Assembly: GCF_015732285.1 (NCBI RefSeq)
Contig: NZ_WIQU01000022.1
Location: 68,536-132,535, forward strand
DNA from: Pectinatus frisingensis
GTDB lineage: Bacteria > Bacillota > Negativicutes > Selenomonadales > Selenomonadaceae
Reading direction: 5' to 3'
Length of the DNA: 64,000 nt
Under the pieces are notes generated by a model. That model did not search any database. It was given only the letters and a program-made list of their open reading frames with translations, and was not told the origin of the DNA. Position numbers and translations under genes: made by a program. Positions 1 to 64,000 of the stretch are shown here, in pieces (the stretch's first letter is position 1; each line of letters opens with the position of its first letter).

Positions 1-632
1 CCTTGGATAAATCAGCACCATAGTTAGTTGTATCCTGAGCGATGAGATTTATTTCCTTTACACCATTTTTTACCATTTGTAAGGCTTCTTGTTTTATATC
101 ATCGACACTGCGGCTTCGGTAATTGCCGCGAACTAACGGTATCGAACAAAATGCACAGCGATGATTGCAGCCATCGGCTATTTTTATATAGGTGCTGAAA
201 GAAGGCGTTGTTATGATACGAGGCATATCTTTATTGTAAATTGTCTGCATATCATCGATAAATAAAACCCTTTTGCCGTTTAAAACGGCTGTAACAGCGT
301 CCATTATGCGATTCCAGGCACCTGTCCCGATGACGGCATCAGCCTCCGGTATTTCATCAAGTAAAGTTTGTCCATATCGCTGTCCCAGACAGCCGGCGAT
401 AATCAGAGCCTTGCATTTGCCATTGTTTTTGTACTCAACCATATCTAATATGGTTGTTACAGATTCTTCCCGTGCCGATTCAATAAAACTGCAAGTATTA
501 ACAATCAATATATCTGCTTTTGTGGGATCGGATGTTATTTCAACATTATTTTTATTTAAAATACCCAGCATAATTTCTGTGTCAACACGATTCTTAGAAC
601 ATCCAAGACTTACAAATCCGGCTTTTAGCATT
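1..632 (-). CDS. rimO: Ribosomal protein S12 methylthiotransferase RimO (partial, C-terminus off window)
   Basis: Radical-SAM enzyme that adds a methylthio group to the conserved aspartate of ribosomal protein S12. Reading from 632 leftwards, the protein opens MLKAGFVSLGCSKNRVDTE, the typical RimO N-terminus of the UPF0004 domain. Further in, the radical-SAM cluster motif CNHRCAFC (CxxxCxxC) is encoded around positions 150-170, followed by a VRGNYRSR segment typical of the family. About 210 residues are present; the rest of the radical-SAM barrel and the TRAM domain lie beyond base 1. It starts 39 bases after the solute-binding protein gene on the same strand, so it may be read from that transcript. 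RimO is preferred over MiaB because of the LGCSKNRVD start. Confidence 0.93.
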
Positions 633-671
633 TAATTCCTCCAAGTGATGTTAATTTTGATTTAATTCATG

Positions 672-1715
672 TTATTGCAAACGAATATTTTTTACCCATT
701 CATCTAATAAAGATTTCTTTTGGGCATCTGTGAGCGTTGTTGCAAAAGTGTCAAATAATTTTATGTTTTTTCCGGCATATGTTTTATATGCTAAAGTAGA
801 ATAATTAGTCGGTATAAAAAAGAAGCCATTACGTTGTAAACATAGTTGAAGATCGTCACCTAAAAGCCATTGGATAAAATAATCGGCCTGCAGTTTATTA
901 GGGGCATTTTTTAATAGAGCAGTTCCGGTAATTTCAGCATATGTACCATCTTCAGGATAAATTATTGTCAGCGGATAATTATTATTCAGGTATTTGAGGG
1001 CCTCACTTTGCACAGCTATTGATATATTAACTTCTCCCATTCCTGCCATTCTAACTGGAGTTGATAAGTATTTTGAGTATTGAAGTACTTTGGGATGTAT
1101 TTTTTGCAAAAAAGAGAAAGTGTTTTCAGAGCCATAATGTTCAACGAGCGCGTAGAATAATCCAGATGAGACATCAGATGCCAAAAAATCTGTCAAACCT
1201 ATGGTTAAATCTTTATCAGCAGTTAAATCTTCCCAAGTCCGGGGAATAAAAGCTGCCGACTGCAGATAATCTTTGTTGGCACAAAAAATAATCGGATCAT
1301 ACCATACTCCTACCCATAAATTGTTGGTGTCTTTGAATGATTTTGTTACAACATCTTCTTGTTCTGAAGTAGAAGCTGCCAATATACCAGCCGCAGCTGC
1401 CTGACGTAAGATGTCATCACTGGCCAGTATAATATCCCCTTGTCCGTTTAGAGGCATTGTTTTATTTTTTATTTTATCTAATAGTTCCTGTTTGGAAAGC
1501 GGAACAAAATTTACTTTTACTTTGTTGAGTTTTTCATAATCGGCAGCAATTGGCGCCGCCATTTGTGTTGGTAAAGTAGTGTAAATTGTTAATTTATTTT
1601 TGTTTCCAGTGTTTTGTGAGCCGGTTGACGTTTGATAAATCCAATATACGTTTATCGATAGTAAAATCAACAAAATACTGCACGCAATAAAAACTAACGG
1701 TATATAGCGCCGCAT
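672..1715 (-). CDS. Extracellular solute-binding protein (family 1 ABC type), membrane anchored
   Basis: 347-residue periplasmic-binding-type protein. An N-terminal hydrophobic segment (about residues 5-25) works as a signal anchor; a cysteine at 12 lies too close to the N-terminus to be a convincing lipobox. After a short polar linker, the segment KLTIYTTLPTQMAAPIAADY resembles the first strand and helix of iron/spermidine/sulfate-type binding proteins. A hinge-like GVWYDPIIFCANKDYL stretch and C-terminal LPxx/W-rich lobe follow. The ligand cannot be told. A ribosome site AAGGGGTC precedes the ATG by 5 bases. It sits between ftsZ and rimO with no transporter genes nearby, so it may serve a system encoded elsewhere or have a sensing role. 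Function beyond family membership is unknown. Confidence 0.75.
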   Translation of the reverse strand: MRRYIPLVFIACSILLILLSINVYWIYQTSTGSQNTGNKNKLTIYTTLPTQMAAPIAADYEKLNKVKVNFVPLSKQELLDKIKNKTMPLNGQGDIILASDDILRQAAAAGILAASTSEQEDVVTKSFKDTNNLWVGVWYDPIIFCANKDYLQSAAFIPRTWEDLTADKDLTIGLTDFLASDVSSGLFYALVEHYGSENTFSFLQKIHPKVLQYSKYLSTPVRMAGMGEVNISIAVQSEALKYLNNNYPLTIIYPEDGTYAEITGTALLKNAPNKLQADYFIQWLLGDDLQLCLQRNGFFFIPTNYSTLAYKTYAGKNIKLFDTFATTLTDAQKKSLLDEWVKNIRLQ

Positions 1716-1808
1716 AAACAGACCCCTTAATAAATAGTCTTTTTAGGTATTTGCAATAATGTAATGATTAATTGATTGAACTTCATATTAGAAGTATAAC
1801 ATTTTATA

Positions 1809-1850
1809 AAAAATAAGCAACCGTTGGGATTTCAGCGGTTGCTTATTTTT
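1809..1850. terminator. Intrinsic terminator after ftsZ (bidirectional)
   Basis: Perfect 15-bp inverted repeat (1809-1823 and 1836-1850) with a 12-base loop, flanked by A and T runs on both sides. It overlaps the ftsZ stop codon and should end the division-cluster transcript. Confidence 0.85.
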
Positions 1851-2928
1851 ATTTGCTGTTTTTTCTCATCCAAATAGGAATATCCGGTATCTCTTTATCC
1901 ATTTTAAAATCACTTATTTTATGTGTGACTGTATTTACGTCCATTTTTTTACCATCAAGCTCCACTGTTACAGTGCTGTCATCAAAACCGGTAGCGATAA
2001 CCGTAACACGCACACTGTCACCAATATTTTCATCTATTGCTGCCCCAAAAATAATGTTGGCATCTTCATGAGCTGCCTCTGAGATAATTGCTGATGCCTC
2101 ATTGACCTGGAACAGACTCAAATCTGAGCCACCGGTTATATTAAGAAGGACACCTCGTGCACCTTGAATAGATGTTTCTAATAAAGGACTATTGACTGCT
2201 GCTCTTGCAGCATCGACAGCTGCATTTTCACCGGATGACTCACCGATTCCCATGAGGGCAGACCCGGCGTTGTTCATTACTGATTTTACATCGGCAAAAT
2301 CTAAATTGATAAGTCCCGGAATGGCAATTAAATCCGATATTCCCTGAACACCTTGCCGCAAAACATCATCAGCAATGCGAAAAGCATCCATCATAGAAGT
2401 TTTTTTGTCCACTACATCAAGCAGCCGGTCATTAGGAATTGTGATTAAAGTATCAACATTTGTCTTTAAATTGACAATGCCTGATTCTGCTTGTTTAAAA
2501 CGTTTGCGTCCTTCAAAAGTAAATGGCTTGGTTACGACACCTACGGTCAAAGCACCAATCTCCCGGGCACATTCGGCAACTATCGGAGCCGCTCCAGTAC
2601 CAGTACCGCCGCCCATACCGGCAGTCACGAATATCATATCGGCACCACGCAGTGCCCCAAGTAATTCTTCGCGGCTCTCTTCTGCTGCTTTTTCGCCTAT
2701 TTCGGGTTTAGCACCTGCCCCTAAGCCTCGTGTAAGCTTTTCACCTATTTGGATGCGATTTTGTGCTTTGGCGTTTAGTAATGCCTGTGCGTCAGTGTTA
2801 ACAGCTATAAAGTCGACGCCCTTAAGTCCCGATTCAATCATACGATTTACAGCATTATTGCCGCCACCGCCAACACCGATAACTTTTATTTTGGCAAATT
2901 GATCAACGTCCATATCTAATTCAAACAC
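1849..2928 (-). CDS. ftsZ: Cell division protein FtsZ
   Basis: Tubulin-like GTPase that assembles the division ring. The N-terminal nucleotide-binding glycines ([15 protein letters not shown]) and the tubulin signature GGGTGTG (about residues 106-112) are intact, and the T7-loop region [11 protein letters not shown] is present. The C-terminus ends [11 protein letters not shown], a good match to the conserved tail peptide that binds FtsA/ZipA/SepF/MinC. The linker before the tail is short. I place the start at the GTG at 2928 because GGAGGG lies 5 bases upstream; the in-frame ATG at 2976 has no such site. This gives 359 residues, normal for the family. No ftsA lies upstream, so ring anchoring must rely on another partner. 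Confidence 0.97.
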
Positions 2929-2996
2929 TAGAAGCCCTCCATATATCCCGTATAGAATGTCCCTTAAGACATACAACTCGTCAAATTAATAGTTAT

Positions 2997-3025
2997 ATTA
3001 TATAACATCTGCATTAAATAATCCA
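2997..3025 (-). promoter_or_regulatory. Candidate ftsZ promoter
   Basis: In the gap between the DUF1290 gene and ftsZ, a perfect TATAAT (minus strand, 2997-3002) lies 17 bases from a weak -35 TGGATT (3020-3025). The gap of about 120 bases is the largest in the 3' half of the cluster, which fits an internal promoter giving extra ftsZ transcription. Not proven. Confidence 0.4.
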
Positions 3026-3047
3026 TCTTAATTTTTATATCAGCATA

Positions 3048-3377
3048 CTATTTTTTTATTAAACAGTGTCGCAGATAAGATAAGTTTTTAAAGATTCTGA
3101 GACCGAAAACAAACAGTGCTACATAGTATAAGTCAATGGATAAGTTATCACCGAGATAAACTAAAAGTGCTGCCAGTAATGTATTAGAAAAAAAACCGGT
3201 CAAAAAATTCAGGTTGTCAAATGTTTTGAGAAAAATGGCTTTTAGGGCACCGAATACAGCATCAAAACCAGCTAATAAAGCAACTGAAAATAATTTGCTG
3301 TATTCTACAGGAATAGTTATATTGCAAAAATAACCCACTAGTGCACCGATAACTAAACTGGCAATAGCATAAATCAT
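3048..3377 (-). CDS. Small basic membrane protein, DUF1290 (Sbp family)
   Basis: 109-residue protein that is mostly hydrophobic, with about three membrane segments and a basic C-terminus (LRHCLIKK). The central SVALLAGFDAVFGALKA and FFSNTLLAALLVYLGD segments match the DUF1290 family, called Sbp in Bacillus, which sits in the same place between the DUF881 genes and ftsA/ftsZ. The molecular role of the family is not known. Its start overlaps the DUF881 stop by four bases (ATGA), showing tight translational coupling. Conserved location suggests a link with division or envelope growth; that is inference. Confidence 0.85.
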   Translation of the reverse strand: MIYAIASLVIGALVGYFCNITIPVEYSKLFSVALLAGFDAVFGALKAIFLKTFDNLNFLTGFFSNTLLAALLVYLGDNLSIDLYYVALFVFGLRIFKNLSYLRHCLIKK

Positions 3378-4060
3378 TTTTCTTCGCCTTTCTCCACTGA
3401 TTTTGCATATTTGAAATCATTGGCATGATTGTAAGCCGGAATTGTTAACTGTTCTTTGGTAGAAACATCAATTTTGATTCCCCATACACCCAGGGTTTCA
3501 ATCACACCGCCGCGCATCTTTAATGAGTTTTCCAATGCCTTGGGGTCACCGATAGCTTTGATTTCAAACGGCGGTGCCGAACGTTCATTATTGACCGATA
3601 CTGTCGGTCCGGCGCATCTTATTTCAGTGGTAGCTACTACCCGCTGACCATTTATAGAGATAGCCTCCGCACCGGCAGCACGTAGTTCATTGATGATGCG
3701 CAGCATATCCTCATCATGGACGACATATAAATTGACATTATCATCACCCATTGTTTTTTTACTGCTGTCAGCGACTGTCACTATTATGCCGGGGCCTTCC
3801 ACAGCTGATATGCCCGCTTCAACAATTGCTGAGTCAGTCAGATTAGTTGTCTGAACAGCTGTGCCGTTTTTTATCTGTTCTTTTAATGCGTCACGTTCCC
3901 TCTCTGTTTGCAGCAGACGTTGTGACAACTCTTCGGTACGTTGATACTGAGTCAAATATTTTAAACTATTTTGTGTGGAGTGAAACTGAACGGCGATCAT
4001 GAAACCTAGTATAAAACAAGCTAAAACAATGGATAGGCGGGTGTGTTTTAATGACAACAT
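3374..4060 (-). CDS. DUF881 family protein (YlxW/YlxX-like)
   Basis: 228-residue envelope protein. A single N-terminal membrane segment (about residues 9-25) is followed by a coiled-coil stretch (QYQRTEELSQRLLQTERERD) and then a globular domain with the family's GPGIIVTVADSS and DMLRIINELRAAGAEAISING segments. In Bacillus two such genes (ylxW, ylxX) lie between divIB and sbp; here there is only one. The biochemical role is not established. It lies 16 bases downstream of ftsQ and overlaps the DUF1290 gene by four bases. Confidence 0.88.
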   Translation of the reverse strand: MLSLKHTRLSIVLACFILGFMIAVQFHSTQNSLKYLTQYQRTEELSQRLLQTERERDALKEQIKNGTAVQTTNLTDSAIVEAGISAVEGPGIIVTVADSSKKTMGDDNVNLYVVHDEDMLRIINELRAAGAEAISINGQRVVATTEIRCAGPTVSVNNERSAPPFEIKAIGDPKALENSLKMRGGVIETLGVWGIKIDVSTKEQLTIPAYNHANDFKYAKSVEKGEEK

Positions 4061-4075
4061 AATATTCTCCTAATA

Positions 4076-4798
4076 TCAAGGCTTGAATTTTAACACAGGA
4101 GCTCCATAACTAAAATCGACATAGTCAACAGGTCTGTTCATTCCATTTAAATCATGCAGGAATACGGTTGTTTCTTTAATTTCCTGTTCCAGGAGAGACA
4201 AATCTCCCAATTTTATTTTTACACCACCGGAAGTGTAGGCTATGATGTTTTGCGGGTCTGCTATATTGAGTTCGGCTATCTGTGCTAAAGTATCATTATC
4301 CAAGCCTGATAAATAATGTACGGTTTTGGTGATGGTTTCATCAGTAACAATATCACCAATGTAAACATCGGGCAGGACTGTACCGGTCAGCAGCGGAATC
4401 TTTACAGTGTGTAGATTTTTATAAGCATGTATTATAATATCATTTTGGGCTATATCTACATAGCCATAACTGCATTGTAGTGTAGCCACCGGGTGACGTT
4501 CTCGAATTTCTATGGATAAGGCAATATTGGGGAAATTTCTTCGCACAGTGGCTTTTTCAATGCGTAGATCATTTTCCAGACGGTTTTGCAGATTATCCGT
4601 ACTGATTGCAAATATGTTTACCGGATCTTTTATCCCGGCGATAGAGCAGATTTCGTCTTTATTCAAAGTTTCGTTGCCGCTGACGGATATATGTCCCACG
4701 GTTAACAATGGTGAACGAAGCAATATAATGATAACAGTAATGCATAAAAGTAATAAAATACTTTTTCCAATATAACGTTTAAAAATATTTTTCTTCAT
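4076..4798 (-). CDS. ftsQ: Cell division protein FtsQ/DivIB
   Basis: Bitopic division protein that links the periplasmic part of the divisome with FtsB/FtsL. Seen here: a short basic cytoplasmic N-terminus (MKKNIFKRYIGK), one membrane segment (about residues 13-28), then a POTRA domain beginning LLTVGHISVSGNETLNKDEI and a beta domain with the ERHPVATLQ motif typical of FtsQ. At 240 residues it is of normal length. It lies between ddl and the DUF881 gene, the usual place. A partner FtsL is encoded at the other end of the cluster. Confidence 0.9.
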   Translation of the reverse strand: MKKNIFKRYIGKSILLLLCITVIIILLRSPLLTVGHISVSGNETLNKDEICSIAGIKDPVNIFAISTDNLQNRLENDLRIEKATVRRNFPNIALSIEIRERHPVATLQCSYGYVDIAQNDIIIHAYKNLHTVKIPLLTGTVLPDVYIGDIVTDETITKTVHYLSGLDNDTLAQIAELNIADPQNIIAYTSGGVKIKLGDLSLLEQEIKETTVFLHDLNGMNRPVDYVDFSYGAPVLKFKP

Positions 4799-4846
4799 GC
4801 TCGACTTAAAGGCATCTGCCAGCTCCTTCCGCCCTAAATTAATGAT

Positions 4847-5776
4847 TTATTCAATCATATCCAGCATCATTTCACATAAATCAGGAAATTCTATTCCGGC
4901 ATGACGGGCTGTATCAGGGACAAGCGAAGTCTCCGTCAATCCCGGTACTGTGTTTATTTCTAATACATATGGTATGTTATCTTCGCTTAGAATCAAATCT
5001 ACCCTGGCTACACCGCTGCAGTCGGTTATATTGCAGGCCTCAATGGAAATGTCGTTAATTTTTTCTGTCAGTTCTTTTGAAATAGGGGCCGGTATGATAT
5101 GTTTTGAGCAGCCTTTGGTATATTTATTATGATAATCATAAATGCCATTTTGTGCAACTATTTCGATTATCGGCATGGCTTTTTTTTGTTTGTTGCCGTA
5201 TACGGCTACAGTAAGTTCCCGTCCTCTTATGAATTCTTCAACGATTATTTCATGGCTGTATTTGAACGCTTCATTTAATCCTTTTGTCAGTTCATTTTTA
5301 TCCTTTACAGTAAAAACACCAATACTGGATCCCTGATCCACGGCTTTTACTACCATAGGAAAATCAAATTCATCCATAATATGGGTTTTTATATCGATAT
5401 CATCTGCGATGGCATCTTTAAAAAATAAAGTTCGCGGTGTATTTATTCCTGCTGATAAGAAGATTCTTTTACTGGCTGCCTTATTCATTGTCAAAGCGCT
5501 TGCTAAGACGCCTGAACCGGTGCAGGGCATGTCAATCATCTGCATGGCTGCATATAGCAGACCATCTTCACCGTACTTGCCATGTACGGCATTAAATACG
5601 ACATCACAACCACTGGATTTTACATCATTTACCAAGGTATGCGGACATAATTCTAATGCAGTTACCTCATAACCTTTACTGCGCAAAGCTTCTGTAACAG
5701 CCTGGCCCGTAAGACGGGATATTTGTGCTTCTGAAGATGGGCCGCCCATGACAACGGCAATTTTATTATATTTCAC
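4847..5776 (-). CDS. ddl: D-alanine--D-alanine ligase
   Basis: ATP-grasp enzyme making the D-Ala-D-Ala dipeptide for peptidoglycan. The N-terminal VVMGGPSSEAQISRLTG, the FPMVVKAVDQGSSIGV ATP-grasp segment, the EEFIRGRELTVAVYG strand and the C-terminal LEINTVPGLTETSL metal-binding motif are all present. I choose the GTG at 5776 as start since AAGGAG sits 6 bases before it; the upstream in-frame ATG at 5794 would place this site inside the gene. This gives 309 residues, normal for Ddl. It directly follows murC; the usual murB between them is absent. Confidence 0.95.
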   Translation of the reverse strand: MKYNKIAVVMGGPSSEAQISRLTGQAVTEALRSKGYEVTALELCPHTLVNDVKSSGCDVVFNAVHGKYGEDGLLYAAMQMIDMPCTGSGVLASALTMNKAASKRIFLSAGINTPRTLFFKDAIADDIDIKTHIMDEFDFPMVVKAVDQGSSIGVFTVKDKNELTKGLNEAFKYSHEIIVEEFIRGRELTVAVYGNKQKKAMPIIEIVAQNGIYDYHNKYTKGCSKHIIPAPISKELTEKINDISIEACNITDCSGVARVDLILSEDNIPYVLEINTVPGLTETSLVPDTARHAGIEFPDLCEMMLDMIE

Positions 5777-5800
5777 TTTATATTCTCCTTGCATTCGGCA

Positions 5801-7165
5801 TTATTGTAAATTACGGGCCAAAGTTTCACCGCATTTGAAGATATTTCCTGCACCCATGGTTATTATAAGGTCACCAGACTGCATTATGTTTTGTACATAG
5901 GGAGCTATTTTGTCCATATCCGGGATATAAACTGCTTTTTTTCCGGTCTTTTCTACTTCAGTGACTATTGTTTTACCACTGATGCCGGGTATTGGCGATT
6001 CACCCGCAGAGTAAATATCAGTAAAGATTAAAATGTCTGCAGGTGAAAAACAATGGCCAAATTCCGCTGCTAAAAGCTTAGTACGGCTGTAACGGTGTGG
6101 TTGAAATATACAGATAAGCCGTTTGGGCTGAGTCTGCCTGGCAGCTTCCAATGTAGTTTTTATTTCTGTCGGATGATGGGCGTAGTCATCAACAATCCAA
6201 TAAGAAGCCGTTCTTTTTTTAGTTTGAAAACGACGCTTGGCACCGTGAAATAATTTGAAGCCATCGGCTATTTTTTCAACTGGTATGTCCAAAAATCTGC
6301 ACACGGCTATCGCGGCCAAAGCATTTAATATATTGTGGCGTCCTGGAATATTAAGCTCAATATGGCCAATTAAATTTTCTTTGTAAGTTACATCAAATGA
6401 AGTTGTCGTTTTGGACATTTTTATATTGGCGGCTCTATAATCGGCGGGGGTATCTATGGCATACGAAATATATGGTTTTGTGGTATCACTAATTATTTTG
6501 CGGACATTTTTATGATCCAGGCAAAGAACGGCTGTGCCCTTTTCACTTATATTGCCAATAAATTGTTTGAAGGCATTTATAATGTTTTCCATGTTGCCAT
6601 AATGGTCCATATGGTCATCTTCAATGTTTGTTACGACTGCAATATAGGGATCAAATTTGAGGAAAGAACCGTCGCTTTCATCGGCTTCGGCAATTACATA
6701 GTCACTTTTGCCAAGACGGGCGTTGCCATGAAAATAGTCTACCACACCACCAATTAAAACGGTAGGATCTATTCCAGCATTGTCCAGGATAACACTAAGC
6801 ATTGATGAAGTGGTAGTTTTACCATGCGAACCGGCCACTGCAATACCTTTTGCTGAATTCAGCAAGGCTGCCAATACATCTGAGCGATGGTACACCGTTA
6901 TATTTTTTTGCCGCGCCGCCAACAATTCCGGGTTGTCTTTTGCTATTGCCGACGATATAACCACAGCATCACAATCTTTTATATTATCGGCACAATGATT
7001 ATGGTATATTTGTGCGCCCTTTTGTTTTAAATTAACTATTATATCAGAATTATTTAAATCGGAACCGGTTATTTTATAGCCTTTTTCAAGCAATATTTCT
7101 GCAATTGCACTCATTCCTACTCCACCGATACCGATAAAATGAAATTTTTTCATTTTTTTAAGCAA
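5801..7165 (-). CDS. murC: UDP-N-acetylmuramate--L-alanine ligase
   Basis: Mur ligase adding L-alanine to UDP-MurNAc in the cytoplasm. The protein opens with the Rossmann-like FHFIGIGGVGMSAIAEIL, has the ATP-binding GSHGKTTT loop at about residues 112-119, the central ADESDGSFL segment and a C-terminal HHPTEIKTTLEAAR domain. The start is TTG (7165), with GGGGGC 8 bases upstream; an ATG four codons later is the only alternative. 454 residues is a normal length. It lies 21 bases downstream of murG. No MurB domain is fused to it. Confidence 0.96.
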   Translation of the reverse strand: MLKKMKKFHFIGIGGVGMSAIAEILLEKGYKITGSDLNNSDIIVNLKQKGAQIYHNHCADNIKDCDAVVISSAIAKDNPELLAARQKNITVYHRSDVLAALLNSAKGIAVAGSHGKTTTSSMLSVILDNAGIDPTVLIGGVVDYFHGNARLGKSDYVIAEADESDGSFLKFDPYIAVVTNIEDDHMDHYGNMENIINAFKQFIGNISEKGTAVLCLDHKNVRKIISDTTKPYISYAIDTPADYRAANIKMSKTTTSFDVTYKENLIGHIELNIPGRHNILNALAAIAVCRFLDIPVEKIADGFKLFHGAKRRFQTKKRTASYWIVDDYAHHPTEIKTTLEAARQTQPKRLICIFQPHRYSRTKLLAAEFGHCFSPADILIFTDIYSAGESPIPGISGKTIVTEVEKTGKKAVYIPDMDKIAPYVQNIMQSGDLIITMGAGNIFKCGETLARNLQ

Positions 7166-7186
7166 CGAAATAGCCCCCTGAAATTC

Positions 7187-8302
7187 TCATTTTTTATTTT
7201 TTATAATTGAAAATATTATGTCCACAATAGTTTTAGCTGCTTCGGGATGTCCCATGGCCTTACTGTTCACCGACATTGCAGTAAGGTGTTTTGGTGATGC
7301 CAGAAGTTTTTGCAGTTCATTAAGCAGCCGTTTTCCGGTCAATTCAGAATTAAGTATCATTACGGCAGCATCATGCTTTACCAATGCCCGTGCATTAAAT
7401 TCCTGATGATTTTCAGCTGCATAAGGATAGGGAATTAATATAGATGGAATGCCACAGGCTGTTATTTCTGACAAGCCGATTGCACCGGCGCGAGAAACTG
7501 CTATGTCGGCTGCAGCCAATGCTTTGGGCATATTATATAGATATGGTTTTATAAAAATATTATTTGCCGTTTTTATGTCAATATTATTTTTCTTTAAATT
7601 TTGGATGACTCTGTCATATTCAGTTTTACCAGTTATATGAAGAAATTGTACAGACGGATCATTAATAAAGTATTTGTACACAGATACCATGGCCTCGTTG
7701 ATACGCCGGGCTCCTCTGCTGCCGCCTGTGACTAAAATGGTTTTTTTATTTTCGTCGAGTTGCAGAGCTTTTGCTGCTGCGCAGCGGGAATATTCAAGAA
7801 CAGAGTGTCTGATAGGATTGCCGGTCAAAACGGTTTTAGCAGTGGGAAAATGCTGGCAGGCCGATTCATAACCACAAGCTATTTTGGTAACAAATTTGGC
7901 TAATATTTTGTTGGTAATACCAGGAATAGCATTTTGGTCCTGTACTAATGTAGGAATTTTAAGTAAAGCTGCAGTCAGTAAAATCGGACCGCTGACATAA
8001 CCGCCGGTGCCAATAACGGCATCCGGGTTAAATTTTTTTATGATGCGGTAAGCTTTGCATAAACTCCATAATGCTTTGGCAGCAACTGCCAAATTTTTGA
8101 TTGTGGCTCTGCGGGCAAAACCTTCTATGTTTATTGTAACAAAGGGAATGTCTTCTTTGGGAATAATATCTGCTTCCAGTCCATTTTTAGTGCCAACATA
8201 TAGAATTTGGGCAGACGGATGCCGTTGCTTGATGTTGTCAATCAAAGTTATAGCCGGGTAAATATGTCCGCCGGTACCACCACCGGAAAAAATAAATCTC
8301 AT
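7187..8302 (-). CDS. murG: UDP-GlcNAc:lipid I N-acetylglucosaminyltransferase MurG
   Basis: GT28 glycosyltransferase converting lipid I to lipid II at the inner face of the membrane. Visible signatures are the N-terminal GGGTGGHIYPAITL loop, VIGTGGYVSGPILLTA, the second GGSRGARRIN loop and the SRAGAIGLSEITACGIPSILIPYP donor-binding segment. Length 371 is usual. It follows murD by 24 bases; in many Firmicutes ftsW sits in that gap and is missing here. Confidence 0.96.
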   Translation of the reverse strand: MRFIFSGGGTGGHIYPAITLIDNIKQRHPSAQILYVGTKNGLEADIIPKEDIPFVTINIEGFARRATIKNLAVAAKALWSLCKAYRIIKKFNPDAVIGTGGYVSGPILLTAALLKIPTLVQDQNAIPGITNKILAKFVTKIACGYESACQHFPTAKTVLTGNPIRHSVLEYSRCAAAKALQLDENKKTILVTGGSRGARRINEAMVSVYKYFINDPSVQFLHITGKTEYDRVIQNLKKNNIDIKTANNIFIKPYLYNMPKALAAADIAVSRAGAIGLSEITACGIPSILIPYPYAAENHQEFNARALVKHDAAVMILNSELTGKRLLNELQKLLASPKHLTAMSVNSKAMGHPEAAKTIVDIIFSIIKNKK

Positions 8303-8326
8303 AATTATACTACCTGCTTTTAATTA

Positions 8327-9688
8327 TTACAGTGCTTTTACAATTTTTTTAAAATCTTTGCCGCGCGCCTCATAGCCGTCATACATATCAAAACTTGCGC
8401 AGGCCGGAGAGAACAATACTGTCTGGGGAATGCGGGCAAGGCTGTGGGCTGTTTTAACCGCCTCAGACATAGAATAACCAACCATTGAGATGTTTTCTGC
8501 AGCAAATCCATTGGCTATAGCCGCTGCTTTGAAACGATCGGCGGCATCTCCCAACAGTATTAACTTATCCACACGTTCTGCTACTAATTTCATAAAGTCA
8601 GTTAAATCAGTTTGCTTATCACGTCCGCCGGCAATCAATATTATGTGATTGGGAAAAGATTCCAAGGCTTTTACAGCAGCGTCTGTATTAGTCGCTTTGG
8701 AATCATTATAATAATGAATCCCATTAAGAATTCTAACAGGTTCGATACGATGCTCAACACCAGGAAAGGTTTTCAGCACTTGTGCAATTTGTTCAATGCC
8801 GACACCCGCCAAAAAAGCCATTGCAGTGGCGGCCAACGCATTTTCAATATTATGGCTGCCTTTTATTTTTATTTCATCAAGCTGACATACATCATACACT
8901 TTATTTTGCCATTTTACTACTAAGCTGCCATTTATAGCAACAGCTCCTTCGGATAAATTGGTTTTGCGACTGAAAAACATAACAGTGCTGTCAGCTCGTT
9001 CAGCCATGTCCCGGGTACGTAAATCATCAAAATTAAGTACGAGAAAATCATTTTTTGTCTGGTCTGCAAAAATTTTTTCCTTGGTTTTTTGATAGGTTTC
9101 CATGGAACCATGGCGAACTATGTGATCAGGTGTGACATTGAGGACAGCTGCTATATGTGGATGAAAAACACTTGTACTTTCCAGCTGATAGCTTGATATT
9201 TCAGCTATTGTGCAGCCATCGGCGCCAACACGTAATACTTCATCACATAGCGGTACGCCAATATTGCCGCCGACACCGACATTATGGCAATGTTTTTTCA
9301 TCAGAAGCCCTAATAGAGTAGTTGTCGTGGTTTTACCATTTGTTCCCGTTATTGCATAAATTGGTGCTTTAGCCAAATGCCATGCAAATTCAATCTCACT
9401 CATTATTTTTATACCCATATCCATTGCCTGCTTAAATAAAGGTGTATATAACGGTACGGCTGGTGATAAAAGTACATAATCGGCTGATTTTAGCAGATCT
9501 ATAGTCTGTTTCCCCAGCACGACACGGATATCGAGATTTTTTAGTTCAGATAAATCATATCTTATTTTATCAGCAGTGTTGGTGTCACTTATGATTACAA
9601 ATGCACCTGACTTTTTTGCTATCTTAGCTGCGGCAATTCCGCTTATACCGGCGCCTATTATAACAATTTTTTTATCTTTTAAGTCCAT
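8327..9688 (-). CDS. murD: UDP-N-acetylmuramoylalanine--D-glutamate ligase
   Basis: Mur ligase adding D-glutamate. The N-terminal KIVIIGAGISGIAAAK binds the UMP moiety, GTNGKTTTT (about 115-123) is the ATP loop, and the C-terminal NDSKATNTDAAVKAL and SPACASFDMYDGYEARG segments are hallmark MurD motifs. 453 residues is normal. It lies 16 bases downstream of mraY in the same operon. Confidence 0.96.
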   Translation of the reverse strand: MDLKDKKIVIIGAGISGIAAAKIAKKSGAFVIISDTNTADKIRYDLSELKNLDIRVVLGKQTIDLLKSADYVLLSPAVPLYTPLFKQAMDMGIKIMSEIEFAWHLAKAPIYAITGTNGKTTTTTLLGLLMKKHCHNVGVGGNIGVPLCDEVLRVGADGCTIAEISSYQLESTSVFHPHIAAVLNVTPDHIVRHGSMETYQKTKEKIFADQTKNDFLVLNFDDLRTRDMAERADSTVMFFSRKTNLSEGAVAINGSLVVKWQNKVYDVCQLDEIKIKGSHNIENALAATAMAFLAGVGIEQIAQVLKTFPGVEHRIEPVRILNGIHYYNDSKATNTDAAVKALESFPNHIILIAGGRDKQTDLTDFMKLVAERVDKLILLGDAADRFKAAAIANGFAAENISMVGYSMSEAVKTAHSLARIPQTVLFSPACASFDMYDGYEARGKDFKKIVKAL

Positions 9689-9704
9689 ATAATTATCTTC
9701 TTTC

Positions 9705-10676
9705 TCAACTTAGTAACAATATGATCAAACCTGAAAAACCACACAGTGCGCTGATCAGCCAAAAGTTTCTTACCACTTTGACTTCCGGCCAACCTTTTAA
9801 TTCAAAGTGGTGATGCAATGGACTCATTAAAAAGACTCTTTTTCCATGACGGCAGTGGAAGGAAACAACCTGGATTATAACTGATAATGCCTCAATGACA
9901 AATAAACCGCCAATTAATATTAATAGGATTTCTGTATGTGTCAGGATAGCGACTGATGAGATAACTCCACCGAGGGCGAGTGAACCGGTATCACCCATAA
10001 AAATTTGGGCAGGGTGCTTATTAAATTTTAGAAATGCGACTAAGGCTCCGGTACAGGATAAACAAAGTATGGCTAAATCAAATTTTACAAAATATAGACA
10101 AATAAGTGCATAGACAAACGAGGTTATTGCTACTGAACCGGCAGCCAGACCATCCAAACCATCGGTCAAATTTACGGCATTAGTGGTTCCGACTAATACA
10201 AGCCATATTAGGATATAGTAGAAGAAACCCAGATTTATATTAATATTCAGTAATGGCAGCCATAGTTTCATATCCAGCACACCGTAATGGATGCCAAGAT
10301 ATGTTGCCAATAGAGCAATTATCAGTTGACCAAGAAATTTTTGCCGTGCCGTCAGGCCTAAATTTCGTTTTAATACGACTTTTATATAATCGTCAATAAA
10401 ACCGATTATAAAATACCCTAAAGTTATCAATAAGGCTAATAAAATTTCCACAGTCAAGTGGGCAAAAGTCAATGTACCAACCAGTATGCCGAGGACAATT
10501 ATAATTCCGCCCATAGTGGGTGTGCCTGATTTTATCTGATGGCTTTTAGGCCCTTCCTGCCGGATACTTTGACCAAATTTTAATTTATGCAGTTCAGGGA
10601 TCAATTTTGGTCCGCATAAAAGAACTACTGCAGCTGATAATATTGCTGCCCAAACAGGATAAATCATTACCATCAT
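9705..10676 (-). CDS. mraY: Phospho-MurNAc-pentapeptide transferase MraY
   Basis: Polytopic membrane enzyme (about ten membrane segments) making lipid I from UDP-MurNAc-pentapeptide and undecaprenyl phosphate. The conserved GTPTMGGIIIVLG, FIDDYIKV (double aspartate), TNAVNLTDGLDGLAAG, MGDTGSLALGG and SPLHHHFELKGWPE motifs are all intact; the triple histidine is part of the active site. 323 residues is normal. Several ATG codons cluster at the start (MMVMIYP), so the exact initiator is uncertain by three residues. Only three bases separate it from murF. Confidence 0.97.
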   Translation of the reverse strand: MMVMIYPVWAAILSAAVVLLCGPKLIPELHKLKFGQSIRQEGPKSHQIKSGTPTMGGIIIVLGILVGTLTFAHLTVEILLALLITLGYFIIGFIDDYIKVVLKRNLGLTARQKFLGQLIIALLATYLGIHYGVLDMKLWLPLLNININLGFFYYILIWLVLVGTTNAVNLTDGLDGLAAGSVAITSFVYALICLYFVKFDLAILCLSCTGALVAFLKFNKHPAQIFMGDTGSLALGGVISSVAILTHTEILLILIGGLFVIEALSVIIQVVSFHCRHGKRVFLMSPLHHHFELKGWPEVKVVRNFWLISALCGFSGLIILLLS

Positions 10677-10679
10677 TTA

Positions 10680-12053
10680 TTACGTCTCCAATAAATTTAT
10701 TATTTTTTCCATTTGCATGCTGTGTGAACCTTTAAATAAAACTACATCACCGGCAGTTAGTATAGCTTTCAATTTTGTTGCTGCATCGGCATGCGAACTG
10801 CAGTTATAGACCGCTTTAAGGCCATAGTGCGCAGCTGTTTCAGCAGTATAGCGGGCTAATGGACCCAAAGTTAATAGGATATTAACTTTCTTTTGGACAC
10901 ATAAAAGTCCGATTTGTTCATGGGCGGTACGTTCAATTTCACCAAGTTCCTTCATATCGCCAAAAACCACTATATGTCTTTGTGCAGTCATTGACATTAA
11001 ACTATCTAAAGCGGCAGCCATCGATGCCGGACTGGCATTATACGCATCATTGACAACAGTATAACCATGCATGGCTATTATTTCGAAACGCATCCCTGAT
11101 GGTCGAAATTTTTGCAGACCTGCCTTTATTTCCAGTGGTGTCATTCCCATGGCGCAGCCAGCCGCAATTGCGGCCAATGAATCATAGACATTATGTTCCC
11201 CAATAAGCGGTATTGTTAACTGGAGATTTTCATTAAGCAGCTTACAAGTGAAAGTCGTTTTATTATTGGAATGAACGGTTATATTTTCTGCCATAATATC
11301 AGCTGAATTTTTTATACCAAATGTTATTATATGCGCGGTTGTCATAGAGGTCATTGCTGCGGTGTATGTATTATCAACATTTAAAATTACGGTACCCTGT
11401 GGTTTTATTGCCTCGACTAATTCTCCCTTTGCCCGGGCAATATTTTCCTGTGAACCTAATAGTTCAAGATGGGTATTACCAACGTTAAGTATAATTCCTA
11501 TATCCGGCTTGGCAGTTTTTGCCAAACGTCTTATTTGACCGAGACCACGCATGCCCATTTCAACCACTGCCATATCATAAGAAGGTGTAATGGAAAGCAG
11601 TGTCAAAGCTATGCCTACTTCAGAATTGAAATTTTTAAATGTTTTTAAGACAGAATATTTTTCGGATAAAACAGCCGCTGTCAAATCTTTAGTGGTTGTT
11701 TTGCCGTTCGAACCGGTTATGGCGATTACAGGTAGAGAGAACTGGTCGCGCCAGCCTCCGGCTATGTCTAAATAAGCGTCAAGTGTGTTATTAACAAGTA
11801 AAATAGTAGACTTTTTGGTAACATTGGCAGGCAATTTGGTTTTATCTGAAATGATAAGACCGATGGCTCCTTTTTCACAAGCCTGGGCAAGAAAATCATG
11901 ACCGTCAAAATTTTCTCCCTTTAGTGCCAAAAACAGCATACCGGGAGTGATGCTGCGTGTATCAGTACTTATATCGGTAAATTCGGTGCAGGTTTGTTGC
12001 AAGATTTTACAGTCAGTGTATTTTTTTAGTTGTGCTAATGTAAATGCCGGCAA
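10680..12053 (-). CDS. murF: UDP-MurNAc-tripeptide--D-alanyl-D-alanine ligase
   Basis: Adds the D-Ala-D-Ala dipeptide made by Ddl to the UDP-MurNAc tripeptide. DTRSITPGMLFLALKGENFDGHDF is the MurE/MurF N-terminal domain, GSNGKTTTKD (about 114-123) the ATP loop, and NDAYNASPASM the substrate-binding segment characteristic of MurF. 457 residues. It abuts murE directly (stop of murE at 12054), so the two are translationally coupled. Confidence 0.96.
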   Translation of the reverse strand: MPAFTLAQLKKYTDCKILQQTCTEFTDISTDTRSITPGMLFLALKGENFDGHDFLAQACEKGAIGLIISDKTKLPANVTKKSTILLVNNTLDAYLDIAGGWRDQFSLPVIAITGSNGKTTTKDLTAAVLSEKYSVLKTFKNFNSEVGIALTLLSITPSYDMAVVEMGMRGLGQIRRLAKTAKPDIGIILNVGNTHLELLGSQENIARAKGELVEAIKPQGTVILNVDNTYTAAMTSMTTAHIITFGIKNSADIMAENITVHSNNKTTFTCKLLNENLQLTIPLIGEHNVYDSLAAIAAGCAMGMTPLEIKAGLQKFRPSGMRFEIIAMHGYTVVNDAYNASPASMAAALDSLMSMTAQRHIVVFGDMKELGEIERTAHEQIGLLCVQKKVNILLTLGPLARYTAETAAHYGLKAVYNCSSHADAATKLKAILTAGDVVLFKGSHSMQMEKIINLLET

Positions 12054-13562
12054 TTATAATTCCCCCGCAAGCTTTGATTTTATGGCTGTTATGGCGATTT
12101 CTTTGTCATCGAAATGAATCGTTTTATCTTTTAAGATTTGGTAGTTTTCATGGCCTTTACCGGCTATCATAACGATGTCACCTGCTTTGGCAAGTTCTAT
12201 AGCCCGATATATAGCTTTTTTACGATCAGTTATTTTTTCATGAAAATTACCGTGTAAAGCGGGTATAACGCCATTTTCAACTTCTGATAAAATGAATTCC
12301 GGATCTTCACTGCGCGGATTGTCGGATGTTGCAATTACAATGTCGGATTTTTCAGCGGCAATCTTTCCCATAATGGGTCTTTTAGTACGGTCACGATCAC
12401 CACCGCAGCCAAATACTGTTATCAAACGTTTGGTGGTAATTTGTCGGGCTGTATTTAAAACATTTTCCAAACCATCCGGAGTATGTGCATAATCGACAAT
12501 GACAGAGAAATCTTGTCCTGCCCTAATCAATTCAAACCGTCCCGGAACGCTGTGAAATTCTTCAAGAGCTGCAGTGATGAACCGCAGCTCAATATTTTCA
12601 GCTAAAGCGGCACCTATTGCACCCATTACATTGTATACATTGAACATACCGGTTATATTTGAGTGCAAAGTTATATCTGTCAGGCTGCCCCGCAGAGAAA
12701 ATTCCATTCCATTAGCGTGGATATTAATATTACAAGCTTTTAATGAGGCGTCCTTATGTATGGCATAAGTGAATAAACGGCATTTGGTATGCTCACACAT
12801 GATGTTGCTGGAGGGGTCATCAATATTTATTATGGCTGTTTTATTTTGTTTTATGTTGCTTTTTGCTGTCAAAGAAGAAAAAAGTTTAGCTTTTGCCAAG
12901 GCATAATTTTCAAATGTTTTATGAAAATCCAAGTGATCGCGTGTCAGATTAGTAAATACAGCCGTGTCATATTCGCAGCCAGCCACACGATTTAGAGCCA
13001 GCGCATGGGAGGAAACTTCCATAACTACATAATCCATGCCGGCTTTTTGCATGTGATATAAAACATGCTGCAGATCGATGATATCCGGTGTTGTATTGTG
13101 TATCGGCAATATTTCATCTTCAACCATTATTTTTATTGTACCGATAAGGCCTGTTTTGTAACCGGCTTTACGCAAAATAGAGCGTATTATATAAGTGATG
13201 GTTGTTTTTCCATTTGTTCCGGTCACACCAATCAGACGCATTTTTTTACTGGGATAATCATAAAAGTATGGTACTATTTCTTCCATGGACTTATGTGTGT
13301 CAGGAACGATGATTTTTACTATGCTGTCTGGTACAGCAACATCATGTTCAGCTATTATGGCTGATGCGCCGTTTTTTATGGCCTGTCCGACAAAGTCATG
13401 ACCGTCTACGGTTGCCCCTTTTATACAGAAAAAAAGTGAATCTTTTTGTACCTTACGGGAGTCACATTCCAGTGAGCTTATATCTATGCCTGTTATGTCT
13501 GTGGTATTTATAGTTGTAGCGTTGCTGAGTTTTTTTATTAAGTCAGTTACAGCCTTATGCAT
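12054..13562 (-). CDS. murE: UDP-MurNAc-L-Ala-D-Glu--meso-diaminopimelate ligase
   Basis: Adds the third stem-peptide residue. The N-terminal LECDSRKVQKDSLFFCIKG, the ATP loop GVTGTNGKTT (112-121), HLDFHKTFENY and VDYAHTPDGLENVL are present. The specificity motif reads DNPR at about 414-417, which in the family marks meso-diaminopimelate rather than lysine, in keeping with a diderm Firmicute. 502 residues. AGGAGG precedes the ATG. It has its own promoter (extended -10 at 13595-13603) behind a terminator, so it heads a sub-operon separate from rsmH-ftsL. Confidence 0.95.
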   Translation of the reverse strand: MHKAVTDLIKKLSNATTINTTDITGIDISSLECDSRKVQKDSLFFCIKGATVDGHDFVGQAIKNGASAIIAEHDVAVPDSIVKIIVPDTHKSMEEIVPYFYDYPSKKMRLIGVTGTNGKTTITYIIRSILRKAGYKTGLIGTIKIMVEDEILPIHNTTPDIIDLQHVLYHMQKAGMDYVVMEVSSHALALNRVAGCEYDTAVFTNLTRDHLDFHKTFENYALAKAKLFSSLTAKSNIKQNKTAIINIDDPSSNIMCEHTKCRLFTYAIHKDASLKACNINIHANGMEFSLRGSLTDITLHSNITGMFNVYNVMGAIGAALAENIELRFITAALEEFHSVPGRFELIRAGQDFSVIVDYAHTPDGLENVLNTARQITTKRLITVFGCGGDRDRTKRPIMGKIAAEKSDIVIATSDNPRSEDPEFILSEVENGVIPALHGNFHEKITDRKKAIYRAIELAKAGDIVMIAGKGHENYQILKDKTIHFDDKEIAITAIKSKLAGEL

Positions 13563-13594
13563 GGTAATACCTCCTATTTTTACAAAACAAATAT

Positions 13595-13603
13595 ATTATA
13601 GCA
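13595..13603 (-). promoter_or_regulatory. murE promoter, extended -10
   Basis: Minus-strand TGCTATAAT, an extended -10 (TGn plus perfect TATAAT), about 33 bases before the murE ATG. No good -35 is seen at 16-18 bases, which is usual for extended -10 promoters. It lies just after the ftsL terminator. Confidence 0.6.
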
Positions 13604-13615
13604 GATTATCAAAGA

Positions 13616-13645
13616 ACTAAAAAGGAGCTGTAAAAAAACAGCTCC
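13616..13645 (-). terminator. Intrinsic terminator between ftsL and murE
   Basis: 8-bp perfect stem GGAGCTGT/ACAGCTCC (13624-13631 and 13638-13645), loop of six A residues, then five T on the minus strand. It splits the division cluster into rsmH-ftsL and murE onward. Confidence 0.8.
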
Positions 13646-13658
13646 ACAAATTTATAAA

Positions 13659-14042
13659 TCAGCGCTTTTTGTCGGCAAAATATACCTGCGGCGGCAGGAT
13701 CATTCCTAACTTGCCAACAGCTATCGACCTTATTCGTTCCGGTGATTTTAAACTGGCAATATCTAAATGCAAACGGGCATTTTCTTTTTCCAATGTGGCA
13801 ACGGATTGTTTTGCTTTGACAAGGTCATAGCCTTGCCGTGCAGCCAGACCGTTACGGAAAGTGATGAACATGCCCATGGCTGAAATCAAAATGACTAAAA
13901 ACAAGCAGCGCGCCCGCCATTTTGTGTTCAGTTGAATTTTTTCTTTTTTGCGTCGGCGGCTGTGAAAGGCAGAATCTGTTGGTGAGGAATGTTTTGCCTC
14001 AGATGATTTTTCTGCCAAATTGCCGTAAGTATATTTTACCAT
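13659..14042 (-). CDS. ftsL: Cell division protein FtsL
   Basis: Small bitopic division protein. A basic, Ser-rich cytoplasmic N-terminus of about 45 residues precedes one membrane segment (CLFLVILISAMGMFITF), then a leucine-zipper-like coil (LVKAKQSVATLEKENARLHLDIASLKSPERI) and a short tail with IAVGKLGMILP, the usual FtsL ending. The ATG at 14042 is chosen because GGGGG lies 8 bases upstream; an in-frame TTG 15 bases earlier precedes that site. 127 residues. Sequence identity in this family is low, so the call rests on topology, tail motif and position right after rsmH. The FtsI-type transpeptidase gene that normally follows is missing. Confidence 0.85.
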   Translation of the reverse strand: MVKYTYGNLAEKSSEAKHSSPTDSAFHSRRRKKEKIQLNTKWRARCLFLVILISAMGMFITFRNGLAARQGYDLVKAKQSVATLEKENARLHLDIASLKSPERIRSIAVGKLGMILPPQVYFADKKR

Positions 14043-14132
14043 TGTCCGTGCCCCCAAATAATTTATTGGACAGTGTGAAAGAACATTGTTAGGATGCTGA
14101 GTGCCTTATTGATGTTAGTTTTAAGTAATGTT

Positions 14133-15068
14133 TTATAATTTCTCTGCGATGCGTAGTTTTGCACTTTTGGAGCGTGGATTATCGATCAATTCCGTTTCGG
14201 AAGGTGTCAGGGCTTTACCGCATAAACGTATCTGCCTTTTATGTCCACAGATACAAATTGGTAAATCCGGTGGACAGATGCAGCCTGTTGCCATGAGTTT
14301 CAGGGTCTGTTTGGTAATGCGGTCTTCCAATGAATGGAAGGTAATTACAGTTAACCGGCCATGCTGAGTTAAATGTTCAACGGCACATTCAAACGATTTT
14401 TTCAGTATACCAAGCTCATTATTGACTTCAATGCGAATGGCCTGGAATATTCTTTTTGCCGGGTGACCGGGATTGTTTCTGCGGACTGCTGCCGGAATGG
14501 CCCGACAGATTATATCAACTAATTGGGCAGTCGTTTTTATAGGTGTTTCCTGCCGATATAGTATAATAAATTTGGCAATTCTTTTAGACCATCGTTCCTC
14601 ACCATATTTTTTGAAAATATCAGTAAGATGCAGTTCACTGTAATTGTTTACTACATCGTATGCCGTGAGCGATTCATGCTGATCCATGCGCATATCGAGC
14701 GGAGCATCATGCATATAGGAAAATCCCCGTTCAGCATCATCAATTTGTGGAGAGGATACGCCCAGATCAAATAAAAAACCATCGACTCCGGTTATATTTT
14801 CCCGAGCTAATATGGCAGTCAGATTTTTGAAATTGTCATGTACTACTATTGTATGACAGATACAGCAGGCTAATTTTTCTTTAGCTGCCGCCACGGCTGT
14901 CTCATCTTGGTCAATTCCCAGTAAAGTTCCATTTTTGCCCAGAAGCGATGCAATGCGTGAAGCATGACCAGCACCGCCAAGTGTGCAATCTACGTAAATT
15001 CCGTCTGACTTTATATTCAATCCCCTAATGACTTCATCAGCCATGACACTTATATGATGAAATTCCAC
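14133..15068 (-). CDS. rsmH: 16S rRNA (cytosine-1402-N4)-methyltransferase RsmH
   Basis: SAM-dependent methyltransferase (formerly MraW). The N-terminus FHHISVMADEVIRGLNIK, the SAM loop VDCTLGGAGHAS, FDLGVSSPQIDDAERGFSY, MRMDQ and the C-terminal NNPGHPAKRIFQAIRIEVN and ITFHSLEDRITK segments are diagnostic. The start is GTG (15068) with GGAGG 10 bases upstream. 311 residues. It is the first gene of the cluster here; the mraZ regulator gene that usually precedes it is absent. Confidence 0.96.
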   Translation of the reverse strand: MEFHHISVMADEVIRGLNIKSDGIYVDCTLGGAGHASRIASLLGKNGTLLGIDQDETAVAAAKEKLACCICHTIVVHDNFKNLTAILARENITGVDGFLFDLGVSSPQIDDAERGFSYMHDAPLDMRMDQHESLTAYDVVNNYSELHLTDIFKKYGEERWSKRIAKFIILYRQETPIKTTAQLVDIICRAIPAAVRRNNPGHPAKRIFQAIRIEVNNELGILKKSFECAVEHLTQHGRLTVITFHSLEDRITKQTLKLMATGCICPPDLPICICGHKRQIRLCGKALTPSETELIDNPRSKSAKLRIAEKL

Positions 15069-15220
15069 TAAGTGAATTCCTCCGTTCGTTTGTAATACAA
15101 TAATGAAATTTGGTGCATCTTGATTTATATTCTATGACAGATAATAATAATCCTGTATGAATAAAAAAAATCCCATAAATAATTGTTTTTTTTATTTATA
15201 TGACTATAAGATAGCAATAC

Positions 15221-15880
15221 TCAGGATAAATCAGGCAAAATGAGATTATCTCTTATGCTGGATATATCCGGGGAAATATTCAAATTAACCGGAGATTTTA
15301 ATATGCGGATGTTGTCAAGCTGCTTGTACTGGATATCGCGTGGTTGATTTAAAAATTCGGGCGACTGAAGCAGTTGCACAGATGCGGTTATAGTTTCACT
15401 TTGTGCTGCTAAATATGATCTGGTTTTTTCCAAAACATCATAACTGAGTTTATAATTTGTATCGGATAATTCCTGAGGTGGCAGTGCTGTTGCAAGCTTT
15501 TTTTGCAAACTGATGATATCAGCCTGATTTTTAATCAAGTTTTCTGTTAAAACCCTCAATGATACATCATCTTGGGAGAATCTGTTGAGGTTGTTGTTGT
15601 ATCGGCTCCAAACACGGTCAATGTCATCAATATTCTGCTTATATGATTCATACCATGTCACAAAAAAAGGCTGTTCACTTAAAATCTGCATCTTTTGAGA
15701 ATCGGTTACTTTGCTTTGCTGTGGATATCGGCTGCTGAACCAAATAATGGAAGATACACAAACTAATACAATAGCTGCAAATATACAAAATATGCGCTTT
15801 TGTGGTAAATAGCGGTAACCGGCATACAAAAGGACTATAATCAATAAGAAAGTCACTGCAAGTAAAAAAATGTAGTTCAT
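15221..15880 (-). CDS. Membrane protein of unknown function
   Basis: I do not recognise this protein. From the ATG at 15880 (AGGGGT 11 bases upstream) it has 219 residues. Two membrane segments lie near the N-terminus (about residues 3-21 and 29-47), followed by an extracytoplasmic domain of about 165 residues that is rich in Asn, Gln, Ser and predicted helix (WSRYNNNLNRFSQDD, LIKNQADIISLQKKLATALPP). No cysteine motif, catalytic motif or signal peptidase site stands out. An upstream in-frame GTG (15916) is possible but has no good ribosome site. It lies upstream of rsmH on the same strand with a 150-base gap. Confidence 0.6.
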   Translation of the reverse strand: MNYIFLLAVTFLLIIVLLYAGYRYLPQKRIFCIFAAIVLVCVSSIIWFSSRYPQQSKVTDSQKMQILSEQPFFVTWYESYKQNIDDIDRVWSRYNNNLNRFSQDDVSLRVLTENLIKNQADIISLQKKLATALPPQELSDTNYKLSYDVLEKTRSYLAAQSETITASVQLLQSPEFLNQPRDIQYKQLDNIRILKSPVNLNISPDISSIRDNLILPDLS

Positions 15881-15985
15881 CGATATATCTACCCCTGTTT
15901 TTACTGATGATAACACGTTGCAATAAGTTTATTTTTTTATTATACTTTTAACCATATTTTATTTCAAGCCATCGGAGGCTATACT

Positions 15986-17707
15986 GTGAAAATATATGAT
16001 AAATATGGTATAAAAAAATCAGCCTGGATTTTTTATTTTTTGTTCAAAGATTATTGGCAGTCAAAGGAAAAATGGAAGGCTCGTGGTTTATTGAGTGCAG
16101 TAATCGTAATGAATCTGGTTTCAGTTTATATTTTATTACTGTTGACCAGCTGGTATAATGAATTTTATACTATATTACAAAATTATTCTTACCAAAACTT
16201 TTGGCAGTCTATAGGTAAATTTAGCTTTTTAGCATTCCTGTTCATATTATTGGCAGTATATGCACTTTATCTGCAGCAAATGCTTCAGATAAAATGGCGT
16301 ACATGGATGACTGCGCATTATTTGGATGCGTGGCTGGAGAACCAGACCTATTATCGTTTGCAATCTGCAATAAAGGATACAGATAATCCAGACCAGCGTA
16401 TACAAGAAGATATTAATCTTTTTGTCAATTTGACACTGAATTTGGGAATAGGATTGTTTAAACAATTAGTGACGTTAATTGCATTTATTGCAATGCTTTG
16501 GCAGTTGTCAGGATCATTTTCATTTTCTTTTAATGGACAAACGGTGCAGATATACGGCTTTATGGTATGGGTAACAATTATTTATTCAATAATTGGCACT
16601 TTATTGACTCATAAGGTGGGGCATCAATTGATTGGCTTGAATTTTAATCAGCAAAAATATGAAGCCGATTTTCGTTTTTCTTTGATGCGTATCAGGGAAA
16701 ACAGCGAATGTGTTGCTTTTTATAAGGGGGAACAACCAGAAAAAGTTAATTTTAAAAATCGATTTATTTTTGTGATTAATAATTTTCGGCAGATAATGAA
16801 TCGGCAAAAAATATTGACCGGTATGACGGTGAGTTATTCACAACTGGCTATTATTTTACCAATATTAATTGCCGCACCGCGCTATTTTGGTGAAATGATG
16901 CCAATCGGCTGGCTTATTCAGACGCTGACTGCTTTTGGTAAGGTTCAGGATGCATTGTCCTATTTAGTGAATTCTTATACTGATATTGCACAATGGTCTT
17001 CAGTTATTCGTCGGTTGGGTAGCTTTACTGAGCATATGTGTGAAATTAAAAAAATTGAATCACCCGTGGAAAAAAGCATAGCGGCCAATTTGGAGATAAG
17101 TGGGTTGACAGTTAATTTGCCGCAAGGGAAATCTCTTATTAGTGATTTGAATATAAGACTGCCGGCAGGAGAAAGCTTGATAATAACCGGAGCTTCCGGC
17201 TGCGGTAAGAGTACTTTGCTGCGCACTTTAGCCGGAATCTGGCCGTTTGCTGCCGGTAAGATAGGCCTGCCGCAGCAAAACAAGATATTGTTTTTACCGC
17301 AGAAACCTTATTTACCGCTTGGCACACTGCGGCAGGCTCTTTATTATCCGCAAACGCAGTCGGCTGCGTCAGCAGTTTATGAAGAGCATGTGCTAAGTTT
17401 GTGTGAACTTGAGAAATTTATCAGTCAGTTAGATAAGTCTGATGATTGGAGTTGTATTTTATCGCTGGGTGAACAGCAGCGCTTGGCTTTTGCCCGGATA
17501 CTTTTGAAAAAACCGGAGTGGGTATTTTTAGATGAGGCAACATCAGCTTTGGATGAAATTACAGAAGCCCGTCTGTATAAAATGTTGAAAACTGAGTTGC
17601 CAAATATTACAATTATAAGTGTTGGGCATCATTCTACACTTTTGCAATATCACAGATACCAGCTTAAACTGACCGGTTCGGGCCGTTATGAATTATTTTG
17701 TTTATAA
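15986..17707 (+). CDS. SbmA/BacA-like ABC transporter, fused membrane and ATPase domains (YddA family)
   Basis: 573-residue half-transporter. The membrane domain (about 1-350) with six helices carries the WYNEFYTILQNYSYQNFW and WRTWMTAHYLDAWLENQTYYRLQ segments of the SbmA/BacA and ABCD-type family (YddA, Rv1819c-like); NPDQRIQEDI is the family signature. The ATPase domain has Walker A GASGCGKST (about 402-410), a degenerate signature SLGEQQR, and Walker B WVFLDEATSALDE. Such proteins import peptides, cobalamin or very-long-chain acyl compounds; the substrate here is unknown. Start is GTG with GGAGG just upstream. The next gene starts 8 bases later and is probably co-transcribed. Confidence 0.85.
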   Translation: MKIYDKYGIKKSAWIFYFLFKDYWQSKEKWKARGLLSAVIVMNLVSVYILLLLTSWYNEFYTILQNYSYQNFWQSIGKFSFLAFLFILLAVYALYLQQMLQIKWRTWMTAHYLDAWLENQTYYRLQSAIKDTDNPDQRIQEDINLFVNLTLNLGIGLFKQLVTLIAFIAMLWQLSGSFSFSFNGQTVQIYGFMVWVTIIYSIIGTLLTHKVGHQLIGLNFNQQKYEADFRFSLMRIRENSECVAFYKGEQPEKVNFKNRFIFVINNFRQIMNRQKILTGMTVSYSQLAIILPILIAAPRYFGEMMPIGWLIQTLTAFGKVQDALSYLVNSYTDIAQWSSVIRRLGSFTEHMCEIKKIESPVEKSIAANLEISGLTVNLPQGKSLISDLNIRLPAGESLIITGASGCGKSTLLRTLAGIWPFAAGKIGLPQQNKILFLPQKPYLPLGTLRQALYYPQTQSAASAVYEEHVLSLCELEKFISQLDKSDDWSCILSLGEQQRLAFARILLKKPEWVFLDEATSALDEITEARLYKMLKTELPNITIISVGHHSTLLQYHRYQLKLTGSGRYELFCL

Positions 17708-17715
17708 AATGAGGC

Positions 17716-18066
17716 ATGATGATGATTTATAAAAAAATTACACAAAAAGATTTTGATGAAGCAGAAAAAGCATATAATGATTGTGATCGGGCAGAGCGGA
17801 CGTGTAAAATCAAACAGGTCGGACCTGAGAGAAAACATTTTACCAAGGGACAGTCAACAGCTTCATTGCTGGCGATACTATTGCTTTTATATAGTATCTT
17901 ATTTACTGATATCCCCGCTTTTTTCCTTAGTGCATCTTTTCTGGTCTGGATAATACAATATTTTATCTGTCCACTGGCAAAAAATAATGCTGAAACTATA
18001 CGTTCAGCCCTTAAATCATTAAGTTTAACATTGTTTGTCGGTTCAATTATTCTCATATTTCTATAA
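17716..18066 (+). CDS. Small membrane protein of unknown function
   Basis: Not recognised. 116 residues with a hydrophilic, charged N-terminus (about 1-45, with FDEAEKAYNDCDRAERTCK) and three closely spaced hydrophobic stretches (about 48-65, 68-85 and 97-115), ending directly in the membrane. The start has three ATG codons in a row; GAGGCATG lies just upstream. Its position 8 bases after the SbmA-like ABC gene suggests the same transcript, but no functional link is known. Confidence 0.55.
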   Translation: MMMIYKKITQKDFDEAEKAYNDCDRAERTCKIKQVGPERKHFTKGQSTASLLAILLLLYSILFTDIPAFFLSASFLVWIIQYFICPLAKNNAETIRSALKSLSLTLFVGSIILIFL

Positions 18067-18158
18067 GAAAGTTTTTAAACATCAGGCTAAAACGTTTTAT
18101 ATATTTACAATAAAGCGATTTAGCCTGATAAATTTTATACAAGGGTGAAGAAAATAAT

Positions 18159-18788
18159 ATGAAAAACGCCAAAAAGAATGAGGAAATAGAAATAAAACTG
18201 CAAATTCAAGATAAGTATGAAATTGATGAGCTCAATAAATTTACGGCAGGGCTTTACCGACCAGGGAAAATATTTAATTTTCATATGTCAGCGTATTATT
18301 ATGATACTGATAACCTGATGCTAACCAGAAATAAGATTGTTTACCGAGTGAGAAAAGAAAATAATTTATGTGTTGCTACCATAAAAGGAACAGACACAGG
18401 TAGTGAAATGCTGCACCGCCGCTTTGAAATCAATCGGGTGGTGCAAACTATACAACCCAATCTAAATACATTTGCCGATACGGCAATATTTCACAATATT
18501 ATTCCTGATATAAAAAATATTACACTTTCGCCTATTGTCACCAATAATTTTTTACGGCACCAATCAATTATATTTTATAATACATCAAAAATAGAATTGG
18601 TAATAGATCAGGGATTTATTTATGCCGGTGTAAAAAATACACCTATTTGTGAAATGGAATTGGAATTGAAATATGGTCGGGAATCAGATGCTGTTGAATT
18701 GGCTGAAAAATTTATTAATAAATTTCGTTTATCATCAAATGTGTCAAGTAAATTTTCCCGTGGGTTGAAATTGATTAAATTTCAATAA
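18159..18788 (+). CDS. CYTH domain protein (inorganic triphosphatase-like)
   Basis: Triphosphate tunnel-fold protein. The N-terminal signature ExExK is present as EIEIK at about residues 9-13. The tunnel's alternating basic and acidic strands are visible as VYRVRKENNLCVATIKG, RRFEINRVV, KIELVIDQGFIY and ICEMELELKYG. 209 residues fits a single CYTH domain without a CHAD domain. Members hydrolyse tripolyphosphate, thiamine triphosphate or make cAMP; the substrate cannot be set from sequence. It stands alone between the small membrane protein and the glycogen operon. Confidence 0.85.
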   Translation: MKNAKKNEEIEIKLQIQDKYEIDELNKFTAGLYRPGKIFNFHMSAYYYDTDNLMLTRNKIVYRVRKENNLCVATIKGTDTGSEMLHRRFEINRVVQTIQPNLNTFADTAIFHNIIPDIKNITLSPIVTNNFLRHQSIIFYNTSKIELVIDQGFIYAGVKNTPICEMELELKYGRESDAVELAEKFINKFRLSSNVSSKFSRGLKLIKFQ

Positions 18789-18915
18789 AAACATTTTTTA
18801 TCAGGCAGGATTTATCAGCTTAATCCAGAATTGTATAAATATACTAACAGAAGTGATTGATATAATAATAATGAAGGGAAATGGTCGTTTCTGTTATTGT
18901 TGTGAACGGTGCCGA

Positions 18916-18945
18916 TTGACTTATTATGTAATATGCAGCTATAAA
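18916..18945 (+). promoter_or_regulatory. Candidate promoter of the glycogen operon
   Basis: TTGACT (18916-18921), 18-base spacer, TATAAA (18940-18945). It lies 139 bases before the glgC ATG and just upstream of a 10-bp inverted repeat. The rest of the 296-base gap is very AT-rich and shows no gene. Confidence 0.5.
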
Positions 18946-18950
18946 TATTA

Positions 18951-18985
18951 TTTATGTAAATTTTTGGCTTAAATATTTACATAAA
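18951..18985. repeat. Inverted repeat downstream of the glg promoter (operator candidate)
   Basis: TTTATGTAAA (18951-18960) and TTTACATAAA (18976-18985) are perfect 10-bp inverted arms with a 15-base spacer, directly after the -10 of the candidate glg promoter. No T run follows, so a terminator is unlikely. A regulator-binding site is the simplest reading; the protein is unknown. Confidence 0.5.
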
Positions 18986-19084
18986 TTTTACAATTATAAT
19001 GTTTTTTCTCATAAATCACAATTACCATACTTAATTAAACAATGCAATTAAAAGAGAATTATTATCTACTGAGGAGGAATTATT

Positions 19085-20242
19085 ATGAAAAGAGTCGAAT
19101 GTCTAGCAATGATTTTGGCAGGTGGACAAGGCAGCCGTCTGGGAGAATTGACGAAAAAAATTGCCAAACCTGCCGTACCATTTGGTGGGAAATATCGTAT
19201 TATTGACTTTCCGCTCAGTAACTGTTCCAACTCCGGTATAGAAACAGTGGGAGTATTGACACAATATAAACCACTCGAGCTGCATACATATCTGGGTACA
19301 GGCGAAGCTTGGAATTTAGATAGAAAAAATGGCGGAGTATATATATTACCACCGTACACAAGAGAAAAAGGGGCGGATTGGTACAAGGGCACGGCAGATG
19401 CCATCTATCAGAATATAAATTTTATTGAAACCTGCGATCCGCAATATGTATTGGTTTTGTCGGGTGATCACATTTATACAATGGATTACTCATGGATGCT
19501 GGAAGAACATAAGATGAATAAAGCTGATGCAACAATTGGTGTAATTAAAGTCCCGCTGAAGGAAGCTACGCGTTTTGGCATAATGAGTACGGACAAAACA
19601 GGACGAATAACAGCCTTTGAAGAAAAACCTAAAAAACCACAAAGTAATCTGGCATCAATGGGTATATACATTTTTAGCTGGAAAATATTAAAAGAGTACT
19701 TGGAAAAGGATTCTGCCGATAATTTGTCGGAGCATGATTTCGGTAAAAATATTATTCCAAAAATGTTGGCAGACAATGCCCGCTTATTCTCTTATGCCTT
19801 TGATGGATATTGGAAAGATGTGGGTACTATTGAAAGTTTGTGGCAAGCCAATATGGATCTTTTGAAAGAAAAACCATCTCTTGATTTGGGTGGAACATGG
19901 CGCATTTATTCGGCTAATCCGTCGCTGCCGCCGCATTTTGTTGCTCCCGGAGCTAAAATAAAAAATTCACTGATAAGCGGCGGAGCCTTTGTCGAAGGAA
20001 ATGTTGAAAATTCGGTTATTTTTCCTGGAGTACATGTTGGCAAGGGAACTAAAATAATAAATTCGATAATAATGCCGTTTAGCAGTATAGGTGAAAATTC
20101 TGTGGTGGAAAAGGCTATCATCGCTCAGAATTGTGAAATAACCGATAATTGTCATATTTGTTCTGAGGATGGTTCTATTGTAGTTATTGCAGAAGGAAAG
20201 CTTGTCATGGCACCGGATGAAGAAAATAAACAAGTTGGTTGA
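19085..20242 (+). CDS. glgC: Glucose-1-phosphate adenylyltransferase, catalytic subunit
   Basis: Makes ADP-glucose, the glycogen precursor. The nucleotidyl-transferase domain carries [27 protein letters not shown] with the catalytic Arg/Lys residues intact, then [20 protein letters not shown] and the metal-binding [11 protein letters not shown]. The C-terminal part is a left-handed beta-helix with hexapeptide-like repeats ([17 protein letters not shown] and onward). 385 residues is normal. GAGGAG lies 8 bases before the ATG. First gene of a six-gene operon; GlgD, 19 bases downstream, is its regulatory partner. Confidence 0.96.
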
Positions 20243-20261
20243 TTTACTGGAGGAATTATAA

Positions 20262-21368
20262 ATGAATCATGTTACGGGGTTGATAAATTTGCATGAAGAT
20301 AATGACCTCATAAAAGAAGTTACTAAAATACGTCCCATAGCCACGATACCTTTTGCCGGCAGGTACAGAATTATTGATTTCATTTTATCCAGTATGGTGA
20401 ATTCAGGAATAGTATCGGTAGGGATAATTTTACCCAATAAATCAGCATCGGTTCTCGACCATTTACGCTCGGGAAAGGATTGGGACTTGGCTCGTCGACA
20501 TGAAGGACTTTATTATATGACACCACTCGATACAAATAGCAGGACGCATCCATCTGAACTGCGTACACTTTATCAGAATTTGGATGCTATGCATCGTAAT
20601 GTTTATGATTATGTACTATTATCAGGCAGCCGGAGTGTATTTAATATGGATTTTAATAATGCGCTGCGTTTTCATCAAAATACCAAGGCTGATATAACAA
20701 TGCTTTATTATAAAAATTTACAGAAAAAATTTTCCCCATGTACTGTTTTGCAGACACAAGAAACAGGATTGGTGACTGATATAGCTAATCAACCAGTGGC
20801 CGATGATAATGCAAGTGTATTTATGGATATATATTTAATGTCACAAAAAATTTTTATGGATATAGTTAAATATACTTATGAACGCGGTGGTTCAGACTTT
20901 TTGCTTGATGGCATAATGCGGACTCAAAAAAAATATAATATTTACGGCTATTGTCATAATGGTTATGTGTCTATCGTTAATTCTACGCTCAATTATTATC
21001 ACACTAGCATGGATTTACTTGATCCGCAGATTTGGCATGAATTATTTCTCAACAAATTTCCTATTTACACACGAATAAAAGATGATGTACCGGCCCGTTA
21101 CAAGGCAGATGCACATGTGAGCAATTCTTTGATATCAAACGGGTGCGTGTTGAAAGGTCAAGTTGAAAACAGTATTCTTTTTCGTAATGTAAAAGTGGAC
21201 GCGGGTGCCCGAATAAGGAATAGTATTATCATGCAGGGTTGCCGGATCAAAGAAAATGCGTTTATTGAAAATGTCATCTGTGATAAAAATGTTATGGTAG
21301 ATGTGAAAAAAGTGCTTAAGGGGGCAGATGACTATCCATTCATAATAGAAAAAAACACAGTGATTTGA
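20262..21368 (+). CDS. glgD: Glucose-1-phosphate adenylyltransferase, regulatory subunit GlgD
   Basis: Paralogue of GlgC that forms the mixed enzyme in Firmicutes. The IPFAGRYRIIDFILSSMVNSGI segment matches GlgC, but the N-terminal glycine-rich nucleotide loop is replaced by LINLHEDNDLIKEVT and the metal motif reads LSGSRSVFNMD instead of [10 protein letters not shown]. These losses are the usual mark of GlgD and indicate a non-catalytic or weakly catalytic subunit. A beta-helix C-terminus is kept. 368 residues; AGGAGG is a little upstream of the ATG. Confidence 0.94.
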   Translation: MNHVTGLINLHEDNDLIKEVTKIRPIATIPFAGRYRIIDFILSSMVNSGIVSVGIILPNKSASVLDHLRSGKDWDLARRHEGLYYMTPLDTNSRTHPSELRTLYQNLDAMHRNVYDYVLLSGSRSVFNMDFNNALRFHQNTKADITMLYYKNLQKKFSPCTVLQTQETGLVTDIANQPVADDNASVFMDIYLMSQKIFMDIVKYTYERGGSDFLLDGIMRTQKKYNIYGYCHNGYVSIVNSTLNYYHTSMDLLDPQIWHELFLNKFPIYTRIKDDVPARYKADAHVSNSLISNGCVLKGQVENSILFRNVKVDAGARIRNSIIMQGCRIKENAFIENVICDKNVMVDVKKVLKGADDYPFIIEKNTVI

Positions 21369-21442
21369 TCTGGAAATTTATTCTTATACGTTGCAGTGCT
21401 GGCGGATAATAATAATAATCCTATACGAGAGGTGTTAATGAT

Positions 21443-23893
21443 ATGTTGCCAAATAAGGCATTAGAAGAAAAAAATCAATTTGAGCATTTGTTTTTACAAA
21501 CGGCCACAATATTGTTCGGACGTGATATAAAAGAGCTGCCTAAGGTTAATTTATATCAGGCATTAGTAAATACTATCCGTCAGTATATAAGTGAAAATTG
21601 GATAAAAAGCAATAGATATTATACAGAACATCAGGAAAAACAAGTATACTATTTTTCTATTGAATTTCTTTTAGGACGTTTGCTGAATTGTAATATAATG
21701 AATCTTGACATCGGTGATATATGCTATTCAGCGATGAAGGACCTTGGGATTGATCTCAATGAATTGTTTGAAGAAGAACCGGACGCCGGATTAGGCAATG
21801 GTGGTCTCGGTCGTTTAGCGGCATGTTTTATTGACTCCATGGCATCTTTGGGAATAGCAGGTCACGGCTGCAGTATCCGTTATCAGTATGGTTTGTTTGA
21901 ACAACGGATAATCAATAGAAATCAGGTTGAAATTCCTGATAATTGGCTAAAAAACGGTTTTGCCTGGGAATATCGTAAGGCGGAAAAAGAAATAGATATC
22001 CATTTTGGCGGCAATGCATATATGAAGAATATGCCGGACGGCAGTTTAAAGCTGGTTCATGAAAAATATACTGTAGTATCAGCAGTACCTTATGATGTTC
22101 CGATTGTCGGCTATCATAATGATGTTGTCAATGCGCTGCGTTTATGGAACGCGGAATTCAGTCAAAACTTTTCGGAAAGCGGTGCTCTTACACATGAACA
22201 GCTGCAGGAAAAATTAAAATTCCAGTATCAGCTTAAAGCAATAGCCAGCTGTCTGTATCCTGATGACAGTTCTAACGAAGGCAAATTGCTGCGGCTTACT
22301 CAAGAGTATTTTTTGGTTTCTGCGGGAGTGCAGAGCATTATTCGTTCCTATAAAAAATTACATTTGCCTATAACCATGTTCTCGCAGAAAGTTGCCATAC
22401 ATATAAATGATACTCATCCGGCTATGGCTATTGCTGAATTGATGCGTATACTGGTTGATGATGAAAATATACCATGGGAAAGTGCCTGGGATATAACGGT
22501 CAGGACAATGTCATATACAAATCACACAATTATGCCGGAAGCGTTGGAAACGTGGTCAATTGATATGTTCAGACCATTGCTGCCACGTATTTATATGATT
22601 ATTGAAGAGATCAACCGACGGTTTTTGCAGGATGTCCGCCAGCGTTATCCTAATATAGATAACATGCTGTTTAAGTACTCTATTTTACAAGATGGATTGG
22701 TTCATATGGCCCGATTGGCAATAGTTGGCAGCCATAGTGTGAATGGCGTGGCCAAGATTCATTCTGATATATTAAAAAATTACAGTATGAAACAATTTAG
22801 CGATTATTATCCGCATAAATTTAATAATAAGACTAATGGCATTACACATCGCCGTTGGCTTATGGCAGCTAATCCGGAATTGACAGCGTTGATTGATGAA
22901 TTAATAACACCGGAATGGAAGACTCATCCCAGCCAGTTGATTAAGTTACTCGAGTTTAAAAATGATATGGCAGCACTGGATAAATTACAGCAGATTAAAC
23001 AGTTGCATAAAAGCAGGCTGGCTGCCTTCATAAAAAATAAGTATGACATTGCTATAGATCCTTTTTCTATATATGACATTCAAATAAAAAGGATTCATTC
23101 TTATAAACGGCAGATAATGAATATTTTTCATTTAATGTACATATATAATCAATTATGTGATAATCCGAAGATGGATGTATTTCCTCATACGTTCATTTTT
23201 GGCGGGAAGGCAGCTCCCGGTTACCATATAGCTAAGGAGACAATCAGACTTATTAATACCGTTGCTGAAATAGTCAATGCGGATGAACGAACTAACCAAA
23301 AGCTGAAAATAATTTTTTTGGAAAACTATGGCATATCTTTAGCTGAAAAATTATTTCCGGCAGCTGATGTAAGCGAACAAATTTCTACAGCCGGTAAGGA
23401 GGCATCTGGTACAAGCAATATGAAGTTTATGATGAATGGTGCAATTACCTTAGGAACACTTGATGGAGCTAATGTAGAGATACTCGATGCCGTTGGTGCT
23501 GATAATTGTGTTATTTTTGGCCTTAATGCGGATGAAATACTGTCTTATTATAAAAATGGCCGCTATTCGGCTTGGGAGGAATATAACCATACTCCGGCTA
23601 TACGTACAGTAATTGATCAATTATTGGCGGGAAAATTTACTGATAATGGCAGTTTTCGTGACATTTATAATTATCTATTTAACAGTAATGATGAATATTT
23701 TGTGTTTAAGGATTTTCCGGCATATTGCAATGCCCATAAAACAATTGATGAAAAATACCGTGATACGAAAGGGTGGCTTGAGTCCAGTTTAATGAATATC
23801 GCCCATTCAGGTATTTTTTCCAGTGATAGAACAATAATGGAATATGCCAGGGACATTTGGGATGTACAGCCTATAAAGTTGCCTGCACAATAA
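21443..23893 (+). CDS. glgP: Glycogen phosphorylase
   Basis: GT35 pyridoxal-phosphate enzyme releasing glucose 1-phosphate from glycogen. Key segments are YFSIEFLLGRLL, DAGLGNGGLGRLAACFIDSMA, the HINDTHPAMAIAELMRILVD region, FGGKAAPGYHIAK and the PLP-lysine motif EASGTSNMKFMMNGAITLGT in the C-terminal domain. 816 residues is standard. AGAGGTG lies 8 bases before the ATG. Its placement third, between the synthesis genes, means that synthesis and breakdown are expressed together. Confidence 0.97.
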   Translation: MLPNKALEEKNQFEHLFLQTATILFGRDIKELPKVNLYQALVNTIRQYISENWIKSNRYYTEHQEKQVYYFSIEFLLGRLLNCNIMNLDIGDICYSAMKDLGIDLNELFEEEPDAGLGNGGLGRLAACFIDSMASLGIAGHGCSIRYQYGLFEQRIINRNQVEIPDNWLKNGFAWEYRKAEKEIDIHFGGNAYMKNMPDGSLKLVHEKYTVVSAVPYDVPIVGYHNDVVNALRLWNAEFSQNFSESGALTHEQLQEKLKFQYQLKAIASCLYPDDSSNEGKLLRLTQEYFLVSAGVQSIIRSYKKLHLPITMFSQKVAIHINDTHPAMAIAELMRILVDDENIPWESAWDITVRTMSYTNHTIMPEALETWSIDMFRPLLPRIYMIIEEINRRFLQDVRQRYPNIDNMLFKYSILQDGLVHMARLAIVGSHSVNGVAKIHSDILKNYSMKQFSDYYPHKFNNKTNGITHRRWLMAANPELTALIDELITPEWKTHPSQLIKLLEFKNDMAALDKLQQIKQLHKSRLAAFIKNKYDIAIDPFSIYDIQIKRIHSYKRQIMNIFHLMYIYNQLCDNPKMDVFPHTFIFGGKAAPGYHIAKETIRLINTVAEIVNADERTNQKLKIIFLENYGISLAEKLFPAADVSEQISTAGKEASGTSNMKFMMNGAITLGTLDGANVEILDAVGADNCVIFGLNADEILSYYKNGRYSAWEEYNHTPAIRTVIDQLLAGKFTDNGSFRDIYNYLFNSNDEYFVFKDFPAYCNAHKTIDEKYRDTKGWLESSLMNIAHSGIFSSDRTIMEYARDIWDVQPIKLPAQ

Positions 23894-23923
23894 ATCTTAT
23901 TAACAAGGAGGCAGGAATAGAAT

Positions 23924-26002
23924 ATGATAATTTCAGAATTAAAACCATATGACATTTATTTATATCATCAAGGGGCAAATTATTATTCATATGGATTATT
24001 TGGAGCTCATTTTACGCAGCAAAATAATATTCCCGGTGTCCGATTTGCGGTGTGGGCTCCGCATGCGGCAACAGTTAGTGTCATCGGTGATTTTAATAAT
24101 TGGGATAAGTCAGCTAATCCCATGGAAAAATTAGAAGACGGTGAAATTTGGTATACGTTTATTCCTGACCTGCCGGATGATAGTATATATAAATATGCTA
24201 TTGTGCCTGATACCGAAGCCGAAGTATTGTATAAAGCTGATCCCTATGCCTTTTATGCCGAAAAATCACCTCACACGGCTTCACGCTTATATGATATGGA
24301 CAAATACCAATGGCAGGATGCAAAGTGGGAGAAAGATAAGCCGGTGAACCCTTCTTATGATGCTCCAATGCTTATTTATGAAGTACACCTGGGTTCATGG
24401 CGGCGGACGTTGGATGGCAATTACATTTCCTATCGTGATGCAGCGATTAGTTTGATTGATTACGTAAAAAACATGCATTACACACATATTGAATTTTTAC
24501 CATTATATGAACATCCTTTTGATGGGTCATGGGGATATCAGGCAACTGGTTATTATGCGGCTACCAGCCGCTTCGGAACACCTGATGATCTGAGATTCCT
24601 AATAGATACGGCACATCAAAATGGCATTGGCATAATAATGGATTGGGCACCGGGTCATTTTTGCAATGATGCACATGGCCTTAAAAATTTTGATGGACGT
24701 AATCTATATGAATCTGATAATACACAGCGCAGTGAAAATCGTCAGTGGGGTACTACTAATTTCGATTATGGACGAACTGAAGTGCAGAGTTTTTTAATTT
24801 CTAATGCATTGTTTTGGTTTACTGAATATCATATTGACGGACTTAGGATAGACGCTGTCGCTAATATGCTGTATCTTGATTATGAGCGACAGGATGGGGA
24901 ATGGTTCCCTAATAAATATGGCAGTAATGGTAACCTTGAGGCAATAGATTTTGTTAAAAAACTTAATCAAACAGTTTTTAAATATTATCCTGATGCTTTA
25001 ATGATCGCTGAAGAATCTACTTCGTGGCCGCTGGTTAGTAAACCTGTCTATATGGGAGGAATGGGATTTAATTATAAGTGGAATATGGGGTGGATGAATG
25101 ATATTCTCGCTTATGTCAGTCTCGACCCTTTATATCGAAAGTGGCATCATTCTAAAATTACATTTTCTTTGATGTACGCTTTTTCGGAAAATTTTGTTCT
25201 ACCGTTGTCGCATGATGAGGTAGTGCATGGAAAATGTTCCTTGATAGAGAAAATGCCGGGAGATTATTGGCAGAAATTTGCCGGATTGCGTGTGTTTTTT
25301 GCTTATTGGATTGCCCATCCCGGGAAAAAATTGTTGTTCATGGGCGGTGAATTTGGTCAGTTCATTGAATGGAATTATAATGACAGTCTCGATTGGCATC
25401 TGACTGAAAAATATCCAATGCATAAAAAAATGTTGCATTATTCACAGAGTTTGAATAAACTTTACACACAATCACCGGCATTATGGCAGGTCGATTTTGA
25501 TTGGAATGGTTTTTTATGGCTTAATTGTGATGACAGTAAAAACAGTATTGTTGCATTCATGCGGAAGTCACGGGATTGCAACGATTTTATATTTGTCATT
25601 TGTAATTTTACGCCAGAAGTCAGATATAATTATCGTGTCGGTGTGCCTGTCGCAGGAGTCTATGAAGAGATATTCAACAGTGATTGTGTTGATTTCGGCG
25701 GATCGGGAATAATGAACAGCCAGAAAATCGTGACTGATAATACAGCATGGAACGGTTTTGATAAATCACTTGTTTTGACAATTCCTCCTTTAGCAGCTGT
25801 TTATCTTCATTTGAATGAAATTGACTATGAAGAATTCATAAGCCGGAAAAATCTGACGATGAGATATGAGACAGGTGATAAACCGCAGCGGGAAAAAGTA
25901 AAAAAACCGCATGGCGTTCCTAAACGGAAAATAGCTAAATTAAAGGCTCGGTTATATAAAATGCACCAACCTAATATTAAAGGAGGCTCTTTATCATGCT
26001 GA
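23924..26002 (+). CDS. glgB: 1,4-alpha-glucan branching enzyme
   Basis: GH13 enzyme making alpha-1,6 branches. An N-terminal CBM48 domain (GVRFAVWAPHAATVSVIGDFNNWD) is followed by the catalytic barrel with nucleophile GLRIDAVANMLYLDY, acid/base MIAEEST and third carboxylate PLSHDEVVHGK. 692 residues, slightly long: the last 45 or so form an unusual Lys/Arg-rich tail (RKIAKLKARLYKMHQ). The gene overlaps the glgA start by seven bases, and the glgA ribosome site lies inside this tail. Confidence 0.96.
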   Translation: MIISELKPYDIYLYHQGANYYSYGLFGAHFTQQNNIPGVRFAVWAPHAATVSVIGDFNNWDKSANPMEKLEDGEIWYTFIPDLPDDSIYKYAIVPDTEAEVLYKADPYAFYAEKSPHTASRLYDMDKYQWQDAKWEKDKPVNPSYDAPMLIYEVHLGSWRRTLDGNYISYRDAAISLIDYVKNMHYTHIEFLPLYEHPFDGSWGYQATGYYAATSRFGTPDDLRFLIDTAHQNGIGIIMDWAPGHFCNDAHGLKNFDGRNLYESDNTQRSENRQWGTTNFDYGRTEVQSFLISNALFWFTEYHIDGLRIDAVANMLYLDYERQDGEWFPNKYGSNGNLEAIDFVKKLNQTVFKYYPDALMIAEESTSWPLVSKPVYMGGMGFNYKWNMGWMNDILAYVSLDPLYRKWHHSKITFSLMYAFSENFVLPLSHDEVVHGKCSLIEKMPGDYWQKFAGLRVFFAYWIAHPGKKLLFMGGEFGQFIEWNYNDSLDWHLTEKYPMHKKMLHYSQSLNKLYTQSPALWQVDFDWNGFLWLNCDDSKNSIVAFMRKSRDCNDFIFVICNFTPEVRYNYRVGVPVAGVYEEIFNSDCVDFGGSGIMNSQKIVTDNTAWNGFDKSLVLTIPPLAAVYLHLNEIDYEEFISRKNLTMRYETGDKPQREKVKKPHGVPKRKIAKLKARLYKMHQPNIKGGSLSC

Positions 26003-27444
26003 AACTTCTTTATGTTGCATCGGAGGCAGCACCGTTTGTAAAAACAGGTGGATTGGGTGACGTGGCTGGTTCGCTTCCGAAAGAATTAAAAAAGCAGAAC
26101 ATTGATGTTCGTGTTATACTGCCTAAATATGATATAATTCCTGATCAATACAGCAGTAAGATGAAACATATATACGATGGCAGTATCAATGTTGCATGGC
26201 GGGAAAAATACCTTGGTATAGAAAAGCTAAAGCATAATGGTATTACTTTCTATTTTATTGATAATGAGTATTATTTTAAGCGCGGGCAGTGTTATGGTTA
26301 TGATGATGATGCTGAACGGTTCACTTTTTTTTGCCGGGCTGTGTTGGCAGTATTGCCCGTTATTGATTTTTGGCCGGATGTAATACATTTGAATGACTGG
26401 CAGACAGGCCTCATCAGTGTATTTTTAAAATTAAATTATATAAATGATGAGCTATATAAAAATATAAGGACTGTTTTTACGATTCATAATTTGAAATATC
26501 AGGGGATTTTTCCGGCGTATATGCTAGAAGACGTCCTGGGATTAGACTACAAATATTTTTCCAATGGTGATTTGGAATTTTACGATGCTATTAATTTTAT
26601 GAAGGGAGGATTGATTTATTCTGATGAGTTGACAACAGTGAGCAAATCATATGCAAAGGAGATACAAAATGCCTATTTCGGTGAACAAATGGACGGTATT
26701 TTGCGCAGCCGCAGCGATACGCTCACCGGTATTGTCAATGGAATAGATTACGAGGAATATAATCCGGTAACTGATGAATATATATATGCACCGTACAATA
26801 TCAATAATGTGCTGGAAAGAAAGATGGCCAACAGAGTATTACTGCAAAAAAGGTTAGGTCTGCCGATAAACCGGCGGACACCGATTATCGCTTTTGTTTC
26901 CCGTTTGGTTGAGGCAAAGGGAATGGACCTACTAATGCGGATAATGGATGAGTTGCTGCAGTATGAAAATGTTCAGTTTATTTTATTGGGAACCGGTGAT
27001 TATAAATATGAAGAGTGGTTTCATGGACTGCAATGGAGATTTCCCAAAAAGGTATCTATCACTACTACTTTTGATAATCAACTGGCGCATCAAATATATG
27101 CTGCTTCTTCGTTTTTTTTAATGCCGTCACGCTATGAACCCTGCGGCATTGGGCAGATGATTGCCTTGCGGTATGGCAGTATACCAATTGTACATTCAGT
27201 GGGGGGGCTGCGTGATACAGTTATCCCTTATAATAGCTATAAAAACACCGGTAATGGATTTGTCTTCAAAAATTATAATGCCCATGAACTTTTGTTTTCT
27301 ATAAAACGGGCGCTGGAAAAATATGGTGATATCACTTTACGGCGCCGCATAATAGCTAACGGGATGACAGCCGATTTCAGTTGGGCAAATTCTGCTAAGC
27401 AGTATGTAAGAATATATCAGGCACTGTCAGTTGAAAATTCTTAA
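25996..27444 (+). CDS. glgA: Glycogen synthase (ADP-glucose dependent)
   Basis: GT5 synthase extending alpha-1,4-glucan from ADP-glucose. The N-terminal SEAAPFVKTGGLGDVAGSLPKEL contains the KTGGL motif that binds ADP-glucose; HLNDWQTGL, FTIHNLKYQGIF and the C-terminal PSRYEPCGIGQMIALRYGS with the EPCG glutamate are intact. 482 residues is normal. AAAGGAGG lies before the ATG inside the end of glgB. Confidence 0.97.
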   Translation: MLKLLYVASEAAPFVKTGGLGDVAGSLPKELKKQNIDVRVILPKYDIIPDQYSSKMKHIYDGSINVAWREKYLGIEKLKHNGITFYFIDNEYYFKRGQCYGYDDDAERFTFFCRAVLAVLPVIDFWPDVIHLNDWQTGLISVFLKLNYINDELYKNIRTVFTIHNLKYQGIFPAYMLEDVLGLDYKYFSNGDLEFYDAINFMKGGLIYSDELTTVSKSYAKEIQNAYFGEQMDGILRSRSDTLTGIVNGIDYEEYNPVTDEYIYAPYNINNVLERKMANRVLLQKRLGLPINRRTPIIAFVSRLVEAKGMDLLMRIMDELLQYENVQFILLGTGDYKYEEWFHGLQWRFPKKVSITTTFDNQLAHQIYAASSFFLMPSRYEPCGIGQMIALRYGSIPIVHSVGGLRDTVIPYNSYKNTGNGFVFKNYNAHELLFSIKRALEKYGDITLRRRIIANGMTADFSWANSAKQYVRIYQALSVENS

Positions 27445-27536
27445 CGGTTCCTGTCAGCTGATATAGTATGAAAATCAGTTCATTAAAATCGTTCCGCAAC
27501 ATTGTTGGTCAATAATGTATATAAGATGGTGATTAC

Positions 27537-30500
27537 TTGTCAGAAAAAAATTTAGTATGGCATGATTCGCACAGCCCCTATTATCGCCTGCCTCTGGGAG
27601 CCTGTCCGACAGACAAGACTATTTATCTGGCGGTAGATGTTGTAACGGAAGAACCACCCGTCAGCGTTGTTTTAAGATTATGGCGGAATAAAGAGGGGGA
27701 ACAGCTGATTCCTCTTAAGCAAACACCACGGGACAGTAATCATTATTTTGTGGAAATTACCGCGCCTGACAGGGGATGTCTCATCTGGTATTATTTTGTG
27801 ATAACGACACAAGATAAAATACTGTATTATGGTAATAATCAAGAAAATATGGGCGGCATTGGGCAGCTTTACAGGCAACAGCCGCCTTCTTTTCAGGTAA
27901 CTGTATATCAGTGTGATGCAGGAACACCGGCATGGTTTAGGCATTCGATAATTTATCAAATTTTTCCCGACAGATTTTATCGGCACGGCAATACACTTAT
28001 TGCCAGAAAAAATGCAGTATATCATGCTGACTGGCATGATGTACCATGTTATTATAAAGACGCTGACAATGGGAAAATTATTTCCTATGATTTTTTTGGC
28101 GGGAACTTGAAGGGAATAATAGACAAACTCCCTTATTTGCAAAAATTGGGTATTTCAGTAATATATTTGAATCCTGTTTTTGAATCTTCCAGCAATCATC
28201 ATTATGACACGGGTAATTACCATAAAATTGATCCTACATTGGGAACAAATGAGGATTTTAAGGTTTTATGTGCAGCGGCACAGGATAATAATATAAAAAT
28301 AATACTTGATGGAGTATTCAGCCATACGGGCAGCGATAGTATTTACTTTAATCGTGAGGGTAATTATCATTCACTTGGTGCTTTTCAATCAAAATACTCA
28401 CCTTATTATGGGTGGTATAGATTTACTGATTATCCAGATAAATATGATAGTTGGTGGGGTTTTGAAACACTTCCAAATGTCACGGAAACCACACCGTCAT
28501 ATATGGATTTTATATTGAATGAAAAAAACGGCGTAATAAGACATTGGATGGAAAATGGAGCCAGTGGCTGGCGTCTTGATGTAATTGATGAGCTGCCGCA
28601 GCAGTTTTCCCGTAGTTTATATGCTACAGTAAAAAAAATTGATGCAGATGCCGTAGTTATTGGCGAGGTCTGGGAAGATGCTTCCAATAAAATCAGTTAT
28701 GACGTATCCAGAGAATATCTTTGCGGTTATGATATGGATGCAGCAATGAATTATCCATTTCGTACGATTGTTATTGAATTTTTGCTCAACCGTATTTCAG
28801 TGCAAAAGACAGAAACACTTTTAAACAGTCAAAAAGAAAATTATCCCATACAAAATTATTATGCTATGATGAATTTGCTTGGCAGCCATGATGTAGAACG
28901 TATTATAACTATTTTGGGGGAAGCACCATCAGCAGATAATATGACTGCTATGGCGCAGGCACATTATAGATTGGATGCCGAACATTATAAACTGGGACAG
29001 CAAAGAAGTATGCTGGCTGCTTTGTGGCAATTTACTTTTCCTGGTGTACCGTCAATTTATTACGGTGATGAAATAGGCATGCAGGGATTTCGTGATCCGC
29101 ATAACCGGGCTCCGTATGATTGGGATAACCCGGATCGTATTATGCAAAAATGGTTGGAACAATTGATTAAATTACGCAATAATTACCCTGCGCTGCAGGC
29201 CGGTGAACTGCTGTTTTTACATGTTTCAGAGGATATATTGGCCTATGCTCGCCGTATTCGAGATAAGCAGGATGTTTTTGGGCAGCCATGTGCTGATGAT
29301 ATTTTTGTTATTATAATAAACCGCAGTAATGAAATTGTTCCTATACAATTGGATTTAAATGGACTGTGTTACGATAGACTGGAAAATATGCTGGAACCCG
29401 AAAATAAAGTTGTGCTGAATAATAATGTTCTTTCAATGGATGTGGGAAAATTGTCAGGAAATGTATTGCGGCAAATACATATCACTGATAAATACCGGCA
29501 TTCCTGTGGTATCTTATTACATCCTACTTCACTGTACACACCCTATGGTATAGGTGATTTTGGACAGTCGGCATATGAGTTTGTTGACTGGTTGCAGTCT
29601 GCCGGGCAAGAATATTGGCAGATTCTGCCGCTTAACCCGACTGGGTATGGTGAATCACCATACCAAACATCTTCTGTTTTTGCCGGCAATCCACTGTTGA
29701 TCTCACTTGATAAATTGGTTGTTGAGGGGTTATTGACTAATTTTGATATCAATGCGGTATTTACTGTAGAAAACAGGGATATCAGTATCACTAAAATGGC
29801 GAAAGAAAAGTTATTGCGGCAGGCTTTTAAAAACTTTTCACCAACTCCTGCATATGAGCAATTTTGTGATGAACAAAAATATTGGCTGGATGATTATGCA
29901 TTATACAGTGCTTTAAAAAAATATTATAAAAATACCGCATGGATAAAGTGGCCGGATGATATAAAGCAATATAATACAATTGCCGTACAGCAAGCATTTG
30001 AAGTACATATCAGTGAGATAAATTACATTAAATTTATTCAATATTTATTTTTTAAGCAATGGCTTCAATTAAAACATTATGCTAATGTACGGGGCATAAA
30101 AATAATTGGTGACCTGCCGATATTTCCTTCACATGATTGCGCAGATGTCTGGGCACATCAGGATTTGTTTAATCTTAATATTGATGGAACGGCGGCAACA
30201 ATTGCTGGTGTACCTCCGGATTACTTCAGCATAAATGGGCAGTTATGGGGTAATCCGCATTATCGTTGGGATATAATGGCAGATGACGGTTATGCATGGT
30301 GGGGACAGCGTTTTTATACATTAGAACAACTAGTCGATGCCGTGAGAATAGATCACTTTCGCGGGTTTGCAGCTTATTGGGCAATTGATGGTAAAGCTGT
30401 TACAGCAAAGACCGGTAAATGGATAAAGGGGCCTGGCAGGTCGTTTTTTGAGGCGATAAAAAAGCGATTAGGTAATATCCCGATTATTGCCGAAGATCTT

Positions 30501-30959
30501 GGTATTATAACTACTGATGTAGAAAAATTAAAAAATGAATGTGGCTTTCCTGGCATGAAAGTGCTGCAATTTGAGTTATGTCCTGATGGTCGGAAAAATA
30601 TAGGCTTTAGCTGCAGTGAAAATACAGTTATCTATACAGGTACGCATGATAATGATACGACACTGGGCTGGCTGAAAAACACTCTTTCACCAGAGCAAAA
30701 AGCGGTTTTAGCGGAATATTTAAAACTTTATCGACCAGATGATAAAAAAATATGCTGCAAATTAATGGAATATGCCTATGCAAGTGCGGCCCGGCTTGCT
30801 ATATTACCACTTCAAGATGTACTTGGTCTTGATTCGTCGGCCAGAATGAATACACCAGGTACATTGAATAAAAATTGGGCATGGCAGCTGGAAAAAAATC
30901 AGCTTACAGTTGAAAGAGCTTCATTTTTAGCACAGCTTTGTCATAAATATGATCGCTGA
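27537..30959 (+). CDS. Fusion of GH13 alpha-amylase/neopullulanase and GH77 4-alpha-glucanotransferase
   Basis: A 1140-residue two-enzyme protein. Residues about 1-135 form a beta-sandwich N-domain; 135-640 is a GH13 barrel with FPDRFYR, nucleophile GWRLDVIDE (about 347), acid/base VIGEVWED and GSHDVER. From about 655 a full amylomaltase (MalQ) begins (GILLHPTSLYTPYGIGDFG), with nucleophile VRIDHFRGF, acid/base IIAEDLG and GTHDNDTT. All six carboxylates are kept, so both halves look active. Start is TTG, with AGATGGTGA upstream. Likely role: debranching/cleaving glucan outer chains and recycling short maltodextrins for GlgP. No separate glgX debranching gene is in the operon. Confidence 0.93.
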   Translation: MSEKNLVWHDSHSPYYRLPLGACPTDKTIYLAVDVVTEEPPVSVVLRLWRNKEGEQLIPLKQTPRDSNHYFVEITAPDRGCLIWYYFVITTQDKILYYGNNQENMGGIGQLYRQQPPSFQVTVYQCDAGTPAWFRHSIIYQIFPDRFYRHGNTLIARKNAVYHADWHDVPCYYKDADNGKIISYDFFGGNLKGIIDKLPYLQKLGISVIYLNPVFESSSNHHYDTGNYHKIDPTLGTNEDFKVLCAAAQDNNIKIILDGVFSHTGSDSIYFNREGNYHSLGAFQSKYSPYYGWYRFTDYPDKYDSWWGFETLPNVTETTPSYMDFILNEKNGVIRHWMENGASGWRLDVIDELPQQFSRSLYATVKKIDADAVVIGEVWEDASNKISYDVSREYLCGYDMDAAMNYPFRTIVIEFLLNRISVQKTETLLNSQKENYPIQNYYAMMNLLGSHDVERIITILGEAPSADNMTAMAQAHYRLDAEHYKLGQQRSMLAALWQFTFPGVPSIYYGDEIGMQGFRDPHNRAPYDWDNPDRIMQKWLEQLIKLRNNYPALQAGELLFLHVSEDILAYARRIRDKQDVFGQPCADDIFVIIINRSNEIVPIQLDLNGLCYDRLENMLEPENKVVLNNNVLSMDVGKLSGNVLRQIHITDKYRHSCGILLHPTSLYTPYGIGDFGQSAYEFVDWLQSAGQEYWQILPLNPTGYGESPYQTSSVFAGNPLLISLDKLVVEGLLTNFDINAVFTVENRDISITKMAKEKLLRQAFKNFSPTPAYEQFCDEQKYWLDDYALYSALKKYYKNTAWIKWPDDIKQYNTIAVQQAFEVHISEINYIKFIQYLFFKQWLQLKHYANVRGIKIIGDLPIFPSHDCADVWAHQDLFNLNIDGTAATIAGVPPDYFSINGQLWGNPHYRWDIMADDGYAWWGQRFYTLEQLVDAVRIDHFRGFAAYWAIDGKAVTAKTGKWIKGPGRSFFEAIKKRLGNIPIIAEDLGIITTDVEKLKNECGFPGMKVLQFELCPDGRKNIGFSCSENTVIYTGTHDNDTTLGWLKNTLSPEQKAVLAEYLKLYRPDDKKICCKLMEYAYASAARLAILPLQDVLGLDSSARMNTPGTLNKNWAWQLEKNQLTVERASFLAQLCHKYDR

Positions 30960-31002
30960 ATATGGGAATGTAAAGACAGAGCTGGCAAATATAGTTGCAG
31001 CA

Positions 31003-31030
31003 TTGACAAATTTATGTAATGATATATAAT
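31003..31030 (+). promoter_or_regulatory. Rubrerythrin promoter
   Basis: TTGACA (31003-31008), 16-base spacer, TATAAT (31025-31030): a near-consensus housekeeping promoter 57 bases before the gene. Confidence 0.8.
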
Positions 31031-31086
31031 ATTCATTGATAATTGTTTTCCACATTTATTAAAATTTTATGACAGGAGAGATTTAA

Positions 31087-31623
31087 ATGGAATTAAAAGG
31101 ATCACAAACAGAAAAAAATTTACTGGCTGCATTTGCAGGTGAATCACAGGCTCGCAATAAATATACTTTCTATGCTTCTAAAGCCCAAAAAGATGGATAT
31201 CATCAAATATCTCAGATTTTTACAGAAACAGCTGACAATGAAAAAGCACATGCTAAAATCTGGTTCAAACTTGTCCATGGTATTGGTGATACGGCAGAAA
31301 ATCTGAAGGATGCGGCTGCCGGAGAAAATTATGAATGGACAAGCATGTATCCTGGATTTGCTAAGACAGCCCATGAAGAAGGATTTGAAAAGATTGCCAA
31401 ATTATTCGAATTCGTTGCCAGTATCGAAAAGACACATGATGAAAGATATCAACTTCTTTTAAGTAATGTAAAGGAAGATAAGGTTTTCAAAAAGAATGAA
31501 AAAGTAATTTGGATGTGTGCAAATTGTGGTTATATTTGTGAAGCAAAAAACGCTCCGCAGGTTTGTCCTGTATGTGATCATCCACAGTCTTTTTTTCAGG
31601 TTCGTGCTAATAATTATAAATAA
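31087..31623 (+). CDS. rbr: Rubrerythrin
   Basis: Non-haem di-iron peroxidase that reduces hydrogen peroxide in anaerobes. Residues 1-135 are a ferritin-like helical bundle with ExxxxxxY/H iron ligands ([53 protein letters not shown]). The C-terminus is a rubredoxin-like iron site with CANCGY and CPVCDHP. 178 residues, normal size. GGAGAG lies before the ATG. Monocistronic, with its own strong promoter and a 26-bp terminator. Indicates an anaerobic lifestyle. Confidence 0.96.
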
Positions 31624-31632
31624 TTTTCGGAC

Positions 31633-31688
31633 AATCAAAACAAGCCGGTTATACTGAGTCAGCTCAGTATAACCGGCTTGTTTTGATT
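31633..31688. terminator. Very long perfect inverted-repeat terminator
   Basis: 26-bp perfect inverted arms (31633-31658 and 31663-31688) around a four-base loop TCAG, with A runs on the left and T runs on the right. It works as terminator for rubrerythrin and could act on either strand. Confidence 0.85.
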
Positions 31689-31866
31689 AGTGCACCGGGC
31701 AAGGATACAGCCTAATTTTAAAATCTGAAACTACCAGTATTGAATAAAGACAAAACATGGAAATAAATCAATACAAGATCGAAATATTGGCATATTGACA
31801 GATAAATATCTTTAATCTTGTTAGTCATGCAAATACAGCCAGGAAATATGAGACCTTTTATTCATG
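31689..31866. other. Intergenic spacer, nothing recognised
   Basis: AT-rich stretch between two convergent transcription units (rubrerythrin and the BASS transporter). I found no ORF with a ribosome site, promoter or repeat here. Confidence 0.5.
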
Positions 31867-31922
31867 TTAAATTATTAAACCACCGTATACCCAATGGCAC
31901 ATATGGTGGTTTAATAATTTAA
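31867..31922. terminator. Inverted-repeat terminator after the BASS transporter
   Basis: 18-bp inverted arms (31867-31884 and 31905-31922) with GGTGG/CCACC at the loop end, just past the stop codon at 31926. The T run is short, so termination strength is uncertain. Confidence 0.6.
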
Positions 31923-31925
31923 GTT

Positions 31926-32912
31926 TTATTTTGATATTTGTCCGGCAATAATAGTGTTGTCAACGGTGCTTTTTGCGTCTTTTTTAGCAAAATAATCGGC
32001 TAATAAAGTGCCTGATATTGAATGCCATACACAAGCTACAGCGGCGACTAATGCGGCTTCGGGGATAGCAGCAAAATGTGCCATAGCCAGACCGGTGGCA
32101 AGACCGGCATTTTGCATTCCCACTTCCAATGTGATTGTACGTTTTTTGGCGGTGTTCATATGTACGGCATGTCCAACAATATATCCCAAGGCATAGCCAC
32201 CGCAGTTGTGAAGTATAACGGCACCAAGAATTATAAGTCCGGATACGAAAAAATTTGAACCTTGTAGTGCGACTACACCACCTACAATAAATGCAAAACC
32301 AATAACAGAAATACCAGGCATCATTTTTTGCACAGCATGAAATTTAGAATTGTGCTGATAAAAATAATTAATTATCAGGCCTAATATAACGGGGAAAATG
32401 ACGGTTTCAATAATTGTAATGAACATTGCTTGAGCAGGGATATTTACAATGGCTCCGGCCAAATATAGTACAAGTATAGGTGTCAAAAACGGAGAAAATA
32501 AGGTGGAAATTGTTGTCGTACCTACAGCAAATGGTACATCACCATGACAAAGAAAGGCCATTATGTCTGAAGCCAGTCCGCTGGGACAGCAGCCAACAAG
32601 AATCAATCCTAATGCAATGGGGTCAGGTAAATGAAAAATTTTAGTCACAGAAAATGCCAGCAGCGGCATGATTGTATAGTGAGCAACAGCTCCTATGCAT
32701 ACATCAGTTGGATTTTTGGCCAGTTTTTTAAATTCTTGGATAGTCATTGTCAATCCCATAGTAAACATTATCATGAATAGAATGAATAATTGCGTATTTC
32801 CTCTGACCCATTTAAATGTGCTGGGGAAAAAGAAAGTGAAAATAGCAATACATATAATTATAATTGAAGTATTACCTGAGAGAAATAAACTGATTTTTTT
32901 ACATTTTTCCAT
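31926..32912 (-). CDS. BASS-family sodium:solute symporter under T-box control
   Basis: Polytopic membrane protein of 328 residues with about nine to ten membrane segments, of the bile acid:sodium symporter superfamily. Family marks are FTMGLTMTIQEFKKLAKNP, the cross-over segment GLILVGCCPSGLASDIMAFLCHGD and the second EVGMQNAGLATGLA. Known bacterial members carry pyruvate, pantothenate precursors and other organic anions, seldom bile acids. I choose the ATG at 32912 because AGGAGG lies 7 bases upstream; longer in-frame readings run into the T-box leader. The T-box (isoleucine predicted) suggests the cargo is isoleucine or a branched-chain oxo-acid or precursor; that is inference. Confidence 0.9.
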   Translation of the reverse strand: MEKCKKISLFLSGNTSIIIICIAIFTFFFPSTFKWVRGNTQLFILFMIMFTMGLTMTIQEFKKLAKNPTDVCIGAVAHYTIMPLLAFSVTKIFHLPDPIALGLILVGCCPSGLASDIMAFLCHGDVPFAVGTTTISTLFSPFLTPILVLYLAGAIVNIPAQAMFITIIETVIFPVILGLIINYFYQHNSKFHAVQKMMPGISVIGFAFIVGGVVALQGSNFFVSGLIILGAVILHNCGGYALGYIVGHAVHMNTAKKRTITLEVGMQNAGLATGLAMAHFAAIPEAALVAAVACVWHSISGTLLADYFAKKDAKSTVDNTIIAGQISK

Positions 32913-32933
32913 AAGAATGCCTCCTAAATATAA

Positions 32934-33195
32934 TAAAAAAAACTCCATCCCTACAAAGGGACGGAGTTTTCCGCGATACCACCCAAAATTATTTATCATT
33001 ACTGGTAAATACACTCACAACGTACTAACATACGCGTTTCTTATAACGCAGAACTAACGTCTTCACTTACTTAATTCGGTGTCGCTTCTCAGAGATGATT
33101 TTCTGTATACCATTATTTACCGAATTTCAGCCCTGCTTCGGTTCTCTGTAAAATAATTCAATACATACTCTTTCTCGTCATCAAATGTATTAACA
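32934..33195 (-). ncRNA. T-box leader (tRNA-sensing riboswitch), predicted isoleucine
   Basis: On the minus strand the leader shows GAGTA of the specifier loop, a Stem I apical part with CAGAGAACCG and GGCTGAAA, the T-box core GGGTGGTATCGCGG (32971-32984) and a terminator hairpin with T run (32934-32967) that competes with the antiterminator. Helix TGTAT/ATACA places the specifier loop 3' side at GAAAATCA (33096-33103). The best codon is ATC (Ile) followed by A. The variable base of TGGN is T, which pairs with discriminator A73; tRNA-Ile has A73 whereas tRNA-Asn (codon AAT, the other reading) has G73. Downstream gene: BASS transporter. Confidence 0.9.
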
Positions 33196-33224
33196 TATAT
33201 TATATTATAATCGTCTAAAAATTT

Positions 33225-33253
33225 ATTTTAAATCAGCTGATAGTGTTTGTCAA
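33225..33253 (-). promoter_or_regulatory. Promoter of the T-box/BASS transcript
   Basis: TTGACA (33248-33253), 17-base spacer, TAAAAT (33225-33230) on the minus strand, about 30 bases upstream of the T-box Stem I. Confidence 0.8.
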
Positions 33254-33272
33254 GTTGTAAATAATAAATAGT

Positions 33273-34172
33273 TTAATTAGAAGTAATAAAAGGAGGAGGA
33301 GAAGATTTGGTCAAATTTTTTGCTGCATACATTCTTTTATCAGCTGAACGAAGTATTTCCTCAGCAGTAAGTGATGAATGTGATGTTGTTTGTATGCCAT
33401 AAGAAATAGCAACGTGATTATTTTGTACAGGAATGTTTAATTCCAGAATATTTTTGCGAATTTTCTCAGCAGTTTGCCGGGCTTTTTTATTATCGGTATT
33501 GGTAAGACAAATAACAAATTCATCACCACCATAACGGGCAACCCAATCCAAATCTTCACGAATAGATTTTTTCATTATATCGGCCACACTCTTTAAGGTC
33601 ATATCTCCTGCTAAATGGCCATATGTATCGTTTATAAGTTTCATATTGTTTATGTCGATAAAAATAATTGATATAAGCTGATGCTGTGCAGCAGCTTTGA
33701 CAATGTCGACAGGTAAGCGATCATCAACAAAACGACGGTTATATACTTTAGTTAAGTGGTCCATTATTATCATATTTGTCAGATTATGAACAATTAGTCC
33801 CATTTTTTGTCCGATATTATAATCGCCATGCCCCAGCAGCATACTGTCAGTGGCATTTTTTAATAGTTCTAAAATTATCGGTCCATCTTCACTGTCAATA
33901 GGCAAGGCCGTAACCAACATTATTATACTGGTGCTTTGTTCAAGTTTTATATAGGTGCGGTTTTCATGAAAAGCCCTAACAGAAATGCAGTTATCACAGA
34001 TTTTTCCATTTTGCCAATAGGCATAACAAATCTTGTTGCTCTCGTTTACTTTGTGACCGCTGTATTCAAGGACGCGTTTTTTTACTGGATCGACCAGGCG
34101 TACGATATCATACATTTTATGAAAAAATGGTAAATTCTTTTCCAAAGTATCAAAATTTATTGGCTTAGGCAT
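33273..34172 (-). CDS. Diguanylate cyclase with N-terminal cysteine-motif sensor domain
   Basis: 299-residue cytoplasmic protein. The C-terminal GGDEF domain begins MDHLTKVYNRRFVDDRL, has the metal/substrate segment FIDINNMKLINDTYGHLAGD and an intact active site RYGGDEF (about 215-219), so c-di-GMP synthesis is expected. The inhibitory I-site RxxD is not kept (EDLD in its place). The N-terminal domain (about 10-120) is PAS-like with CYAYW, then CDNC: cysteines at about 49, 59 and 62, which could bind a metal or sense redox. The ATG at 34172 follows GAGGTG by 6 bases. It lies downstream of rlmN on the same strand. Confidence 0.9.
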   Translation of the reverse strand: MPKPINFDTLEKNLPFFHKMYDIVRLVDPVKKRVLEYSGHKVNESNKICYAYWQNGKICDNCISVRAFHENRTYIKLEQSTSIIMLVTALPIDSEDGPIILELLKNATDSMLLGHGDYNIGQKMGLIVHNLTNMIIMDHLTKVYNRRFVDDRLPVDIVKAAAQHQLISIIFIDINNMKLINDTYGHLAGDMTLKSVADIMKKSIREDLDWVARYGGDEFVICLTNTDNKKARQTAEKIRKNILELNIPVQNNHVAISYGIQTTSHSSLTAEEILRSADKRMYAAKNLTKSSPPPFITSN

Positions 34173-34244
34173 ATTATTCACCTCAAATTGACTGTAAACA
34201 TAAAGGGTTGAATCATTTTATTAAAAAAAATGCCGAAATTAAAG

Positions 34245-35294
34245 TTATTTATTAGTTTTATCCAAATGTTTATTTCTGAGCTGACCACAGGCGGCATCAA
34301 TGTCTGTGCCCATTTCTTTACGTAAAGTAACATTTATATGATGATTTTGCAAAAAGTCAGTAAAAGTCTTAATGCGCTTTGAGGATGGACGTCTAAAGCC
34401 GCGTTCCACAACGGAATTTAATGGTATAAGGTTAACGTTAGCCAGCTTATGTGATAATAAATTGACCAATTGTTTGGCTTGTAATAAGTTGTCATTAATA
34501 TGATCGATCAATATGTATTCATAAGTAATCCGTCGTTTTGTTTTTTCAGCATAAAAATCAGCGGCCTGTATGACTGACTGTAGTGGATATTGATTGTTTA
34601 TTGGCATTAAGTGCGAACGCAGGACATCATCCGGAGCGTGCAAGGATATTGATAATGTCAGCGGTAAATTTTCTTCAGCTAATTTTTTTATCATGGGAAC
34701 TATACCTGATGTGGATATAGTAATATTGCGGTAACCGATATTCATGCAATATTTTTCATGTACCAGATGAATGAACTGGATAACATTATTATAGTTAAGA
34801 AGTGGTTCACCGCTGCCCATAATTACAATATTATTTATATGCTGCCCTTCTTTGGTAACAATGGCCTGGCTTTTCATAGCTTGTGCCAGCATTTCACCGC
34901 TTGTTAAATCACGCTGAAAACCATGCAGCGTCGAGGCGCAAAAACCACAGCCTAATTTACAGCCGGCCTGTGAAGAAATGCAAATGCTATTACCGTAGCT
35001 TTGCCGCATTAATACAGTTTCCACTGCTGTTTTATCGGCGAATTCAACTAAAAATTTGCTGGTTTGTTTATCAATAGAATTCTTTTGAATAATTATTTTA
35101 CCACAATCAATAGAGAATATTTTTGGTAATTCTTCTCGCAGCTTTAATGACAGATTAGTCATCAAAGAAAAATCGTAGATATTTTTCTGATACAGCCATT
35201 CTAAGATTTGTCCGGCACGAAAGGCCGGCATACCAAGTTGTTTTACTTCGTCCTGCAAACTTGTTAAATCAAGGCCAAAGATATTTTTTGTCAA
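34245..35294 (-). CDS. rlmN: 23S rRNA/tRNA adenine-C2 methyltransferase RlmN
   Basis: Radical-SAM enzyme methylating A2503 of 23S rRNA and A37 of some tRNAs. The cluster motif is CKLGCGFCAST (CxxxCxxC) and the conserved PxxxNYNNV, NITISTSGIVP and SLHAPDD segments follow; the C-terminal VTLRKEMGTDIDAACGQL holds the second catalytic cysteine. 349 residues. Start is TTG at 35294 with AGGAT just upstream. It follows rsmB, an order shared by many Firmicutes. Confidence 0.96.
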   Translation of the reverse strand: MTKNIFGLDLTSLQDEVKQLGMPAFRAGQILEWLYQKNIYDFSLMTNLSLKLREELPKIFSIDCGKIIIQKNSIDKQTSKFLVEFADKTAVETVLMRQSYGNSICISSQAGCKLGCGFCASTLHGFQRDLTSGEMLAQAMKSQAIVTKEGQHINNIVIMGSGEPLLNYNNVIQFIHLVHEKYCMNIGYRNITISTSGIVPMIKKLAEENLPLTLSISLHAPDDVLRSHLMPINNQYPLQSVIQAADFYAEKTKRRITYEYILIDHINDNLLQAKQLVNLLSHKLANVNLIPLNSVVERGFRRPSSKRIKTFTDFLQNHHINVTLRKEMGTDIDAACGQLRNKHLDKTNK

Positions 35295-35345
35295 TTTTAT
35301 CCTGCTTTCTTTTTATTGTGCAGCTTATCAATAAATAATAAGTAA

Positions 35346-36680
35346 TTATTTTATTCGTTTTAATCTGGCGATAAAAAAGCCATCAGTATCGTCGTATGGT
35401 GGAAGTAGCTGTAGCATATTACCGCGTCCGCGCAGCTGCTGTGGTAAAAACGCATCTATTGGATCAATGCTGAAATCATCATGGGCAGTTAAAAAGCGTT
35501 CGATAACAGCTGTATTTTCCCGTTTCAGTATGGTACAAGTACTGTATATAAGTATGCCGCCGTGTTTAACTGCCTTAGCGGCACTTTCTAATATTTCATA
35601 CTGCAATTGCGGTAGTTTTTCTATATCGGCGGCTGTTTTATTCCAACGGGCATCAGCTTTACGGCGCAATACGCCCAGTCCTGAGCAGGGAACATCCGCC
35701 AGCACTTTGTCAGCTGTATATTTGTAATCATTGCCCAGCAGCCGGGCGTCGGCAATATTGGTTTTGATATTGTGCAGATTAAGCCGTGAGGCATTGTCTG
35801 TAATTAACTTTATTTTGTGTTCATATATATCATTTGCCAGAACTGTGCCGGTATTTTCTAATAATGTTGCTATATGAGTGGTTTTTCCACCCGGTGCACT
35901 GCACATATCAATGATAAAATCATCTTTCTGTGGATCGAGAACATGTGCCACCAGCATGGAACTTACATCTTGTATTATAGCCTGGCCTGTTTGAAGTTCC
36001 ATTAAATTTACCAAAGAAGGATGTTTTGTGCAGATAATCCCTTCCTGACATAACGCAGACTGATGACAAGTAAAACCTTTCTGCGTAAGCTGTTCCAGCA
36101 ATTCAGCCGGATTATTTTTTAAAGTATTGCATCTGAAAGAAAGCGGTGGATCGGTATTATTAAATTGACAAAAGTTTTCAGTTTGTTCTATACCAAATTC
36201 ATTTATGAGAAGTTTTACCAGCCAGCGCGGGTGCCAGTATTTTAAAGCCAGATAGGAGATTTTGTCATTGGATACTTTATTAAAATCACATTTATCGCTG
36301 TTGCGTGTGATAGCACGTAAAATAGCATTTACAAATTTAACTGTTCCTGGGTGGCCATATTTTTTTGCCAGTTTTACCGATTCATTACAGGCGGCCGATG
36401 CAGGAATTTTATCCATGAAAACAAGCTGATAAATTCCCATGCGTAATATTGACCTGATAATTGGATGTATTTTTTTGATGGGTATTTTACTGTATTGCTG
36501 CAGTATCCATAAAAGTGTGTCACCAGCCTTGATTGTTCCATATACCAATTCGGTGATAAATCGTCTGTCGGTTTCTTTTAGTTCGTGCCGGACAAGATAT
36601 TTATTTAGAGCAATATTGGCATATGCACCATCATCATATACGGCACATAAAATTTGCAAGGCTGTTTGTCTGGCATTCAT
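35346..36680 (-). CDS. rsmB: 16S rRNA (cytosine-967-C5)-methyltransferase RsmB
   Basis: N-terminal NusB-like helical domain (ARQTALQILCAVYDDGAYANIAL) joined to a SAM-dependent methyltransferase. Motifs: DMCSAPGGKTTHIA for SAM, the PCSG catalytic motif within VLADVPCSGLGVLRRKAD, and YSTCTILKRENTAVIERFL with the nucleophilic TC cysteine. 444 residues is normal. Its ATG overlaps the DUF116 stop (ATGA), and it is followed by rlmN. Confidence 0.96.
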   Translation of the reverse strand: MNARQTALQILCAVYDDGAYANIALNKYLVRHELKETDRRFITELVYGTIKAGDTLLWILQQYSKIPIKKIHPIIRSILRMGIYQLVFMDKIPASAACNESVKLAKKYGHPGTVKFVNAILRAITRNSDKCDFNKVSNDKISYLALKYWHPRWLVKLLINEFGIEQTENFCQFNNTDPPLSFRCNTLKNNPAELLEQLTQKGFTCHQSALCQEGIICTKHPSLVNLMELQTGQAIIQDVSSMLVAHVLDPQKDDFIIDMCSAPGGKTTHIATLLENTGTVLANDIYEHKIKLITDNASRLNLHNIKTNIADARLLGNDYKYTADKVLADVPCSGLGVLRRKADARWNKTAADIEKLPQLQYEILESAAKAVKHGGILIYSTCTILKRENTAVIERFLTAHDDFSIDPIDAFLPQQLRGRGNMLQLLPPYDDTDGFFIARLKRIK

Positions 36681-37447
36681 TGTGTGGTATCCTCATTTTT
36701 TATTATAAATTTTTTAATCATTGTACGTACTTGTGTAAGATCAACAGTAGTGTTGAAACAAGGTCCGTTAGGTCGTATGTTTAAAACTCCCACTGCCGGC
36801 AGCGGATATACATCTTGTATGCCGCTTGTCAGATCTCGCTCACAGGCAATTGCCAAAACAAGCTTGGGATGCATTTCTCTAACTAATTTTCTTGCTAAAG
36901 TACCACCAGTCACAACTTCAAAATTAAATCCGATTTCGCGTGCCATTTTCAACATAGCACCTATTGTGCAGCGTCCGCATTGATGACAATTATTGATATC
37001 ATAGGTTATCTTGTATTGACATGCTGCCAGTTGGAGGCAATGGGGTGATATGACAAGTAGTTCATTAGGATGTACACGTAAGGAACGATATTTCATCAAA
37101 GTATTATTGAGGGTTATAAAAGATTTTTCTATATTGCGTCGTGAAATTTTTAAAATACGTCCCCATAAAAGTATAAAAGGAAATAATAAGTTAATAGACT
37201 GATAAATATACTTATGTCCAAAACTAAATTTGGCTAAGGGAGATACAATTAAAATAAGATCCAGCAATATGATTATTAATATGGTGAAAATTATTATGCA
37301 GATGCCTAAAAAGAATGTCGGCAGTCCGACAGATAGTTCACGTAAACCTAAATAACTTATTTTTCCGATGCCTGCTATGATGATAATCAGGGATAATATA
37401 CTCAGAAACATCAATAGAGGTAATAAAAAATTTGTATTTTTTTTCAT
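36677..37447 (-). CDS. DUF116 family membrane protein
   Basis: 256 residues. Two N-terminal membrane segments (about 7-28 and 43-67) precede a cytoplasmic domain with the DUF116 pattern: ISPHCLQ, a cysteine set CHQCGRCTIG, VTGGTLARKLV, ACERDLTSGI and GVLNIRPNGPC. The cysteines suggest a metal site, but the function is not known. The ATG at 37447 follows GGAGC; the longer in-frame TTG reading would include that site. Neighbouring rsmB and rlmN match the common fmt-DUF116-rsmB-rlmN arrangement, which hints at a link with translation or RNA modification. Confidence 0.88.
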   Translation of the reverse strand: MKKNTNFLLPLLMFLSILSLIIIIAGIGKISYLGLRELSVGLPTFFLGICIIIFTILIIILLDLILIVSPLAKFSFGHKYIYQSINLLFPFILLWGRILKISRRNIEKSFITLNNTLMKYRSLRVHPNELLVISPHCLQLAACQYKITYDINNCHQCGRCTIGAMLKMAREIGFNFEVVTGGTLARKLVREMHPKLVLAIACERDLTSGIQDVYPLPAVGVLNIRPNGPCFNTTVDLTQVRTMIKKFIIKNEDTTQ

Positions 37448-37542
37448 GATGTGCTCCAAGCTGAATAATATTTGTCTAAATGAATTCTACCATATTATAG
37501 TCATATAACACAAATTATTATCGGTAAGCAGATAATACAGGT

Positions 37543-39291
37543 TTATTTCATTTCGTGAAGATTCTTATGAAACTGCATACGATAATATCGTGCATATAGT
37601 CCGTTGCGATTCATCAAATCGTTGTGATTACCGCGCTCTGAAATCTGATGATCACGAATGACAAGAATCTCATCGGCGTTTTGAATTGTGCTTAAACGGT
37701 GAGCAACAACAATTGTAGTACGGTTTTTGGCTAAAAGATCTAATGATTTTTGAATATAGCGCTCGCTTTCATTATCAAGAGCACTGGTTGCTTCGTCTAA
37801 TACCAAAATTTGCGGATTCTTTAAAAAGACTCTTGCGATTGATAAGCGTTGTTTTTGTCCACCAGATAATCGTGTACCACGTTCACCGACTAAGCTGTTA
37901 TAGTTATCCGGCAGACCCATGATGAAATCATGTATATTAGCACGTTTTGCCGCTTCGACTATTTCATCATCGGAAGCCTCGGGTTTTCCGTAAGCAATAT
38001 TGGTTTTTATTGTGCCATTAAACATATAGACATCTTGCTGGACAATACCAATATTATTGCGCAGAGATGTTAATGATACATCGCGTATGTCATATCCGTC
38101 AATATAAATGGCTCCACCTGTTACATCATAAAAGCGAGGCAGAAGTGAGCATATTGTCGTTTTCCCGCCACCGGACGGACCGACAAGAGCAATTGTTTTA
38201 CCAGCAGTTACCTTAAAATTAATATGCTCTAAAATTTTTTGTTTTTTTTCGTAATAAAACGATACATCATCGTAAACAATATCACCTTTAACACGGCTTA
38301 AATCCTTGGCATCAAGTTTATCTTTTATGGTAATCGGGGCATCCATTATTTCAATGAAACGACAAAAACCAGTGTATCCTTTTTGAAATTGTTCTGTAAA
38401 ATTAATCAGCATGTTTATAGGGGTGAGAAAGATACCGATATACAGGGCAAAAACAGCTAAATCGGCCGGCTGTAAGGATCCAACGGCAATTAAATAACCA
38501 CCTACAGTGAGAACTGCCATATAACTTAATCCAACAAAAATTCCGCCGCCGGCAACAAAGCGCCCCATTGCCATATAACTGGCTGTTTTAGAGCGTAGAA
38601 ATTCATTATTGCTATGTTGGAATTTGTCATGTTCAATTTTTTCGTTGCCAAATGATTTTACTACCCGGATTCCAGCTAAACTGTCTTGTAGAGCTGAGTT
38701 GACATCAGCAATTTTTTTTCGGTTATCCAAAAAGATAGTTTTCATTTTACGATTTTGTTTTATGCCAAAAAATAGCATCAATATCATTATAATAAATAAG
38801 ATTCCGGCAAGCTGGAAATTTATTATAGCCATAAGTATAAATGCTCCAGTTATTTCTAATAATGCTAAAAATATATTTTCCGGACCATGATGAGCCAGTT
38901 CTGATATATCAAATAGATCGGAAACTAATTTGCTCATCATAACTCCTGTATTATTTTTATCATAGTACGAAAATGATAATTCCTGGTATTTTTTAAATAA
39001 TAAGCGGCGCATCTCACTTTCCATCCGGGCTCCCATTATATGTCCCCAGGTAGTAATATAATGCTGGCAAAAATATCTGATTATATATAAAATAAGCATT
39101 GTAACAGCTATTAATAGACAGCTTTCCAGTATTCTACCCTGATTGTTCACAAATAAAACATGTGTTGATAAATAGAGCAGCTGTGGAAATGATAAATCCA
39201 CAGCTGCAACTAAAGTGGCACAAATCAAATCATAAAAAAATAACCGCTTATGCGGTTTGTAAAACTCGATAAAGCGTTGAAAAATCTCCAT
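37543..39291 (-). CDS. ABC exporter, fused membrane and ATPase domains (MsbA/MDR type)
   Basis: 582-residue half-transporter. Six membrane helices (about 1-320) are followed by an ATPase domain with Walker A GPSGGGKTT, signature LSGGQKQRLSIARVFL, Walker B ILVLDEATSALD and the switch histidine in VVAHRLST. Sequence is of the lipid/multidrug exporter class; the cargo cannot be predicted. AGAGGTAATT precedes the ATG. It lies 19 bases downstream of the exonuclease gene. No second half-transporter gene is adjacent, so a homodimer is likely. Confidence 0.92.
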   Translation of the reverse strand: MEIFQRFIEFYKPHKRLFFYDLICATLVAAVDLSFPQLLYLSTHVLFVNNQGRILESCLLIAVTMLILYIIRYFCQHYITTWGHIMGARMESEMRRLLFKKYQELSFSYYDKNNTGVMMSKLVSDLFDISELAHHGPENIFLALLEITGAFILMAIINFQLAGILFIIMILMLFFGIKQNRKMKTIFLDNRKKIADVNSALQDSLAGIRVVKSFGNEKIEHDKFQHSNNEFLRSKTASYMAMGRFVAGGGIFVGLSYMAVLTVGGYLIAVGSLQPADLAVFALYIGIFLTPINMLINFTEQFQKGYTGFCRFIEIMDAPITIKDKLDAKDLSRVKGDIVYDDVSFYYEKKQKILEHINFKVTAGKTIALVGPSGGGKTTICSLLPRFYDVTGGAIYIDGYDIRDVSLTSLRNNIGIVQQDVYMFNGTIKTNIAYGKPEASDDEIVEAAKRANIHDFIMGLPDNYNSLVGERGTRLSGGQKQRLSIARVFLKNPQILVLDEATSALDNESERYIQKSLDLLAKNRTTIVVAHRLSTIQNADEILVIRDHQISERGNHNDLMNRNGLYARYYRMQFHKNLHEMK

Positions 39292-39310
39292 AATTACCTC
39301 TGATATAAAT

Positions 39311-39988
39311 TTATTCTACTTTTAAACCTTTGAGCTTATCACCAAATAAATCACCCAATGAGTAGGTCATTGGCTGACTGGGTTGTAGTACATCGAGGAC
39401 AGGCTTCATAATCTGTTTGAATTTAGTTTCATTGCGTGATAATACAAAGATTCGTGCTGTGTTTTCTGCATCCCATAATGCGTCATGCATTCGCCCAACG
39501 AATGCTTCTCCCATGGCACCAACGGCAGCATGCAATGTTATCATGCGTTGTAGTCCAAGCATTGAGCAATATTCTTTTTGCAAGTCATACCATGAACACT
39601 GCAGGACAGAATACTTTTCCTTAGGTAATTGTTTGAGCTGCATTTCCTGATCAAGCTGCCGGCGGTCATTTTCACTCCATGCATATACAGCTATGGGTTC
39701 GGCCAAGTTACAGCAATTTTCCTGCCAATGGCAGAAATTCTGCATGGCTTCTTTAAAAGCTGGAGCATTTTGAACTAATTTATTAGTTACACCCGTCAGT
39801 TCCTCATATCGCCGGCCGATAGCATTATATTCAGGTTTTACGTACTGCTGGTATCGGGCTACTTTATTATATTTTTCATCAATGAGAACAGCGCCTATTT
39901 CAACGATTTCATTTTTGCAGATACGACGTTCTTTTTTAAACTTGTTTATTATTGGATTCATTTCTAAATCTATGACAATGTATTTCAT
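39311..39988 (-). CDS. DEDD-type 3'-5' exonuclease (RNase T/DnaQ-like)
   Basis: 225-residue nuclease. The Exo I motif is IVIDLEM (DxE), a central SENDRRQLDQ segment carries the Exo II aspartate, and the Exo III motif is HDALWDAENTARIF with the histidine and aspartate of the DEDDh subgroup. The family includes DNA polymerase III epsilon-like proofreaders and sporulation-type KapD exonucleases; the substrate is unknown. The ATG at 39988 is supported by AAAGGGT 6 bases upstream, rather than an earlier in-frame ATG at 40009. Confidence 0.85.
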   Translation of the reverse strand: MKYIVIDLEMNPIINKFKKERRICKNEIVEIGAVLIDEKYNKVARYQQYVKPEYNAIGRRYEELTGVTNKLVQNAPAFKEAMQNFCHWQENCCNLAEPIAVYAWSENDRRQLDQEMQLKQLPKEKYSVLQCSWYDLQKEYCSMLGLQRMITLHAAVGAMGEAFVGRMHDALWDAENTARIFVLSRNETKFKQIMKPVLDVLQPSQPMTYSLGDLFGDKLKGLKVE

Positions 39989-40132
39989 AACATGACCCTT
40001 TCGGTACATTTGATGTTAGAATAATGAGTTTGTCTGATGCAAATGATTACTTTATATTTTACATCATCTTGTAAAATATGTATATAAATATATGTTTTGC
40101 TTGGTTAATTACAGTCATATATGAAAAATAAA

Positions 40133-40184
40133 AAGCTTCGGTTTGGCTGTATATATATATTATTTGACAGCCGAATCGAAGCTT
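40133..40184 (-). terminator. Terminator of the Na+-pump beta subunit unit
   Basis: 18-bp arms (40133-40150 and 40167-40184) with two G-U type pairs, a 16-base AT loop, and TTTTTATTTTT on the minus strand side. It lies just after the beta subunit stop (40206). Confidence 0.8.
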
Positions 40185-40205
40185 AGAATAGATATTTTTT
40201 ATAAT

Positions 40206-41330
40206 TTAATGACCTAATAATGCCAGCATGATACCACCAGAAATGGCTGTACCGAATACACCGGCAAGATTTGGCCCCATCGCATGCATAATCAGGAAAT
40301 TATTTCTGTTTTCTTCTTGACCAACTTTATGTGATACTCGTGCAGCAATAGGTACGGATGCTATTCCAGCCGAACCTATTAATGGATTTATCTTTCCCCC
40401 GCTGATTTTATTCATGATGCGGGCGCAGATGACACCGGAAGCCGTACCAAAGACAAAGGCTACCAACCCTAATACTATTATAATTAATGTTTGGGCTGTA
40501 AGAAAGTTGTCAGCCTTCATTGTGGAGCCTATTGCTATGGTTAAAGTTAAGGTTATGACGTTAAGCAAAGAGTTGGATACTGTTTCCGCCATACGATCCA
40601 ATAATAAACATTCACGTATTAAATTCCCCAGCATTAACATGGTGATAAGCGGTGCAACCGGTGGCAAGAATAAATTAACAATGATAATGATTACTACAGG
40701 GAACACTATTTTTTCTAAACGGGAAACATAACGCGGTTGTTTCATGATTATACGGCGTTCTGATTTTGTAGTTAAAAGGCGCATGACTGGTGGTTGAATG
40801 AGTGGCATTAAGGCCATATATGAATAAGCCGCCACTGATATCTGCGGCAATAAATGGGGCGCCAGTTGTACGGTGGTATAAATAGCCATTGGCCCATCAG
40901 CTCCACCGATTATACCGATAGAACAAGCTTCGGCCAGTGAAAAACCTAATATTTTAGCACCAATTAATGCAACAAAGATACCAAGATGAGCGGCCGCACC
41001 CAAGATGACTAGTGATGGATTGGCAATCATCGGACCAAAATCGGTCATTGCACCAATACCCAAGAAAATCAATGGCGGCAGAATTAATAATTCTACACCT
41101 TTATAAGCGTAATAAAACAACCCGCCGGGCTCAGCTAATCCCGAACCAGGTATATTTGTTACTATGCAGGCCAGACCGATTCCCACCAGTAAAAACGGTT
41201 CATATTTTTTGCCAATGCCAAGATATAGCATAACGGCACCAATGAGTATCATTACTATATTCCCCAGTGATATCGATATCAGTCCTGTCTGGGACAGCAG
41301 GGCGTTCATAAGCGCACCAAAATCAATCAT
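40206..41330 (-). CDS. Na+-translocating decarboxylase beta subunit (OadB/MmdB/GcdB family)
   Basis: Membrane subunit that couples decarboxylation of a carboxybiotin to Na+ export. 374 residues, about nine or more membrane segments. GAMTDFGPMIANPSLVILGAAAHLG and the functional aspartate motif IIGGADGPMAIYTT are present, along with GSAGIASVPIAARVSHKVGQ near the C-terminus, so it looks active. What is odd is the context: no carboxyltransferase alpha, no biotin carrier gamma and no standard OadG are adjacent. Instead a thioesterase-like gene and a 49-residue membrane protein precede it. The other subunits may be encoded elsewhere, as for gcdA in relatives. GAGGAAG precedes the ATG. Confidence 0.93.
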   Translation of the reverse strand: MIDFGALMNALLSQTGLISISLGNIVMILIGAVMLYLGIGKKYEPFLLVGIGLACIVTNIPGSGLAEPGGLFYYAYKGVELLILPPLIFLGIGAMTDFGPMIANPSLVILGAAAHLGIFVALIGAKILGFSLAEACSIGIIGGADGPMAIYTTVQLAPHLLPQISVAAYSYMALMPLIQPPVMRLLTTKSERRIIMKQPRYVSRLEKIVFPVVIIIIVNLFLPPVAPLITMLMLGNLIRECLLLDRMAETVSNSLLNVITLTLTIAIGSTMKADNFLTAQTLIIIVLGLVAFVFGTASGVICARIMNKISGGKINPLIGSAGIASVPIAARVSHKVGQEENRNNFLIMHAMGPNLAGVFGTAISGGIMLALLGH

Positions 41331-41351
41331 AAAATCACTTCCTCATATAAG

Positions 41352-41501
41352 TCAGTACTTGTTTTCTTTTACTTCACCTAATTTATTTATGTATGGGAAC
41401 AAGTACAATATCCCACCTATTCCGGCAATGAATACAAAACTTAATATAAAATCTATTATGCTTAGTGATAATGCTCCTGTTATATCATCAGACAACATCA
41501 T
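41352..41501 (-). CDS. 49-residue single-span membrane protein, possible small decarboxylase subunit
   Basis: An unlisted small gene. It encodes MMLSDDITGALSLSIIDFIL followed by SFVFIAGIGGILYLFPYINK and a charged tail ending in LGEVKENKY: one membrane segment in the middle, acidic N-side and charged C-side. AGGGGTG lies 6 bases before the ATG at 41501. It sits between the thioesterase gene (5 bases downstream of its stop) and the beta subunit gene (21 bases). Size and topology resemble the tiny delta/epsilon or OadG-like anchor subunits of Na+ decarboxylases, but it lacks the usual Pro/Ala linker. Assignment as a pump subunit is inference from position. Confidence 0.7.
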   Translation of the reverse strand: MMLSDDITGALSLSIIDFILSFVFIAGIGGILYLFPYINKLGEVKENKY

Positions 41502-41506
41502 ATTAA

Positions 41507-41950
41507 TCACCCCTGTTTAGATTCTTCTATGCGTTGATTTGCCAGAAAACGAGTCCGGCGATCTGCATGGTCATATAAATGTTGTTTACTTACGATGCTT
41601 CTTTTATGGGTTCCGTAGCCAATTTCTCCTTGTTCATCCCATACATCTATATGAAGATCAATTTCATGGCCTTCAATAGCCACTATACTGGCTTTGACAG
41701 TTACTGTCATACCAAGACTGGTAGCGGCTGTATGAGTAAACTTTATATCGAATCCGATGCTGATAAAATTATCCGGCAGATATTTATCGATCGTCTCCAT
41801 TGATGCCCGGATTGCCATATCAATTACTGCCGTCGTTGACAAAAATCTGTTAAGATCTTTTGAATAACTGGCAGCTGTGTCGGAACGTTGGACTACTTTT
41901 CTCATTATCGAATTTTGTCCAACGGTCAGTAAAGTTTTAGCATCAAACAT
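41507..41950 (-). CDS. Hot-dog fold thioesterase-like protein (FlK-related)
   Basis: 147-residue soluble protein. The segments FLSTTAVIDMAIRASMETID, IGFDIKFTHTAATSLGMTVTVKASI and EIDLHIDVWDEQGEIGYGTHKRSIV match the fluoroacetyl-CoA thioesterase-like hot-dog family: a VGxGxxx-like central helix and TAAT/TPxG-type strand. It should act on, or bind, a CoA thioester. It heads the operon with the 49-residue membrane protein and the Na+-pump beta subunit, so it may remove a CoA ester linked to the decarboxylation reaction. GGGGAGG lies 7 bases before the ATG. Confidence 0.8.
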   Translation of the reverse strand: MFDAKTLLTVGQNSIMRKVVQRSDTAASYSKDLNRFLSTTAVIDMAIRASMETIDKYLPDNFISIGFDIKFTHTAATSLGMTVTVKASIVAIEGHEIDLHIDVWDEQGEIGYGTHKRSIVSKQHLYDHADRRTRFLANQRIEESKQG

Positions 41951-42052
41951 TTTACTTCCTCCCCTGAAAATACAGTAACATTCCTCTTATACCATGGTTT
42001 GTGAGGTTTATTCAGTGCACTTGTTTGGATAATTACCTTTAACTGTAGGTTT

Positions 42053-42081
42053 ATAATAGCATCACTGTCCGATACTGTCGA
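42053..42081 (-). promoter_or_regulatory. Candidate promoter of the thioesterase/beta subunit operon
   Basis: TCGACA (42076-42081), 17-base spacer, TATTAT (42053-42058) on the minus strand, leaving a leader of about 95 bases before the thioesterase ATG. The rest of the 362-base gap to thiT holds only the thiT terminator. Confidence 0.55.
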
Positions 42082-42248
42082 ATACCATAATGTTATGTTG
42101 GATATTACTTTTACGCATGACAAAAGCCTGATTTTAAAAGTGTATACAGAACACGTAGATTAATTATTCCTATTATTCTTAAAAATACAATTAATCATAG
42201 CAGCTATAACAATTAATCATAATGAATATTTTATATTAGCAGAATGAA

Positions 42249-42287
42249 AATGCTGCAGTTTTGTAATATAACGAAAACTACAGCATT
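42249..42287. terminator. Terminator after thiT
   Basis: 14-bp arms with one G-U pair (42249-42262 and 42274-42287), 11-base loop, followed on the minus strand by TTTTCATTCT. Confidence 0.7.
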
Positions 42288-42312
42288 ATGACAGTGAAAT
42301 ATTTGACCAGGT

Positions 42313-42927
42313 TTACATTTTATGCAGTAATTGTCTTATTGGCAGTACGCGAATAATTAGCAGGCATATGATCAACTCTGGTAATAAATATGAAGCATTA
42401 AAAATCAGTGAATACCAGTATGGTGACATACCGGCCGGAGCATAGCTGCCAAAAAAGGCAACTCCAGATATAAAATGACATAAGAAACGGGCAGTGATAC
42501 CAATCAACACACCTAAGTATATCCTATTTTTAAAATAACCCGCCAGACCAAGTGCCATATAAGGAAGTGGGTAATCAAACAATACTTGTACTGGTTGTAA
42601 GATGAAAGGATCTTGTAATAGATTGATCATGCCATAGGCAAAGCCGGCTAAATATCCTCCTCCCGGTCCATAGCGAAATGCTATCAGTAAAAGCGGTATC
42701 ATACCACCCAAAGTTACACTGCCGCCTTGCGGCATGTGATAAAGACGCAATAGATGTAATATAAAGGCCAAGGCAAGCATTAGTGCAATATTAATCAGCA
42801 TTTTTAAATCTATTTTAAGTTTTTTGATATACAAGAATGCCAAGATTAACAGCAATAATCCCAATAAGGAGAAGACACTGGATGGTGAGGCTGCAATAAC
42901 TGTCAATTTTCCCGATATTTCCATCAT
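42313..42927 (-). CDS. thiT: Thiamine ECF transporter S component ThiT
   Basis: 204-residue membrane protein with six membrane segments that binds thiamine for an energy-coupling-factor transporter (the shared ATPase/T module is elsewhere). The family marks are MPQGGSVTLGGMIPLLLIAF, GPGGGYLAGFAYGMINLLQDP and the FLCHFISGVAFFGSYAP segment whose aromatic residues contact the thiazole/pyrimidine. The ATG at 42927 (or the adjacent one) follows GGAGAT; the ATG at 42945 has no site. A TPP riboswitch directly upstream confirms the thiamine role. Confidence 0.95.
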   Translation of the reverse strand: MMEISGKLTVIAASPSSVFSLLGLLLLILAFLYIKKLKIDLKMLINIALMLALAFILHLLRLYHMPQGGSVTLGGMIPLLLIAFRYGPGGGYLAGFAYGMINLLQDPFILQPVQVLFDYPLPYMALGLAGYFKNRIYLGVLIGITARFLCHFISGVAFFGSYAPAGMSPYWYSLIFNASYLLPELIICLLIIRVLPIRQLLHKM

Positions 42928-42951
42928 ATAAAAATCTCCATTCATAAAATA

Positions 42952-42985
42952 AAGCAGCGCTTCCTATTCATGGAAAACGCTGCTT
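42952..42985 (-). terminator. Expression-platform hairpin of the TPP riboswitch
   Basis: AAGCAGCG/CGCTGCTT outer arms (42952-42959, 42978-42985) extended by TTCC/GGAA, followed on the minus strand by TTTATTTTA and then the thiT ribosome site. Suits transcription termination; translation blocking is also possible. Confidence 0.7.
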
Positions 42986-42987
42986 GG

Positions 42988-43064
42988 ATACGCTTCCCTC
43001 CGCTGGTATTATCCAGATCAGGTAAAGGGTTGCAATATTGCTCTCAGCCGCTGGGCACCCCTAG
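42988..43064 (-). ncRNA. TPP riboswitch (THI element)
   Basis: The minus strand shows the conserved aptamer: GGGGTGCC, GCTGAGA, ACCCTTTACCTGATCTGG, ATAATACCAGCG and GGAGGGA in the right order and spacing. It lies just upstream of thiT, whose transcription it should shut off when thiamine pyrophosphate is plentiful. Confidence 0.96.
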
Positions 43065-43136
43065 CATTACATTTATTTTTTAAGACTATTTTACTGCAAA
43101 AAGGAAACTTTTTCCAGTGCCGGATTATTGAGATGA

Positions 43137-45098
43137 TTATATTGAAAATTTATTTATAGTTTCACTTAATGATACGGCCATCTGTGCCAGTGAGTTAGAT
43201 GCAGTTTTTATTTCCTGCATAGAGTTTGCCTGGGAGGTTCCGGAAGCTGCCAGGCTTTCCAAATTTTTCATATTATCTTCAAAGAAATGTCCCAGTTCCT
43301 GTATAGAATCATTGACCTTTTTGCTGCTGTTTTTTTGTTCTTCCGATATAGTCAGTATTTTTTGTAATTGAGTGTTTAATTCTTCAATTACTTCATATAT
43401 CTTTTTAAATACAGTTACTGTTTTTTGCACTGATTCTACACCGGTCTGGACTGTATGGCGGTTTTTCTCCATGGTGCTGACAGCATTGGCTGTATCGGAT
43501 TTTACTTCACTGACAATACCGGCTATTTCTTTTGCTGCTTCTTCTGATTGTGAGGCTAATTTAGAAACTTCTTCGGCTACCACGGAAAAACCTCTGCCGT
43601 GTTCACCGGCTCTGGCGGCTTCTATGGCAGCATTTAATGCCAGGAGATTGGTTTGTCCTGCAATTCCGGTTATTGTGTCAACAATTTGTTCAATTTGTTG
43701 TGATTTTTCACCTAACACGGTTATTACCTCGGTAGTTTTGTCCACATCTGCCTGTATGTCGGTAATTTTTCGCACAACATCATCTGACTGTTTGGAGCCG
43801 GTATCAATGATGGTTTTACTATTTTCTACTGATTTAGCTATAGTATCGGCAAATTGAGCTGTTTTTTCAACATTTTCTACCATATTGGTTACCATGTTGA
43901 TGGAGTTTTTTGACACAGCCATCTTATCTTTTGTACTGTTGACAGTATTATCCACAGTATTTCTGATATTATTGGTTAAAGTTCCCACGGAATCTATTGA
44001 AGATGATAATTCTTCTGATGCGGCGGAAACGGTTTCACTGGCAGTAGCCGTTTCGGTGATAACTTGTTTCAGACTGGACAACATTGTATTAAAATGATGG
44101 CCTAATTCTTTTATTTCTGAAGTTCCTTCGATCTGTATCTGCTGTCGTAAATCTCCCTGAGCAGTCTTTTGTGCTGCGGTCATCAATTTTTTTAATGGTT
44201 TGATGATACTGTCGGCTATTTTGAAAGCTATAATTATACTTATGGCTGTAAAAATCAGAATTAAGATTATCGTAATTATTATATTGTAAAAAAGTGTGTG
44301 ATAAAAGTCGGATACAGGTTGATAAGTAATGACTCCCCAGTTGTAACCTTTTACAGGAGCATAGGTGATCAGACTGTTTTGCTGATCGGAGGATAAGGCA
44401 GTGGTGCTGCCGGAATTTCCTTTGAGTAAATCAGCTACATATGATATTTTAGATAAATTTATTTTTTGTTCTATGGCACTTTTATCAGGATGAGCCAGTA
44501 TGTTGCCTGTTTCATCAACAATATCTACATATCCGGAGGTACCAAAATGAATATTGTCTGCAATGTCCCATAAAGCTTTCAGGGAAATATCCGATGATAC
44601 CACGCCTACAATATCGCCGGCTGTATTTTTTATCGGTGTGGAAATAGTTACACAAAGTGATTTTGTTGTTGCTGAGGTGTAGACCGGGGTTATAAAAGTT
44701 TTTCCCAACATTGCATTTTTAAAATAGTCACGGTCGGCTCTATTGCCAACTTTGCCGCTGGAACGGGCAATTTGTTGTCCGCTGGTATCTAAAACGGCAA
44801 TTAATTCTATCTGTGGGTGTTTTTTATTAATATCTATTAAAGCTTGCTGCATATTTGCCGGGTTCATGGACTGCAGCGCTGGTATTACGGCGAAACTTTC
44901 GTTAATACCCTTATTTACATCAAGAATACGTTGTATTTCGGAAGCCACTTCGGTATTTAACTGTGTATCTGACAGCAGTGCATTCTTTTTCATGGTATTT
45001 ATTGCGGTAATGTTGTTTATTATAGATAATACTATTAAAGGTATACACGCAAATAAGGCCATTAAAACAATCAATTTTTTCTTCAAACTACTTTCCAT
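43137..45098 (-). CDS. Methyl-accepting chemotaxis protein with Cache sensor
   Basis: 653-residue chemoreceptor. An N-terminal membrane segment (about 8-30), an extracytoplasmic double-Cache domain (about 35-270, with [20 protein letters not shown] and [17 protein letters not shown]), a second membrane segment (about 275-300), a HAMP linker ([20 protein letters not shown]) and a long signalling coiled coil. The hairpin tip [33 protein letters not shown] (split here) is intact. dCache receptors often bind amino acids or carboxylates; the ligand is not predicted. GGGAG precedes the ATG. No chemotaxis genes are adjacent. Confidence 0.94.
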
Positions 45099-45527
45099 GA
45101 AAATGTCTCCCTTATAATTTTTTATCAGATTAAATTTTTAAATTTATCTAATCAACATAAACGATAACAATTAATGAATATATACTGTATACATCATTGA
45201 TGTTAGATAAATAATTAATATTAATAGTAACGGATTCATTGATTATCATTTTACTACGCAAACCCCTTCTTTACCAGTATGTAAGAGCAATAATAGATGA
45301 CAATGAAATGTTTGCTCTGCAATAATACATAGTCATTGATATAAATGTATTTTATATTAGAAAATTTATTAAATACTTATGAATTTACGATATATTAAAT
45401 CTCTTAAGATAAAATTGAATATATTTATGACTTTTAAGAAAAGAAAAGTAATATGAATATATTTTTGTGATATTTTTAATATTTGCAGCCAATTCTTGTT
45501 TTATTTAGAATGTTTTCCTAAAAATTG
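45099..45527. other. AT-rich intergenic region, nothing firm recognised
   Basis: About 430 bases upstream of the chemoreceptor gene and of the tRNA. The minus strand has a weak candidate promoter (TTGTTA, 16 bases, GATAAA) about 60 bases before the receptor. I saw no ORF with a ribosome site, no RNA motif and no repeat. Confidence 0.4.
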
Positions 45528-45556
45528 TTGACAAGTCCATTTAAAGTATATATAAT
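45528..45556 (+). promoter_or_regulatory. Promoter of tRNA-Cys
   Basis: TTGACA (45528-45533), 17-base spacer, TATAAT (45551-45556): a full consensus promoter about 15 bases before the tRNA 5' end. Confidence 0.9.
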
Positions 45557-45571
45557 AATATACGTTCCAGC

Positions 45572-45646
<75 letters not shown>

Positions 45647-45658
45647 TAAAGAATTCGG

Positions 45659-45688
45659 AGAGAGAAGTTTTACTTCTCTCTTTTTTTT
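45659..45688 (+). terminator. Terminator of tRNA-Cys
   Basis: 10-bp perfect stem AGAGAGAAGT/ACTTCTCTCT (45659-45668, 45672-45681), three-base loop, then a run of T to 45688. Confidence 0.92.
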
Positions 45689-45820
45689 GAAATATTTTTA
45701 GCAGTATGGACAGAAAGTGGTTGTTAATTATGATGTTTATTGCAGATACTGATAAAATTTTTACTGATGAAACATTTAAGCAAAAAATATTAACTGTAAA
45801 ATTTTTTTATAATGCTTTTT

Positions 45821-45860
45821 CTATATTAAAAATATTAATTTATTAATATTTTTAATATAG
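45821..45860. repeat. 18-bp AT-only palindrome upstream of the ABC operon promoter
   Basis: Perfect 18-bp inverted arms (45821-45838, 45843-45860) around TTTA. It ends 9 bases before the -35 of the amino acid ABC operon promoter. Could be a regulator site or a cruciform-forming element; no T run beyond the arm supports a terminator. Confidence 0.7.
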
Positions 45861-45869
45861 ATTAACATG

Positions 45870-45898
45870 TTGACAAAATTTATTTAATGCTTTATACT
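45870..45898 (+). promoter_or_regulatory. Promoter of the amino acid ABC operon
   Basis: TTGACA (45870-45875), 17-base spacer, TATACT (45893-45898). The transcript should start near 45905, immediately before an attenuator-like hairpin. Confidence 0.8.
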
Positions 45899-45918
45899 TA
45901 ACTCATTCATAAGCAATG

Positions 45919-45954
45919 GCGCTGTGACCTTTTGTCGGTCTGGGCGCTTTTTTT
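45919..45954 (+). terminator. Leader attenuator-like hairpin of the amino acid ABC operon
   Basis: GCGC (45919-45922) pairs with GCGC (45944-45947) and GACC with GGTC inside, separated by a small internal loop, followed by seven T. It lies between the promoter and the first gene, so most transcripts would end here unless read-through is allowed. The leader before it is only about 12-15 bases, too short for a classical riboswitch. Confidence 0.7.
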
Positions 45955-45979
45955 ATACTTAAAAAGGAGGCGGTAGAAT

Positions 45980-46702
45980 ATGATACACCTAAGTGGTGTA
46001 AATAAGTACTTTGGTGATAATCATGTGCTCAAGGATATAAATCTGCACGTAAATGCCGGCGAAAAAGTTGTAATTATCGGACCCAGCGGGTCCGGAAAAA
46101 GCACGATGATTCGCTGTATAAATCAATTGGAAAAACCGGATAGCGGTGAAGTGGTCGTTGACGGTATCAATTTGACAAAATCTAAAGGACAGCTGAAAAA
46201 AATCCGGCAGGAAGCTGCTATGGTTTTTCAACAGTTTAATTTATATCCTCATAAAACTGTCTTGGAAAATTTAACGATAGCTCCCATTCTGGTGCAGGGT
46301 AAAAAAAGAACTGAAGCAGAAAAAACCGGATTGGAATTTTTAGAAAGAGTGGGTTTAAAGGATAAGGCTTATGCATATCCGACACAGCTTTCCGGTGGTC
46401 AGCAGCAGCGTGTGGCGATAGCCAGGGCGCTGAATATGCATCCTAAAATAATGTTATTTGATGAGCCTACATCGGCATTAGATCCTGAGATGATTAAAGA
46501 AGTACTTGATGTAATGGTGGATTTAGCGCACAGTGGCATTACTATGGTATGTGTTACACATGAAATGGGATTCGCCCGTGAAGTGGCCGATCATGTTATT
46601 TTTATGGCTGACGGACAGATATTGGAAACGGGAACGCCGAAGGCTTTTTTTGAAAATCCTCAGAATGAACGGACTCAGCAATTTTTGAGCAAAATTCTTT
46701 AA
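45980..46702 (+). CDS. glnQ: Polar amino acid ABC transporter ATP-binding protein (GlnQ-like)
   Basis: 240-residue ATPase. Walker [11 protein letters not shown]-loop [17 protein letters not shown], signature [15 protein letters not shown], Walker [16 protein letters not shown] and switch [13 protein letters not shown] are typical of the polar amino acid (GlnQ/HisP/ArtP) subfamily. AAAGGAGG precedes the ATG. First gene of an ATPase, binding protein, two permease operon. The symbol marks the subfamily; the actual amino acid is not known. Confidence 0.93.
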
Positions 46703-46740
46703 TTTAATTAGTTTATAATATAAATCAGGAGGTTACAGCT

Positions 46741-47574
46741 ATGTTATTATCAAAGAAAAAATTAACTGTATTGGCATTAACTGCAATGACTACATTCTCC
46801 TTATTAGCCGCTGGATGCGGCGGAGAAAGCGCGTCTAATTCGAGTTCTTCTTCCTCAGCTTCAGGCGATATAATGCAGACGATTAAGGATCGCGGTTACA
46901 TTAAAATTGGGACTAAAGTTGATGTGCCGTTGTTTGGTTATAAAAATCCTGATACTGGTGAATTGGAAGGATTTGAAGTTGACCTGGCTCATGCCGTAGC
47001 CAAAAAGATTTTTAACGATCCGTCAAAAGTTGAGTTTACTCCCGTAGTTGCCAAAACCCGTGGCCCATTGCTTGACAGCGGTGAATTGGATGCGGTTATC
47101 GCAACATATACGATTAATGATGAACGGAAGAAACAGTATAATTTCAGTGATCCATATTATACTGATCCTGTGGGTTTGTTAGTTAAGCAATCTGACAATA
47201 TAAATTCTTTAAAGGATTTAAATGGCAAGACTATTGCAGTTCCACAGGGGGCTACAACAAGGAAGGCTGTTGAAGATGCAGCAAAGGCTGCCGGTATTGA
47301 AGTGAAATTTGCTGAATTTCCCACTTATCCTGAATGCAAGGCTGCTTTAATGTCGGGCCGGGCAGCAGCATATGCTATGGATACGTCTAATTTGGCAGGT
47401 TATGTTGATGATCAAACGAAAATTCTGCCGGATAAGTTTGCTCCGCAGGAATATGGTGCGGCGACTAAAAAAGGTAATGAAGCCTTAGCTAAGATAATAA
47501 ATGACACTTTTCAAGAAATGAAAGACTCCGGCGAAATGGATAAACTTTTGGCGAAATGGAAGCTTAACAAGTAA
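46741..47574 (+). CDS. Amino acid ABC transporter substrate-binding lipoprotein
   Basis: 277 residues. A signal peptide with lipobox LLAAGCGG (lipidated Cys about 26) and a Ser-rich linker precede a family 3 binding domain: IKIGTKVDVPLFGYKNP, LEGFEVDLAHAVAKKIF, ELDAVIATYTINDERKKQYN and FSDPYYTDPVGLLVK. The Thr/Arg set fits a binder of alpha-amino acids such as glutamine, glutamate or aspartate; I cannot separate these. AGGAGG precedes the ATG. Its stop overlaps the next start by one base. Confidence 0.92.
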   Translation: MLLSKKKLTVLALTAMTTFSLLAAGCGGESASNSSSSSSASGDIMQTIKDRGYIKIGTKVDVPLFGYKNPDTGELEGFEVDLAHAVAKKIFNDPSKVEFTPVVAKTRGPLLDSGELDAVIATYTINDERKKQYNFSDPYYTDPVGLLVKQSDNINSLKDLNGKTIAVPQGATTRKAVEDAAKAAGIEVKFAEFPTYPECKAALMSGRAAAYAMDTSNLAGYVDDQTKILPDKFAPQEYGAATKKGNEALAKIINDTFQEMKDSGEMDKLLAKWKLNK

Positions 47575-48245
47575 TGGATGTCAATAATCCGTTTGCAATT
47601 TATAAATGGCAGGCGTTGTTTGACGCACGTGATATATTTATTGACGGATTGACTACTACATTGGAAGTAGTAATTGGTGCGCTTATTCTATCAATTATAT
47701 TAGGAATAATTTTTGGTGTTGCCGGTGTCTTTCCTAATAAGATAGTCAAAGTAATAAATCGCGTATACGTTGAATTTTTTCAAAATACACCACTAGTAAT
47801 ACAAGTAATATTTATTTATAACGCATTGCCGCATATTCATGTGATGATGCCGGTTTTACTTATTGGCATCATCGGTGTGGGACTTTATACCGGTGCCTAC
47901 ATGGCCGAAGCTGTGCGCGGGGCGATCTTGTCGGTTCCCAGAGGGCAGGTTGAGGCAGCTGTGTCACAGGGATTTAATTACTGGCAGGCTATGTGGTATA
48001 TAGTGTTACCGCAATCAAAAAAAATAATGCTTCCCGCTATGGCGAACCAGGCAATAAATCTTGTAAAAAATACATCTGTACTGGCAATGATCGCTGGTGG
48101 AGATTTGATGTATCAGGCTGACTCGTGGTCCGGCAGCAATATGTATTATGGTCCGGCATACGTTGTAACAGGTGCCTGTTATTGGATAATCTGTTTCGCT
48201 CTCAGCAAATATATAGGTAAACTTGAAAAGGAAGCTGAGGTGTAA
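47574..48245 (+). CDS. Polar amino acid ABC transporter permease, subunit 1
   Basis: 223-residue permease with about five membrane segments of the HisMQ/GlnP type. It starts with the typical FIDGLTTTLEVVIGALILS segment, contains the EFFQNTPLVIQVIFIYNALP motif and the EAA loop EAAVSQGFNYWQAMWYIVLPQSKK that docks onto the ATPase. Start overlaps the binding-protein stop (TAATG). Forms a heterodimer with the next gene product, judging by the pair. Confidence 0.92.
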   Translation: MDVNNPFAIYKWQALFDARDIFIDGLTTTLEVVIGALILSIILGIIFGVAGVFPNKIVKVINRVYVEFFQNTPLVIQVIFIYNALPHIHVMMPVLLIGIIGVGLYTGAYMAEAVRGAILSVPRGQVEAAVSQGFNYWQAMWYIVLPQSKKIMLPAMANQAINLVKNTSVLAMIAGGDLMYQADSWSGSNMYYGPAYVVTGACYWIICFALSKYIGKLEKEAEV

Positions 48246-48248
48246 CGA

Positions 48249-48896
48249 ATGGCAGATTTATTCGAAATGAACAACTTTCTATTTTTAATGGGCGGATTCA
48301 AGGTTACCTTGGAAATAGGTTTTTTCTCAATAATATTCAGTGTTGTTCTGGGAACTCTGATTGGCATAGTACGTTATCTAAAACTGCCATTGCTGGCACA
48401 ATTAGGCGGCTTGTATGTGGATATAGTGCGTAATATACCGTGTCTGCTGTGCGTATTGATAGCACGGTTTATGACACCTCTGCCGCCAACTATGTCGGGG
48501 ATACTGGCAATGTCTGTTTTTACCGGAGCTATCATGGCTGAGATTGTTCGTGGCGGAATTAACTCTGTTCCTAAGGGGCAATTTGAAGCTGCACTTTCTC
48601 AGGGGATGAATAAGTGGCAAATCGTATACCATATAATTTTGCCGCAGGCATATCGTAATATTATTCCACCTATGGTATCACAATTCACTACTGTAATAAA
48701 AGATTCTTCTTTTGTTTGGGCAGTGGGTACTGAAGAACTTACAGGCCGCAGTATGATCTTGATCGGGCGTTATAGTGATACCAGTCATTTGTTTGTTATA
48801 ATGGGATGTGTGGCTTTGATATATTTCATGTTAAACTATAGCTTATCACTTATCGCCAGATGGGAACACCGCCGGTTGATTGCTAAAAGTTATTAA
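48249..48896 (+). CDS. Polar amino acid ABC transporter permease, subunit 2
   Basis: 215-residue permease, paralogue of the preceding one. FLMGGFKVTLEIGFFSIIFS, VDIVRNIPCLLCVLIARF and the EAA loop FEAALSQGMNKWQIVYHIIL PQA (split here) are seen. It starts three bases after the previous stop. A hairpin terminator at 48951-48994 ends the operon. Confidence 0.92.
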   Translation: MADLFEMNNFLFLMGGFKVTLEIGFFSIIFSVVLGTLIGIVRYLKLPLLAQLGGLYVDIVRNIPCLLCVLIARFMTPLPPTMSGILAMSVFTGAIMAEIVRGGINSVPKGQFEAALSQGMNKWQIVYHIILPQAYRNIIPPMVSQFTTVIKDSSFVWAVGTEELTGRSMILIGRYSDTSHLFVIMGCVALIYFMLNYSLSLIARWEHRRLIAKSY

Positions 48897-48950
48897 AAAA
48901 GTAATATATTTTTGTTGTATATAAAAATAAGGTTGTTGCATTATGTCACC

Positions 48951-48994
48951 ACCCCCTTATAGGATACTGAAATATAACAGGCCTATAAGGGGGT
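48951..48994. terminator. Terminator after the amino acid ABC operon
   Basis: 13-bp perfect arms ACCCCCTTATAGG/CCTATAAGGGGGT (48951-48963, 48982-48994), 18-base loop, followed by ATTTCTAT. Confidence 0.75.
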
Positions 48995-49059
48995 ATTTCT
49001 ATATCTGAAAAAAGCAGTGTAAATATTCAATAGAAAAATAAATTATCAATATACAAAAC

Positions 49060-49310
49060 CCCAATTTTATACCTGTTAGATTATCATATGAATAAATATA
49101 TGCCCACTGCATCAACAATGGACTAATGAAATAATTTTTGAAAATTTTGAAGCATGAAATATATCATAACAATCACATTCTACTACTAGAAATAATTTAA
49201 TGGATATTATAGCTGATTATATAAATTACTACAATAATCGACATCTGCAATGCAGGTCAAATATAATAACACCAATGGTACACCATGATCATTATAGATT
49301 GGCATCATAA
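49060..49310 (+). pseudogene. Decayed IS3-family transposase (C-terminal remnant)
   Basis: The frame from 49200 reads MDIIADYINYYNNRHLQCRS and continues NIITPMVHHDHYRLAS to a stop at 49310: the YINYYNNxR...TPxxY ending of IS3-type orfB integrases. About 50 bases upstream, in another register, FLKILKHEIYH matches the ENFFGxLKxExYY stretch of the same family, with stops between. The N-terminal DDE core and both ends of the element are gone. It sits in a gene-free gap between two convergent operons. Non-functional. Confidence 0.75.
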
Positions 49311-49314
49311 AAAA

Positions 49315-49343
49315 TATCGCCAACCGATGTCAGGCTGGCGATA
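49315..49343 (-). terminator. Terminator of the secG-rnr-smpB unit
   Basis: 8-bp stem TATCGCCA/TGGCGATA (49315-49322, 49336-49343) with 13-base loop and TTTTTT on the minus strand, 89 bases after the smpB stop. Confidence 0.8.
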
Positions 49344-49431
49344 GAAAAAATCATTGTTTTTAATTGTTCTCTTAATGGGGAGCATGTCAAAAATTGTAAT
49401 AATTCTATTTTACATAATATGTCATTAGATG

Positions 49432-49905
49432 TTAATATTTTTGTCTTTCTCTCAAAGCCCGGTCAATTTCACGTTTAGCTGTTTTTTCGGCAATTACCCG
49501 GCGTTTGTCATAGTTCTTTTTACCAGATGCCAGTGCTATTTCTACTTTGGCGCGGCCTTTGGTAAAATATATTTTTAAGGGTACTAAAGTTAATCCTTTT
49601 TCTTGTGTTTTGCTGAACAATCTGGTTATTTCAGTTTTGTGCAATAAAAGTTTCCTGGCTCGCAGGGGATCATGATTAAAAATATTACCATGTTCGTAAG
49701 GACTGATATGAACATTTTCCAAAATTGCCTCGCCGTTTTTTATTATGACAAAACTATCCTTTAAATTAGCTTTCCCTTCACGCAGTGATTTTACTTCTGT
49801 ACCGACAAGAGCAATTCCTGCTTCATATTTTTCCAGGATAAAATAATCATGCCATGCTTTTCTATTTTCGCAGACTATTTTCAACTTGCCATTTTTTGTT
49901 CCCAT
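49432..49905 (-). CDS. smpB: SsrA-binding protein SmpB
   Basis: Partner of tmRNA in trans-translation. The oligonucleotide-binding barrel carries [62 protein letters not shown] and [19 protein letters not shown]; the C-terminal [21 protein letters not shown]-rich tail reaches the ribosome decoding site. 157 residues, normal. It follows rnr, the usual order. No ssrA (tmRNA) gene is visible next to it in this window. Confidence 0.96.
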
Positions 49906-49992
49906 TATTCAGTGTCCTCCATTATGTCATTTGCCTGAGACTTTGTCAGATATTTTATTGTATGCAGCCTCAATTGCCAGAAAGAACTGAAA

Positions 49993-52341
49993 TTAATGTT
50001 TGCCAACCTGTTTTTTGGCAACGGCCGGATTTTTTCGTTTATCTTTTTTCCGCCTGTTCCTTTTGGCGTGCTGTAACGGTGTATTGTGTGAATGTTTTGA
50101 TGATGGATTTGCAATCGTTGGCTGCTGTTTTTTATTTTTAGTGGTATTTTTCTTTGGATTTTTTTGATGGTTTTTCTGTTTGATATTAAGTTGATTGTAT
50201 ATGCCGTTATCTTTTAAAATAAAATCTATTATGCGTTCTTTTATATCAGCCCGCATTAGTATTACCGTAACCTGATCACCAATGCGGTAGACTTTGTTAG
50301 TGCGCTGTCCAATCAAGGCGTATTGGTTTTCCGCGTATTCATAATAATCATTGGCCATGCTTGATACATGAACGAGTCCTTCTACGCCATTATCGAGCTC
50401 GACGAATAAACCGAAAGCAGTGACACCGCTTATGACGCCGGTAAATTCAGCATTAACGAATTGAGCCATATATTCAATTTTTTTCATGTCTACTGTGTCT
50501 CGTTCCGCATCAGCAGCGACACGTTCCCGTGTCGATGCGTTTAAGGCAATTTCTGGCAATACCTTTTTTAATTGTTCGGTTCGTGCAGTGCTTATTTTTC
50601 CTGTTGGTAAGAGTTCAGATAACAGACGATGCACGATAAGATCAGGATAGCGACGAATCGGTGACGTGAAATGAGTATAGAATTTTGCGGCTAAGCCAAA
50701 ATGACCGGCATTATCAGCCGAATAGCGGGCTTGCTGCATTGTTCTCAGTGCTATTGCTGAGATTATCCGTTCTTCTGGTTTACCGGCAACTTCATTTAGG
50801 ACATGCTGGATCGACTTGGGTTCAATCAGTCCCGTTTTGCTGTTTTTGTTTATATAAAGGTTAAAGGTGCTGAGTAACTCATTTAAGGTCTTTATCTTTT
50901 CACTATCTGGCTGTTCGTGGATACGGTAAATAAAGGGAGTTTTTTTCATTGTCATGTGTTCGGCAACAGTTTCATTGGCGACAAGCATGCATTCTTCAAT
51001 TATTGACTCCCCTAATGAGCCGCTGCGTTTTAATAAGGAGATTGGAAGGCCTTTTTTGTTAAGGACTACTTTTATTTCAGGAATATTAAAATCAATTGAT
51101 CCGCGTTTGACGCGTCGCTGGCGTAAAATACCGCGCAATTCCCGCAAAGTATGCAGCAAAGGCAGAATGTCGCCATTGTCGGCAATGAAATGGTCATCTT
51201 TATCGACAAGGATTTTGTTGACAATATTATATGTCAGACGTCTGGCTACATGGATTACAGTGGGAAAAATTTCATATGAGATTACTGTGCCCTCGGTGTT
51301 TATTTCCATTTCGGCGGCCATCGATAAGCGATCTTCGCCGGCATTAAGACTGCATATACCATTAGATAGACGTGTCGGCAGCATCGGAATAACACGGTCA
51401 ACAAGGTAAACACTGGTGCCGCGTCTACGTGCTTCCAGATCCAGCGGAGAATTTTCTTGTACATAATGACTTACATCGGCAATATATACACCCAACAAAA
51501 AATTACCGTTTGTTTTTTTTGTTGCATATACGCCGTCATCCAAGTCTTTGGCATCGTCACCATCAATGGTGACGATTGGGAAATTACGACGATCGCGACG
51601 GTTTTTGCAGTCACTTTCTTTGATCGTCAGTGGAATTTTTGCCGAAGCTGTTTTGACAGTTTCAGGAAAATCGAGCGGCAGGTCATATTGATAAATCACT
51701 GACAATATATCTATGCCGGGATCATCTGTTTTACCTAATACTTTTATTATTTTACCTTCGGGATTATGGCCTTTGTGAGCCCATTTAGTTATTTCCACTA
51801 TAACTTTTGTACCCACTGCGGCACCATTAAAATTACGTCTGTGGACAAATATGTCTTGTTTTAATTTACTGTCATCAGGAGTGACGAAACCAAATGAAAC
51901 ACTTTTTTCAAAAGTTCCGACGATTTGTCTGTTGGCATGCTCGAGAATGCGGACAATTTCACCTTCACGGGAACGTCCGTCGGCAGCCGTATCGTTTAAC
52001 CGGGCGATGACCCGGTCGTTATTCATAGCTGAATTTAGTTGTGGTGCGGGAACAAATACATCACCTTGTTCTTGTTCAGCGGCGTCACTTGGGATGATAA
52101 AGCCAAATCCCTTGCTGTTCATTGCCAAACGACCAATTACTAAATTCATGAGTCTGGGCAGCCCATATAAATCATTGCGATTGCGCACAATGCAGCCTTC
52201 CTGTTCCAATTCATCCAGAATAGTAAATAGCTGGATTAGGTCTTCATTATTAAGCTGTAATCCTTCAGCAATATCTTCTTCACTTACCGGTCGGGAAGCC
52301 TTGTTTTCCATATAATCTAAAATGCGTTTGCGTAGTTCCAT
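49993..52341 (-). CDS. rnr: Ribonuclease R
   Basis: 782-residue processive 3'-5' exoribonuclease. Domains in order: winged helix (about 1-70), two cold-shock domains (GFGFIIPSD and FGFVTPDD motifs), the RNB catalytic domain with the metal-binding aspartates in TIDGDDAKDLDDGVY (about 257-272), an S1 domain (EFTGVISGVTAFGLFVELDN) and a long Lys/Arg/Asn-rich C-terminal tail (KNHQKNPKKNTTKNKKQQ). GAGGGGT lies before the ATG. Together with smpB it takes part in rescue of stalled ribosomes and RNA quality control. Confidence 0.96.
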   Translation of the reverse strand: MELRKRILDYMENKASRPVSEEDIAEGLQLNNEDLIQLFTILDELEQEGCIVRNRNDLYGLPRLMNLVIGRLAMNSKGFGFIIPSDAAEQEQGDVFVPAPQLNSAMNNDRVIARLNDTAADGRSREGEIVRILEHANRQIVGTFEKSVSFGFVTPDDSKLKQDIFVHRRNFNGAAVGTKVIVEITKWAHKGHNPEGKIIKVLGKTDDPGIDILSVIYQYDLPLDFPETVKTASAKIPLTIKESDCKNRRDRRNFPIVTIDGDDAKDLDDGVYATKKTNGNFLLGVYIADVSHYVQENSPLDLEARRRGTSVYLVDRVIPMLPTRLSNGICSLNAGEDRLSMAAEMEINTEGTVISYEIFPTVIHVARRLTYNIVNKILVDKDDHFIADNGDILPLLHTLRELRGILRQRRVKRGSIDFNIPEIKVVLNKKGLPISLLKRSGSLGESIIEECMLVANETVAEHMTMKKTPFIYRIHEQPDSEKIKTLNELLSTFNLYINKNSKTGLIEPKSIQHVLNEVAGKPEERIISAIALRTMQQARYSADNAGHFGLAAKFYTHFTSPIRRYPDLIVHRLLSELLPTGKISTARTEQLKKVLPEIALNASTRERVAADAERDTVDMKKIEYMAQFVNAEFTGVISGVTAFGLFVELDNGVEGLVHVSSMANDYYEYAENQYALIGQRTNKVYRIGDQVTVILMRADIKERIIDFILKDNGIYNQLNIKQKNHQKNPKKNTTKNKKQQPTIANPSSKHSHNTPLQHAKRNRRKKDKRKNPAVAKKQVGKH

Positions 52342-52382
52342 GTTTACCCCTCATCTTCAGCAATGCTAAAGATTTATTAAAT

Positions 52383-53129
52383 TTATTTTGCCAGAAATTG
52401 TTTTATCCGTTCAAAAACAATTTTTCTTTCCGTATCCAATATAACCAAGTGCCCTGATTTGCTTAATTGCAAAAATTGTTTATCCTGACTTTCTATTTTG
52501 TTATATATATATCGACCGCTTTTGTTGTCAACAGTGTGATCATTACTGCTTTGAACTACTAAAACGGGTATCTTCACGCGTTTTAGGTTTTTTTTCAGAT
52601 ATTGGATGCAATCAAGCAGTTCGTGTACGCATATCAGCGGCATTTTTTTGTAGCCGACGTTACATATAGCCGGTATATTGTTTGGCAGATGCCGTATCTT
52701 GGGGATATAAATATCATTGGATAAATGTCGTGGCGGCAGCATATCAAGACCACGTTGTGCGGCGATGAAAATAGGAGTGCTCAAAGATGCTGCTTTCTTT
52801 ACAGGAAAATCAATGCTTAAAAGAAGTGACAACGCTCCTCCCATAGATAAACCTATAATATAAATATCTTTACAGTAGTTTTTAAGTAAATGATAACCAT
52901 CACAGACAGAAGCATACCAATCGCGCCATTTCATGCGAGCCATATCCTCAGGGTTTGTACCGTGTCCGCAAAGTCGGACAGCCATTACAGTGTAACCAAT
53001 GTAATTGAGATATTTTCCCAATAAAAGCATTTCTGAAGGTGAACCTGTAAAACCGTGCACTAAAAGGATTCCTTTTTTGCTGCCGGCTAAAAAAAACGGC
53101 TCCGCTCCATGCAGGATCATTGTCGACAC
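52383..53129 (-). CDS. Carboxylesterase/monoacylglycerol lipase-like alpha/beta hydrolase
   Basis: 248-residue serine hydrolase. The oxyanion strand LLVHGFTGSPSEM, nucleophile elbow GLSMGG (Ser about 95), an aspartate in QSSNDHTVD (about 197) and the C-terminal histidine SGHLVILD complete a catalytic triad of the Est30 type. 248 residues matches that family. It lies between secG and rnr, a conserved neighbourhood in Firmicutes, though its physiological ester is not known. GAGGTG precedes the ATG. Confidence 0.88.
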   Translation of the reverse strand: MSTMILHGAEPFFLAGSKKGILLVHGFTGSPSEMLLLGKYLNYIGYTVMAVRLCGHGTNPEDMARMKWRDWYASVCDGYHLLKNYCKDIYIIGLSMGGALSLLLSIDFPVKKAASLSTPIFIAAQRGLDMLPPRHLSNDIYIPKIRHLPNNIPAICNVGYKKMPLICVHELLDCIQYLKKNLKRVKIPVLVVQSSNDHTVDNKSGRYIYNKIESQDKQFLQLSKSGHLVILDTERKIVFERIKQFLAK

Positions 53130-53243
53130 CTCTTCAAAAATATGATAGTTGAATTTGATTACAGCAAATTTTGCTATTTATTATTGATAGTGCATTGCTT
53201 AAATGGTAAAAAACTTATCAGGCAGTGATACTATCATATTAAA

Positions 53244-53277
53244 AAAATATTCTCTATCATATGATAGAGAATATTTT
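53244..53277. terminator. Perfect palindrome/terminator after secG
   Basis: 34-base perfect palindrome (53244-53277) centred on CATATG, followed on the minus strand by TTTTTTT. It would end at least part of the secG transcript before the esterase gene, so esterase-rnr-smpB may also use another promoter. Confidence 0.75.
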
Positions 53278-53507
53278 CAGGCAGTCATTTTTGCTATCAC
53301 TAAAGTAATGACTCCAAATAAAATGGCGAAGAAGACAGTTGCCTTTGCTAATAAGGCATCAAGACCGCGGGCTTTTCTGCTGAATACTGTATCTGTTTCA
53401 CCGGAAAGTCCACCAAGACCGGCACTTTTGCCTTCCTGCATCAAAACTGAAGCGATCAGACAGACAGCAATAATGGCATCTATTATCATTAAAATAGCTA
53501 ATTTCAA
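53277..53507 (-). CDS. secG: Preprotein translocase subunit SecG
   Basis: 76-residue SecYEG subunit with two membrane segments (about 3-20 and 55-73). The cytoplasmic linker VLMQEGKSAGLGGLSGETDT and FSRKARGLDALLAKAT is the SecG hallmark. Start is TTG (53507) with GGAGGG 7 bases upstream. Upstream of the esterase-rnr-smpB set, a frequent Firmicutes order. Confidence 0.95.
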   Translation of the reverse strand: MKLAILMIIDAIIAVCLIASVLMQEGKSAGLGGLSGETDTVFSRKARGLDALLAKATVFFAILFGVITLVIAKMTA

Positions 53508-53663
53508 GCAATAACCCTCCTAATGAACAATATTTAATCTATCATATATATGCTATATTTTAGCATGACACAGCTTATTTGTCTATGAAATGTGCTAAGA
53601 ATATCTGTTGTTCCGCACACATGAATTTAAATATGTGCTAAAATAAATATCATACTATCGATA

Positions 53664-54914
53664 ATGTGGGGAGAGTTTATGAAAAGGAAATCACAAGCTA
53701 CAATTGTGTTGATAATTATGGCGATCGGTGCATTGGTTACGATGAATGAAAGCAGTTTTATCCTTAGTCTGCTGCATAACGGTTTTTTAGCGGCAACAAT
53801 CGGTGGTCTTGCCGATTGGTTTGCAGTCACGGCTATTTTTAAAAAGCCTTTGGGTATTTCATGGCGTACAGCTATTTTACCACGCAACAGGCAGCGGATA
53901 ATGGATGAAATAATCAGTTTTATCGGGTTGGATCTTTTAAGCATAGATAATATAATGAAGGATATTGTACGCTATAATATGGCAAAAATGGTTATAGAAT
54001 ATTTTGATAAATTAGGCGGTAAAAAACGCTTGGAAGATACAATAAATGCTTTGGTTAATGAGATTATCCAAAATACCGGTTATGATGTATGGACTGATAA
54101 GTTTGCCTGTATTTTATCCAAATATAAGAATACTCAATTATTTAAACCGGCGCTTGTGGAATTAATAAAAATTTCCGCCAATGATGGACAAATAAATAGA
54201 TTTATTGCTGTACTGGATATATTTGCCAGAAAATTGACAAGCGACACGGAAGTTAAAAGTATTTTGCAGCCGATATTGCATGATATTATTGAAAATTATA
54301 AACAAGGATCGACATTACGTGAAATGGCCATTGCCATGTTTGATATAAATGATGTTACATTAATGCAAAATATTGATAGAAAATTTCTTTCGAACTGTGC
54401 CGAATTGAAAAATGAAAAAAGTCCGCAGCGGCAAAAATTACAGCAGTGGCTGAAAATCACACTGCCTCAAAATATATCATCCGGTAAATATGATAAAATT
54501 TTATCTGAAATGGAAAAAAAATTAGTGCAAAAATCGGCTGTAGAAGTTATTTTAAAAAAATTGCAGCATTATTGTCGCCAAAGTGGAAATGTCGGCAAGG
54601 ACGTTGCCAGGGAAATTACTGAGTATGCTGATGCTGTACTGACGGGTTTTAGTGCAGATTATAAGGCACAAAAACATTTTGATACTTGGCTGAAGGAAAG
54701 ATTAAGCAATTTTATCAAAGCCCATTCATCTGTTATTTTACAAATGATAAAAGACAAGCTTAATAGTTATTCAACAGAAAGTTTTATTATATTGGTGGAA
54801 AACCATGTTGGCAATGACTTGCAGATGATTCGCATAAATGGATCGTTGGTTGGTGGTATTGCCGGGATGGTTTTATATATGGCGGCTTATTTGGCAGAAA
54901 GGATTTACAGTTAA
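53664..54914 (+). CDS. DUF445 family membrane protein, copy 1
   Basis: 416 residues. Membrane segments at both ends (about 7-25 and 27-50 at the N-terminus, 392-412 at the C-terminus) flank a large helical region. The family motif GGLADWFAVTAIFKKPLG is at about 46-63, and the C-terminal QMIRINGSLVGGIAGMVLY is typical. No enzymatic motif is seen and the function of DUF445 is unknown. GGGGAG precedes the ATG (start 53700 side of the gap: site at about 53687). It overlaps the second copy by one base. Confidence 0.85.
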   Translation: MWGEFMKRKSQATIVLIIMAIGALVTMNESSFILSLLHNGFLAATIGGLADWFAVTAIFKKPLGISWRTAILPRNRQRIMDEIISFIGLDLLSIDNIMKDIVRYNMAKMVIEYFDKLGGKKRLEDTINALVNEIIQNTGYDVWTDKFACILSKYKNTQLFKPALVELIKISANDGQINRFIAVLDIFARKLTSDTEVKSILQPILHDIIENYKQGSTLREMAIAMFDINDVTLMQNIDRKFLSNCAELKNEKSPQRQKLQQWLKITLPQNISSGKYDKILSEMEKKLVQKSAVEVILKKLQHYCRQSGNVGKDVAREITEYADAVLTGFSADYKAQKHFDTWLKERLSNFIKAHSSVILQMIKDKLNSYSTESFIILVENHVGNDLQMIRINGSLVGGIAGMVLYMAAYLAERIYS

Positions 54915-56173
54915 TGAAGAAATTTAATCGTGCCGATAAGACTTTAATTACAGTTGCCGGTATGTTTATTATTGTCTTAGTGATAAAGACCCATTATGAA
55001 AATGTATTTACACGTGGATTGCTTTTTTGCCTGGAAGCGGCTTTAGTCGGTGGCATTGCTGACTGGTTTGCGGTTACGGCACTTTTCAGAAAACCGCTTG
55101 GTATTCCCTGGCATACGGCTATATTGCCGAGACGGCGGGAGGCTTTTACCAAGGCAACCATTCAGTTAGCGCAGGAACAGTTTTTTTCCCGCAAAAATAT
55201 TTTTAATCATTTGAAACAATTTAATGCCTCAGAGCAGCTGATCTTATTTATGAATGATGAACGTTGTAATATGGCGGCTGTGAGGGGAGCAGACTGGTTA
55301 CAACAAAAATTACTGTTGCTTGATGCAAATCAAACGGCAGAAAAGCTGACTGTTTTTATTCATAAAAATAAGGATTTTGTTAAAATAATAGATATTGACA
55401 GTCTGGGTAGAAAATATCTGAGACAGGATATGTGGAAAAATATATTGTTGGAAAAACTTTCCGCATTGGTTTATGATAAGTTGTCCGGAGAGGATGGGCT
55501 GGTTTATTTGGAAGCCCAACTGAAAAAACTTGCCGATAAAAAATTTAAATCTGGGATGTCATCGTTTTTGTTTTCGCTGGGAGGCGTATTGGATGTTATT
55601 AATAATAGAGAATGCGCTGCTTTAATACAAAACAAAATATTGCCGCTTATTGGGCAGATTCCAGATAACGGCAGCAGCATTCACAAAAGACTGTTGTCAA
55701 TCATGAATGCTACAGTAGATGACGTTTTAGTGCAGAACATTTGGTCGGATGCAGCTGCCGAAGTGAAAGCAGCTGCATTGTCTCCAATGGTTTTGAATTC
55801 TTTAATCACAGCCGGCATAAAAAACATTCAAGGACAGTTCAGTCAGATGGACAGCCCGCTAAAAAAAGACGTAGTAGAGTTGTTGTCACAGGCAGTCAAT
55901 TTGTTTTTGCGTGACCTGCATGATAATTTTCTGGTAAAAAAACTCATTAATAATTTTATTAATGACATTGTTGGTCGTTCTGCACTTCAGGCTCAAGGAA
56001 TGATCGGTAATATCGTTCGCCGCGCAATTGCCAATATGAGTGATGCACAGCTCAATGAGTTGGTATATGCCAAAACAAAGACAGACCTTATCTGGATTCG
56101 CATGAATGGTTCAATTGTTGGTGGGGGAATAGGATTACTGCTGTTTATTGGGATAACAGTATTTAACAAATAA
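54914..56173 (+). CDS. DUF445 family membrane protein, copy 2
   Basis: 419-residue paralogue of the previous gene. The same pattern is seen: N-terminal membrane segments, GGIADWFAVTALFRKPLGIP, a long helical middle and C-terminal WIRMNGSIVGGGIGLLLF membrane segment. The start overlaps the stop of copy 1 (TTAATGA), so the two are coupled and may form a heteromer. Clearly diverged in the middle region. Function unknown. Confidence 0.85.
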   Translation: MKKFNRADKTLITVAGMFIIVLVIKTHYENVFTRGLLFCLEAALVGGIADWFAVTALFRKPLGIPWHTAILPRRREAFTKATIQLAQEQFFSRKNIFNHLKQFNASEQLILFMNDERCNMAAVRGADWLQQKLLLLDANQTAEKLTVFIHKNKDFVKIIDIDSLGRKYLRQDMWKNILLEKLSALVYDKLSGEDGLVYLEAQLKKLADKKFKSGMSSFLFSLGGVLDVINNRECAALIQNKILPLIGQIPDNGSSIHKRLLSIMNATVDDVLVQNIWSDAAAEVKAAALSPMVLNSLITAGIKNIQGQFSQMDSPLKKDVVELLSQAVNLFLRDLHDNFLVKKLINNFINDIVGRSALQAQGMIGNIVRRAIANMSDAQLNELVYAKTKTDLIWIRMNGSIVGGGIGLLLFIGITVFNK

Positions 56174-56285
56174 TATAATATCTGTGTGGTAATGTAAATA
56201 TTATCAGCACATACATACAAGCAAAGTTTTTTTTGTTATACTATATAGCATATGACGAAGTAATAAGAAAAAGGAGGTCCTTTTC

Positions 56286-57485
56286 GTGGGAAAAGCAATG
56301 ATTATCGGTTGTGGCGGAGTAGCCAATGTAGCCATTCATAAATGTTGTCAAAATAGTGCTGCTTTTGATGAAATTATGATTGCCAGTCGGACAAAAAGTA
56401 AATGTGATGCGTTGCAGCAAAAACTTTCCGGTGGAAAGACTAAGATTTTAACCGCGCAGGTGAATGCTGATTCGACTGAGCAGTTAATAAATTTAATAAC
56501 TGAATATAAACCTGATGTGGTTTTGAATCTGGCACTTCCATATCAGGATTTAACGATAATGGATGCATGTTTGGCGACAAAGACACATTATGTTGATACG
56601 GCAAACTATGAACCGCTGGAAACGGCTAAGTTTGAATATAAATGGCAATGGGCATATCGTGATAAATTTAAAAATGCTGGAATAACGGCTTTACTGGGCA
56701 GTGGTTTCGACCCTGGAGTTACCGGCGTATTCAGCGCTTATGCGCTGAAACATCAATTTGATGAAATAAATTATATTGATATATTGGATTGCAATGGTGG
56801 TGACCACGGGTATCCGTTTGCGACCAATTTTAATCCGGAAATAAACATCCGTGAAGTAACAGCCAATGGCAGTTATTGGGAAGATGGTAAATGGATTGAA
56901 ACAAAACCGATGCAGATAAAAAAAGTATATAATTTTACTGAAATCGGTGATAAGGATATGTACTTGCTGCATCATGAAGAACTGGAATCATTAGGACAAA
57001 ATATTAAGGGAATAAAGCGAATACGTTTTTTTATGACCTTTGGAAAAAGTTATTTGACACACTTGCAATGTTTGCAGGATGTAGGCATGACTTCGATTGA
57101 ACCCATTGATTTTGAAGGCAGACAGATTGTGCCATTACAATTTTTAAAAGCAGTATTACCTGATCCGGCAAGTCTCGGTCCACGTACAGTGGGAAAAACT
57201 AACATAGGTTGTATTTTTACTGGTAAAAAAGCCGGCAAAGAAAAGCATTATTATTTATATAATATTTGTGATCATCAGGAATGTTATAGAGAGGTCGGAT
57301 CACAGGCAGTATCATATACAACGGGTGTGCCAGCGATGATAGGCACTATGCTGGTAATGAATGGTACTTGGCAGCGTCCCGGTGTCTATAATGTTGAGGA
57401 ATTTGATCCGGATCCCTTTATGGCGGCACTTAACAAATGGGGACTGCCGTGGAGGGAAGATTTTAATCCGGTTCTTGTAGATTAA
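56286..57485 (+). CDS. Carboxynorspermidine/carboxyspermidine dehydrogenase (saccharopine dehydrogenase-like)
   Basis: 399-residue NAD(P)H enzyme. The N-terminal Rossmann segment AMIIGCGGVANVAIHKC and the LPYQDLTIMDACLATKTHYVDTANYE and GSGFDPGVTGVFSAYA segments are those of the saccharopine-dehydrogenase-like carboxy(nor)spermidine dehydrogenases. It should condense a diamine (diaminopropane or putrescine) with aspartate semialdehyde. The start is GTG with AGGAGG upstream. The decarboxylase for its product is the next gene, which supports the polyamine role over lysine breakdown. Confidence 0.9.
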   Translation: MGKAMIIGCGGVANVAIHKCCQNSAAFDEIMIASRTKSKCDALQQKLSGGKTKILTAQVNADSTEQLINLITEYKPDVVLNLALPYQDLTIMDACLATKTHYVDTANYEPLETAKFEYKWQWAYRDKFKNAGITALLGSGFDPGVTGVFSAYALKHQFDEINYIDILDCNGGDHGYPFATNFNPEINIREVTANGSYWEDGKWIETKPMQIKKVYNFTEIGDKDMYLLHHEELESLGQNIKGIKRIRFFMTFGKSYLTHLQCLQDVGMTSIEPIDFEGRQIVPLQFLKAVLPDPASLGPRTVGKTNIGCIFTGKKAGKEKHYYLYNICDHQECYREVGSQAVSYTTGVPAMIGTMLVMNGTWQRPGVYNVEEFDPDPFMAALNKWGLPWREDFNPVLVD

Positions 57486-57586
57486 GTATATAGTCAGATA
57501 TGTGATGGTATCGCTGTCGCAGATTTGACAGTGGTACACCTTACAGTTTATAAAATAATTAAAGAATACAATAATGGGTGATTATT

Positions 57587-58729
57587 TTGAATGAACAAGT
57601 ATTGGCAAAAATTCAACAGCTGCCTTCACCCTGCTATGTAGTTTGCGAAGATTTATTGGAAAAAAATTTGAAATTACTGGCAAAATTACAACAGAAGGCC
57701 GATTGTAAGATTCTTTTAGCACAAAAGGCATTTTCCATGTTCTATTGTTATCCACTTATTGATAGATATTTGGCGGGTTCTACTTCCAGCGGCCTTTATG
57801 AAGCTAAGCTGGCACATGAATATCTAACAGGGGAAAACCATATTTTTTCTCCTGCATATAATGAAAAAGATTTTCCTGAAATAGCAGCCATCTGCGGTCA
57901 TATTGTTTTTAATTCTTTTTCTCAGTGGGATAAATTTAAGCAGATTGCTTTGGCAGCTGGTTGTGAGTGTGGTTTGCGCATTAATCCCGAATATTCAACA
58001 CAGAAACATGCCATCTATGATCCTTGTGCTGAAGGTTCACGATTGGGGATAACACTGGATAATTTTGCAGCCGATGACATCGATGGTATCAGTGGATTAC
58101 ACTTTCATACGTTATGCGAACAAGGCTCAGAAGATTTAGCTGCAACCTTATCAGTGGTAGAAGAAAAATTCGGTGCTTATTTACACAAGATGAAATGGCT
58201 TAATTTAGGCGGCGGACAATTACTTACCCGCAGGGGGTATGATATGGATTTGTTGGTAAAATTGATTCGTCATTTGCAGCAAAAATATAATTTGTCAATT
58301 TATCTCGAACCGGGCGAGGCTGTGGCATTGAATACCGGTTTTCTGACTGCCGAAGTGTTGGAACTAATCCATAATAAACGTGATATTGCCATCCTTGATG
58401 CATCAGCAGCCTGCCATATGCCGGATGTAATTGAAATGCCATATCGGCCGGATGTAGTTGGTGCGGCATTGCCGAATAAAAAAGCTTATACTTACACATT
58501 AGGAGGAGCTACCTGTCTTGCCGGGGATATTATCGGTTCATATTCCTTCGATAAACCATTATCGGTCGGAGATAAAGTTGTCTTTTGTGACATGGCTATT
58601 TATTCAATGGTAAAAAATAATACTTTTAATGGCATTCCCTTACCGACGATAGCTGTGCTAAAAAAGGATGGACAAATAAAAATTGTGAAGCGTTTTGGCT
58701 ATGATGATTTTAAAAACCGTCTTTCGTGA
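57587..58729 (+). CDS. nspC: Carboxynorspermidine/carboxyspermidine decarboxylase
   Basis: PLP enzyme of the alanine-racemase fold that decarboxylates carboxy(nor)spermidine to the triamine. PSPCYVVCEDLLEKNLKLL, the PLP lysine in ILLAQKAFSMF, STSSGLYEAKLA, GLHFHTLCEQ, WLNLGGGQLL, LEPGEAVAL and CLAGDIIGSYSF are diagnostic. I favour TTG at 57587 as start (GGGTGA 5 bases upstream), giving 380 residues; GTG at 57578 is the alternative. With the gene before it this gives the aspartate-semialdehyde route to spermidine/norspermidine, independent of decarboxylated SAM. Confidence 0.92.
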   Translation: MNEQVLAKIQQLPSPCYVVCEDLLEKNLKLLAKLQQKADCKILLAQKAFSMFYCYPLIDRYLAGSTSSGLYEAKLAHEYLTGENHIFSPAYNEKDFPEIAAICGHIVFNSFSQWDKFKQIALAAGCECGLRINPEYSTQKHAIYDPCAEGSRLGITLDNFAADDIDGISGLHFHTLCEQGSEDLAATLSVVEEKFGAYLHKMKWLNLGGGQLLTRRGYDMDLLVKLIRHLQQKYNLSIYLEPGEAVALNTGFLTAEVLELIHNKRDIAILDASAACHMPDVIEMPYRPDVVGAALPNKKAYTYTLGGATCLAGDIIGSYSFDKPLSVGDKVVFCDMAIYSMVKNNTFNGIPLPTIAVLKKDGQIKIVKRFGYDDFKNRLS

Positions 58730-59513
58730 AAAAAATATAGTTGGTTTTGTGGAAAAAATAATTTGGTATGGGAGTGTTTTATTGGTCGGCGCCATATTAT
58801 CAAATAGTGCTCAGGCAGAAGTGCGCTTGCCTGAAATGAATCCACCCGATATTCAGATTCCACAGCCTCCTGCCGTTCCGGCACCACAGCTGCCGGAAAT
58901 AAAGGGTATTGATACAGATAAAATATCAGCTGAAATTAATGATCATGCAAGATCAGCAAAAGACAATGACAAAAAATCCGCTGATAATGCGGCATCGGCA
59001 GATAAGAATAATTCTTCAGATGATAAAACTGGTTCTGACAAAATAAAAAATAATAAATATATTAAACATGATGATACTGACAAACAGACGGATAATGACG
59101 CAACGGCAGAAGCAGAAGAAACTGGAAAGGACCAGGCTTCTGATCAGGCAAATAAAAATATTGATGCGAAGACACTTTTGTCCACTGATTTTATCGGAAC
59201 GATGTTTTATATTTTTGAAAAAACAGCGTTTATCGCTGTTGTAATGTGGCTGTTGCTTTTATTTATCTTTAGAAATTTGCCAATATGGAGTGAACTTTTT
59301 CTTTTTACAGCACTCAATATTATCGCCGGTGCCATATATTTTCCTTTAGTAGAAGGTTTGGATAATGGACAGTTGAATTTTTATGGGAAGATTATAACCG
59401 ATAAAGATTTTTTCATTATTATAGGAACATTTGCAGCCTGCAGTCTGCTGATAACCGCTGTAATTGGACTTCTTATTGTAATGTGGGAAAAATTTTTGAA
59501 AAGGGATGATTGA
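58701..59513 (+). CDS. Exported/membrane protein of unknown function with low-complexity linker
   Basis: Not recognised. About 270 residues from the ATG pair at 58701, overlapping the decarboxylase gene by 29 bases. A signal-peptide-like segment ends at SNSAQA (about 38-40), then a Pro-rich stretch (PPDIQIPQPPAVPAPQLPE), then about 90 residues of Lys/Asp/Asn/Ser-rich low complexity, and finally three membrane segments in the C-terminal half. The plan resembles a membrane-tethered extracytoplasmic spacer. The start is uncertain because no good ribosome site is seen. Coupling with the polyamine genes may be only transcriptional. Confidence 0.6.
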   Translation: MMILKTVFREKNIVGFVEKIIWYGSVLLVGAILSNSAQAEVRLPEMNPPDIQIPQPPAVPAPQLPEIKGIDTDKISAEINDHARSAKDNDKKSADNAASADKNNSSDDKTGSDKIKNNKYIKHDDTDKQTDNDATAEAEETGKDQASDQANKNIDAKTLLSTDFIGTMFYIFEKTAFIAVVMWLLLLFIFRNLPIWSELFLFTALNIIAGAIYFPLVEGLDNGQLNFYGKIITDKDFFIIIGTFAACSLLITAVIGLLIVMWEKFLKRDD

Positions 59514-59514
59514 A

Positions 59515-59820
59515 ATGACAAAAATACCTAAGGGGTTATCAGACACTGATATGCTTAGAGATTGTAAAGAGCATAAGTCAACCAGATCATTATTTGATTT
59601 AGCTGATGAATTTGATGATAATAATATTCAAAAAAGAAAACGAGTGACAGAAACTAAAGCTACTTATATTGATGACGAGCTTACAACTGCGTTGAATAAA
59701 GAACTTTTAAAACTAAAAATTGATTTTTACAAAAAGGGAATTATTGAATATCAAATTAAATTGAAACGTGATGGTGATAATATAATACTTTATCCACAGC
59801 AGAAAAAACATAAAAATTAG
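59515..59820 (+). CDS. Conserved-looking small protein of unknown function
   Basis: Not recognised. 101 residues, soluble, highly charged (KSTRSLFDLADEFDDNN, NIQKRKRVTETKATYID), with a C-terminal helix-strand part (LLKLKIDFYKKGIIEYQIKL). AAAAGGATG lies 6 bases before the ATG at 59515; an in-frame ATG at 59506 is less well placed. Its start lies one base after the preceding gene's stop, so they are co-transcribed. The DNA-binding-like charge could mean a nucleic acid role, but no motif shows this. Confidence 0.6.
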   Translation: MTKIPKGLSDTDMLRDCKEHKSTRSLFDLADEFDDNNIQKRKRVTETKATYIDDELTTALNKELLKLKIDFYKKGIIEYQIKLKRDGDNIILYPQQKKHKN

Positions 59821-59824
59821 TAGA

Positions 59825-59968
59825 TCAGGCTGATTTTATCTTATACCAGTCCACATGTATCTTTGTATCTTTTATGTAGGGTTTGATGCAGGCAGCAATT
59901 GCTGCATAGCGTGCCAATACCCGTAAATCTTTTGCTTTGATGATACGGCTGTAACCTAGATGTTTCAT
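59825..59968 (-). CDS. 47-residue ORF divergent from the S24 repressor
   Basis: Small gene on the minus strand, with AGGAGG 8 bases before its ATG and a good promoter (60038-60066). It encodes MKHLGYSRIIKAKDLRVLAR, then YAAIAACIKPYIKDTKIHVD and WYKIKSA. Basic, probably helical in the middle, with no membrane segment or known motif. The leader contains a TTCCGAACAT word that is repeated in the promoter of the neighbouring repressor gene, so it is probably repressed by that protein and induced on DNA damage. Function unknown. Confidence 0.65.
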   Translation of the reverse strand: MKHLGYSRIIKAKDLRVLARYAAIAACIKPYIKDTKIHVDWYKIKSA

Positions 59969-60014
59969 TACAAAATCCTCCTCGTTATATTGACGTTTAG
60001 TTTTGTTAAATAAA

Positions 60015-60024
60015 ATGTTCGGAA
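60015..60024 (-). promoter_or_regulatory. Operator-like word downstream of the mini-gene promoter
   Basis: TTCCGAACAT on the minus strand, 14 bases past the -10 of the 47-residue gene promoter. The same ten bases occur at 60115-60124 on the plus strand. CGAAC is the half-site of Gram-positive LexA boxes. Confidence 0.6.
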
Positions 60025-60037
60025 ATCTTTATAGACA

Positions 60038-60066
60038 ATAATACAATATAAGGTAAATTTTGGCAA
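60038..60066 (-). promoter_or_regulatory. Promoter of the 47-residue gene
   Basis: TTGCCA (60061-60066), 17-base spacer, TATTAT (60038-60043) on the minus strand. Confidence 0.65.
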
Positions 60067-60107
60067 GTCTTTTTTCATCTTTATGAATTTTTTATTGCTG
60101 TTTATTG

Positions 60108-60136
60108 TTGATTTTTCCGAACATATTAAGTATACT
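60108..60136 (+). promoter_or_regulatory. Autoregulated promoter of the S24 repressor with embedded operator word
   Basis: TTGATT (60108-60113), 17-base spacer, TATACT (60131-60136). TTCCGAACAT (60115-60124) lies between -35 and -10, so a bound repressor would block RNA polymerase. A good ribosome site (GGAGG) precedes the ATG at 60161. Confidence 0.75.
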
Positions 60137-60160
60137 AAATAAAAACTGGAGGTTTAAACT

Positions 60161-60775
60161 ATGACTGATTTTTCCGAAAAACTGCATGAGTATATGATTG
60201 CTGCAGGAATAAACCAAACTAAATTATCACGTGTTACAGGGATAAACAAATCTTCAATATGTGAATACTTGTCAGGCAGTTATGAACCTAAACAAAAAAA
60301 TGTCTTAAAAATCGCTGCTGCTTTGAATATTCCACCGGAACATTTTTGGGGAATGCAGTTATCATCACAGGTTAAGAATGCTGATAATGACTCAGTGAGA
60401 AAAATTCCGTTGATAGGGCGTATAGCTGCCGGGAGGCCTATTTTAGCGGTGCAGGACTTTGATGAATATATTCCGTGCTGTGATAATATAAAGGCTGATT
60501 TTTGTCTGCGTATTTCAGGTGACAGTATGATAAACGCCAGAATATATGATGGAGATATTGTTTTTATTCGCGAACAGGCAGAAGTGAATGACGGAGAGAT
60601 TGCTGCCGTACTGATAGATGACAGCACTACTTTGAAGCGGGTGTATAAATATGGCAGCATGATTCAACTACGTTCAGAGAATCCTAAGTATAAGCCAATG
60701 GAGTTTAACAGAAATAATTGCAGCGATATACGTATTCTTGGCAAGGCTGTTGCTTTGCTGGGAAGTGTAATATAA
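60161..60775 (+). CDS. XRE-type repressor with LexA-like S24 self-cleavage domain
   Basis: 204 residues. An N-terminal Cro/CI-type helix-turn-helix (about 8-60, INQTKLSRVTGINKSSICEY) joined to a peptidase S24 domain. Cleavage site Ala-Gly within GRIAAGRPILA (about 90-91), catalytic serine in SGDSM (about 122) and lysine in TTLKRVY (about 159) are all in place, so RecA-stimulated self-cleavage is expected. This is the CI/HdiR-like type, not classical LexA, whose HTH differs. No phage genes surround it. It probably represses its own promoter and the divergent small gene. Confidence 0.92.
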   Translation: MTDFSEKLHEYMIAAGINQTKLSRVTGINKSSICEYLSGSYEPKQKNVLKIAAALNIPPEHFWGMQLSSQVKNADNDSVRKIPLIGRIAAGRPILAVQDFDEYIPCCDNIKADFCLRISGDSMINARIYDGDIVFIREQAEVNDGEIAAVLIDDSTTLKRVYKYGSMIQLRSENPKYKPMEFNRNNCSDIRILGKAVALLGSVI

Positions 60776-60932
60776 GTAATATAATATGGAGATAGCAATA
60801 ACTATTAAAAATTTATTTGCAGTAAAAATAAAAGGGCAACTGTTTTGTTAAACTGGTTATACAATTTAGTATGCCGGAGGACGAAGTGGCAATAAGGTTA
60901 GCTGCCGGGATTTTATAAGAGGTATTAGTTAG

Positions 60933-61277
60933 ATGGATAAATCATTAATAAAAGATCAAGTTAAATTATTTAGGAAATTTACTAATTCATGTGTCTGCAA
61001 TGTCAAAGCTGCCATGAATATATACGGAATTAAAAATGAACCGGCTGATTCTTTGGTTTTAGCATATATTTGTCAGGCGCATGCTTGCGCAAAGCAGATT
61101 CAATTGATGGCGGCAATATTGGACACTAAAGAATATGATGTATTCTATAATGCGTTTATTGTGTTTAATACGACTTTTATGCGAGTGGCGGTAACTGGAC
61201 AAGACGCAGATAAAATAGATAACAAATATAATCTTTTTTTGGAAGCTTTTAGTAAGTTGACGTTCATTGATGATTGA
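60933..61277 (+). CDS. Small soluble protein of unknown function
   Basis: Not recognised. 114 residues, predicted all-helical, with four cysteines in the first half (NSCVCN, YICQAHACAK). GAGGT lies before the ATG. Hydrophobic patches (VFYNAFIVFNTTFMRVAV) suggest a compact four-helix bundle. It follows the S24 repressor by 157 bases and precedes tetR by 71 bases, so operon membership is uncertain. Confidence 0.55.
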   Translation: MDKSLIKDQVKLFRKFTNSCVCNVKAAMNIYGIKNEPADSLVLAYICQAHACAKQIQLMAAILDTKEYDVFYNAFIVFNTTFMRVAVTGQDADKIDNKYNLFLEAFSKLTFIDD

Positions 61278-61348
61278 CGGCGAATATTTGATATAAAGTG
61301 CATTATTAAAGAGAGTATTTATCTGGTGAGAATAAATGAGGAATAAAA

Positions 61349-61957
61349 ATGCAGGAAAAATTGACTAAACGGGAAAGCAAAAAAATTCAATCTAAAAAGA
61401 CCATAATTGAGTCAGCAACGCGATTATTTGCTGAAAATGGACTGGCTGAAACATCTATTGCAGATATAATGAAAGAAGCCAAACTTGGGTTGGGGACTTT
61501 TTATAATTATTTTGACTCCAAGGAAAGCTTGCTGAAAGATTTATTAAACCAGTTGGCAGAAGATATTCGCAGTTCATTTTCTTCGATTTCCCGCACACAA
61601 AAAACCTATGCCGGTATTCTTGAGACTGTTGTCACGGAAACGGCAGCATTGCTTGATAAAAATCGTTTTGTTCTGCCATTATTTATGAAAGCGGCCGATA
61701 AAAGTGCACTGCCGCGTGATTTTGAACACGAAAGCGGTGCAGCGCCATTGTTTAAATACATATTTGACGGTATTATAAAAAAGGGACAGGAAACCGGTGA
61801 ATTCCGCAGGGATATTCCGGCTGAAGTAATTACGGAAATGTTTCATTCTATATTCCAGGCAGCATCGTTTAGCAGTCTGCCAGTTCCATTTTGTGAGAAT
61901 GTCCATTATAAAGTACTGATAATACTTGATGGTTTAAAAATAAAGCAGGAGAAATGA
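61349..61957 (+). CDS. TetR/AcrR family transcriptional regulator
   Basis: 202 residues. The N-terminal DNA-binding domain (about 12-60) has the TetR pattern: KKTIIESATRLFAENGLAET, SIADIMKEAKLGLGTFYNYF and DSKESLLKDLL. The C-terminal ligand domain is all-helical and variable, so the effector is unknown. A target cannot be named: no efflux pump is adjacent within the window. The gene ends inside the stem of its own terminator. Confidence 0.9.
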   Translation: MQEKLTKRESKKIQSKKTIIESATRLFAENGLAETSIADIMKEAKLGLGTFYNYFDSKESLLKDLLNQLAEDIRSSFSSISRTQKTYAGILETVVTETAALLDKNRFVLPLFMKAADKSALPRDFEHESGAAPLFKYIFDGIIKKGQETGEFRRDIPAEVITEMFHSIFQAASFSSLPVPFCENVHYKVLIILDGLKIKQEK

Positions 61958-61986
61958 GTAATTCTCATTTCTCCTGCTTTATTTTT
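61936..61986. terminator. Strong terminator of tetR
   Basis: 23-bp perfect arms (61936-61958 and 61964-61986) with five-base loop TAATT and a T run in the right arm. It includes the last codons and the stop of tetR. Confidence 0.9.
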
Positions 61987-61993
61987 AAATTGA

Positions 61994-62199
61994 GTGCGCC
62001 CAGCATAGGCGCATTAATGGGTGAAAGTTCCGAGTGCAGGTTAATAGTGCTAAGCATATAACTGTCTATTGCAAGGCGGAATTTAAAATAAACCAAGGGC
62101 AAATCTCCGGTCCGATAAACAAAGCCTACATATAAGGCAGGAAGAATAGGGCAGGTTGTCCATCAAACCAAATTGATATTGCATAGTACCTAGACCCGG
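61994..62199 (+). mobile_element. Group IIC intron remnant (domain I part, no reverse transcriptase)
   Basis: Starts GTGCGCCCAGCATAGGCGC, close to the conserved 5' end of group IIC introns (GUGxGCC then a short hairpin), followed by ATGGGTGAAAGTTCCG, GTGCAGGTTAATAGTGC, TGCAAGGCGGAAT, GGCAAATCTCCGGTCCGA and CATATAAGGCAGG in the order seen in domain I. It lies 7 bases after the tetR terminator stem, the typical target of class C introns. Only about 200 bases remain; no intron-encoded protein, domain V or 3' end is seen, so it is a dead fragment. The 3' limit is approximate. Confidence 0.75.
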
Positions 62200-62267
62200 T
62201 AAATATTGATTTATTGAAAAAAAAGTATAATAAACATTTATTTTTTGCTGTCTGAATTGTGATAAGT

Positions 62268-64000
62268 TCAGTTTTTAAGAGGTTTTTTTAATGCGGCTAA
62301 AATTGCCATTCCAACTATAGAACCAATTAATATAGATAAAATATACATTAGTGGATTACCGATAGTGGGTACTACGAAGATTCCTCCATGCGGTGCGCGC
62401 AGAGTGCAGGAAAAAGCCATTGATAAAGCGCCGGCTGTTGCTGAACCGATTATACAAGATGGCAGTACGCGCAGCGGATCACTGGCGGCAAAAGGAATAG
62501 CTCCTTCGGTGATAAAGGACAGGCCCATTACATAATTACTGACAGCGGATTTACGTTCGTTTTCCGTAAAACGATTTTTAAAGAATGTGCTGCACAGAGC
62601 AATGGCTAAGGGCGGTACCATTCCACCGGCCATGACTGAAGCCATTATACCGTATTCACCGCTGGCCAGCATGCCGGTGCCGATAACATAAGCGGCTTTA
62701 TTGACAGGACCTCCCATATCAACAGACATCATGCCGCCTAATATGGCACCAATCAATATGCGACTGCTCATGTCCATGTTTTTTAATGTGTCGATGAGCC
62801 AGGCATTTAAAGCACTTACAGGTGGATTAATAATAAATTGAATGAGAATGCCCATTAATAATACACCGAATAATGGATAAATAAGAATAGTTTTTATACC
62901 TTCTAATGAATCAGGTAATACCGTGCAAATTCTTTTTAGGCCGATAATGATATATCCGGCAGCAAAACCAGCCAATAAAGCACCTAGAAAACCTGAACCG
63001 CCTGAGTTGGCCATCGCTCCACCAACAAATCCGGCAACAAGCCCGGGTCTGTCGGCAATGCTCATAGCAATAAATCCAGATAAAACCGGCAGCATAAAAC
63101 CGAAAGATACGCCGCCAATTCCTTTGAAAAAGGCTGCTAGTGGAGTGTTCGAGCCAAAATTAGCCGGATTGGCCGGATCAAAAGGATCAACTAAAAATGC
63201 CAAAGCAATCAAAATACCACCGCCTACGACAAATGGCAGCATGTGTGAAACACCATTCATCAAATGCTTATATATCTGGCGGCCGACTGATTCTGATTCG
63301 GAAGAAGGTGCTTCATAGGTGTCTTCGTCATGGCGATAAATTGGTACTTTACCGCTTAATGCTGTATCCAAAAGTTCATCAGCTTTGTTAATTCCATCAG
63401 ATACTTTGGTTATTAGTACGGGACGACCATTGAATCTCGCCATAGGGACATTTTTATCAGCAGCTATAATGATACATTTAGCTGTCTTTATTTCAGCAGG
63501 GCTTAATGTGTCTTTTGTACCGCCAGAGCCTTCTGTTTCCACTTTTATTTTTATATTACGTTTTTGGGCATGTTGTTCGAGGCTTTCTGCTGCCATATAA
63601 GTATGGGCAATTCCAGTAGGACATGCCGTTACTGCCAGCACATCGTATGATCCCTTACTGGGTACTGCCAGTTTTACAGCAGTTTTTTGCGATTCTTTTT
63701 CATCAATTAGTCTGAGAAATTCATCTGCTGTTTCTGCATGGATCAAAGCTTCTTTAAAATCATTGTCCATAAGCATGGCAGCAAGCATACTGAGCATTTT
63801 CAAGTGTTCATCATCAGCTGATTTTGGTGCGGCGATAAGGAAAAAAAGCCGTGCCGGGCGATTATCCAATGAAGCAAAATCAACACCGCCTTTTACGACC
63901 ATTGCAGTCAGTCCGGCTGTTTTTACTGCATTACTCTTAGCATGTGGTGTTGCAATCCCGTCACCAAGACCGGTGGTGCCGGAAGCTTCTCTGTCTAATA
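62268..64000 (-). CDS. fruA: Fructose-type PTS transporter IIABC (partial, N-terminus off window)
   Basis: Sugar-specific phosphotransferase permease read leftwards from the window edge. The first visible part is the IIA domain with phospho-histidine motif GIATPHAK (about positions 63930-63960), then IIB with the phospho-cysteine AVTACPTGIAHTYMAAESLE, then a IIC domain of about nine membrane segments (HMLPFVVGGGILIALAFLVD onward, with GGSGFLGALLAGFAAGY). 577 visible codons. The order IIA-IIB-IIC and the sequences match fructose/mannitol-family FruA, though other hexoses cannot be excluded. The start lies beyond base 64000. No clear terminator follows the stop at 62268. Confidence 0.92.
   Translation of the reverse strand, partial: LDREASGTTGLGDGIATPHAKSNAVKTAGLTAMVVKGGVDFASLDNRPARLFFLIAAPKSADDEHLKMLSMLAAMLMDNDFKEALIHAETADEFLRLIDEKESQKTAVKLAVPSKGSYDVLAVTACPTGIAHTYMAAESLEQHAQKRNIKIKVETEGSGGTKDTLSPAEIKTAKCIIIAADKNVPMARFNGRPVLITKVSDGINKADELLDTALSGKVPIYRHDEDTYEAPSSESESVGRQIYKHLMNGVSHMLPFVVGGGILIALAFLVDPFDPANPANFGSNTPLAAFFKGIGGVSFGFMLPVLSGFIAMSIADRPGLVAGFVGGAMANSGGSGFLGALLAGFAAGYIIIGLKRICTVLPDSLEGIKTILIYPLFGVLLMGILIQFIINPPVSALNAWLIDTLKNMDMSSRILIGAILGGMMSVDMGGPVNKAAYVIGTGMLASGEYGIMASVMAGGMVPPLAIALCSTFFKNRFTENERKSAVSNYVMGLSFITEGAIPFAASDPLRVLPSCIIGSATAGALSMAFSCTLRAPHGGIFVVPTIGNPLMYILSILIGSIVGMAILAALKKPLKN

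Follow-up and report, generated by a model that had tools for sequence, protein, structure and literature searches.

An isoleucine-specific T-box leader precedes a transporter gene of the BASS family on the minus strand of the window, the whole stretch of 64,000 nucleotides analysed here. We think it probable that this T-box switches on a transporter that imports a branched carboxylate precursor of isoleucine. There is good support for a role of the protein in supplying isoleucine, and such a precursor is a likelier substrate than isoleucine itself. T-boxes and their isoleucine specificity are already known; the conservation of this specificity across T-box-controlled BASS genes is new here.

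The T-box leader and its specificity

The leader scores 121.6 bits with the Rfam T-box model, above the family's gathering score of 93 (E = 2e-26), and model positions 1-219 are fully covered (Table 1). Along the minus strand the promoter-like site is followed by the T-box leader, the terminator, AGGAGG and the BASS gene. The sequence of the specifier loop is GAAAAUCA; its AUC occupies the same place as the AUC in the ileS T-box of the same genome. The variable base of TGGN, at position 32978, is T. In the RF00230 model the T-box sequence pairs with GTCCC, and a competing terminator with a U-run is present. The terminator segment has a folding energy of -25.2 kcal/mol (z = -5.7), and none of 200 shuffled sequences was equally stable. 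The promoter call is only plausible, because the scan gave 6 promoter-like sites against 2.4 expected. Taken with the calibration below, the leader is confirmed as a complete T-box with isoleucine specificity.

Table 1. Features of the leader and its gene in the window, and loci of the four tree places of T-box-controlled BASS genes
Feature	Position or loci	Strand	Basis or remark
Sigma-70-type promoter-like site, TTGACA-17-TAAAAT	33225..33253	-	consensus scan, 11/12 matches
Complete T-box leader, Stem I to antiterminator	32954..33190	-	Rfam RF00230
Specifier codon AUC (Ile)	33097..33099	-	position calibrated on the genome's other T-boxes
Antiterminator, T-box sequence GGGTGGTATCGCGG	32958..32984	-	RF00230 alignment; coordinates read from sequence
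Intrinsic terminator, 16 pairs then U-run	32937..32972	-	terminator scan and folding
Ribosome-binding site AGGAGG, 7 nt before ATG	32920..32925	-	read from sequence
BASS/SBF transporter gene, 328 aa	31926..32912	-	PF01758; start ATG 32912
Place (i), the window's clade	L014, L015, L016, L026, L027, L028, L054, L060
Place (ii)	L094, L095, L108		titles Lachnospiraceae, Clostridium transplantifaecale, Clostridiaceae
Place (iii), ilvD-linked	L017-L020
Place (iv)	L239, L241

The genome carries 13 T-boxes at E ≤ 0.001, and two of these precede BASS genes. If the codon is taken from letters 5-7 of the eight-letter specifier loop, it agrees with the one expected from the downstream gene (named by reading its translation) in 10 of the 11 non-BASS T-boxes: Tyr (aroF/tyrA), Leu (leuA, leuS), Phe (pheA, pheS), Ala, Thr, Trp, Ile (ileS) and Gly. 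The eleventh, the valS leader L011, was misaligned in the rule-based run and counts as a miss; in a separate alignment it reads GTA (Val). Under the same rule both BASS leaders carry ATC. An alternative specifier, AAU (Asn), was discarded, since it conflicts with the calibration and the discriminator base of tRNA-Asn is G73.

At the variable position of TGGN the thrS and glyQ leaders of this genome carry A, the trpE leader C and the rest T. These bases fit U73 (Thr, Gly) and G73 (Trp) of its own tRNAs and A73 of tRNA-Ile(GAU) from G004, a genome of the same genus from which this base was taken; no tRNA-Ile(GAU) turned up in the 29 loci of the draft genome that were scanned for tRNA genes, drawn from 35 tRNA matches. 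An earlier note on this DNA had claimed a full T-box leader before the BASS gene with its own TTGACA-17-TAAAAT promoter, the specifier ATC, and a T in TGGN suited to A73 of tRNA-Ile. The leader is borne out by the Rfam match and the strong terminator, the codon by the covariance-model alignment, which puts the same codon in the specifier loop, and the T by the tRNA-Ile of the same genus; the promoter site was found and is graded plausible.

The window BASS protein

The PF01758 match scores 137.2 bits against a gathering score of 24.3 (E = 6.7e-40), with a longer open reading frame used as query; this frame, starting at GTG 33014, extends into the T-box and was dropped as the gene. The BASS gene stands alone, and the next gene downstream, for rubrerythrin (31087-31623), lies on the opposite strand. 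The protein scores 238.2 bits with TIGR00841, the bile acid:sodium symporter subfamily, below the curated cut-off of 326.3. The bile-acid label is thus not supported, and the doubt cast on it by the earlier note was justified.

The PanS equivalog NF047939 likewise stays below its curated cut-off of 400, at 216.6 bits. PanS belongs to the same family over almost the entire length, whereas in the window protein Thr112 and Asn295 are replaced, and the gene has an isoleucine T-box in place of a pan cluster. The closest solved structure is that of ASBT_NM (PDB 8oyf, 3zuy; phmmer to 8oyf, E = 1.1e-70 over 312 residues). The window protein shares its carboxylate-binding crossover and Asn265, but differs by T112L and N295S in the pocket and by N115D, Q77H and S128A at the sodium site. 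The plant 2-oxo-acid carrier BASS5 is of the same family and has a similar kind of substrate to the one proposed here, namely chain-elongated 2-keto acids, as cited in PMC10645422. According to that paper, plant keto-acid BASS proteins have Ser265 and Gln112, where the window protein has Asn265 and Leu112.

T-box-controlled BASS genes in related genomes

Five genomes of the genus hold nine BASS genes at E ≤ 1e-20. A T-box reading AUC precedes seven of these; L021 and L022, the remaining pair, belong to panC-panD-BASS clusters downstream of a pan motif. Four of the seven T-box genes have ilvD downstream and leuA upstream, and the BASS-ilvD pair under an AUC T-box recurs in 4/5 genomes (G000, G001, G002, G003). 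The second BASS gene of the window's own genome is one of this kind, with an isoleucine T-box and then ilvD directly; the linked leuA carries a separate Leu T-box.

We extended the comparison to 151 genomes of the family, 119 of which have BASS at E ≤ 1e-60, and to a search of 84,980 species genomes, which confirmed at least 571 BASS relatives; the best 80 were added to the sample. The resulting 229 loci gave 223 distinct proteins after six duplicates were removed before the tree was built. The protein of L086 (Selenomonas ruminantium HD4) is identical to that of L034, which points to the Selenomonadaceae as the family sampled. A gene was counted as pan-linked if panC and/or panD lay in the same direction within the fetched stretch. 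Among the 223 proteins, which include the best 80 of at least 571, 17 are T-box-controlled, 75 adjoin panC and/or panD and 131 have neither; the family and genus subset of 145 distinct proteins divides into 12, 65 and 68.

All 17 T-boxes exceed the Rfam gathering score and combine the specifier AUC with TGGT, so isoleucine specificity is conserved across T-box-controlled BASS genes. This was the comparison of homologues that the earlier note had proposed, and it brought up no other specificity. The note's further inference, import linked to isoleucine, is partly supported: the position of ilvD beside the second BASS gene speaks for an isoleucine-related role, and the substrates that the note named stay candidates.

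In a FastTree tree of the 223 proteins the 17 T-box genes are spread over four places (Table 1), a count that depends on the clades shown because the tree is a quick one with uneven support, and parsimony requires seven changes of the T-box label. In the window's clade only 8 of 47 proteins have the T-box. In another genus it is kept before a protein 90 per cent identical to the window BASS (L026). Of the 134 loci showing neither a T-box nor a pan neighbour, 24 were run against Rfam and none gave a T-box; three of the 134 have fewer than 400 bases upstream, so T-boxes may be lost there at contig ends. A core-pattern scan of the 211 loci lacking a profile match gave a single candidate, L112, unsupported by Rfam.

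BASS relatives were also sought in 398 genomes of the phylum, and 30 loci were fetched. Two have a T-box by profile, both copies of BASS genes already counted. The 18 loci from outside the family showed no T-box with the profile built here; ten of them run against Rfam gave no T-box and two pan motifs.

By their gene neighbourhood the pan-linked proteins are a separate set from the T-box-controlled ones. Their panC/panD neighbours and pan motifs fit a PanS role for that branch; Rfam pan motifs also occur at L021, L022, L235, L336 and L339. A third large BASS group of the Selenomonadaceae (L033-L052 and part of L133-L171) has neither T-box nor pan neighbours and, in the 18 proteins tabulated, shares the pocket residues of the ilvD-linked branch. 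Among the repeated clusters of neighbouring genes only panC, panD, leuA and ilvD bear on the substrate question; some clusters are antisense open reading frames of G+C-rich loci and were ignored. The 23 loci inspected from the window's clade in other phyla share no repeated neighbour and thus offer no clue to the substrate.

Substrate pocket and sodium site

In the ASBT_NM study (eLife RP89167, PMC10645422), pantoate is contacted by the main chain of Thr112, Ala113 and Gly267 and by the side chains of Asn265, His294 and Asn295. The same paper reports that Asn265Ala abolishes pantoate binding, that ketopantoate does not stabilise the protein, Asn265 being said to disfavour it, and that replacing Thr112 by Val or Ala raises the affinity for pantoate. 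Small carboxylates and bile salts are the substrates given for other BASS proteins in the literature consulted.

At the contacts Thr112/Asn265/His294/Asn295 the window protein has L/N/H/S, retaining two of the four. Its clade, with a support of 1.0, is uniform in this respect. Residue 112 is aliphatic in 47/47 proteins (V 38, I 5, L 2, M 2); Ser295, Ala266 and Asn265 are each present in 47/47, and Gly267 in 46/47. Among the other 176 proteins of the sample with the best 80 of at least 571 relatives, Thr112 is found in all 176 and Asn295 in 172. Asn265 is retained throughout this sample (223/223). The T-box branches (ii) and (iii) have a pantoate-type pocket (Thr112, His294, Asn295), and branch (iv) has Gln295 and Asp266.

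The aliphatic residue 112 together with Ser295 suggests a substrate without the terminal hydroxyl of pantoate, for instance an aliphatic branched acid. Affinity for pantoate is higher in the Thr112 mutants of ASBT_NM, so a replacement at this position excludes nothing by itself. Retention of Asn265 counts mildly against a 2-oxo acid, if the argument made for ASBT_NM transfers. Pocket change and T-box do not coincide, because branches (ii) and (iii) are pantoate-like and most of the window's clade lacks the T-box.

At the sodium site, to which we take Gln77 of ASBT_NM to belong, Q77H and G110S (ASBT_NM numbering) co-occur in 11/11 proteins with H77. The pair H77 and S110 is present in 7 of 17 T-box-controlled proteins, on three separate branches (the window BASS, L017, L018, L020, L026, L239 and L241), against 4 of 206 others, counts to be read with the relatedness of the sequences in mind; parsimony gives five changes. 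Ion coupling may have changed repeatedly in these proteins.

Proposed mechanism and alternative explanations

Under isoleucine shortage, uncharged tRNA-Ile would base-pair with the leader at two sites, through its GAU anticodon at AUC in Stem I and through its free ACCA end at the antiterminator's TGGT. This would keep the terminator (32972-32937) from forming, and the BASS gene would be transcribed; charged tRNA-Ile would lead to termination. The protein, predicted to have a 10-TM elevator fold and with sodium-coupled relatives, would import a small branched carboxylate convertible to isoleucine. Candidates are 3-methyl-2-oxopentanoate, its 2-hydroxy or 2,3-dihydroxy relative, and 2-methylbutyrate. 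That relatives share the isoleucine switch, one of them next to ilvD, makes import of an isoleucine building block likelier than that of bile acids. Against our reading, ilvC and ilvD are present in 5/5 genomes of the genus, and the need for an imported precursor is therefore not obvious.

Taken at its simplest, an isoleucine T-box ahead of a transporter gene would point to uptake of L-isoleucine itself, or of the branched-chain amino acids in general, as by BrnQ. We know of no BASS protein that carries amino acids, and direct isoleucine import by this family is to our knowledge without precedent. The usual view in the field is nonetheless that T-box-controlled transporters carry the specified amino acid (PMC2494555). 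The genus members are probably isoleucine prototrophs, mostly with an ordinary amino-acid carrier too: BrnQ is found in 4/5 genomes, and in the T-box search of the window's own genome no match adjoins its BrnQ gene. A second, T-box-controlled carrier more likely brings something else, and we regard import of isoleucine as such as fairly unlikely. A PanS-like transporter of pantoate or ketopantoate, placed under isoleucine control indirectly through the shared ilv pathway, appears quite unlikely. It would accord with the NF047939 match, with the abundance of pan-linked BASS in the sample, with the pantoate-type pocket of branches (ii) and (iii) and with panS orthologues reported in Veillonellales in a review (PMC12570885). 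Yet the 400-bit cut-off is missed, Thr112 and Asn295 are lost in the whole of the window's clade, and in two genomes of the genus the pan-linked BASS beside a pan motif is a gene separate from the T-box-controlled one.

The transporter might instead export a 2-oxo or hydroxy acid that accumulates when isoleucine synthesis is unbalanced. The sequence does not show the direction of transport, and the sodium-site residues are changed (N115D, Q77H, S128A) in both the window protein and L026, so coupling may differ. T-boxes switch on at shortage of an amino acid, and the usual response is import or synthesis, which makes export improbable. A chance or relic association, in which the T-box has no meaning for the transporter, might be suspected from its presence in only 17 of the 223 proteins of the sample, which includes the best 80 of at least 571, and in a minority of the window's clade; with terminator, antiterminator and promoter-like site all in place, the same specificity in four places of the tree and the T-box kept in another genus before L026, it is highly improbable.

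Import of a branched precursor, the reading we prefer, can be set beside the habitat of the relatives. Proteins about 46-54 per cent identical to the window protein, among the best 80 of at least 571, come from entries titled Treponema, Bacteroidales, Fibrobacter, Verrucomicrobia and Kiritimatiellae; most of these entries are metagenome assemblies of rumen or gut origin, in which bin errors are possible. Rumen organisms make isoleucine from 2-methylbutyrate, as described in PMC7356843 and PMC2812497; the match with the rumen and gut occurrence is a habitat correlation. A wider proposal, which we hold to be doubtful, is that the window's clade, with its aliphatic residue 112 and Ser295, which occurs in anaerobes of the gut and rumen across several phyla, is a dedicated importer of an isoleucine precursor such as 2-methylbutyrate or 3-methyl-2-oxopentanoate, and that BASS branches elsewhere in the Bacillota joined the same pathway independently, each with an isoleucine T-box of its own. 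If so, the clade would provide a carrier so far missing for the branched acids from which rumen organisms make isoleucine, and uptake of such acids would explain how gut anaerobes obtain isoleucine precursors.

Relation to known T-boxes

The leader shares with the isoleucine T-box class, for example ileS leaders, all conserved parts, the transcriptional terminator, AUC and TGGT. It differs from known T-boxes in controlling a BASS gene, a family absent from the T-box survey list in the available part of PMC2494555, which names ABC, APC, DAACS, LIVCS, MFS, NHAC and NSS transporters and also refers to an unspecified 'sodium symporter' downstream of four T-boxes. In the open literature searched, which leaves two key reviews outside its coverage, we found no report linking T-boxes to BASS; the words 'bile' and 'symporter' are absent from the main text of PMC3766115, PMC12452182 and PMC7778990. 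BASS proteins are widely labelled bile-acid symporters, and the consistent association with isoleucine starvation at four points of the tree, one of them next to ilvD, offers a cheap and direct test of their cargo.

Other features of the window

A weak match to group II intron domains D1-D4 (62065-62233, 32.2 bits against 32) falls in intergenic DNA, with a TetR-like gene on one side and a PTS gene on the other; none of the seven open reading frames of at least 100 aa listed for 60000-64000 is an intron protein. A TPP riboswitch (42978-43072, 63.5 bits) precedes a gene for a 210-aa membrane protein (42313-42945), which by eye looks like a thiamine ECF carrier component.
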